Shown: positions 1-64,000 of the stretch, piece after piece
Position numbering within the stretch: the stretch's first letter is position 1
Layout of the letters: the number at the start of each line of letters is the position of its first letter
Source of the DNA: Ischnura elegans
Lineage: Eukaryota > Arthropoda > Insecta > Odonata > Coenagrionidae
NCBI RefSeq assembly: GCF_921293095.1
Contig: NC_060246.1
Location: forward strand, 132,308,198-132,372,197
Length of the DNA stretch: 64,000 nucleotides
Direction: 5' to 3'
The notes under the pieces: generated by a model
What the model was told of the DNA's origin: nothing
Databases searched by the model: none
What the model saw: the letters and a program-made list of their open reading frames with translations, nothing else
Translations under genes and position numbers: made by a program

Positions 1-880
1 GCATTAACAGCTTCTTCTAGCGTCGAAAATCGTTGTCCACGTTTTTAATTCTTCACGGACGGAAATAAAAAGGAATCATTGGATGCCAAATCAGGACTGA
101 ATGGCGGATGACGCATGAATTCGATATTTTGTCCGTTTAAATATTCAGTTGTGTAAGCCGATGTGTGAGAGCTAGCTTTGTCATGTTGAAGTATGGTCTT
201 ATGTCGCTGTTGTTTTTTTCTTATTTTTTCAAAGACTTCTGGTAAACAAATTGTTGTGTACCAATCAGTATTGACCGTTCTACGATTCTCTAGCGGCACC
301 GTAGTCACGTACCCGTTTATCCCAAAAAAATCAGGCGACCATTTGCTTCGAAGTACCTTTGGCGCGAACTACTTTTGTTGGGTTTGGCTCATCTAGGAAG
401 ACCTATACAGTCGATTGCTGTTTACTTTCGGGCTCATATGCATAGCTGATTCGCCACCTGTGTTAATGTCATACACGGCTTTTGACGGACCAAGACTGTA
501 TTTTTGATCATTTCTTTGCACCAATCCGCACGAGATTTTTTTGGGTCATTTTCAAATTATGTGGATCTTAAGATCTTGCTTTATCACCTCGTGCACAGCC
601 TCGATGTTTTCCGGCACTACAATCGATTTTGGACTGCCTTCTTTAACTTCGTCCTTGAGTAACAAAGACAACGACTGAAGTCACTAAACCAGTGATATAC
701 AATGGTTTTAGATGGTACAAAATCGCCAAAAGCCAAAGCGAGTTGACCGATGCACTGCAGTTGAGATAATCCACGTCGAAAGTCGAGTGCCCCACTTCAA
801 GACGTTCTGAGTACGTATACTGTCAAAAATGTCAAAATTTATTATATACATTATGTTAGATGGCACCTAGCAACACCATT
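1..880 (-). pseudogene. Decayed mariner transposase, open at left edge
   Basis: The minus strand encodes mariner (Tc1/mariner, DD34D) transposase pieces in the family order. A helix-turn-helix-like part lies at about 670-790, a linker with the DEPNPTK motif near 385, and an open stretch at 45-308. The open stretch has the VPLENRRTVN block, HDKASSHTS around the second catalytic Asp, and SPDLASNDSFLFP around the third. Stops and frame changes interrupt it, for example near 45 and 415-440, so it cannot make active enzyme. The C-terminal end continues beyond base 1. I could not fix the outer terminal repeat, so the right edge is approximate. Confidence 0.85.
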
Positions 881-2738
881 GTATCCAATTCGAATATATA
901 AATAGCAACCCTCGTACAAACGGAGCGATGCGGGGATTTCTCTATGTATTTCTCAGAAGAGCTTTTCTGCGTATCTCTGATACGGCACGCTGCGGACAGC
1001 GCGGTTTGATCTATTTGAGCTTTATCGCTGGTGCTAAGTACTTTTTCAACTCCTTAAGTAATATGAAAGTCGATGCTGTCTTTTTCGGGCGGTCGAACGT
1101 TCTTGTTGAGGATTGCATCTTCGGGTCGCGTCATGATCCTAGCATCTCCCCTCAGGCAAGATATTTCCTCCTTGCAACCGGCGTCACATGGTTTTGTGGC
1201 GTGTACAAACGGTTTCTATTCCAAGGGTTTATGTTTTTTTCTGACCTAACATATATAGCTTCCATTTTCAACCTTCTCCCATCAAATTATACCAGTATTT
1301 TGGTGGTGAAAACATTGTATGTCCAATAATGACGTTCGTTTTTTTCGAATTGCTATTTTATTCATAGCATAATTTAAGCTGATCTGCAATTGCCGTGTTA
1401 TACCGTACCATAAGGCTACTTTTCCATTCGTGGATCATACCAGTTGCAGTATAGTCCTCATTTGTGGAAGTTGCCTATTCTCATTTGAACTTCCATATTA
1501 CGTAATCACTAAGCTCTCTCCATTTTGGGCATGGTTGATTCGAATCACTAAGTTCCTTTACCGACCTGTCTCACTAACCAGTTTCCGAGCAGTTACATCG
1601 TCACAACTACGGACCATTTCAGATTGATTTGACCCCTGCGTTCATCGCCTCATACGAACCTATTTCTCCGAAGATTCTCCGGACCGCTTGAGGGGAATTA
1701 ATTTTTCGTCCATTCGGCTGCACGTATCTTTTAAATGTCAGTTTGTACGATTCGGCGCGTAAACTATTTTCATTATTTAAAAACATCAACGGCAAAAAGT
1801 AAAGTTGGGAAAAGCATCCGCAGGAAGAACATTTAGAACACTTTTAAATGATCCTTTTTTTAATTTCCTCAGTAAGAGTAATAGTAAAAAATTAATATTT
1901 TAGCAGTAAAAATACGAATAAATATTTTAGTAATGAAATGGCTATTAAATACCTAAGTATTACAAATGTTTCTTGCTCCTACCTTGGAAGAAAGTGCAGC
2001 TGCAACTTGAAAAGTACGGTTACTTATGCTTACTTCAGCCCAAATTGAGTGCCATGAATATTTTTGAGACCACAATTCAGGCAAATTTCAGTAGATGTAC
2101 CATAATTTAAGCTGACATCAGGCTTGAAGGGGGTCTGCTAGACTCGTCTTTTTACTCTTCGGCATCCCCGTTAACGAGAATTCTATTGGTATACATTTTA
2201 AGTGAGCCATTTTGTGTATATCATATTCAATATCTTTCTGCGCAATAAATAATTGAATTTCACTTAGGAAATAATTTAAACTGGTAACTTGTACGTAGCA
2301 AAACTTTTTTGTGAATATGCATGTATGAGACTCATTACTGAAGCCCTCCCATTAATACCGCTATTATCATTCTGTTTTTTAAATTAATTTAAGAGAAAAT
2401 GGCCCTTTTAGTTACCATTCTCACATTCCTTTTCCCCGATATCCACCAACCCCGTTTTGAGAATGACCGCCAAAATATTTGAATCATGGCCCTCCCCCTT
2501 CTGCTCGAAGAAAAGAGCATGTATAACAACACGACAAAAGTAATATCAAGTTGACCTTGTAATTTTCGGGTAGAGCGAGATAGGGAGGTCCGCCTACGCT
2601 ATGTGACTGAATAAAACTTGAGTATCAAGATTTTTCTCGGGACATTGGGTATTAGCGTAGATATCAGCTGGCCGTCCACTTCGGCGACAGACACCGGCAG
2701 AAGAAGTTGTCCCTTTAGAATCTTGTCAGTTGCATGCC
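881..2738. other. Upstream flank of guanine deaminase, no gene seen
   Basis: AT-rich DNA between the mariner relic and the guanine deaminase start codon. A 133-codon open frame at 928-1329 (+) has no recognisable motif and looks like chance or relic sequence. The promoter and any untranslated first-exon sequence of guanine deaminase should lie in the last few hundred bases, but I see no clear TATA box or initiator to place it. Confidence 0.4.
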
Positions 2739-15667
<12,929 letters not shown>

Positions 15668-16149
15668 GCTTATTTTGGAGAATGGTGAGTAAAATATTCA
15701 ATGTTTATACAAATTGTCACTTTAAATTTTTTTAGCATGTTAAATTCTTTATTATGTCTATTGTGTTAATGCATGAATAATTCCCTCCAAATGTAGAACT
15801 ATGTATTCTTAAGTTTTTTATTGAAAGACATCTGATGGGACCAATTATTTTAAAATTTGTGGGCTTTGCTGTGCCAAGAAATGAGTGAGTGCTTATACTG
15901 AGCTGCTGTGTAGCAGTAGGCTTGTGAGAGAAATCCCATTACTGTTGTGTTATTTCTGAGCACTCACTCCTCTGAATGCTCCCATGGAATACATATTCCT
16001 TTTTCTGGCCCCAAAAATCCCATTTTTTTCCATCAGGACCCAAAGATAGCAACGAAAAAAATATGTCTCAGCTTTAAATGTAATTTGAGTTTCAAGTCAA
16101 CTTAAGGCTGGATGGCGATACATTGTGGAACTTGGTGACAGGAAATATA

Positions 16150-17055
16150 ATAAAGATATGTACACTCTTGTATGTTCCACAGAAGTTTTTTTAACCGACC
16201 CAGGTTTTGACAATACACAATGAGAATACAAATTTACAATGTCCTTTTCAAAGGTGAATGTATACAAAAATTTGCGAGCTTATTATTTGTGCCCTTTCCC
16301 CCATAAATGACTGATGAGTGAGGGTCAGAATTCACCCAGTGGTTTCAAACATTTTCGGCTTTATTTTTTATCTGTTCCACAACTTTTTTTTTATTGGGCC
16401 AGGTTTCCTTGAAAAAATCTTTTTTTCTAATCTGCCATAATGCTCAGTTAGGTAGGTTCATTATACATTGAAGCAATGATGTCTATTAAAATGACAGCAA
16501 ATTTACAAGCAGAAATAAGAATGCTTATTCACACTCTCTGGGTGTCAATTGCTTTGTTAGCTAAAAATGGCAAAAACTGAATTGAGTCTGCTTAAGGTCA
16601 TGGTTCTCCGAAATATTAATTCAGGCTAATTTTTTCTTTTCAGCAAGTATTGTGACTATGAAGGCGGTATAGCCATTGCCTTTTATTAGGCGTGTCAACA
16701 TTAATTCTCAAACAATACAAAATGGTGACACACAATCACCTATCTAATGAAAACTCCTTATTCCTCAGATTTGATTAAATACTGTAAAATACCTTTTAAT
16801 CTATCTTGAGGCATTGCTTCAGCAACAGCTTCTCAGTGTCCATGAAAATGATATTTAGCAATATCACTTTTTACATCACACAATAATTTTTACGGTCCCT
16901 TTTTCCATTACTTAGCTGTTCCTTTGATGCTTGAAACTCAAGAAACATAATGAAGATACACTGTTGTATGTTCCACAGAAGTTTTAATAACTGACCCAGG
17001 TTTCGAAAGTACACTGCATCATTTTTAACGGTGAATATACATAGATTTGCGAGCC
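16150..17055 (-). repeat. Two diverged copies of a Penelope-type end repeat
   Basis: TGTATGTTCCACAGAAGTTT, then GACCCAGGTTT(C/T)GA and a GTGAAT(G/A)TA block, occur at 16150-16290 and again at 16950-17055. A shorter trace (GTTCCACAACTTTTTTTTTA, then GGCCAGGTTTCC) lies near 16370. On the minus strand the conserved part reads ATGATGCAGTGTAC, TTTCGAAACCTGGGTC, the CTGATGA...CGAAAC arrangement of hammerhead-bearing Penelope ends. Confidence 0.45.
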
Positions 17056-17246
17056 AGGGAGGGGTGGGGGTTAGGTCAGTGGGTTGAGGAATCCATTTCC
17101 TAGTTATCTCTTCCCCTTCCCACCATTACCACCTCCTCTGTGCCTTATTTAACATTTCATGCTCATATCCTATAGATTTTGCCAAATTACTGTTGTTTTA
17201 GGCAAAAAAAAGTTTACATTTACACGTATCTGCCACTGTTTAGCCA

Positions 17247-17510
17247 CAAAATGCCAATTTTGAGTATGCTTCTGCAAAGAAAATATTCCCATGCCCAGGC
17301 AGCATGGCAGGCAGAGGACAGAAGTTTTGTGCATTCACTGCCTGCCTGCTGCTCCTTTTCCTGCCACACTGTGTGAGTTTTGTATATTGTCTTTGTGAGC
17401 ATGCACTCAAAATTCTGCCACCGCAAAGATACAAAATGCTAATTTTGAGGGCATGCCCACAAAGAAAATATTCCAATACTCATGCAGCGTGGTGGAGAAA
17501 GCAGCAGCAG
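17247..17510. repeat. Three-copy repeat, two direct and one inverted
   Basis: A block with AAAATGC(C/T)AATTTTGAG, then AAAGAAAATATTCC and CATGCAGC, occurs in plus orientation at 17247 and 17437. An inverted part lies between them at about 17384-17425 (GAGCATGCACTCAAAATTCT). The whole has no coding capacity. Confidence 0.5.
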
Positions 17511-18005
17511 GCCTTGAATTCATTTTAATTGCCTTAAAATGAACAGTATTAAAAGGTAGGTTAATAAAAAAAAACGTTTATCGTCTTCATTTGGAATTCC
17601 ATGAATTCCATCATCAGGGTAGAATTTAAACCTAAGAGTGCTTAATCATCACTGATATATGGTGTCATAAAATTCCATAAAGAATCATTAATCTGACTTC
17701 ACCATTCCCTTAATTCCATTGGAAATATTTCTAACCCATTTTAAGCATTCCATTTGAGGTGAATATTTGATCCAGGTGTTAGATCTACATCTTCATACAT
17801 ATACGTATGTATTTGATTTCTGTTATGTTCTGCCTGGGCCTGTTTTTATTTCTGCCTTATTACTTCTTAATAGCCATACTGTTATTTCCTTTGAAATTGT
17901 GAAAAGGGCCTTATTATCTATAGTAAACTACATATGTGGGCAAACATTTTAATTATGTATATTGTATTCTGGAAATTAATTAATTTTATCATGAGCAATT
18001 GTTAT

Positions 18006-19020
18006 GGGTAATTCTCCCAAAAACGTACACTTTCTACAGGCAAAATTTAACTTTTGTTTTATTTAAGAACCAAAATTGTGTAATATAAGTTTGTCATTCA
18101 TACAAGCTAATGATGTAAATGGCAGAGGTCGTTAGTAATACTTACAATGTTTTTTTTTAATTTTTGCTTTTGTGTTGTCTATGGACATGATACATAATTG
18201 TATCTCCACAGAGGTGGTTAGAAGAGGAATATTCTGTTTACTCATGAGAAAAAGTTTGTTTTATTTGCAATCGGTGATTCTGTAACGAGTCATAGTGTAT
18301 CATCATGTCCGTTATCATCTGTCATGCCCATGGTTAGGAGACTGTCCTTACAACATTGAACTTGTATCTTATAGGTACCTGTAAAAGACATCTCAATTGT
18401 AATTAGTGAAAGATGCAGAGATACTTCTTTTTACTTGTCCACGGACATGACTGATGGTCTTGGCTCTTCCAACAAACTGAACTAAACTTTTTCTTCCAAT
18501 ATTAATACATTCACTTAACCAAGTATAAACTCAAGCAACCCAATATGCATAGCTGACAATCTCCATCTCTACACACTGGTTGTTCAGCGCTGCCTTCATT
18601 TATGAATAATTCCCCCTTTTTCCTGTGTGTCCAATTAATTTGCTTTTTTGGGTTGGACAAATGTTTTTTTTTATTTTATAAAAAATTTTATTAAGTAAAT
18701 GCAACCCAAAAAGACTATTTTGGAAAATTTATATTGTTGTAACTTGTTTAATAATAGCTTTTATAATAAATTATTTAGTAAAAGTTATTAATACAATAAA
18801 TACCTCTTCGAAATTCTACGTGGGACTGTCCACATACATGACGAATCATAGTCTGTGGACTTTAAATTTGGAGAATATAATTTTTTTTCCCTATTAATTC
18901 ATCACTACAAGTAGTAAAAGGGTACATAAAATAATAAGCTAGTTTAGTTTTGTTTTAACAGCTTTGGTTTTTTATGGCAGCCCATGTACATAATTTTGCA
19001 CGATTATGGGAGAATGACCC
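18006..19020. mobile_element. Non-autonomous TIR element, about 1.0 kb
   Basis: The left end GGGTAATTCTCCCAAAA and the complement of the right end GGGTCATTCTCCCATAA form terminal inverted repeats. TTAT flanks both sides (18002-18005, 19021-19024), a likely 4-bp target duplication. Inside are several scattered GGACATGA/TCATGTCC-type motifs, for example TGTCCACGGACATGAC near 18437. No transposase piece is visible and I do not recognise the superfamily. Confidence 0.6.
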
Positions 19021-20119
19021 TTATATACTTATTGGCAAAAATTCTATCCTATGGGAATTGTTTTCATTCAAATAAAATTGCTCTTATGAAATAAGAAACC
19101 TAGGAATCACAGTAGTATTTTTATTTACACATTTTTTCCATGGGGAAAGGCACTGAAGTGTATCATAAAAGAAAGGTAAGATTCCAATTTTAAATACTGT
19201 TTTGGTATCCATTACTATTAATTTCCATGATCATTATTGGAATGTGTCAGGTAGTTGTTCATTTCTATGTTGTGAAAATAGCATCAGTGATTCAAAAATA
19301 ATTTTTTTGGTGTTGTGTACATGTTTTGGGCACTCAATTGGAAAGACTCAGGGCTGCTCCTAGGAATCAATCCAAAAATGCTGAATCTAAAATGATGTAT
19401 ATTTTTCCTCCGATATTTAAGAATGGTTATATTTAATTTAAAAATTCTAGTACATTCCCAATGACAGGATTAACAATGGCATCAAAATGATGCCCTGATG
19501 TATGTTATCATGGAAGGCGGCTGTGAAGTGAACCCATTTCTATTTAGCCATAATTAGAAAACTCTTCTCCTTGTCCCTGAAAGTGGATGCCTAATCAGCT
19601 TGCTAAGATATGAGCACTGTAAACTTGGGAAGCTGCATACAAAATTACGGAAAATGTAAAAGGCCATGTGACAATACAAAAGGTCGAGCTTTCATTTACA
19701 TGGTCCCCTAAAGCTAGGTATTTATCCCAAATCAAAATCTTACAAAATGATTCATTCTCACAATCATACAAAATGATAGTGTACTACTTATTTCAGCACA
19801 AAAGAATGATAAATATTTCTGCTGCTGACAATTGATAGTAGAAATATATTTTGGAAAAATAAATCGATGTTGTAGGTGATGTTACTGTTTACATTACTAT
19901 GAAAACCATATTGTGTAGATCCAAGCACCTTGAAAATCAATTTTGAATCGTTGATCATATTTGTGCGTATTAGAAATAAACTGTTTGCAGCTTTGCCATG
20001 GGAGAGTTGTCTTATGATCACCAAGGTAAAGTGGCTCAAACTTTTTAAGTACACAACTACATTTTTAGAGCAATGGTACTATGCATACACATGTATGTCT
20101 GTTCCAAATATGTACTTAT

Positions 20120-20820
20120 GTTATTTTTTGTTGGTGGTGGTTCTCGGGTATTGCTGTGTAGAAAACATTTTCACTCAACGTTTCACTCCTCCTACTGGGA
20201 GTGTTATCAAGAGAATGGAAAGAATTTATTCTCGTCCCGAGCTTATGTTTTTCGCTACCCATTGTTGTGCCGGATTTGAATTTTAGGGGATAGCCGTTGG
20301 TCATTATATTGTGCTAGGAACCCTCTCCATGTACGGCTGAGGTTATACCCATCCTCCCTATTAAAGTTATTAGGCCTTTTCGCTATCTCGATGGATTCAC
20401 GAAAAAGATGCGGATGATATTCTTCCGTCTTCGCCAATACCCGTGTAGTGTCAAACATTATTCTATGCCCAGGGCTGGAGGCAAAATGTTCAGCGACAGC
20501 TGATGAGTCCCACTGACGTAATTTTAACGCCCTTTCGTGCTCCTTAAGCCTTTGGGAGATTGAACGCTTGCTTTGTCCCACGTAGCTTCTGCCACAGCAG
20601 CAGGGAACCTCATACACTCCCATAGATTGAAGGGGAGGATGGCTATCCTTCGGTGAAGGTAGGATATTTTGAATCTTCTTCACGGTGCAGAAGCGAGTCT
20701 TAATGTTGCCTTTATGGAGGATTCTGGCGATTCAATCGGTGACCCCGGAGATGTATGGAATTCAGTTGAGTGAAAATGTTTTCAACACAGCAATACCAGA
20801 GAACCACCACCAACATAGAT
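20120..20820 (-). mobile_element. 5'-truncated Penelope-like element with inverted end repeats
   Basis: The minus strand carries the C-terminal GIY-YIG endonuclease part of a Penelope-like retroelement, followed by a 3' region with a hammerhead-like motif at 20170-20215 (TTGATAACACTCC...GGAGTGAAACGTT). The sequence at 20126-20172 recurs in inverted orientation at 20773-20819 (GTTGAGTGAAAATGTTTTC, CAGCAATACC, GAACCACCACCAAC), so the fragment is bracketed by inverted copies of its own end. The reverse transcriptase domain is absent. Confidence 0.85.
20255..20770 (-). pseudogene. Penelope-like GIY-YIG endonuclease, truncated
   Basis: Read on the minus strand, a 142-codon open stretch at 20255-20683 has the GIY-YIG landmarks of Penelope-like elements: GVYEVPCCCGRSYVGQSKRS, then KEHERALK, SAVAEH, and the C-terminal FRESIEIAKRPNNFNREDGY. 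Just upstream (to about 20770) the frame continues with GVTD and IARILHKGNIKTRF, separated by a TGA where family members have Arg, which fits CpG decay (CGA to TGA). The enzyme nicks target DNA during retrotransposition. With the reverse transcriptase missing, this copy is dead on its own. Confidence 0.88.
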
Positions 20821-21030
20821 AAAAGAAGCTGTGAAAATCTTCAGACATATGTAATTTTGTTTGCCTTAAGTTCTTCCCATTTACTCATGGAATACTATTC
20901 TTTCTAGTTATGTATCATGCTGCTACTGTGTCAACCCTGAAGACTGCTGCCTTAAGTTTTTAAAAAAGGAATACATAATAGAAAAATCTTCTACAGCTGA
21001 ATTTGAATCTGAAACACAGGAATCCAATTA

Positions 21031-21735
21031 TAGTAAAACCTCTTTATATCGTAACGGTGGGGGCCAAAATTTGGTCATTTTGATGTATGGAGGTTCACTA
21101 TGGAGAGGTTTTAGTGATAGGCACCATTTTTTCATATCATTCAGAAATGAAAGGCACTACTGTCTATAAAACCATTATATGTATGTGTTTAAACAAACAA
21201 GCATGGATTAGTGAACATATATTTATTACCTAAATATGTACATAATAATTACAGAAAGCGTGTGCTATCACATGATTTTTACTACGATTTGAGAGAAAAT
21301 TATGAGATCTCTCTTAATTCAACAGTTATTTAAAATGATTAGGATAGTTAGATACCTTTGTTCTTATTTACTGTTAGGTATGCTCTCATATGGAACAAAA
21401 TGGCCACAACTAATGATTAACGTGAAAATTACAGCATATTAAAGGTATACAAGAAAAAAATTATAAGGGTGAAACATTTATCACTTAAAATGCCATTCCA
21501 TGTACATAATCGCGGCTGCATTAATGGTGTCTAGTTGTCTCGGTTTGATTTGAAGAGGTAGTTAGGCCGTCTCGGGGGTATCTCCTTGGTATGATAAGAG
21601 GTTTTACGATATAAAGAGGTTCACTACAAAGAGGTTTGCCTTTAAATTTACATGTAAATCTGACGGGACCGTAGGGGTGGTATGAAGTATGGAGGTTTAT
21701 GATGTAAAGAGGTTCACTACATAGAGGTTTTACTG
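21031..21735. mobile_element. pogo-like MITE, 705 bp
   Basis: The ends TAGTAAAACCTCT and AGAGGTTTTACTG (complement CAGTAAAACCTCT) are flanked by TA on both sides, the pogo/Tigger pattern. Subterminal AGAGGTT and GAGGTTCACTA motifs repeat at both ends (about 21090, 21600-21635, 21695-21730). No open frame of note inside. Confidence 0.7.
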
Positions 21736-22302
21736 TATTAGGGCATATTTCCTACTTCTAAGCTTATTAGTTGGAATCTCTTTTTGTTGGCAATTTTTAG
21801 AAAACTGTGTTTTTCATTTCAACTGTTACTGTGGGTTGATTTTACTTTCATGTTCATAAAATTTTGCATTTCATGCAAAACAATGCTACTTCTATTACAC
21901 ATGTGATCATAAACAATCATTACCAAATTTGTTCTCAATTATAACCTATTATTAACTGTAAGCATTTGTATTTCATGAGGTTTAGGTCAATGTAGCATCA
22001 AGAATATCAAACAGTCCTCTCAAAATTAACAGTTTTGATGATATAATGGGGTGACAGTATTTTTGAAAACTCGATTCAAAAAGGGGCCAATTTAGTAATA
22101 TGGAGTTCAGTGCATAGTGGGGTGGATAAGTGGACTACAAGGAAGTAGAAATAAAATGAGAATATCCTCGAGGCATTCGAGATGTAGGCATGGAGAAGTC
22201 ACTTTGAGGAAATTCATTGTAATAAGATACAAACGGCTGTAGTTACTCTTGATAGTGATGAGTAAATGCTGAAACTGGTTGAGCAAATAAAATAGTGGGG
22301 CA

Positions 22303-22490
22303 AATTTAAGTATACCGGGACTGGCCACGGTGATAACTTTACGGGAGTCACCCGCAATGCACAATAGTGCAAAAATTTCCACAGGGAAGAATGACGCCTC
22401 GGTAGCTTAACTGGCTGGAAATCGAGGGATCCGGGTTCGAATCCCGGTCAAGGCGAATGATTTTTTCTCTGTGGAATTTTCGCACTAGTG
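22303..22490. repeat. tRNA-derived SINE copies, body inverted against head
   Basis: At 22393-22453 (+) is a tRNA-like head: A-box-like GTAGCTTAACTGG, a perfect B box GGTTCGAATCC inside a CCGGG/CCCGG T stem, and partly paired acceptor ends. It runs into GAATGATTTTTTCTCTGTGG. Immediately left, 22303-22392 holds the body of the same SINE on the minus strand (GGAGTCACCCGCAATGCACA). The joint is head against inverted body. The 14872-14980 fragment is the same family. The head is too short for a working tRNA gene. Confidence 0.7.
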
Positions 22491-23722
22491 GGGCAAATTA
22501 TTACTGTTGGAAATTATAGCTGGAGCAGCTATGGAGATTCTATGCATAGCCTCTAATTGAATGGATAATGGAGTACCAGAGGCCCAGTGGTCAGAGCTTT
22601 TGGCTATAGACAAAGGTCCATGCAGAGGTGCCACGTAAAAAAATGCAATAACTTCCATTAATGACAATAAGGCACGAGAATCCACTACCAGTCGAAAATA
22701 ATGTGATAGCAATGATGAGAGGTTATCACTCCTTCTCTGTGCTAAGCAGTTAGTCTCCCTAAATGGAGAAGGCTCCAAAAATATGGATTGCATTGATGGA
22801 GCACTATGACTATTGAAATCTTCATTGGCAAGCATGGAATATTAAGTGATATTGATAACTTCCATTCTTACTTGGTTAGCATAGTAAATTCTTTTACGTC
22901 CATTGCATAAATGAATCAAAGAGTTTGAATTTAAAGATGAAGTACAACAGACAACCTTATCTAAAACAATATCTCACTCCTAACTGTCCATCTGAAGCCC
23001 TGGTTAGACGACGCATTATCCTTCATGAGTTTAAGTCTATATCTATGCACACAAAAAATGTACCTTCCATGTAACTTGGTGCGAATGAACAAACAGGATA
23101 TGGAACCTGTTCAAATTTGGTGCACGCATTTATACATGTTCCGATCCAAGAAATCATTCACGCAAACATTAACTCGTACGGGTTAATGCACAGTGTAACT
23201 TACACTCTCTGTTAAGAAGAATCATAGGTAGTACACAATGCATGATTTTTTTTACACAGTGCGTTCAGTATCATAACCAAGTTTATTGAATTACTAATAG
23301 TAAGTGGATTTACCTTAGAGATGATAATAATGAAGTTATGAAGAACCTGAGATAATGAGGCTGATATCAGACTTATTTCAAGTTATTAATGCCTTTCAAA
23401 GACGTAGTGAACAAGGCCCTTTATCAGTCCCTTTTCTCACGAAGGTTAGATTAAACTGACATAAGCTAGCCATTGGAATACAGTATTTTTTGAGAGAGTT
23501 ACTGACTAAACACCACTTACCTTGTTTACCCATGATTAGGACTCCATTGAAATTTTCAAACAAGCCATGAACTCAATGCCATTTACACACTATGCTCCAT
23601 ATTCGAAGTTGACAGAACTAAAACTCGATTCCCTGATGAAATTAACTTCATATTGATCCTCCGCTGCAATATTTAGTATTTAAAAACAAATATACATCTA
23701 TAATTTAATCACTTAGCGTTCA
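22491..23722. other. Intergenic, no feature recognised
   Basis: AT-rich DNA between the SINE and the SEM1 polyadenylation signal. Short open frames, including 22485-22835 (-), show no motif or codon pattern I can support. Confidence 0.4.
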
Positions 23723-23728
23723 TTTATT
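23723..23728 (-). terminator. SEM1 polyadenylation signal AATAAA
   Basis: AATAAA on the minus strand, about 120 nt past the SEM1 stop codon, a usual distance for a short 3' UTR. Confidence 0.55.
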
Positions 23729-23846
23729 AATACAAATATACACGAAATAAGGGGCCAACAGTAGACTTGAGTCCATCACGCTTATAACACCACTCTATCC
23801 ACTGAAGATTCTCGTTTCTCCAAGCACGGTGATGAATTAACATATA

Positions 23847-24286
23847 TTAATCAAACTTGATCCCTTGCTTTTCAAGTTCAGCCCTGGAAAATAAGAAAAA
23901 AGCCGGGTAAACATCGGTCGCAATGACTAGGCACATTTCGCGAAGAATATATACCAGCATACCTTAACTGTACGCTGAAATCATCTTCTACGTTGTCGTC
24001 ATCCCAATCATCTTCCCAAACACTAATATCTTCCTCATCTTCGTCTTTTCCAGTCCAATCTAAAGTATAACAGAAAATATGTCAAAGTAAGGCAAACGCG
24101 CCAACCAACTTGAGTTGTAATGTACTCATTTACGCAAATGTTGGCAAACTAAATTTCAAAAGAAACATTAATGATGTTTTATAAAGATGTTAAAAAGACA
24201 TCAGTAATACCTTCAGCGGGAAATTCCTCGAATTCGTCGTCCTCCTCGAGAACACCAAGATCCACCTTAGCTTTGTTATCGGCCAT
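23847..24286 (-). CDS. SEM1: 26S proteasome subunit SEM1/DSS1, 3 exons, 69 aa
   Basis: SEM1 (DSS1) is a small, acidic, largely disordered protein that sits in the 19S proteasome lid and also binds BRCA2 and the TREX-2 mRNA-export complex. Exons (minus): 24211-24286, 23963-24059, 23847-23883; GT-AG introns; 210 nt in total. The protein starts [20 protein letters not shown] and contains the two hallmark acidic/aromatic blocks ([10 protein letters not shown] and [15 protein letters not shown]), which bind ubiquitin and partner proteins in the family, and the C-terminal helix [11 protein letters not shown]. Human SEM1 is 70 aa by recall, so this copy is full length. The ATG lies in GGCCATTTT on the plus strand, near the start of a possible divergent transcript. 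Confidence 0.96.
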
Positions 24287-24420
24287 TTTGACAAATGAAT
24301 ACCTCGTTTAGTTGCGGTTGGTGTTGTTTCTGGCCACCTCGCGGCGCTAGTTTTCAAGTCAGTCTGCAGTTCATCATGGCCTGTGAGTACGTGAAGATCT
24401 TGAGGGAATATTCTTGAAAT
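24287..24420. promoter_or_regulatory. SEM1 promoter region, possibly bidirectional
   Basis: This short GC-richer stretch lies directly upstream of SEM1 (minus). On the plus side, ATGGCCTGTGAGTACG at about 24376 has a good start context and an embedded GTGAGT donor, which could be a divergent first exon. No TATA box is seen. I found no downstream partner exon, so bidirectionality is inference. Confidence 0.3.
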
Positions 24421-27400
24421 GTCACGGCTGCAGATTTGTTTCTATGGGTATGCTATGAATAACTCTAGTGGATCCAGATAAATAGAAAAATCAGCGGAAG
24501 ATTTACAGAAGATGATCTGATTTATTTATCGGGAGAACTGCGGACCATTTGGAAATTAGGTATGTGACAGTTTTCTTTTAATCCTTTCGGCATACCCATG
24601 CAGAACCTGAGCTGGAATATTTCGTCTATATTTCATGACATAACGGCAGCGCGGATCACTCTGTTGTAATTGGAAACTTTTTTTTTTATTTTTTAAATGG
24701 ACAATAAATTTAAAGGTGTTGAATTGATATTTTGCATTCTCTGAACTTTCGTAAGCTTGTTAATCGTTATTATTCATAGTTTATTTTCGTTTATTTCACA
24801 TATATATTGGCCAATATTAATTATAGATCTGTGGATTATTCATATCTTCTTCTGAATAGTATGATTGCTGCGTTATGTGTATCGATCGAAGGATTTGGTG
24901 TTGTAATCCTGGAACATGTAATTCACCGCATTTGGTTCCTCTCTTCTTTTTAGCTTATCTATATCAATGTGAAAATTTTAAATGATCTCTACTAATGCTT
25001 TGTTCTGAAATTATCCATTGCTGGTCGCTGTTCCATTTTTCATGTTGTTCACATGACATAATTTTTATGAATTCAAATAGCCCTTTTTACATCCGCGACA
25101 ACTTGTGTTCGTATTGCTCTAAACATGTGACTATTGTGGAATTATTAACCTAATTTTAAGGTAGTATGTTACTCTGTGGATATGGCAATAATTGGACCGT
25201 CGGAATGAATTAATTTCTTCCCGCCTTCATCACAGAATTTCCGCATCGTGACATGTACTTGATTAAAATATTGAAAAGAATAGCCCGATAAGGGTGATTG
25301 GGAGGAGAAGGACATATGAAGGCTCAGACGGGACAAAACGCATATCGATCCATTCATGTGGAGTGGGGGAATACCGACCCTCTTCTCTTCCCTCGCCATC
25401 CTGCCGCTTTCTCCCGCTCACCATTCACTCTCCCCCTAAGCCTTCTCTGTGCAGCCCTGATTCCCAAGCCACTGCTCAACCCTAATACAATCCTCTCCCT
25501 CTGTCCTTTTTCTCTTCTGCCTCTTCCTGCAATACCATCGCGTGACCGATTCTTCCGATATGGGTCCGGGGCGCTTGCACTCTATGAACTTATTGTAGTT
25601 TCCGAAAACACGTGGGCGTTCGGATTCACGTGTGCGTTATTTGCGCAAAATTTGATCGCATTCTGGATGTTTATACGTTTCAAGCACATTTGCGACCCAT
25701 GTTTTCTTTGTCATGGATCGTCTATTAGAATTTGTGATACGTTGTGATGACTGGAAACGGATGCCTTTTTCATCGTGGGTATATCGGTTTCTCACTCTCC
25801 ATACGTTTTTTTATTTATACGTCAACATCTGTCCGATAGAATTCGGGGTGGATGGGTTTGTTCATGATCATTAAAGTGCTTTTCAAATCCTCGTTATGGC
25901 ATTGCTCGATATGTGGAAGTTTTGCGAAGAAAATATTATGTATCTTACGTTACTTTTTGGTAAATTCTTTCTCAACTTGTTATTAACATTTTTTATCATC
26001 CGGTTATTGACATTCTTCATCATCAGAGAATGGTTTCCTGCGGCTCAATAAATTTTGATCGTCTTGCTGTGCTTTTTTCTGAATTTGTTGTTCGACGTTG
26101 GTTGTTCCTCTCAAACTTTTCATCTTACATGCATATTAAGCAATTGGCAAAATTTTCATTCATTCCATCACTGGTTCTGTGGTGGTTCTAGGAGGTGTTT
26201 CATATCCGTAGTGTAACCATCTACGATTTTCCTCCACCGATAAAATGAAATCATTTCGCATGTTAATGTTTGATTACCCCGTGTAAAGGTCAGGTTTTAA
26301 ACAACATCGCGATAACTATCTTAATATCTTTGGAGAAAAGCGTTCACCTATTCATGAATATTAATCACTTCAGTTTTCCAATCTGCTGTTTCACCATTAT
26401 TGTAACTAATACTTGCTGTGTTTCGTGGGTATCGCTTTGTCTACTGCGAATATCAAATATTGTTTTTATTAGGAAGCTTAAAATGATTTTGGTGCCTCTC
26501 TTCTTCCCTTCCGCTTACTGGAATTTATAGTGTGGTGAAACGCCAAAAAAATCTTTACCTTGCCTTAAAAGTTTTCTTTTTTGTTTAGTGCCCTCGTTCA
26601 TGAATTAACTATCCATTATCACGAAGATAGATGCCTGATTAGGGGTTTCAAGCCTTGATAGGGTCACAGTGAATGTTGCATAATGGTGTGCGGGGGTGCC
26701 TTATGTAACAATTTGATAAATTTGTAATCTTTAAGATTGGGCAGAATAAGGGGAAATCTCTCGTGTTTTTAGGGTCGCTGATAGGTGAGATTTTTTCCTC
26801 CTCCACGATCTCCATGGCCTTGCTTCTTTCATCAACCATTCATCAGGTCACGTTCTCTCTCAAGTCCACAGCTGGTCAAACATGGGGTTCTCATCGACGC
26901 CTCACTTCGTTACTTACCTCTACATTATCGTCTAAATAGTTTTATTGTTCACGCCCGGCATTGTTGATACTGTTTTCTTTTTTCACCGATGTATATAAGG
27001 TCTTCATCGGCCACATGTTTTCGATGTAATTAGAGTAACGAGTCCATTGATCCGTCGTGGAGAAGAAAATTTCTTAGAGACCGAGGCCTTTTCTGAAAAT
27101 TATTCGTGTTCTTTTACTTCCGTGTAAACTTTTTTCGCGTTTAATACAACCAAAGTCCTATAGATGGTCCCGCGTGACCGTTTTTTCCATCCCTTTTTTT
27201 CTTCTGTCGGATATTTAACGGCTTGCGGCGAAGACGACGACCTTGCCTCATAGGCATACTAGTTCGATTATCTGAATCACATATTTTCGCCGTGGGTTAT
27301 AAATTGCCCTCACTTCATAGGTTACGTCTCTTTCTCTCCCTAGGGTTCGTGTGAAGATATGGCTTGACGTAGAAATTTCCACCGGAACAATGCTTCTCCT

Positions 27401-27950
27401 CCTGTGGGAGGATTAAACCTTTCTCTTACGGAATATTCTCTTTTGGCTCCCAAGTCGCAAGCGAAGTCGCTGTACTTGCGGCCCTGAGGTCCGCCTCAGT
27501 CTTAGTAGCAGCCCGGAAATCCAGCATCCTTCTCTCCAGCATACCAATCTTAAGATTTTTCAGCGATGATACATGTCCGTTTATTCCATACGAAACATCT
27601 AAAAGGAAGCGCAATTAAGGGAAGGAAAAGTGTAGAGGTCAATGGGATTGGCTTTAGGCTGATCCTTAACTAAAGGTTCCCTTAATGGACGGACCCTAAG
27701 TTATCGAACCCTTGGAAAAAAGAAATGCTGTACTTGTACTGATTTTACCTCAATATCCAAGGTGGGGTCTGAATTCCTTTGAAAAGTCTCCTGTTTCGTT
27801 AGGTTAAACTGGGCTCCCTGGATGTGAAGCCAAAACTAAATCCATCGCACCAACCCGATTCCAGGGTCTAAGTTTCGGCCATACTTGCAGCGATTGAGTC
27901 TCCCTCATGGCCATACCTTTTGACCGTCCCTTATATCTCATCGTTACTTA
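24421..27950. other. Gene-poor DNA, nothing recognised
   Basis: AT-rich with thymine-rich plus strand. Open frames such as 25298-25747 (+) have no known motif and sit in a pyrimidine-rich patch (about 25370-25550). It could be intron or regulatory DNA of a gene whose exons lie outside the window, but nothing here proves that. Confidence 0.4.
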
Positions 27951-29130
27951 CTCTCCGTTGCTTCTCTCCACATTTCGTCCGCCCGCACACTCTTCTCCTC
28001 TATCTCCTTCAATCTCTTGACTCCTCTTTTTCGCCGGGGCGCTAAGGGTTCTCTCGATCCCAGTGCTCCAGTCCTCGACGCTACGCGCCAAATTCCCATC
28101 CAACCAACCCACCCACCCCACCACCCTCTCCCCCCTGGCGGGGGATGATTTTGGCCGGGGGTCCTTTTCTCCCTCCCCCATCCTGCCCGTGCTCTCTCGG
28201 GTGAAGGGTTGGGGGTTCACGGCTCCTGCTTCCCTCTCTCCCACCAAACGGGACCCAGGAAACGGGCATAGGGCAGAAAAAGAAGCAATCCAAATGTAAG
28301 AAGGTTCTTGTGAAGGTCGAGGGAAGCTTCCTCAAGGGGTTAAGGGTCCCCATGGGATGTTGGCCCCGCCGTATGTGTGTGCCGTGGAGTGCTACCTCGG
28401 CGGCGGCGGCTGGCTGATTGGGGAAGGTGTGGCAGTCGCCGCCCGTGTGGAAGGCCGCCCAAGGAGAGCCTTTTTGAGTACTTATTCCGAGCGCAGCCGT
28501 GAAAGGACACTCAACCCCGAAATCTCTGCACTAAACGGCCCTCTTGTCGTCCCTTGAGGTGGTCTTGTGTGGTGGCACGGCCGTTGAAGGGAGCGGAGAG
28601 GCCTCCTTTTTGTCTGTCTGGTGGGAAGTGGGAGAGCAGTGCAGAAAAAAGGTGGAATGCAAGGGGATTGTTGCTCTGCAGACGGCGGCGGGACTTTCGC
28701 CCATGTTGTGCGGAAGCGAAGAGTGCGCCCTGCCTTCCCTCTCCCGTGCGGTAAAAAAAGAGTCGGATTGATTGGCTGATTATCGCGCTGTTTCCCGAAA
28801 AGTGTCTCCTCTCCTCGATATTGTCTTTCTTTCTCTCCCTCTCTTTCACCAATCGAGGACGTTTCATTTATCGCTTTAAAAGCAGAGTCGTGGCTTTCCG
28901 TCCTCTCTCTCCGCCACCGACTCCCGCGCCCCCAACCCCCTCCGTCTCTTGCCCCAACGCCGCCTCCCTCTCTTTCCCCCTTCCCTCGTCCCTCTCTTTC
29001 TCTCCCCGCAGCCGGTGACCTACTTATGAGCGAGTGGATTTTATTTGTTGCCTGTTCTGCCCGAGCAAGCTGAAATTCTCTCCTCCCGAGTACTTGCACA
29101 AGTCGCAACAACAGCGCTCGGTGTTTTAAT
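27951..29130. promoter_or_regulatory. GC-rich, CpG-bearing island
   Basis: Base composition changes sharply to GC-rich with many CpG and long C/T tracts (for example 28100-28240, 28880-29010) inside AT-rich DNA. Several overlapping open frames on both strands reflect low stop density, not coding: their products are Arg/Gly/Pro-rich without domains. Such islands often mark promoters or 5' UTR exons. Direction and gene are unknown. Confidence 0.35.
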
Positions 29131-32100
29131 GGTCTAGATTAAATGTTGTCCGATTGTTCATCCGTTCCCCCAACCTCCGTGAGAGGGCCGTGCGAGCCTA
29201 AGGACGAATTAATAGCCCGAATGTTTCGCGTGTTCTCGCTGGTGAAACCACCAGCCGATCCACTAGAGTGTACTTCTCCTCTTTTTGATGGAGAGCCGAA
29301 AATGTTGCTTTTTTCCTTTCGGTCGTAGTGCGTTTGTAATTTTTGTTAGCATTTTCGGAATCTCTTGTTTCTCTTTGAGTTCATTTCATGCGCCGTATGC
29401 GAATACCATCCCGCACTTCGACGTGAATTTGTGCTCTGCGATCCAAGTATCCTTTCGCCTTACATCTTGTAATTTACTGATGATATTTTGTGTCTTAAAT
29501 TGATTGTGCGTAGATATATTTCCCTCTGTGATCGATACAGCTATGATGACGGTTAATGTGCACTTCTTGGTATGTATCTTTCTACGCATAAAATTTCGAT
29601 TTCAATCACGGTTTTATGGGCGGTGAATTTATTATACCTCTGACCTATGTTATCTTTGTCATAATACTGAAGATTTGTCATTGAAGTTACGTTGCGCAAG
29701 TGATTCTAGCGAAAACATTAAATACATTTTATGTATCCAAATCCTCACCATAGTGGTATGGCCGTAACGTGAAATCTTACGCACTCAATATTTCTGCTAC
29801 CCTCTTTTTTATGATCTTGAATAGAACACCTTAGTTCCCACGAAGTTGGCCTAATTTTATGGCTATTGAACTTACAATACTAATGTAACTCCTAGTTAGG
29901 AAATATCTTACCTTATGTTTTCTTTCTTCTTTAACTAATCCTGAACTGTTTTTGTTTATAAATAAAAAGCTAATTATGTAGCACTGTTCATCCTTGGATT
30001 ATATATCGGGTATTGGAAATGGCGCCTTATGCTCTGAAAGATTTATGTGTATAAAAAATATGTATTTCGTCGTATCGGTCAGGTTATATTTTCAAAATCA
30101 TTTCGTGTATTATAACTTGAGTTCGAAGTAACTCCTTAATTGATATTTTCTTTTTTTTAATATTATCCGATTTTATGGTCGGCGAAACTCTTTCTCTTAC
30201 TGTAATATGTGTTCTTTAAAAGAAATTTCTTTAGATTAATGTGCTGATTTACTTTTTCATTTAATTATTTCCCATAATTTTTATTCTAATCGATGTTGAC
30301 GGATAATTATTGCGTTATTTATGAATGAGGATTTCAAATGATTTGTTCCCTAAATTTTGAATTATTTTCTTTATTGTAACGCACCATCACGATTTTACCT
30401 TTTTGCGTGTAATATCGTTTTTAAACCTTTTTTTTTTGTTAAAAATGTGGAAGTGCAATGTGTTTTTGCCAAAAGTTATTCATGCACCCCGTTGGCCTGG
30501 TTATCCTCAGAAGCCCGGCCGCTTGGAGCCTTGAAACATAGCCTACACGCATCAAACTGTGTAGTGCGTGTATCGGATACCTTAGGATGTCTTTTTTAGT
30601 GGCTGTGTTGGTTTTCGCCTGCGTTAAGCGTTTAGGTTTTTTTGCTAATTTTTCAATATATTTGTATTCAACACAGAACATAAAATTATTGAACTGTACT
30701 TAAACCCCGAGAATAATACATAAAAAGGTCAATATAGGTGTAGAACTCCCTAAACCTGAATTTCTAGGTATTTTGCCTTTTTCGTGTTCCACCATTTATT
30801 TTTCGCTTTTTCCCATTTTAGTTACATAATTTCTCATTAGTCTTAGATCATAGTCGTAATTGATTGTGTTACAATCGCTTTAGTATTTTTTCAAATCACT
30901 TGTCATTTGATTCTGGGTCCTGCTTATTTTTCTTTTGTTTTAAATGCCAAATTTGTCTTCCAAAAATAATATCTCCTTTTTTCTGCAAAATATCTCTCTG
31001 TGTATTGTCATCTATTCTCGTTTCACCTTAACTGAAGTAAAATAAAATTGTTTGCTGAATGCTTTCTCTCCATCTTTGGAATAGGCAAGAGACTACGTTT
31101 ATTGAATGAAATCTTGTAATTCGCGCTTTGAGCCATCGTATAAAAGTCGTCCTGCATTGTGAGAGCTAAATATTTCTTGTAAATATTTAATTTTAGTGAT
31201 TCCAGCCCTCCATTTCAGCTCTGTCGTCAATCCTTTTACCCAGTTCGGGCTACAGAGTCGCGTATTTGGAGTTGCTTGCAGCCTTTATCTTCAGTCACGT
31301 ATTTCTTATTATTTCGGGTTCGAATGGGAGTGAAATTGCCGAAGAGTCCTTAAAATTTTCAATCGGAGGGAGTATTTACTTCTTGTCGCCGTAATTCTGT
31401 CCGCGAATCGATCTCGAATACTTGGCGTGGATGGTCTGTCTCATTCGTTTTTCTCTATCTTGCTGACACCAATTCCACAACTGGAATTGCTCTTTGAGTC
31501 GGGTCAAACCGAGTTTCACCTACATTCGGGATTGGGGTGAGAAAGCTAGTTCCTCGTTTCATCCTGGAATTCCATCATAACGTCTAATGTAGCGTCGTCA
31601 TCTGCTGGCACCCTGCCCCGTGTCTTTGATTGCTCCATGCTTTTCCCCCGATCCCCAGTGGAAACATCTGCTGTCTCATTTTTATCCTTTTTCGCCTTCG
31701 CTATCTCTCTCGGATTTTTGGACCGAAACCAATTGCCCATTGAATACCTCTGTTTTCTTTATTTATCGAAGTCCCCTCCTCCCATTGCTCTTTCCGTCCT
31801 TAAGTATGCCTCTAGTTCTGATTGAGTTTTGATTTACGGGTCTTTGTTTTCATGTTCCCTTTCAAGCGTTTCAATTACCGTGTTGTAGTTGTCTGCACTC
31901 ATGTGATGGATATCTGCCAACGGCGAACATGCCGTCTCAAAGAAAATCTAACGTGTACTGTCTATCTTTTTTATCTTTTCAATTTGAAATATTGTTTGGG
32001 TTCTCCTTTTTCAATTGCAGTACAGCCACGATACGTCATTTTTTTTCTTCAGTTAGAGTGTGATTGTTCAAATAATTTGAAATAAAATTAAATGTTAGGA

Positions 32101-32150
32101 TTTGAATTGACGGATTTGCAGCATTTTCAACTGGAATAATTTAATCAAAA
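29131..32150. other. Gene-poor AT-rich DNA
   Basis: No repeat with clear ends and no gene recognised. A 61-codon frame at 29143-29328 (+) follows the GC island but has no recognisable sequence. Confidence 0.4.
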
Positions 32151-32164
32151 AATAGTTAATATGT

Positions 32165-32394
32165 GAATTCTGCTGGTTTTTCCGGGTATTCTTCCGCGTT
32201 TATCCATTATGTAGGACGATATTTCGCCAACGTTCCAGTTGGCTTCCTCAGGTCCACTGAAGTGAATCTTCAGTGGACCTGAGGAAGCCAACTGGAACGT
32301 TGGCGAAATATCGTCCTACATAATGGATAAACGCGGAAGAATACCCGGAAAAACCAGCAGAATTCATCATAATCTCCGCGGAAGCCTACTTGGA
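32165..32394. mobile_element. Palindromic Penelope-type element with 14-bp target duplication
   Basis: Two inverted arms of about 99 bp (32164-32262 and 32268-32366) flank TGAAT. A 28-nt tail follows. The 14-bp sequence AATAGTTAATATGT is present on both sides (32151-32164 and 32395-32408), a perfect target duplication. The right arm reads CTGAGGA, stem AGCCAAC/GTTGGC, GAAA, then ATCGTC, the hammerhead-like core order. The left arm has the same on the other strand. Penelope-like elements make target duplications of this size range. The origin is inferred from motif and context. Confidence 0.7.
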
Positions 32395-32985
32395 AATAGT
32401 TAATATGTATTTCTTTCTGCAGTATTTAAGGTAAATTCGTAAGTTTTAAGATGTTACCAAACATTTTGATTTTTTTCTGGTTTCGCTGGCTCTTAGTCTC
32501 TATATTTACCAGTACCTACTTCCCTTAATTATTGCCTTTCTAAGCACGTTTTATCTCTCATTGCTAACCTTAGTTATTCAATCATTTAACTAAATTAATG
32601 CTCCTCGTTTTACTTCTGTTCATATGTAACTATTTGATTTGTGATGTTATCTTTACTCGTTAGCGAGTAATTATAATTTCTCAAAAGTATTTGTTCATTA
32701 TTCCCTTTCGAATTTTAGCGGTTATCCTAATTTGATATAAGCTATTTTTTATTTTAATCATACATTTTTTATTTCAATATTACTTTTCATCGAAAAAAAT
32801 ATTGCTTCACCTGATTTTTGCATCTACTCAGTCAGGCCATCTCATGTTTTGTTTGCATTTTCATTGATAATTCTCAATCTTTATTTTTGCTCTCTCTATG
32901 TAATACTTATATCTTTGATGATTGCTAATAGGTATCGTAGGTTGTAGCTGTATCCATTCTTTCGTAGTTCATTTATTTAGTAATA

Positions 32986-33645
32986 GGGTAGTTTCTTCCA
33001 TCAAAGAAAACGAAAGGCATTGATTGCGATTCGTTACCTTCCATTAGTGTATTCATACTATAAAAATTATTTGGTTTTAGAAATCCCAGTTTAGATTAAT
33101 GTAAATGGTCAATTTTAACCTCATTTGAAAAAGGCCAGATTGGCGCCCACGAGATGCCACTCCACCTGACGTCACAGGGACCTAGACTCCATACGAGTAC
33201 ATAGGAGTTTTACATCGCCTGAGATTACCAATGCACGCATGAGGCACAGAGCTCAGGGAAACATGTCTTCATAATCACCTATTAAAATTGCCTACGGTCG
33301 GAAAGTTTCCTTCGTTTGATAGGGTATTAATAATCCTTATTTAAGCCAAGCGCTACCTACTAGCAGGGTACTCTACGCTACCGCCATGCTTTGCAGCAAG
33401 CAGCCTGCATCGTAGCGGCGTTCATAGCCTCGCACCCAGGTGGTCTCACACAGGAGCAGCCAGACGTCACATGGGCTTTTCCCAGCATTCATACTTAGCC
33501 GTCGCATTTTCGCGCGCTTGAAATTTTTCACTTTTCATTTAATCGCGAAAAATAGATGTCATTTAAAAATTATATCCGTGAAATACGTACTCCAGGAGTA
33601 ATAATCTTTTGATTTAGGCAATATAAAATAAAATAGAAACCACCC
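32986..33645. mobile_element. TIR element, 660 bp, TA-flanked
   Basis: The left end GGGTAGTTTCTTCC and the complement of the right end GGGTGGTTTCTATT are terminal inverted repeats with TA on both sides. The interior contains a GC-richer stretch (33340-33460) with no open frame of interest. TA flanks suggest Tc1/mariner-type or related insertion; superfamily not determined. Confidence 0.5.
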
Positions 33646-33647
33646 TA

Positions 33648-36600
33648 TTCTCGTATCCCGTCATCATGACTTCTTTTCTAGGTTTAGCCAAGTAATCATT
33701 CTCATTTCGCCATTTAATTCTTCGTTGTGTTAATGTTTCGCATTTATGTGTCCGAGAGGCGAGAAATCATTTAGTTTTAATTTATTTCTTATTTCATATC
33801 CTTTTGACGAGTTAATTTTTTTCTTCAAGAAAATTTTCATTAATATTTTCCCATATCAAACTAAATCAGTTTCATTTACATATTTTGTCTTTTACATATC
33901 CTTTATTAACTGCGTTAGCTAATTTCATTTCGATTTTTAATATCTTCTTTTCGCCAAATCTCCGCGCTCGCTTAATTATGTCCATCTTTGCTCTTCATTC
34001 CTCTTGTTGATCTCCCTCTCTTCCTCTGGTTTGCCAAATGCACGCATTTCACCGCTTTGAGTCGTCGCCTCCAAGATCTCCCCGATGTAAAATATGGATA
34101 TCTCCCGAAGTTCATATTGGCAAATTAATTCAGCGAGGCCGGAAGGCGTCGGGTCCCCCAGAGTCACCTCCTCCTCCCTGACTCCCCCAAGGCATTTTGC
34201 ACTACCACGGGAGTATTAAGATGGGGGGACGGGAGCGTGGGGGAATAGGGGCACAAAGGGGGGTCTGGCTGGGGGCCGCTTCCCTTTCGCACCTTTCCTA
34301 GGACGTTTCCCTCGCCCCGCTTGATTTACTGCACCCTCTCCGCCTCCGTAATGAAGGTCCAACCCTCTAGAGAGTAATAGGCTTCGCGCCTGGCAGCCAG
34401 CCCCTCTCCTTGATCTCACATAGCGCGCATTTGGTTATTCATGAATATATTTCGTGCGAGGGCCGTCTTGCAATTAGTCCTGCGTGGGTATTCCATCCAG
34501 CCAAGCCATTAGTTGGCCGACTTTGGACCTTTTGATTGGTATGCATATGCAATATTTGTCATTTGCTTCGAAAGCAGTAACTGGATTCGCCGCAGTGCAT
34601 GAGCATTTTCCTTTGTGGCCAGAAAACCGACGCTCGCGTCTTTGTTGTTCCCTGTACTTAAATTTATTTTAGCTTGCTTAATTGGGATCAGTCCATCTCT
34701 TGCTTGTTTTGCCGTATTTTTGCATCGTGTTAAGCCGGAAGTGCTTTGCAGTTATGTGTTCACAAATATATCCCGGCCTCAAGCATGTAGTGTGCGTGAG
34801 AACTCAACCTGATAATCCTTATTGCAATAGAAACTGTCTACAATTCTCGTCGTATCTTAACGGAAACGTGGCATTCATTATGATATGTTCTACTAACTTC
34901 TTTAAAGTCTACTTATTTTATCTTACGTTAAGCGTTCTTCAATTCAGAATCAATTAACTATCAACTAGGCAGCCATGTGGACAACCTTGGTGATATACTG
35001 ATTAAGGCCTACTAATAGATTTAATCGCGTGTCTAAGGAGAGGGGTTACATTGCTTTCATAAGTCGTCCACAGTTGTATACCTTAGGGTATTATAAAAAA
35101 AGGTATATTTTGAATAGTTTCCTTATAATTTTTCTCATATTGTTCTTCATCTTTAAAATTTCCATATTTATTTATCTTATTGCACCGCTTGATAATAGGA
35201 TTATTTTATAATTCCATATTCATATTTATCTCGTAGTATCTTATAATGCCTTATAATTTTTTTCTTTTACATCCGTCACTGATAAATAAAGCCATGTTTC
35301 CTTGTTTGTGTTCCATTTTGTTTGGATAAAGACTTTACATTAGGATCAGCTAAATCACCTGTTGAGTTTTGGAATTTTCAAATTTGAAACTCCTACGAAG
35401 AAATACATCACTCTGTTTTCATTCACAGATCTCTTAGTTTTTCTATCGTTATGTGAGTTTAATTAAGTTTTTTATTGGAAAATTTTCACTTATATATTTT
35501 TCTCCCTTTCTTTTAAGTGGGATTTCCACGAAACTCCTGCAATTTTTTTGTGAACAAGTAGCAGTCGTGGAAATTTTATTTGCATTCTCATTAAAATTTA
35601 GAAACATTTATGCCAGTAGATGTAGAAAGAAACGGCTTCCCTTTGCCTAAATGATGAAAAAAATTACATCGCACTTAGGTACTAAACTTTTTTCTCCGTT
35701 AAATGCTGTTTAATGCCCAAGGCGTGGATATTATTCCTTTTTACATTGAATCCAGTCTGTAACTTATTTTACCATAAGTTTATTTTCATGCTTGCGTAAA
35801 AAATATTATTACTTGCGAGATTCCTGGAGGACTTATTGTTTAATCATTACGGAATGAAAATTCTTGCATTTTTAACGTGAAAATGGCTATGGTAAGGTTT
35901 CGGATGGTTAATGGTCCATGCACTATAAATGATTTTTAATTATTTATTGTCATTTCCATTTAGACGTAGTAATGATGCGATTGAGTTGCATTAGTCTGAG
36001 ATATAAGTGATAAAGCAGTATGAAAAAGGCTATTTTGGGAAATATGTAACGGGCGATGATGTTTTTTGTTGAGAAATCAATTTTTAATTTCAGTCTACAA
36101 GTATTCTCAGCTCTTCGTTATCTTATAGTGACTATTATTAAAGCATTATTATACTTCGTGAATGGGCGATTTACTGTTTGAGGTATATTATTTCTTTCAT
36201 ATTTCCCTTACCTTCTAAATTTTCGTATGTCTTATTTTTGAGTCCCAGAATTTATCCCAAAATCTAAATTCGAGTAAGGTCATTTAATTTCCATTTTTCC
36301 TTGAATGCAGTCGCATTACGCTCTTAAAACGCTGCCCGAAATATTTGAAGTCTTTGACGATTCTCTGACTCTAGTTTCTTTTTGTTATTTCCATTACATC
36401 GTCGGATCATGAGCTCTTGATAATGACATGTAAACTTTGAAACCGATTTGAGTGAATGAAACGGTGTGGAAAATTACCATGGCTGTTTGTATTTTATTGC
36501 TATCGATGAATTTCCACTAAGTGAACTCCTCAATATTCGATCTGACGAAACGTATTTCTTAATGAAGTTGAATAGGAATGTAACATTTCTGAATAAGCAT

Positions 36601-38190
36601 CTTTTCAAATTCTCAATGTACATTTTTTTTCAAGGTTTCCTCTGTGTTTTTTGATTAAGAGTAATTTTCAAATGCAAATGTTCTTCCAGATACCCACCCA
36701 AATAATAGTACCAATTCATGCATTCGGCGCCAAACTAAATATTTTCCAATTGTTTCAAATATCTTTTTGTTGTATTTGTCCTTTAATAAAACTGCATATA
36801 TTAAATCTAGTCGTCTTTCATGCCACGGAATACATCGTCATATAATTTAAGTATACTGTGAATTCTTAGATTTTATTTATGGGTTACGTCACCGAGAATG
36901 ACCAGAGCAGCATTAGGTTTTCCTTATCGCATCACGAAAAACTATTTAATTGCATTGTGCATTGAGGTAGAACGTAGGTATTCTATTGCACGTTTTCATG
37001 GGTTTGTAGATTAAATTGTGGCAAAAATCCTCTGAAAAGTCGTGTATAGTTTTTCTCTCCACGATGGTTTGATGAGTTTCCTAATATTAGAAATGTGACC
37101 TACTTTTCATTTCCTGCTGTTCGTGTTTCATACTATGTCACCGGTTCAAAAATAATTCCGTTGAAAAGCATTCCTTGACACAGAAAAGTGCATTACATGT
37201 AGAGTATACGACGGGTGTGGGTTCCGTTGAATTAGTGAAATGAGAAGAGTTATTCTCAAGGCCGCAATCTTACGACAGCCGAAGGAGTGGTCTTGCAAGG
37301 TGAAATAAATATGTTGCCATTGCATACCATTCTCTTCTTGCCTTCTACTTGCGCCTCATTGCGACTTTATTAGATAGATCTTTGGACATTAATCGTTTCA
37401 TATTTTATTTACAGTAGGTTTATATTTTCACGTATTATTTTTATTCTATATGGATTTGGGTCTTTCATTTAGTACTATGTTTCCCGGGCGTCTTTCAAAA
37501 GCTACCCTTTGGATTGTCCTGCCAGAGCCCCTAAGTTTAGTATCAGACCAATCGATAATTGGTATGGAACTGAACATATGTGGTGATTCTATGAATTCTT
37601 CAATAAGTCTTCTGAATATTTTCTCCTACGCATCACTATTTGGTGGTTTTCACAGACTTTTTTGACTTAGTACGACACAGGTTGGTGAAGAAGAACCAAC
37701 CCGTCTTGTTTCCCCGGCTCGTAGCAAAATTCCGAAAGCTTGCCTCGTGCACAAAATGGTATGAATGTGTGCTGTTTGCAGCATTAGGCATTCATGCTAT
37801 TCGGTATTTTTATTTTTTTTATTTCAATAAATAGTGCTGGACGTGTGTTGTTTATTATGTTTGCTACAGCGTTAGTTCGTCATTTTGATTTCACAAATGA
37901 AATATTGGCGGCAACAGTCATATGTTCTATCGGCCACTTGAACAGAAATAATGCTGTTGTAGCATTGGTCATTCACTTCCTTTTCTGTTCCTCTAAAATT
38001 CAATGTTAAAAATATGTTTACTTTTTTACGATTCTTATTTTCAATGTGGCTTGGAATTTAGTGTATACATTTTTTTCTCCATTTTTTCCTGAGATATTTT
38101 AAAGGTTGGAGAAGAATCTTGTGTTACATTTTATATCGTCGAGGATTAAATAAAGATTTAGTGCATTGTTTAAGTGGTCAGTAACCTATG
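33648..38190. other. Gene-poor DNA with a small GC-rich island
   Basis: Mostly AT-rich with no recognised gene or bounded repeat. A short GC-rich, C/G-tract-bearing patch lies at about 34130-34420. Open frames at 37450-38009 (+) have coding-like length but no recognisable motif. Confidence 0.35.
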
Positions 38191-38198
38191 TGTTATTG

Positions 38199-38470
38199 CA
38201 GTGGCATAGCTAGGATTATGCTTTGGGGGGATGGGATGGCCAACGGTGGTGACCCCTCCCCCCAGGCAATGGCAGGCAGGGGTCCGGGTAAATTTTGACG
38301 TATGACATGCCTGAAAATACATTTTACATCATTTTGGCACAAAACGTTTAACTTTAAGCAGATGCAGTTATTATGCGTCTAAACTGAACAACAGTTTTTA
38401 ATAATGTTTTTATTTCTCTGAGGCTTAGGGTGGGGATCTATCACCTCATCCCCCCATAGTTACGCCACTA
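38199..38470. mobile_element. hAT-like MITE, 272 bp, perfect target duplication
   Basis: The ends CAGTGGCATAGCTAGG and CCATAGTTACGCCACTA are the hAT-type CAGTGGCGTAGC terminus. The identical 8-bp sequence TGTTATTG flanks both sides (38191-38198 and 38471-38478). Internal G- and C-tracts follow the ends. No coding capacity. Confidence 0.85.
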
Positions 38471-38524
38471 TGTTATTGAAACAAGCATTCCGCTTGATAC
38501 ACAGATCGAGAGGGTCGCTGAATA

Positions 38525-41102
38525 ACACAGGTCAACAGTGGTTTTGGTGCCGGAGGTTTTAAAGCTGATTCCAAGTATAATTGGGGTGCTGAATCCAAAT
38601 ATGATATTAGTTTTTTCCCATCAGCTCTAGTTTTCAAGATACAGATGTGTTGTTACTTACGTGAAAAAATGTTCAATGTGATGATATTACATAAATGATA
38701 AAACCCACAAAATATAAAGACTTGATTTATTTATAGGAATGTTAAATCACCTACATTTACCATAGTTTTACAATACAATTGAATACAAATAGTAACATTT
38801 TTTACTGAAATAAAACAATTTAAAGAAAAAAAGACGTAAAAACGTCACTCAAGACTACGGAAGCTCCTTTTGCGCGATTTTCTTGCGTGCACTTTGTTAA
38901 AACAGTCTCGTTTTAAGCACCAGCAGTAATCTGCCATCATATGTTTATCCCATCTTCCTTGGTAGCGATCTTACATTGTTTTGATTTCCTGGTGAAATCA
39001 TTCGCCTTGTTTTTCACTTGTGTCGCCTAAATTTTCAGGAAAACAGTCTAAGTGACAGTGTATACTGAACGTTTATGCTAATATTACATCCAAGTGGTTT
39101 AAAGTTAGTGAGCGTATTGTTTACCAGCTCAATATAATTTATCTCGCTTGTGATTTCCCAGAAAATATTTTATTACCTAAACAAATGAAAGCCAACTGTT
39201 TTTTTTATCTCATTCAATTGCTTGACGAAAGCAGGATCCTTTGTAAGTTGTCTTATTTGTGGCCCATGAAAACTACCAGCTTTAAGTTTTTTCTATACTT
39301 ATCTGCGGCATTTTTATTCTTATGTAGCCGAAGCATGGTTCATCCTTGTCAAGAACCTTTACAAATTGCTTCATTAAGCCTAGTTTAACATGAAGGGGCG
39401 GAAAGGTGATTTTCTTCCGATCGACTAAAGACTCAGCAATAATATTTTTACCCAATAATTAAGTTTTCTCTCTTTGACCACTCCTTCTTAATCCAGTGGT
39501 TTGTCTGTCCCTGCTAGCACAGAGGCACCAGAAACAAGGATATTTTGTGTTGCTAAATTGCTGCCCAAGAAGAAAGTTCACCAATTTTAAATCTACACAA
39601 ATCACCTAGCGATGTCCCTAGTATTTTATCTTCTGTAAGGCCAATACTATTGTATCATATTCTTCTTTCATTTCAGTTGAATGTGCGATTGGTATTGAGC
39701 CAAACTTATCAACATTGTGAAGAACACATTTTAAACTACGCTTGGAGCTATCAATGAACAAACGCTAATCACTAGCTTCATATTGCGGTAGTCCCATTCC
39801 TTTCAGAAGACCTCTAACGTCTAAACAAAATGTAAGATTGTCTTCATGAGTAAAGAGGGGTAGCAAATCCTTTTCAACTGTGGGATAAAAATTAATTTTT
39901 GTACCTTGTTCCATTAAATTCTTTTCATACATCCTTGAAGATAGTAGTTCAGATGCTTCCTTCGGTAAGCTCAATTCTCTAACAAGGTCACTTAGTTCAT
40001 CTTGATAAAATAGTTCAGGATTTGTTGATACTGCCTCGTAGTCACTGTCACTATCGTCAATAGAATCAGGAATGTGTTCACATGGCTCATATTTATCCTC
40101 ACACACATCTCGTAATGCCTGAAATAATAGGATTGGGATTTCTTCTGAATGGGGTACCGGGTGTCTAGCTGAAAGCAAATCTGTATATTCCCATTTGTGG
40201 CGATTGTTTCGATTAAATCCCGAAACATTTACCATGCAAAAATAACAGTCGTCAATATGGTTTGTAGGTTCTCTCCAAACCATTGTCACACCAAACTTTA
40301 AACTTTTCCTTTTTCCTGTAGTTCTATACCGCTGATGTTCTGTACATGTTTTACACACAACATGCGGTGCCTACTTTTTACCTTGGTCACCAAGCTGAAC
40401 ACCAAAATATCCTAGGTATGCACGTTTCACAAAGTCTGTAATGTTTTTTCCTATTTTCTTTTAAAGTATATTCCCCACAAATGTAACAAAACACATCACA
40501 GTGATTTACACAGCTTCTTCGAATTGAGCTCATTTTTAGAGGCTGCTTTACAAAAACTTTGAGAATTTGACCATTTGTTTTCGGAAATCCCCTTACTGCT
40601 TACTTACTCCCGCCTCTCCATGTTCAAAGACACACTCTCTCTTTACCCTATCCCCCCTTTTTTAATCTTCTCCACTTATCTGTGATTATTCCCACGTGTC
40701 GTTATTCTACAGTTATGACTAGGGTCCTTTTCCACCGTGGGTTTCCCACATCCCTTAGTTGTATCTTTTCCCACTGCCTCCACTCTGTACGCCTGTCTCC
40801 CCCTTCAAACACGCCAAATCCTCCCCAACCCCTTTCTCAAAGGTATAAAGGTGATTTTCAAAGTAAATACGGCAGAGTGGTTATGAATTAGTTTATTTAT
40901 AGATTGATTTAAATTTAAAAAATATTTTCTGAAATGTATCAAATATTTCAAAGAATCTAATCATAAAATGCGCCGTATCTAAAAAAGTAGAGCTGTTACA
41001 TAAAAACGGATATCATATTCGGATTCAGCACCACTCATATTGTTAATATCAGCTCAAAAACTCCCGGCACCAAAAAAAAAGTTTTTTTTTGTTGGCCTGT
41101 GT
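38525..41102 (-). mobile_element. TIR DNA transposon carrying an unnamed protein family
   Basis: The left end ACACAGGTCAACAGTGG and the complement of the right end ACACAGGCCAACA begin inverted repeats that stay alignable for roughly 90-130 bp (shared blocks TTTTGGTGCCGG, GGTGCTGAATCC, AATATGATAT). Between them lies a decayed minus-strand gene (38850-40500). The target duplication is unclear (AAT on both sides is possible). I do not recognise a named superfamily. Confidence 0.7.
38850..40500 (-). pseudogene. Broken copy of an arthropod multicopy protein, possible DDE transposase
   Basis: A 197-codon open stretch (39765-40358) contains MVWREPTNHIDDCYFCMVN, an acidic linker, and a DLVRELSLPKEASELL helix. 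Past the first stop the same frame continues, with stops, through RLFIDSSKRSLKCVL (39760-39700), ICVDLKLVNFLLGQQ (about 39570) and KYPCFWCLCASRDR, then HVKLGLMKQFVKVLDKDE (about 39370) and a C-terminal basic tail near 38870. I recognise this layout from many uncharacterised insect predictions. The two Asp-bearing strands and the CxxC resemble an RNase H-fold (DDE) transposase; that is inference. At least five stops make this copy inactive. Confidence 0.7.
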
Positions 41103-44100
41103 AATCATCCGGTATGCACATGGGAATCCCTCTCTATTTTACATGCAATACTTCATCCATAATAAAACTGATTTTATTAATGACTTTCTGTAATATTTCA
41201 AATATAATTTTCAATGCCTACACCCCTTAATCGGTGTACATTCAGCATGCACGTCACGGAAGCCTAAATCGGTTTCTTATCCCTTCATATTTTATGCACT
41301 GCCAATTAAGGATTTGTAGTCAATTTACTAGTGAGTAGTGAGCATTAATGGTCTCTACTCATTCAACCGTACTGGTATACTCATGCACTTTATCAAGGGG
41401 CGAAGAATTTGTTAATATCCATCGGCTGACAATAAATTTAACGAGTTCTGGCGTCCTAATCTTTTCATGTCGTAATGGAGGTGTTTTTTGCCTACAGCTT
41501 AGCTTGGAAATGACTTTCATAGGAGTAGGGATGACTTTTGTTGGCGTTATGACTAATATTGCGGGATTTTCTTCATCTGTAATATGCGAGCACTTAATTA
41601 TTTTCGTCAACAGCGTTGTAAAACTTTCGTAATTATGGGAATAACGCCCAGGCCTCCTCAGGTCACATCTCTTGCTTAACTTCCCTGATGGCAATGATGA
41701 CTATTTTCTCGAATACCCTCGCACAGTTTATTTGCGTCCGTCTTCTGCAAAATTTGATGAACATTTTATGGCCCTTGGATGCAAACATTTTTTTTAGTTC
41801 AAAATGAAATGTTTTTAATCTGTATGTATTATTTTTTTTTTATTTGAGTAGGGAGTCCAGACATGTTCGGTTTCAAAACTTAAATAAAAATGGCTGAATG
41901 ATGCATCACGTTGACTTGATTATTCTCTTTTGAGCATGCGTTCTGTTTTCTAAGGATTTTTTCCTATTCCGTACTTTAAAACATGTTTTTGGAGGCTTTG
42001 AAAATCACATGGGACTATGCTGGACTGAAAAGTCTCGCAGAAAACGGTAGAAATAATGAAATAACACCGCGGGTACTGTGCAGCAAGGATAATAGGGTTA
42101 ATCTTACAATTTAAATCTAACATGTATTTATTCACCATTTAAGCGTCATTCATATAGTTGTAGTCGATTGAAGGGAATGTTTTTTTATTTTGCGGATTTC
42201 GTGTGAGGAGGCCCCCAAAGCTTCGATCGATCGAAACCAAAACCGATCGGCTATTACGCATTTACGCCACAGCGTTTCTTTGCCGGCGTAATTACGTGCT
42301 CTGTAATGTATCGTGAACATTATTTGACCTGTCTGGGAGTTAATAGGTGTCGCACCCAATGTGTCCTTTAACTTGAAGGTAGAAAATTTTTTTCTTATTC
42401 TCCGCTATGGCCGCAAATTTCAAAATAAATATTTGAATTATTCTTCTGTATTATAAAAATGCTCCTTTAACTTTCCTCGTCCATTTATGTTTAATAAATC
42501 AAAGTAAAGCTGTCTTTTGTGCGGATATTTTTTTTTGTTTTGTCAGTTGTCATTGAAAGAGACAGTTTTTGTTAGGCGCAGCTCACTTTCGTTCAACTAA
42601 CATATTTTCAGTTCAGTAACCCTATTCAGAAAATAGTTCGTTTGGCACTTCAGGATTATTTTGCGACGGCTTTTGGGCTTGCGCATCTTTTACCCTGAAG
42701 TCTTTTTTCAGCTTACCACATATACTTCATCTTCAGTTTGAAATTTCGCTTACAAATCCCCGTTATTTGATACCATAGCCTTTTAAAATATTTTAAAAAA
42801 TTGTATAACGTCGTAGTTTTGCCATTATTCTTGTGCTAGAACGCATCTTATTACGGATACACATATTCTACACCTATAGATAAAGGTCACCATGGGTGCT
42901 GACATTTATTTGAGATTTTTTAAAATTTAATTTTAAAAGATATTGAATTTCAATCCCAATTTTTAATCTTCATTATGTTAAGAATAACAAGGGGTTGCAT
43001 TTACATAAATTTTCACGCAATAGACATTCATTTTCCTTCGTGGTGAAACCAGCTTAACATTTTCCTGTAACGTTGGTAATCAACAGATTCTGCTGATCTA
43101 TGGGCAAGATGTAACGCGCCATGCGGAGCTTTGAACTTGTCGCAAAAAAGTGATGTTTTTCTATCAATCCATCACTTTTTTCTGACGTGTCTCGCTCCTT
43201 TGCCGTCCCGCACACTCGTCGACCCCTTTTGCATGGCCCCACTCATCAAATCCGCCCACGCCCAATGCGGCACAGGAGATGAAAGCACGTAGGAAGGGCT
43301 GCACTCACATGCCCTGCCCTACGCAAACCTCTTTATCGACCCATCTTTGAATCGATTTCAAGGTTTGCTCGCCCCCTTAACGATGATCAGCATAAAAGCT
43401 GTCGTCGGCTAGGTGTTAACGAAAATCTCTGCTCTAACCGTGATCTTCGCATTTTCTCCGCACATCAGCCCAACAGCTCTTGCGAGAAGTATCTTGGCAT
43501 GTCTTGCCGAGGGAACCATTCTCCGCCTTAGGGTCTCTATTTAGTGGAAAATACCTTAGAAGCACAGTAATTTTCTATTTTTTGTCTTTTAGTAATTGTC
43601 AACTATGGTATTCCTTTTCGCTCCTCCAACTGGACTCTTAAGTTTCATCACATTCGTGATAGTTGAAGTGGAGATGAGCAAAATATTACGATGTTAGCTC
43701 TAGGCCTTTTTTATTTTTTACTTCATGTGATGGCACCGATTTGAATTCAACATTGAAATTATGTGGAACTCCGGCATTCCTGTCATCCTACCTTGAAATA
43801 TAAATCCTAACGTTGAAATTAATTGTAACCTTATATTATTTGATTTGAAGTAAATGAGACATTCGTAATTATAGCAGTAATTAGTTCGTAATCCAGCCAT
43901 TGTTTTTAGTGTGAATTAATTGAACCGTTTGTATCTTTGTCGGAATATGTTTCCAAATTTAGTAAACTTTTAAGGATATTTCTCTTGGAACTTAAAACCC
44001 TGAGTAATTGCCAATGGAGCTTAGATGTAATCTTAAACAACAAGACTATGCAGTTTAAATTTTTTTTTAATATTATTAATAAATTAAATTAATCAATACA

Positions 44101-46960
44101 TCTTGGTGAAACAATAGGTAGAGCCTCCTTAAATGAAACGTGTGTGTACATTATTGTAGATTAATTTTCGAAATGAATTCATTCTTATTTACCATGGATT
44201 GAGTTGTCAGTGTTTTTACTTCGAATTCCGTGTTAATTTGTCAAATCGCTTGAAATGTAGAGTTTGATTTCCATCAATGTTTTCCTAATAAATTTATAGA
44301 ACAATTTTCGCTATTTTGTTTGCGATACTTCAAAATTGCTACAAATAACAGTATTATTGTATTTGTCATTAAAATATGAATGTTTTTGTCCTAATTCTGC
44401 GGATGCTAAACATGAAGGCACAGGTTTATGGATTTAAAAATACTCTCGACATCCACGTGTTTAGTGAATTCTCTGAATATAGGTCACACTTGGGATGTGT
44501 ATGGGAAAAAAATTAAAAGACCGCCTGATCTGTGCTAACCTAAGTGATTTCTCATGTACCATTCAGTCATGAATTCATTTGGTTGTGATTGACTGCGGGC
44601 CCTCCCATGAGCTCAACGATTTGAGAAAAGATGTATTCAACGGTGTTCGGCGAGATATTGTGGAACATAATGATACAATGGTAAATGAAGAGCAAACTTA
44701 GTGCATGTCCACAGTAATTTTATTTGGTACGACGCGTTTCAGCGACCTTACTTCGCTATCATCAGGTACAAAAATATTTGAGCATTTTGAGATTTGAGAA
44801 AAGATTTTACATATGTGATGTACATGGAGCCATACTGGTTAGGTGATACTTTGCGAATATGGAGTACAAAATTCGAGTATTTATTTCTTTATCAATCGTA
44901 TAACTTCTTTTGGCTATGCCGATACCTTCAGACCCGTAAAAATAACAAACTTTTTCAATTCACAAACAATGTTCATTGTATAAATACAACTATTATCAAT
45001 TCTACCATCAGTATTGCCGGGTATTGGAGGGAAATAATTAAATATTGCGCCATCGTATGATTCGTCATTCACTAAAAAATATAGTTTTAAGGTAGTTTGA
45101 GCGAAAAATCAATCATTATAGAATTCTGAGATTTCTATCTCAATGCAAAGAAAAAGTCTTGCTCTTTCCAATGATATCATAATATACACCCCTTACCGGG
45201 CTAAATTCAGAGATATTTGTGAGTAAAGAGAAGCTGATTTACATGGCATAGATGGGAGGCATGCGCTTCGACGGCAGAATTTATTTAAATAGAATTATTT
45301 CTCGTACATAGAAATCGACAAAAAACTAACTGAGTGTAGTTAACTTCATTTATGAATTTTTGGTCACATTAAATTCATAGGTCACCGGTAGTATAATTAA
45401 AATATTTGAAAAAAACTTTTCGTCGAACAGGCATTTCCTGCAGACGACCGGATGCCGAAAGATTCGGTTTGGCAACGCCGCATAAGATTAAATGTAAGCA
45501 AACATGATCGCAGACGACAGCATACCAGAAATAAACATAAATGGAGATAATTGATTGCGTACGAGTTTAGTTTACTGATTTTCCATATTGTCGCAGTAAA
45601 TTCCATGTACAAAAACTACTTCGTGGTGGACATTTGGAAGTGAATCATGAGATTCGCGATTCCTGATACTATTTGGGTTGCTGTAAACTTCGAGTGAAGA
45701 GATTTCTTATGTGTATATAAATATGATTTGGTGGAAGGATGTAACCGATTTGACGCACACTTCAGTTTTCTGCGTATTTAATTGTCAAAGTAAGATTCTC
45801 CATCCGCATTAATGAACTTGCCATCTGTGACGAAAGCGAGTGGTTCAAACCATCTTACAGGTATGAGCCGTGCGGGAAACCTATTGAACACCGTGAGCAG
45901 GTTGTTATCTTCAGGTAATTTTCATATATTTAAGCCAACGCAGTCCGAACCTTACATGAAAATGAACGGACATAATTATTAGCGAGATACGAATGTAGTC
46001 ATGCGTTTACACGCAAGTTAAACAACAGCACATTACGTATACGGAAAAATGTTTTTGAATCATCTCCCCCAGGGAAATCAGAATTCATCTTACAATGCAT
46101 AAAACCTATTAAACTTGTTGCCTTAACCGAAATTGAGGAACCTTTCTAAAAAATTAATGTATAACCAGCCCTCCGAAATATTAGCATTGCTTGGCATCGA
46201 CTTTAAATAACTTTCCTTCCACGTAGTGCAAAATTACAAGACTTGCCCCGATGGGAAGTTCTTGCTCCAATAACTGTAGACTTTCACGTCATGAATGCTG
46301 AATTCACTACCAACAATTCAATGAATCCAATCTTTAGATAACGCATAACCGACGTATAAATTAATCTACCATTAATAGTATTATGGGGTCTCAAAGGATG
46401 TTCATCTTGCAATTTCCTTACAACAATCCCTTAGGAACAAGAACTTCACACCAAATATACTTTTGCTTACATCATTACAAAAATACTAAGTCAAAGCTAA
46501 AATATCCACCATGATCATAAAACTATTCTAAATTAAGCTTGCCATTCATCTCTATGCCTATTGTAGTGCCCCCTTACCTTTAGTTAAACTGGATACGATT
46601 TCAACGTTCTGCTTTTCATCTCAAGGCCCTATTTTGGAAATGTATGCACTTAGTTACCAATTTTGGGTGCGTAGGAAGGAAGTAGACAGAAAGTGAAATA
46701 TGACTACACTCTTGGTATACATATTCATTATTATTACATAACAAAAATTACAAAATATTTTTTAGAAAACCACTCTACATACAATGTCACATAAATTTAG
46801 CAATATACATTTCATTTTCACAAAGTGTTGGCCAAGAACATAAGATAGGATAGCCAGGGCTCACAAGATACATTAAATTGGCTACTACATACTTTGCTTC
46901 TCTCCATGAGATATTTTTCAACAATTTTATTATTCAAGCTAGCATGTGATTAATAATGAA
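41103..46960. other. Gene-poor DNA, one hammerhead-like trace
   Basis: No gene recognised. A pair of overlapping open frames (41348-41632 + and 41359-41694 -) shows no motif. At 44731-44765 (minus) lies a short CTGATGA...GAAAC motif, listed separately. The rest is AT-rich. Confidence 0.4.
44731..44765 (-). ncRNA. Hammerhead-ribozyme-like motif
   Basis: The minus strand reads CTGATGA, then an AGCGA/TCGCT stem II with a short loop, then GAAAC and GCGTC. This is the conserved core order of a hammerhead (CUGANGA, GAAA, then NUH cleavage triplet GUC) with the very short helix III seen in Penelope-like elements. Activity is not shown, and no larger element is recognisable around it. Confidence 0.45.
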
Positions 46961-47233
46961 ATATGATTTTTCCTGGAGTATAGGTCATTTATACAAAAGT
47001 TAGCAGCCAACAACGTTTCGATTTATTTTCTTAAATCATCTTCAGGGCTATGTTAGAAAAATTGTGAAACAGTATAAAATACAGAGAATAAGTCTTATTA
47101 GTCTTACTCTCTGTATTTTATACTGTTTCACAATTTTTCTAACATAGCCCTGAAGATGATTTAAGAAAATAAATCGAAACGTTGGCTGCTAACTTTTGTA
47201 TATATGACCTATACTCCAGGAAAAACCATATTA
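46961..47233. repeat. Long palindrome with hammerhead-like arms
   Basis: Arms of about 130 bp (46961-47092 and about 47103-47233) are near-perfect inverted repeats around a 10-base centre. Each arm has CTGAAGATGATTT, a TAAAT-side stem and CGAAACGTTG, the Penelope-type arrangement. Two small differences (for example an extra AAC at the left arm's CCAACAACG) separate the arms. No target duplication was found. Confidence 0.6.
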
Positions 47234-47267
47234 TATATTAAATAAGGTCAAGAAACAGAAAAAAATA

Positions 47268-47448
47268 ATATTTAATAATGAAAGATACTTTGTTTCTTCA
47301 ACAGGCTAATAAAAATCTTTTTTCTATTTTATTACCGGTTTCAGCTACTACACCATTAGTATTTGATAATGATATTATAGATGAAACTGGTAATAAAATA
47401 GAAAAAAATTTAACCTGTGGAAGAAACTAAGTGTCTTTCATTATTAAT
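47268..47448. repeat. Second hairpin repeat
   Basis: Inverted arms include AATGAAAGA(T/C)ACTT, GTTTCTTC and TTTCTATTTTATTACCGGTT. The centre is GATAATGATATT. The GCTGAAACCGGT(AATAAAA) block on the minus strand resembles Penelope-type end motifs, but no full hammerhead core is visible. Confidence 0.45.
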
Positions 47449-47682
47449 ATGGAGTCCTCCACCACGTATGTGCTCCAAGTTTCAATCTAGTTTGTGATGA
47501 CTGTTTCCTCAGAATTCCAGCCTAGTGGGATTTTGTCCATTAATTCAGTTACAAAAATTCTGTTCAGGGTGACACAGTACATTCTGCAGAAATGGGAAGA
47601 GGTTAATAAGACAAAGAATAATTTCTTTGTTAGTATTCAGCCCTACCTATGCCATGTGTAGACAGAAGCAAAAAAGGGCCAT

Positions 47683-47810
47683 CCTGGCTGTCAAAAACAT
47701 TGGAGTGGCAGCTCAAAAGCTATGGAGCCACATACTGCAGCAAAATTAATATCCTGCGATGAAGATTTTTTGAGTGACAGCTCTCACAGGAGGGGACCTC
47801 ATCGCAGGTA
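47683..47810 (+). pseudogene. Inverted scrap of the Mutsu transposase gene
   Basis: The plus strand GTGGCAGCTCAAAAGCTATG and following bases encode KAMEPHTAAKLISCDEDFL. This is the same sequence as residues near 274-292 of the minus-strand gene at 48572-52876, where it reads KAMEPYTAAKLISCNEDFL. A gap of about 13 bp just after DEDFL breaks the frame. It is a short inverted duplicate, about 2.5 kb from the source region. Confidence 0.75.
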
Positions 47811-47969
47811 CAAACAAAATACTGTGTTGGTATGCTGGAATGGGAAGATTCTCAGCAGTGACCAAACCCCAGCCTCTCCACCGGAAACCCTTCACAATCA
47901 CTCGCTCAACTCTGAAGGAACCTTTGTAAGGGTTTGGGGGCCTACCTAAGGCTGCTTCCGTTGAGTAAA

Positions 47970-48075
47970 CAAACACACAACCACTCATTGTAATAACAAC
48001 ACACAATCACTCATAGTAATAACAACACACATCACTCACCCACACAATCACTCAAACACAATCACTCACAAAACT
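47970..48075 (+). repeat. Degenerate minisatellite
   Basis: Imperfect tandem copies built from CACACAATCACTCAT(A/T)GTA and AATAACAA, shortening to AAACACAATCACTC toward the right. No coding meaning. Confidence 0.6.
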
Positions 48076-48570
48076 TACTCCGTGGGCTAAACTCCGGGAG
48101 AAATGCTCAAAATTGAGCAATGGTAATGTCAGGGTACCATGAATTACCAATGAAATCCTTGCTACCCTTGTAACAATGGAATAGCATAATTTTCTTGCCC
48201 ATCAAAGTGTGCAAAGACATTGATCAGACCTATGGACAAAATCCCACTAACAATTCAGGAGGAAATATCTAGAGTCAATCTTACCCAAAGGCGTTGATGC
48301 ATTAACCAGAATAAAAGAGAATCACCCAAAAGAAATACATGGATAGATTGCCCAATGTTATATCAGGCAAACCTTAATACCCATACAGTAAACCTGAAGA
48401 TACTGGTTTAAACACTGGGGAGACATCTGTCATCACAAACCAGACGATGTGGGGGGAATCTGAAAAAAGTTTTTAAAAATCTCTATTAGACTTTATGTTA
48501 CAACCATTTCTACCATATACATTTAAATTATGCTACACATTAAGCATAAGATAATGCCAGTCTTACCCTT
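48076..48570. other. 3' flank of the transposase-exonuclease gene
   Basis: No gene. TATGGACAAAATCCCACTAA at 48232 is repeated in inverse at 47523-47541 (CTAGTGGGATTTTGTCC), so material from this flank was also copied into the scrambled stretch to the left. Confidence 0.4.
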
Positions 48571-48576
48571 TTTATT
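48571..48576 (-). terminator. AATAAA overlapping the stop codon
   Basis: The last codons read CTT GAA TAA followed by AAAAGG, so the TAA stop is inside an AATAAA polyadenylation signal. If used, the transcript would have a 3' UTR of only about 15-30 nt. No other AATAAA stands out in the next 100 bases. Confidence 0.5.
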
Positions 48577-51500
48577 CAAGCTTTCTCAACTCCTCTAGGT
48601 GTTCACTAATAGCCTGAATTATTCTCCTTCTGGTCGTAACTCGTGGCTTCCCATTGATACTCTCACCTAAGAGTAATCTAATTCCCTCAGTACCAGATAT
48701 ATTGAATATTTCCACCAGCTTCTCCAAATCAATACCAGCTGTGGCCATTTTGGAAATCATTGAGCTTGAAATAACTCTCCCTAGGGTTTGTAATGTTGCC
48801 ACCTTCTGCGCCTTCCTTACAGCTTGCAATTTCCTGTTATTCAGTTCCTGTAAAGATAAAGAATTAGTAAGGAGTACTTCATTACTTATCTCAAAATGTC
48901 TTATGAGTCCATCTAGTAATTGGCAATCAATCATTGCATTATGGGTTCCACTCTTTATTCGTTGCCATTCCTCCCCTTGCAGGTATACTGATGCAAGCTC
49001 TTCAAGTTTTCTGCAACTACCCTGACTAATGAGCTTCAATGAGTCAGTAACCCCATACACACTTTTCAAAAGATCGTCGTTCAGGTCCAACTTCTGCAGC
49101 CATGATAAAATGCGAGGAGCATCAAATCGGACAATGTTGTGCCCAACTAACACCACCCTTGACTCAAAACTGGATAAGAAACTGATGAATTTCTCACCAA
49201 CAACCCTTGGAGGGGTTGTTTCAACTCTCTGGTTGTATAGGAAAAGTTCTCCATTAACAACCCTTAACCCTGTCTTCTCTGCTGCAATTGGATGAAATGT
49301 TTTGCTGGGCATCATGTAATAATTAAATTCACATTGCCCACTTTTACATGCAAGCTGCACAATATCTGCAGTGGAGGCAAATCCAGTGGTCTCAATGTCC
49401 ACAATTACAAATGTCACCTCATTTAGAGGTGGTGGCAATTCTCTTGTCGTCTCCTCTAATAAAGCACAGCCTAGATCAGCTTCCATAGCAGATTGGTAAC
49501 ATATTCCCTCTCTACTTTCATGTGATGATATCTTTTGCTTCTGCAATGATTTCAGAAACAACCTACGTCGCTTCACAGGGACTGTTACTTGCCTCCTTAC
49601 TTTGGCCTTTATTTTCTCTTCCATTCTGCTGGAATAGGACTTAGTGAGACTACCAGGGGAGAGGTCCAGCTTCCTGTTTATGCCAATAACATGTTTGGGG
49701 CCTAAATTCTTCTGGCAGGCAGCAGCAGCCACTCTTATATTCAAGGCAGCAGATGAACCATAGTGGCGGTTCTTAGGAGCCCTTATTGCTACCATTTGGT
49801 TGAAAGACTCATTTGCCTGTGAAGAACCACCAGGAGCAATTTTACTAGATTCTGCTGCAAAGCTTTCCAATATCTTTTCTAGGGCTGATTTAAGGGCACG
49901 CCCTTCAAGTGGTTTCCCACGGGGCAAACTTTTGTGAGAGTAATTGTCAGTGTCCCCTTTACACCACTCTCCACACCCTTGGTGATCCCCAAAAGCATGA
50001 TTGGCAATATTAATGATTGCCCTTCTTGTTCCCTCTTCATCTCCCCTGTTTTGGTCCACAGCATATGAGAAACATCTCTTCAAATATGGTATAACATTTC
50101 TGCCCAAGAGCTGCCGATGACTTGCAGAAGCTCGATATAGCCAAGAAGAGAAACGCTTCTTAGTATGGTTGATATCAGCCCATTTCTGTACAGAGTGCTG
50201 CGACTCCCTTTGTACAGCTGCCAGCGTTGAGGAGTCACCATCTCCTATGAGAGTTGTCACTCGAACACCAGCAGTCAAAAAATCTTCATTGCAGGATATT
50301 AATTTTGCTGCAGTATATGGCTCCATAGCTTTGGAGCTGCCACTCCAATTTTTTCGGCAGTCGTGATCGTTCTTGTCATGCCCCTGACTACACATTGCAC
50401 AGGTAGTGGTACACACGTCAAATGCAAGAACTTTTTTGGAGCGGTATCCAATGACAGATCCATGCCCTGCAAATGCAAAAAGAAATTTTAATCGTTAATA
50501 TAGAGGGACAAATAATACATAATTTATTTCTCAGAAAATATAATGAAACCAACCAGATTTACTGTCATATGACCGCCCATTGCCTCTCTTCTGCCACCCA
50601 TAGTCATAAGAGGCAATGATATCTACCTCAGCCCCATCACTGCCATGCATAGGAGACTCTTCACTCAGAGTCGTGGCACTGAAATAAATTATGTAGACTG
50701 AATGAGATGCCACATATTAGCCAAAGAACTACATTCAGAATTCTGTGACTGGGTAGAATTGTTACTAAGGAATGGAAATAGTATAATGACAATGAAGGTA
50801 ATCTACCACTTCACTTATGATGTTACTGATTCAACATTAGAAAGGAATATTGGTTATGTGTAAGACTTTTATACTCTATCATTGGTTAATATAACACCAA
50901 AATACATTCTGCTACTTTGGAACTCGTTAGTCTAACAAAAGCATTAATCACCATAGTGAAACAGGTTGTAATTATAATAAATTCAAGAAAGCAATCACAA
51001 TCAGGACTGCAGCATCAAGAACAACAGGGAGATGATGCCGACAAATAGGAACATTTTCTTGCAATAATGTTTAATAAGGAATTTGAAATGAAGAAGGGTT
51101 TGTGCTTGGGATATCCAGCCTTGACTTTAAAAAAATTGACAATAGGAAAAACATTCCTTTTCTGCTGTTTTCCATCCCAGCTGTTGGAGGAGTCAGTTAA
51201 TGCCTTTAAGTAATCAAGAAAGTTTTTGATCCGCTAAAAGCATTGAAAGTCTTGAATGAATAAGTATTACATAGAACAATAGTTGAGACACTGAGCATGA
51301 GCATTAGAGGAAACTAACCTAGGTTTCCAGTTGAAAGTACCCAATGTTCCATACCAGTAAATTGGCTGTGCTGATTACTTTGACTTCTTTAACGAACAAT
51401 GACTAAGGAATAATAAGCAGGAAGAAATTAGTTTGTCTTTAATTGCTGAAATGCTTAAGACATGGATACTATAATTGAAAATGTATGTTATATAGACTTC

Positions 51501-52876
51501 TAACCAAATCACCTGATAGCATATCACCATGATCAATCAAGCAGTGGCACTTGTAAGTTATGCCAGAATGTGCATGAATGCATTTTATTTAAAATTAAAG
51601 ATTTACCACGATTTCATTAACCATGGTTCCTTTGTATTCAGCAGGTATGTATTTCTTTATTTATTACCCTGAGGCCTGACCCTGCATTGTTCAAAGGTTA
51701 ATAACTTTATAATGGTTCAGTTCAGATCTTAGAAAGTGATCATTTTTCATCATAAGGATACTGCTTTCACACACATAACTTTTAGGAAAATCAGTGATGG
51801 TCACCTGACATGATTTTTGCACTATCTGCCTGATTTGAGATGAAAAGCCCCTCCAGTCAACAGCCACTTATTCAACTATGGCCTCATCCTTAGTAACCGA
51901 TAACAAGTAATACCGAAGGACAGTGATAATAATAATAATGTGAAGCAAAGGTAAAATTACACTTGAACATAGTAATCATAAAAGAAGCCACTGAAGTTCC
52001 TCAATTGTAGTTCATATATTGGACGTGACCACTACTGGTAATGTTCTTGGAAGGTAATGTACATTGAAATAAAAATCACACCGCCGAAATATTCCCAAGT
52101 ACTATGACAGAACCAAATGCGACCACAAGAGGCACATTTTTGAAAAATGAACATTCTATTTTGGTTTCGCTGGACTAAAAACACTAATATGAACAGCATA
52201 ATCATAAATAAACTGATACGATGAAACTTACGGTGTTGAGGTCAAAGTGAGAAGCTTCTCCTCCTCCACAGCCTTCTGGCACGACTCTCGCGCCGTCTCT
52301 TCAACCGCAGGCCCCACAGATCGCTCGTACCTTTTCCAAGTGGAATTGGCGACAGGCGGAATATTTAGGGTTGCCAAAACCCTATTCATTTGCTCGTGCC
52401 CAACACCTGACACGACGCAAGCTGAAAATGGAACAAAAATATATTTTCAGCTAATCAACTTCTTCTATTCCCAAATATGAATTAAGGTATTTATTCGAGC
52501 ACTTACCTATGGCGGCCTTACAATTCACTGCGTACTGAGCGTACGAGGACTTTGCACAATGCACTGCCGTAGATGTAGCAACTTTTTTCAATTGCTCACA
52601 AAAAGAGCAGCGCACCGTCCAAATGGAAGCTAATCCACGCCGCAACTCGCCTTCAATATTTGCAAAGGAAAGAGGTTTTAGGCAGGAATCGCAGTTCATC
52701 TGCTTAGCCAACAGATTTACGTCCACGATTCGCCGACCCTCCAACGTGAAACGTGGATTCGCTTCAATTTTGGGCGACGATTCCCTCTTCACCTTCGCCC
52801 GGGAAGAAGCTTTCTGCCTCTTCTCAAACTCCTTCTTCCGCACAAACCTTCCGTCTTTACTCCTGGATGGCTTCAT
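48572..52876 (-). CDS. Mutator-like (Mutsu-type) transposase fused to DEDDh exonuclease, 859 aa
   Basis: Exons (minus): 52507-52876, 52232-52421, 50554-50678, 48572-50466; AG acceptors and GT donors (exon 3 donor GTTGGT is weak); 2580 nt, no internal stop. Residues 1-125 are basic, then hold two Cys pairs (CDSC, CSFC), a likely zinc site. Exon 2 has the ACVVSGVGHEQMNRVLATLN block of Mutsu transposases. Likely DDE residues are Asp212 (SYDYGWQKRG), Asp304 (IGDGDSS) and Glu447 (SQANESFN); CxxC and DHQGCGEWC metal motifs also fit. Residues 580-745 form a 3'-5' exonuclease of the DEDDh type: Asp584/Glu586 in DIETTG, Asp676 in GHNIVRFD, His736 and Asp741 in HNAMID. All five are present. It may be an autonomous transposon gene or a domesticated one. 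No terminal repeats were found. Confidence 0.85.
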
Positions 52877-55569
52877 CGTAAAAGCAGAGAAGGCTGAAAT
52901 ACTTGCGTATCTCACTAAAAAATTAGAGAAATACTCGACTCTCAAAAATATTTCAACACCGAAATCTCTGCACCCTTCCTACGATTCAAGCTACTTCCAG
53001 CTAGTCACGTGTTTTTCTGAATTCCCGGGTTCCCAGGCTAGTTGAAAGTGTCACTGGTGTCACCAACCTAAGAAATTTCACGTTGTTGCCAAGTCGAGCG
53101 TCTCTTGGGCATATGTAATTTCTTTCGATAAAATGCTTCGAAATTGTTTTCTAATATGAGTAATCATTACATCTTTATGTTTTAACATTTAAAATTCCAG
53201 TAATCCGTACCCCAAGTCGGAGTTAAGGCAAAACTATACTAGGAAAACTTAGTAAGATATTACTAAATTTACCGTTGGTACCTTTGAAAATAAGTCAAGA
53301 TTAAGTTTAAATTACGTAAAGTTCGTTCATAACTGAGAAAAATAAGTAACGCAAACGAAGATTTTCCGCATAAAATATTGTGAAATTGTGTCAAACGCCT
53401 TAATAACTGTTTATAATTGTAAATTTTATTAAAATTTAATCGCTTTTTTGACTTCGGAACTATCTCGCTCAAACCACCTTAAGGTTATTTCCTGTCAATT
53501 AAAATTAATGAGTATGATAGGCAGTTATTTAAATGTCGATTTTTTCTGAAGCTTCATTCGATTTAAGTAAAATGTGTTGATTTGAAGTGAAATTATATTT
53601 CCCACTCTCCTTTATTTTAATGGGTGTTTTTGCTTTTTACTAAAATTTGTGTTCGCGAATGTTGCTGGTGCGTGATTGATGCGTCAATGTTCATCAGTGG
53701 TATGGATTGTTAGGAGTCTATAGGACCGAGATTGTATCAAGTTCTTCCGCATTCACGTTGAGAATACTTATTCCTTCTTTCACCGCTCGCTTTGTTTTTT
53801 ATCGGGTTTTATTTCCCAAACGTAATAGAATTAAATGAGCTGCTCATGTTCATTGTTTAGTCATTTCCCCAACAACCGTCTGCGGCCAAAAGGACGGCAA
53901 AAGATTGTTCTTTTTTAGGTCCTATTTAAGCATTGAAGACTAATATCTGCATAGTGATTGCACTTGAACATATTGGAATTGATAGTATAACATTTATTAC
54001 CGGCTCACGTGGAAGAGAGTTGCATTTTTCTCTGTATGCATGCAATTCTTTCGTAATAATTTCATTTATTCGGTACCTAATAGCTTTTTAAAGATTTTCT
54101 CTCACATATTTATTATTTCCTGGTGGTGTGTTACTCCGTTAGTGTCTCAACATTCCTTTAGAGATAAGGTTGTGAACTTGAGAATGTAGAAGAATTTATC
54201 ACGTAACCCTTACCGTTTTGGAAATCAACATTATACTCATTTTAATGCACTCGGAGCAAACTTCGGGGATTTTTTTAATAGCGCAGTTTTAGAAAAATCG
54301 TGGAAACTTCCCCTCTGTCCTAATTTTTTCTGAACTAACTAGAGAAATTGGCCTAGTTTATAATGTATTTTATATGTAAATGTAATGTAATTTAAGAAAC
54401 CAACAGTCCTTCTCGTCGTAATTTCTTGTTTCATTTATATTTTATTATTCGTTTTATATACTATTCTTAGCTTTGAGATTACATTTTCTCACGGCTTAGA
54501 ATAATCCTTTATCCCGGAAGTAAAGGAACTCCAGATTTTGTAAGCATCATTAACCTATTTTTAGCGAGCTGTTCAGTATGCGGTTGATCCGGATATAACT
54601 TGAGCCGTTTAATCCCATTAACGTGATGTGGAACTGCTAGTGGTTAGGGACATTCTTTTTTTTTCAGTTTTGTTTTAGTTTTATTCTTTTCGGCCAATTG
54701 AGCTGCAACATATGCCTTTTTAGGTTTCTCATTCATTTTCGACTCACTAAGTGCGCTTTATTGCAATACTTGAGAAACGAGTGGGAAGAGCAGATAAGAA
54801 GAACGCAGAAAATATTAGCGTTCTTCATTTAAACTTTTATTACGTTTCCGCGCAGGTAACATATTCGAAGAGCGCCAAGAAAATTGTCAAAAGCGAAGAG
54901 CGCCTCGCGGAAACCCGAGAAAAGTTTAAATATATTTTGTTCGCCGGGAAAGTGTAAAATCTTGCATTAGTGTTTTTTTCTCTCCGTGGACCGTCCCTCC
55001 CTTTCAAGAACATTGAATATCTGGCAGCATTCAATATTGATTCGTCGAAATATTTTTATTCAACTAATAAGCGATTAATTTACCCCTCATAGTATAAGAA
55101 GCTCGCCATGATAATAGAAATGGATATGCCTTGCGTGTCGTGGATTTTATGCCGTGATTTGTTTTCTGGCATTGTGATCTCGGTGACCAAGCAATTGGAT
55201 AGTGTGAGTTAACAGAAGTGAATCTAAGGCTGCAAAGGTTGAATTATAAAAAAAAACTAAATTTACGTGTTTAATTTGTAACTTGGGTAAATATTATGAA
55301 TTTTGCGCCACGAAAACTGGCACATAATTAGGAGATCCGGTGAAGTCTATTTTTTCCATATCTAATTTATGCTTTTGCAGTATTTGAAAATAGGGAATTA
55401 AAACTGGGCACTGAATAGCGAATACGAAATTTTTTCTCTTAGTTGCTTCCTCCGTTTCATGTCAATTCAATATTTTTTAATAATCGGGTGTATTCATATG
55501 TGCTTGTACTTATCATCGTGAAAATTTTTAATATATATTTCGCGGTAACTGTGAGCCTTAAGTCAATTA
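52877..55569. other. Intergenic DNA, no gene recognised
   Basis: Region upstream of the transposase-exonuclease gene, including its probable promoter. A short inverted repeat lies at about 54830-54930 (TTTAAACTTTTATTACGTTT against the complement of AAACCCGAGAAAAGTTTAAA) with a GAAGAGCGCC direct repeat inside; it accounts for a 68-codon open frame. Otherwise AT-rich without motifs. Confidence 0.4.
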
Positions 55570-56860
55570 ATATTTGTAGGGGAATGAGGGGCAAGAGTAC
55601 GCATCTAAAAAACAATTATAAAAATTATGCATTAAGGTTTCAACAATAGTTTTTATTTTTACACAATTTTTTCGCAGTTAAATTTACTACAATGTTAATC
55701 TTCCAATTCTGTAGAAAAAATTAAGAACTGCCGTTATTCATCAAAATGTAAGAGAAAAACAAATAGGAGACGTGCCTCTTGTGTGGGGCAAGTGTCCTCC
55801 TCTTATGGAGCAAGAGTCCTAATCACAGTTTTCGCATATGTACTTTCCATTCTCAGAATATGTGGTGCAAGGTTCTTTCCTCCATGTTTTACATTCATTA
55901 CACACTATCTAATCAACAATTGGTAGATCTGAGCGCAATTTCTACAAAGCCCACAGTGATAATCAGTTTTTCCGGTGAAAGTAATGCCCATTTTGCCGTC
56001 CACCAACCGCCGCTTAGCATCGCAACCCTTAACCTTTATTTGTTGATATCTTCTTGTATAGTTTCTGGGTGTAGGGGAAACTCGTAAGAATTTCAGAGTT
56101 AAGCATTGAGTTTATACTCCTCTCATGCGCATGCAATGCTTTTGGATGTGGTCCAATGTTCTCAGGAGAGACACGTGGCTGTATTATGCATATCTATGAA
56201 TGAAACGCGCCTAAAATTCTAAAATTAAGCAATATTTACGCAGAGACAGTTCATCAATTTCTATACCACCTGCAATAGAACTTACGGATTCTCAATAGTT
56301 CCTCCTCAGTGTGGCTTTCTCCTAAATTTGTTGTCCAAATTCTTTCCGATCGGTTTCTCTTCTAAAGTTCCATATTTAAAAAAATACATTTGTTGACAAA
56401 ATGCACGTGATATTTATTACAGAAACTATCGGGTTATATATAAAGCAATGGCATAAAGTGGGGCAGGAGTCAGCGCCCGTGGGGCAAGAGTCCTCATACG
56501 GACTCGTGCCCCAACGGCACTTGCTACATCTAATACGCAACCACATGGTGAGCTACAAACTTGCTAACTGCATGAATTTTCGAGGCAAAGAATGCATATA
56601 AAGGCTAGCTAGACTCACACAGTAGTTTAATAAGCGCCTAAAACGCAGATAAAAATTACGTGGTCGTACAATTTAGATAAAAGTCGCGTAAAAATGAAAA
56701 ATAAGAAAAACTCTCGTTCTATCGTTCGTTGTCTTCCACTGAAAGCACCCCTCTGATACATTCAGTCACGTAAATGAAACTGATTGATTACAAGTGCCAT
56801 TACCACGGCGTTTAGAGAAATATTTCGGGAAAGGAATCTTGCCCCATGCAGGCTTTCTCA
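55570..56860 (-). mobile_element. Decayed pogo-like element with GGGGCAAGAGTCC motifs
   Basis: The ends are bracketed by GAGGGGCAAGAGT (left, about 55580) and its inverse CTTGCCCCATG (right, about 56840). GGGGCAAGAGTCC-like words recur inside at about 55785, 55806, 56459, 56480 and, inverted, 56499. A transposase tail is present at 55819-56060 (minus). Assigned to pogo-like by these features and recall of similar insect elements; the boundaries are approximate. Confidence 0.45.
55819..56060 (-). pseudogene. C-terminal zinc-binding tail of a pogo-like transposase
   Basis: The minus strand reads HCGLCRNCAQIYQL, then after a frameshift CNECKTWRKEPC and KYICENCD followed by a stop at 55819-55821. 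The spaced Cys pairs match the PHD-like C-terminal zinc domain common in insect pogo/Tigger-like transposases. The frameshift and missing upstream domain make it a relic. Confidence 0.55.
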
Positions 56861-58465
56861 CTACCCTAAATACGACTTTTGATTTACACAATTATACCAT
56901 AGTAACCCACTTGCAGCCGTAAAAGCTAATTTCACAACATGTGGCTAAGAGTGTTCAATTTTCGCTCAGTTCAAATGCGGAACATCGTATCCTCCAGTGA
57001 AGGCGTGGATGGGTAACGCACGAGCTAAATGCGGATAAGAATGTCTGTATTTCTTAGATCAATCGTCGCCATTGTGACTCACTCAGAGGGATTGAGGGTG
57101 GGTGGTGGAATGCTGGCCTTAAATTCGACATTCCACGCGTACCGAAAATGACTCCCTTTGAGTCATGCCTATCAAACTTTAGAACACAGCTGAAAGAGAT
57201 GCGATTCTGGCTGAGCTTAGAAGATTAATTGGTAAACAGGTCTTTGTTGATTTAATGGTCATCGTCTTATCACGTAGATTTGACTGCACTAGAACTACCG
57301 AGCCTCCGTTTGTTAGGCTTGGTCCTTCTTACGTGAATGGTTAACCGGTTAGACTATGCTCGTTTTGCGATTACTGTAAATAATTCAATGTTAAATTACC
57401 TGGCTATCTGTTAGTCGCGAAAATTGAATTCGTCATTCATTAATAACACAATTTATTAATAATAATATTTAAACTCAAAATAAAGTTGGCACTATGGAAT
57501 TATTTGTCAGTCGCAGAAAGTTGAGGATCAGGAAAAACACTACCATTATTGGCTGTAAACAATACCAGCTGGGTCCGATTCTAGTGTCAGACGCGCGAGC
57601 ACCTGATACTATCCTACACTTCGTCCCCGAAACGAAATTCCCTTCGAATATTGTATAAGTAACGTCAGAGGAATGTATTGAACGTCGTTATTTCCCCGCT
57701 ATATTTCAAGTTGATGCTGAGAACGGTCGCCAGTAATTGCTTTTTAATCCACGCTTAATTAAGGTATAAATTATTTTGTTACCATTAGGTTTTTTATTCA
57801 GGAAATAGGTAATTTACCGAAAGAATGCAGGGGTTTTAAGTAATGTTTTCGTTGGAACACCCTAGAATTATGGCATTCTCAGGGATAGCAGGCCTTTTGT
57901 GCCTTTTCCAAAATCTGCGCCGTATAAATCGAGCCACTGTTTGGCGAGGGATTTAGAATTCATTTTTCGTTCTTATGTTAGGGTTTTAGAGCATTGAACG
58001 GTATAAATATTTCACTTTAGTAATTATAAAGTCATGTTTTCAGTTTTTTTTTACTTTTGCCTGTGTTACAAATAATCCATCTCTTCAGTCGATTTTTTGT
58101 TCTTTTTTCCAGCTATTTTCGTGTAAAGGTAGCCTTGTAGCTCTGTAAAAGGGAGCTTTGAAGTACATTCTAGAGTTTCTTGATGAATAGCTTGTGCTAT
58201 ATTTACGGAAGAAAAAATTATTTTGAGGTTTAAAGGGCTATCCCCTAAAGTTATCCGTTAAAGTGAGCGTAACTTTAATTTCTGCGTTGCAAGAAATAGA
58301 TCCAATGAAATCCTTTAATTTATATGAAGGCATCAAATAATGCAATTGGACTGCACTATTCAGTCGATCGTTATTTTCAGCCCAGCGGAGCGCAGGATAA
58401 CAATTCCTAGCTTATTGTTGAAGAGGATCGAGTTTTTCAGAAGTTCAAAGAGAGTCGTATTTAAT
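56861..58465. other. Intergenic, nothing recognised
   Basis: AT-rich DNA without a supported gene, bounded repeat or promoter. Confidence 0.4.
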
Positions 58466-58650
58466 GCCGGCCCTGGTGGCGGCGGGGTAAAGTCTCGCCT
58501 GCCAAACCGAATGTCGCGGGTTCGAGTCCCGCCTGGGTAAGTTACCCCTATCTAGGGCATGGATGTTTGTGATTGTTAAATGTTATCAACCCCGATGTAA
58601 AGGCCGAACAGTGCTGTTTTCGGTGGTGTGTGAAATAAATAAATGAATTG
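58466..58650 (+). repeat. tRNA-derived SINE
   Basis: The head has an A-box-like CTGGTGGCGGCGGGG and a perfect B box GGTTCGAGTCC within a CGGG..CCCG stem. A body with GGCATGGATGTTTGTGATTG follows, and a 3' AAATAAATAAAT tail. The length and the missing cloverleaf 5' part rule out a real tRNA. Different family from the SINEs at 22393 and 61595. Confidence 0.75.
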
Positions 58651-58969
58651 ATGTGTAATTTTTATTCTCCCTCGGTTCTCATATAGTTTTTTCTTTAGTT
58701 TAAACGTCGCTTACCATTTAAAGTTTATTCAATGGATAATTCCATTATAAACATGAAATATCCAATGGATAATTGGCGCAAAGTTTTCGTACAATTTTGT
58801 CGTAAGATGGAGATAGGTGGCCCTAGCGGTCATATTTAACATGACCTTTGACTCAAAAAGGAACTTATAGATTTGAAGAGGGATCAAGAGTGAGTGAATT
58901 TTTACGCGTTTAATGTTTGTATTGTAATGTATTCTCCCATGGTAATTTAGTTAAAATTTCGCTTTCATT

Positions 58970-60670
58970 CAATATTTTCTTAGCGGTTTTTCACGCAATA
59001 CTTTTGCGATGCCTCAGAGGTAATTTTTATTGTTGTAACCAGGTGATTGGTTCATCAAGAAGGAGGAGATCTTGTTTCATGTTGAAGTTTTCGGTGGCAT
59101 TAGTCTACCTCAGTTGACTGGTGATAGGGTCTTTTTAATATCTATTTACAATTCCTATTTTCTAGCGGTTTTCTGGATTTTTGTCTGGAGGGGGAGCTAG
59201 CTGTAAGCTCTAGAGGTCATTAGTCCCAGGATATCTCAGTCAAAGAGATAGAAGAAAACACTACTCGTTATAGCGGATTAAGGCTGCTAAAAAATGAAAT
59301 TGAATTTGCATTTAATATTGGAATATACTATTAATCACCTTCGGTTGAAAATTAGTCGAGTAATTTTTAAAGTTTACGCTTCCAATCAGTATTTTTTCGA
59401 TAAGAAAAATATTCAAGTTTAATTTGGTGGATTTTTTCAGCCATGATGATATAAGAATACAAACAGAAAATTGCAGTAGGTTTTGTGTCCCTCTTAACGA
59501 GTATTTTCTAAGCGGTTGGCCTTGTATTTTTCCTGAGATTATACTTGCAGTACGCACCATTGATAATCTGTATTGTGAGTTCCTAATGTGCTCGGGTGAA
59601 AGATTTAAATTAGGGCGTATATCAAGAGGAAAGATCTAATTTTGTGTGCGTGTGCGCATAAGTATTATTCTTCTTCGGTTTCAAACTAGTGTATTAATTT
59701 TTTCATATCCGTTTTCAATTCATATTTCCCATGCGTTTTTCATGCAGTTTTTTTGTATTACATGTTTACTATTGGGGTCATTTGTACCTCTTAGGTTTCG
59801 AATGGTGAATGGTTAATGACTCGAACTTGACTGGATGAAGCGGGGAAGTACTTTGAGGAAGTTGGATGAAGAGGCTTTATCCTTAAGGAGTAGATCTTAT
59901 GTAACGTTGAAGTATATTTAGGTATTATATATTTTCGGTTTACGTGTAGTTGAGTCACTATTTTTTATCAGTTGGCAATTTATATTTTTATATTTGATCG
60001 AAACAAAATTTTATTCGTTAGATAGAGCTAGTAGTACGCTCAAGGGACCATGTGCCCCATTAATATATTAGGTATATACTGCAATTTTAATGGCGTTGTA
60101 AAATCAAATCAAATTTAATTTTATTCACATTTTCAATGGATCAGTTACCATCCCTCGGTTCAGAGGCAATACTTTAAAACCTCAGCCAGGTTTTCCACCC
60201 TATGTTTCAGTAAGACTAAGTTTGTAGTAAGTACTCGTGGTTATGTGTACCTTGTGCTTCCATTGTGGTCAGGAGGAAAGGTATCTTATCTAGTATCTAA
60301 GTTTGCGTGGTTTTTTTTGCCTCTGTTAATATGCATTATTTTTTTTAAATGCGCAATTTCAACTTATTGCCGCCTTGGTCTTTGAAACACACTGTTTTAT
60401 GTGACATGAAGCTAGTGGGCCACCCCAGGGATCATTTGTACCTCTTATATGACCGGTTGTATCGTTTAATTTGGGATGGATGAAGAGGAAAACCGTAAGG
60501 AGTTCTATTATAATTTTTAAGGGTAATTAAGTAATAATATGATTCTGTTTTTAGGTCGTTTAGTGTCATTTTTAGTGGCTCTTTTTTATTTCTATTTCCC
60601 CAGTGGTTTGTCACATAATTTTCACGACATGAAATGAAGCTAGTAGTACGTTGAAGGGATCATGTGTGTA
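58970..60670 (+). repeat. Degenerate array of about 240-bp units
   Basis: Diverged blocks recur in the same order and orientation: TATTT(C/T)CCA.GCGGTTTTTCA-like words, GCTAGTAGTACG(T/C), (A/G)GGG(A/T)TCAT(T/G)TGTACCTCTTA, and TGGATGAAG.GG. The GGG.TCAT.TG anchors fall near 59787, 60045, 60429 and 60658, with weaker ones near 58995, 59214 and 59548. Unit spacing is uneven (about 220-380), so deletions or insertions have occurred. Confidence 0.4.
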
Positions 60671-60689
60671 CCCCGAATATTTAAGTGCC

Positions 60690-61040
60690 AGCTCCCCGCT
60701 CCTTCCTTTCGGGCCGGGCCCCTCTTTTGCGGTTCGGCCGCCACCATCGGCGTCCCCATTAGTGTCCTCCTGCCCGTTTGGTGGGAGGAGGCGGTTGAGC
60801 GGCGGCCCGCTCTCCCCAGCACTCCTGCCCCTCGACGTGGATCGCCGCGGATGTATCTTCCTCCCGAGGAAAACTGAAGAATGCGCCGTTCCCTTCGTCC
60901 GCGGGTGAGGGATGGGGGGAGGCGGAGGATCTTTTGGGGGAAAACTCGGGGGGGATAGCGGGCGAGAGGGAAGTGGCGAAGGCAGCGGCGGCCTCCTTCT
61001 TCTCCTGCGCGGAAAGTAGGACTGAATGGGCGATGAGAGC
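60690..61040. promoter_or_regulatory. GC-rich island
   Basis: Abrupt GC- and CpG-rich stretch with G- and C-tracts inside AT-rich flanks. Open frames here give Pro/Arg-rich products on both strands and are composition artefacts. It may mark a promoter or 5' exon; direction unknown. Confidence 0.3.
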
Positions 61041-61594
61041 GTGTGAGTGAGGGAGAGCAGCACTCTGGGGTTGAAATGCGGGAAGTGGGGGTCGGAGGGG
61101 GGGTTGGGTTGTGGAAGTGAAGCCCTTGGTGTAACTTAAGGTGGCGTAACTTTATTTATTTTGGCCCATCCCAGTAAGTTATATATTTTACTAACAATCG
61201 CCTGTCAATCTTGAAATAAATTTTATAAGACTCCAATAGTTTATCATACTGCCGATATTTTTCGCCACCTTCATTGCTCTCGGCACATATTAAATTTCAT
61301 TGGCTATTTTCTCAAGCCTTGCTAAGTCTGGTATAGCACATTGCGTAATTTAACTTGTTCATGGCCAAGTCATGGAGATTAAATGTTCGACCTCTGAAAT
61401 CCCCTATCAGTCATGATATCGATTACGACGAACACTGATATTTATATAACTGTCGCTAGGTATTACCACCTTGGTTACTGATGCCAAATTTATTCGGGGT
61501 TTCCTCACTTAAGGCTATGTCAAGTGAAGTTGTGCTGCTTACAGCTATTGTGTACATGCAGACGCCCCCCTCAATTTTTCAACTGCTCAATTTT

Positions 61595-61880
61595 TACTTA
61601 GAGAGTGTGGTGGCTCAGTGGGGTGAGCGTTGGGCTACTGATCGAAGGATCGGTTTCGAATTCGGTTTTGAAACATCCAAACAATAATCTTCGAAATTGC
61701 GAGAACATTTTGGGAGAGAATTTGTGACTCACATGGCCGTGGCTCAGTGAGGGGTGAGATCTACCCTCACCAAACCAACGTGAAGACTGAATCACCGAGT
61801 GAGCGTAAGTGAATGAACGTTCTACGGCCGTATCAGAGTTGAACGAAATAAATTCCCCATGGCCGTTTTCTTTACTGGGC
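61595..61880 (+). repeat. tRNA-derived SINE, plus strand
   Basis: The head has GTGGTGGCTCAGTGGGGTGA (A-box region) and GGATCGGTTTCGAATTCGG (decayed B box with one inserted base). The body has GTGAGATCTACCCTCACCAA, shared with the minus-strand copy at 13935-14205. It ends near CATGGCCGTTTTC. GTGAG-type short repeats follow at 61950-61985. Confidence 0.6.
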
Positions 61881-62229
61881 TAAAAATTGGGGAAAACTTT
61901 GTAAACCTGAGTGATTGAGACCAACTCGGAAATTTGTTACTTTGCAAATCTGCTCGGTGAGTGAGTGAGTGAGCTTGCGTGAGTGTTTGTTCTATTGAGT
62001 TTTCAGTTTAAATTGCTGTATTTCACCCCACTGACTTTCTCCCCTTTTTGGCCCAGCAAAGAGTACTTTGTTAATTTCTTTCAACTGAATGAGTGAGTTG
62101 TGCCAAGTTAAGTGTTATGAACGTAGGCTTAACGGTGGGACACGAGAGGGGGTGGGTTGCGGGGTTGGTGGGGAGAGTGTTGGTGAATAGGAGGGGTTGG
62201 ACGTAGGATTGGGTTGGTGGGTGGAGGAG

Positions 62230-64000
62230 GATTAAGGAGAGTAGGCATGCGGGGAGGGCGACTAAAAAGGTTGGAATGAGATGGAAGGAGGAGAGAGGAG
62301 TTATTCAGAAACACCCTCTCTCTCTCTCTCTGTCTCTCTTCGTGGGCCCCACGTGGAACAGGGGAGGGGGAGGTCGTTTGAGAAGAAGAGGGGCTCCCCG
62401 CGCAGTGGCGGCCGAGGAGCGCGGGGGGGAGAGTTCGCCGCATCTTCTAGAGGATGTTCGAGTCGAGGAAATGGCAGGTTGTGTATTTGAGGGGTGGACT
62501 TTTCTTGGGAGTCGAATAAAGACATGCTTGGCGATGGGAGAAGAGAGAGTTCGAGAGAAATATGTATGTGTGTGCGTGCGTGTGAACTTTCGGAACAAAT
62601 ATCTACCAGTGCTCCAAGATGGAGAACTTCGCTGTAAGCCCCGCGGATATGTGTGAATATGCGAATATCCGTCGTCGCGTGCGAAGCAAAGCTACCATCA
62701 TCCTTATTGTGATCCTCAAATTTCTTCTTCTTTGTCTTCCTTGAAATAAATAGTGATGCTCAGAAGGGGAACTTCACGGAAATAAATTCTTCTGCGGAAC
62801 TCTTTAAAGATCCGCATATCCGTCGATGCGATGGAGAAAAATATGGTGTCATCCGTGTCGTGAGTTAAGCATTACATCTCCCATTCTCATCCTAAAGTAT
62901 TCACTTCTAAAAATCCATTGACTATCACTAAGAGATGGAACTCCGCGAGAAGAGATGCTCGCGCGAATATGGGTTTCGGCGGATGACTCGGCGGAGCCGA
63001 AATATCCACGTATATGGATGCGAGACAAATCTGGCTCCATGCTTGTGGCTTACGGATCACAATTCTCTCCTCTCTCTCGTATATTTTTCGCCCCATCGCT
63101 CCCTCGTCGCTTACAACTCAAGAGCCTCCCCTTCCGACCTCTCCTCGCATTACATTTCTCTCTTCCGCGAGGAAAAAGCACGGCGGAAAAATACTGACGT
63201 TTCCACCGCGCGCATTTAAGTTCGCATTACGAAATGGTCGGTTTTGAATGAGAGCGCGGAGGGAGGAGGTTTTTGGAGTCTCCCTCGAGGAGGGGGGTTG
63301 CGTGGTGTGGGGGTGGGCGGTTGGGTGGGTGCGCGGAACCGAAGGCGCCCAAGACGGGGAGGGAGAGGGGAAGGAAGTTCCATCTTAATCAGCCAAGGCT
63401 AGGAAATCAATATCAGGGTTGGAGGGGTAAGGGGCGGGACGGGGCGCGTTGGGTGTCGAGGGAGGAGGTTGGCGGGGGAGGAGTGGGTTTTGGCTCGAGT
63501 GAGGAATAAGGAGGAACGCACGGGCGATGATGTCGGTGTCGAGGTGCGGGTCGGCCGCTCCCGTGGGGGGGTTTGGGGCCTCCTTCTGGGTGGGTTGGTA
63601 CCACCACCTCCGGGGGGGTTGCACCGTTGGGGTGCTGGAGAGATGAGGGCTGGTCAGTGATCGCTCCCGTGTCGTTTGATCGCCCTACCTCGAAAGGGAT
63701 AGCGACCCACGGCCTCCCCAATGAATCCCTTTTCTCTCTCTCTCTCTCATTCTTTTTGTTTCGGCCCGGTTGGCACTAGGATCGGGTGCGGGGTAAAGGG
63801 GGGGTGTCCTGGCGGCGTGCACACGGGAGGGGGGATGGGCGGAGGGATTGGTAACAGAACCCATACATATCGTTGCATTCGGAGCCGCATTAGGAATGGG
63901 TTTGGGGGGAAGTGGGGAGAGAGGGAGGGAGAGGGTGGAGAGGTATGGAGGGGGAAGATGGTGGCGGCGGGAGAGGCAAGGTTGTATTACGGGGCCTGGA
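62230..64000. promoter_or_regulatory. GC-rich, strand-skewed DNA to the right edge
   Basis: Purine-rich plus-strand stretches (62150-62300, 63240-63660, 63790-63990), (CT)n tracts at 62314-62338 and 63730-63748, and many CpGs. Overlapping open frames on both strands are low-complexity and unsupported. A diverged three-copy motif lies at 62615-63025. It looks like a promoter-proximal or 5' UTR zone of a gene beyond the window, without proof. Confidence 0.35.

Follow-up and report, generated by a model that had tools for sequence, protein, structure and literature searches.

Kolobok transposons are defined by TTAA duplications, RR..YY termini, a C/DxxH motif and zinc fingers, and the RR..YY termini set them apart from piggyBac, according to the accessible portion of the description by Kojima and Bao (2022; PMC9587614). 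The same portion defines a Kolobok lineage, KolobokD, by its DEDDh exonuclease, and places it in arthropods, molluscs and cnidarians (PMC9587614). The PXL domain of PML-1 consists of an exonuclease-like and a SAM-like part, keeps one of four DEDD residues, and is reported to be inactive, in the available part of a second paper (PMC12934764). As described there, Exuperantia alone among the structural relatives of PXL has the exonuclease/SAM arrangement, and the SAM subdomain occurs in no other nucleases (PMC12934764). Plex9 proteins are host proteins that lack a transposase, and their solved chains (189-196 residues) span the exonuclease alone. Plex9.1 is reportedly an active DNA exonuclease.

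The window analyzed here, a stretch of 64,000 nucleotides from the damselfly Ischnura elegans, contains a gene in which a transposase is joined to a DEDDh exonuclease. It is very probably the single gene of a full-length, apparently autonomous and recently mobile KolobokD transposon, and encodes a DDE transposase, a DEDDh exonuclease and a SAM-like (PML_C) end. That the tail of the protein combines an exonuclease with a SAM-like domain is possibly a new observation. In the literature searched, Kolobok and promyelocytic leukemia never occur together in one paper; an NAR 2023 paper on PML-like exonucleases, which lay outside that search, may discuss a transposon origin. The tail links three things that the searched literature does not join: a mobile transposase, the C-terminal module of PML-1, and Exuperantia. 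PML-1 is a stress-response and antiviral scaffold, and Exuperantia is a maternal RNA-binding protein.

Gene structure and protein domains

The gene lies on the minus strand, from an ATG at 52876 to a stop codon at 48572, and its four exons form a frame of 859 codons plus stop that is open after predicted splicing, which reproduces the stop-free frame of the original prediction. All three introns have GT..AG ends at the predicted junctions. The exons and the two domains of the tail are as follows.

52507..52876, minus strand: exon 1, with the start codon at 52874-52876; 98-99% match in other copies
52232..52421, minus strand: exon 2; family C (L023) has a similar stretch
50554..50678, minus strand: exon 3, with the first catalytic residue, D212; its end is backed by families B and C
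48572..50466, minus strand: exon 4, with the stop codon, encoding the remaining transposase (D304, DINH at 326-329, E448), a linker, the exonuclease and the SAM-like domain
48884..49420, minus strand: DEDDh exonuclease domain, about residues 578-756, with five catalytic residues
48575..48883, minus strand: C-terminal helical SAM-like/PML_C domain, residues 757-859, assigned from the PML_C score and models

Three transposon families of this kind, A (which includes the window element), B and C, were compared. The frame stays open with exon 3 ending at 50551, 50554 or 50557. The end at 50554 was chosen because it is the sole open end adjoined by GT, and because families B and C cross the same place without an intron (RSYSSLTG-HGCLIG, versus RSYDSKSG^HGSVIG in the window gene).

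The Pfam model PF20700, whose name is Mutator-like transposase, matches residues 47-397 of the window protein (E 6.9e-78). The exonuclease is matched by Exu_RNase_H_like at residues 581-712 (E 4.2e-8), and RNase_T scores under its cut-off in this protein. PML_C matches residues 786-854 (E 5.1e-9) with 39.8 bits, such that the last 70 residues clear the Pfam cut-off of 27.1; families B and C, at 20.3 and 21.9 bits, fall under it. SAM_Exu scores 13.6 bits in family A and 15.8 in family B against a cut-off of 28.9, and family C has no listed match. Structural matches of the modeled C-terminal domain include SAM domains, at modest Z.

The likely DDE residues are D212, D304 and E448, and all five DEDDh residues are kept (D585, E587, D677, H737 and D742). 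The original prediction had numbered Asp212 and Asp304 in agreement with these, and each of the other six residues one too low. Its fusion of a DDE transposase with a complete DEDDh residue set is borne out by the single intact frame and by Pfam domains that are far from chance. The C/DxxH motif of the transposase is DINH (326-329), between the second D and the last E. A CCHC finger follows D212 (C251, C254, H263, C265), and another zinc finger lies between DINH and E448 (C393, C397, H406); the residues of both are invariant in all four aligned rows.

Element ends and classification

The gene is enclosed by a pair of matching termini, and the element has the following parts.

45091..53478, minus strand: whole element, 8,388 bp, with 5'-GG..CC-3' termini; similarity to other copies stops at these boundaries
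45087..45090, no strand: left TTAA target-site duplication, directly outside the end; flanks vary between loci
53479..53482, no strand: right TTAA target-site duplication, adjoining the right end
45091..45104, plus strand: left terminal inverted repeat GGTAGTTTGAGCGA, 14 bp
53465..53478, minus strand: right terminal inverted repeat GGTGGTTTGAGCGA, 14 bp, with one mismatch to the left repeat
47643..47776, plus strand: partial copy, in inverted orientation, of exon 4 of the same element (50272-50406), 84%, downstream of the gene; in four aligned copies too
46949..47447, no strand: two palindromic repeats inside the element (46949-47243 and 47272-47447); in four aligned copies too

Speculatively, a read-through transcript over the inverted exon 4 copy could form a hairpin and feed small-RNA silencing.

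Ends were placed by BLAST boundaries together with exact end letters. The survey took in 13 family A loci (the window and 12 others) and left out those at C8:97.77 Mb, C10:94.47, C19:61.47 and C16:3.51. Both ends were found at 12 of the 13, with TTAA at 24 of 24 ends and differing flanks; at the remaining locus, on contig C9, the left piece was examined and no end was found there. TTAA also adjoins five of six end pieces in family B. The TTAA plus 14-bp end pattern occurs 120 times in the 1.72-Gb genome, and its reversed form does not occur. The terminal inverted repeats for which the original prediction proposed a search are therefore present, at 14 bp, and the duplications are 4-bp TTAA rather than the 8-9 bp expected there. 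Neither the ends nor the PML_C/SAM-like domain had been part of that prediction.

Matched to the published description, the ends, motifs and zinc fingers place the element in Kolobok, lineage KolobokD. By that description, in its accessible portion, KolobokD has in common with the window element the TTAA duplications, RR..YY termini, a DDE transposase with C/DxxH and a CCHC finger, and an Exuperantia-like DEDDh exonuclease (PMC9587614). The pairing of transposase and exonuclease, which had been taken as unusual, has thus been in print since 2022. In contrast, the accessible text of PMC9587614 mentions no SAM-like or PML_C domain, with 0 occurrences of PML, whereas the window protein has such a domain.

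Copies and recent mobility

Exon 4 (residues 228-859) is open and 99-100% identical at eight or more loci, counting the window, which indicates that mobility was recent; a ninth copy spans residues 233-859. These counts of family A copies are lower bounds, from 53 of 520 candidates scored. Over about 8.4 kb, three full copies are separated from the window copy by 14, 15 and 17 substitutions, the second count coming from two overlapping pieces, as well as by small indels. Such near-identity marks a young element and agrees with the recent arrival that was originally suggested.

The nine exon 4 copies show 23 replacement differences, 1 stop and 9 silent differences, and the possible single changes give 3.49:1. 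By these counts, the copies look more like the product of a recent burst and later drift than like one selected host gene. Split by region, the tail has 9 replacement and 6 silent differences, and the transposase part has 13 replacements and the stop against 2 silent. Most exon 4 differences come from the copy on C9, an older copy in which the stop occurs and the catalytic E448 is missing.

Many of the listed ends with the same pattern pair about 6.0 kb apart. The only element of this class that was read, L068 (C1:24327400-24333800), is a rearranged derivative of 74-86% identity without a long frame, and therefore it is probably mobilized by autonomous copies. Two shorter derivatives, about 1.8 kb (L070) and 389 bp (L069) long, arose by deletion.

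Relatives of the exonuclease tail

By sequence, the tail is closest to the fish PML-like exonucleases (Plex9), then to Exuperantia and PolC. TREX1/TREX2, DnaQ and PolC have the DEDDh fold in common with the tail, but their sequence matches are weaker: the tail profile gives 7.7e-10 for PolC (near Exuperantia), 3.6e-5 at best for DnaQ, 3.3e-4 for TREX2 and 0.0058 for TREX1. Plex9 proteins are the closest solved exonucleases by sequence, and Plex9.1 is so by fold as well. The structures used were PDB 9mrc and 9mrd, named Plex9.1, and 9l85 and 9l8b, which are listed as 'exodeoxyribonuclease III' and were classed as Plex9-type by 53-72% identity.

The PML-1 PXL domain, in the available part of its description (PMC12934764), shares with the tail the two-part arrangement and the PML_C match, a comparison made through the Pfam model only; PXL lacks a working active site, whereas the tail has all catalytic residues. 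Exuperantia (PDB 5l80, and the host copy described below) can be aligned with the tail over both domains, with PF22123 above its cut-off, but it is a reported pseudonuclease without a transposase and is further from the tail than Plex9. When the window tail is compared with host Exuperantia by BLASTP, the exonuclease part alone gives a significant match (1e-10). Judging by its sequence, the protein of the transposon seems to contradict the view that only Exuperantia has this arrangement, and it does so with an intact active site.

Searched with a Plex9-type chain, the genome returned 28 matches. Three places that seemed new were read, two of them outside the three transposon families; weak or decayed matches at C15:7.26 Mb, C10:38.07, C7:71.57 and C3:125.86 were left out of the reading. 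One locus (L072:1672-2985) is the host Exuperantia gene, a single open frame of 438 codons (PF22123 228 bits, SAM_Exu 52.6 bits). Another, L071 (768-1883, minus strand; C2:49417567-49418682), runs open for 372 codons, combines an exonuclease with a SAM-like part and keeps five of five DEDDh residues. The 12.7 kb examined around L071, of which only 0.77 kb lies downstream, yielded no hit to transposases A, B or C, and the genome holds no close copy of L071; the relatives that score best share 34% identity with it, with short pieces up to 40%. Against PML_C and SAM_Exu it gave no match at E up to 1. We regard L071 as a candidate Plex9/PML-type host gene, and an alignment of five sequences (families A, B and C, L071 and host Exuperantia) runs through both domains.

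In the exonuclease part, identity to Plex9 is 32-35% for family A, 29-38% for B and 30-36% for C, and identity between families is 32% (A-B), 33% (A-C) and 45% (B-C). Plex9 is thus as near to the transposon families as some of these families are to each other. A tree of ten rows supports the two Exuperantia rows (100/100), B with C (93/92) and Plex9 (85/95). Family A, L071, B+C and Plex9 meet in one fork, which Exuperantia joins when DnaQ is added; the best tree pairs A with Plex9 at 52/78. Several alternatives are not rejected: the transposon families as one clade (p-AU 0.205), the same with L071 (0.379), Plex9 with Exuperantia (0.386), and A with Exuperantia (0.43).

It is quite possible, if short of probable, that the exonuclease-SAM module of vertebrate PML-1/Plex9 and insect Exuperantia came from KolobokD-type transposons through at least two host captures, with catalysis lost in human PML-1 and in Exuperantia, and with L071 as a third capture. 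If so, the catalytically complete L071 would be a capture seen ahead of decay, and this history would run counter to the published account, in which Exuperantia acquired the SAM-like domain inside the arthropods. In PML-1 and Exuperantia the module has been described as a pseudonuclease; the tail is a version of it in which the active site is intact, and its origin in both proteins can be tested by phylogeny.

Alternative explanations and the role of the exonuclease

The target duplications of Mutator/MuDR elements are 8-9 bp or longer. The element was originally labeled Mutator-like, a label that follows the name carried by the matching PF20700 model and would make it a Mutator (MuDR/MULE) element that had picked up an exonuclease. 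However, the duplications are 4-bp TTAA at all 12 resolved loci, and these together with the termini indicate Kolobok. Moreover, the domain PF10551, which we take to be the mark of MULE, has no match in the window protein at E up to 1, though it is present elsewhere in the genome, and a Mutator origin is very unlikely. Still less credible is a host gene domesticated from a transposase-exonuclease fusion, the other status that the original prediction had offered. The intact 859-codon frame would suit such a gene, as would the ratio of replacement to silent differences in the tail, which is below that of the transposase part, and the separate exonuclease-SAM frame of L071, which stands without a nearby transposase in the same genome. 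Yet near-identical copies with the same ends lie on many contigs, and their 24 replacement-or-stop to 9 silent differences compare with 3.5:1. Relative to the majority of the nine, the window copy has a single replacement (residue 691), and therefore nothing sets it apart.

The main rival to a role in transposition is that the tail is a passenger acting outside it, perhaps in defense against other elements or in self-limitation. In vertebrates, restriction of retrotransposons by PML-like exonucleases has been reported, going by the title of the NAR 2023 paper as cited in accessible parts of PMC12934764 and PMC11602975, and the exonuclease active site persists in families A, B and C. Against this, tail and transposase share one frame in all three families, which favors a role in cis, and we consider action outside transposition rather unlikely.

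For a role within transposition of the KolobokD element, the transposase would, like those of other Kolobok elements, excise the element and insert it at TTAA, and the tail might be an active DNA exonuclease, by analogy with its near relative Plex9.1. In the step that we rate likeliest, and put forward tentatively, the SAM-like domain would hold the tail near the complex, and the tail would digest 3' ends that lie exposed on donor-site by-products or on aborted intermediates. The transferred 3' ends, which stay exact, would be spared by the tail. Kojima and Bao proposed, in the accessible portion of their paper, that intermediates are degraded from their 3' ends (PMC9587614). The original prediction had considered trimming of ends before joining. 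Because the located termini are flush with TTAA, trimming of the transferred ends is argued against; exact letters had helped to locate these termini, which makes the argument only partly independent, and flush termini leave room for trimming in failed events. Intact KolobokD copies are useful for testing a fused exonuclease in cut-and-paste transposition.

Other observations

Genome-wide, the MULE domain PF10551 has 25 matches, five of them in frames of more than 1,300 codons, and these form a separate Mutator-type group. The window also holds two minus-strand frames that have no Pfam match at 0.01, one of 201 codons (39768-40370) and one of 158 codons (20258-20731). The latter looks by eye like a GIY-YIG endonuclease, presumably that of a Penelope-like element.
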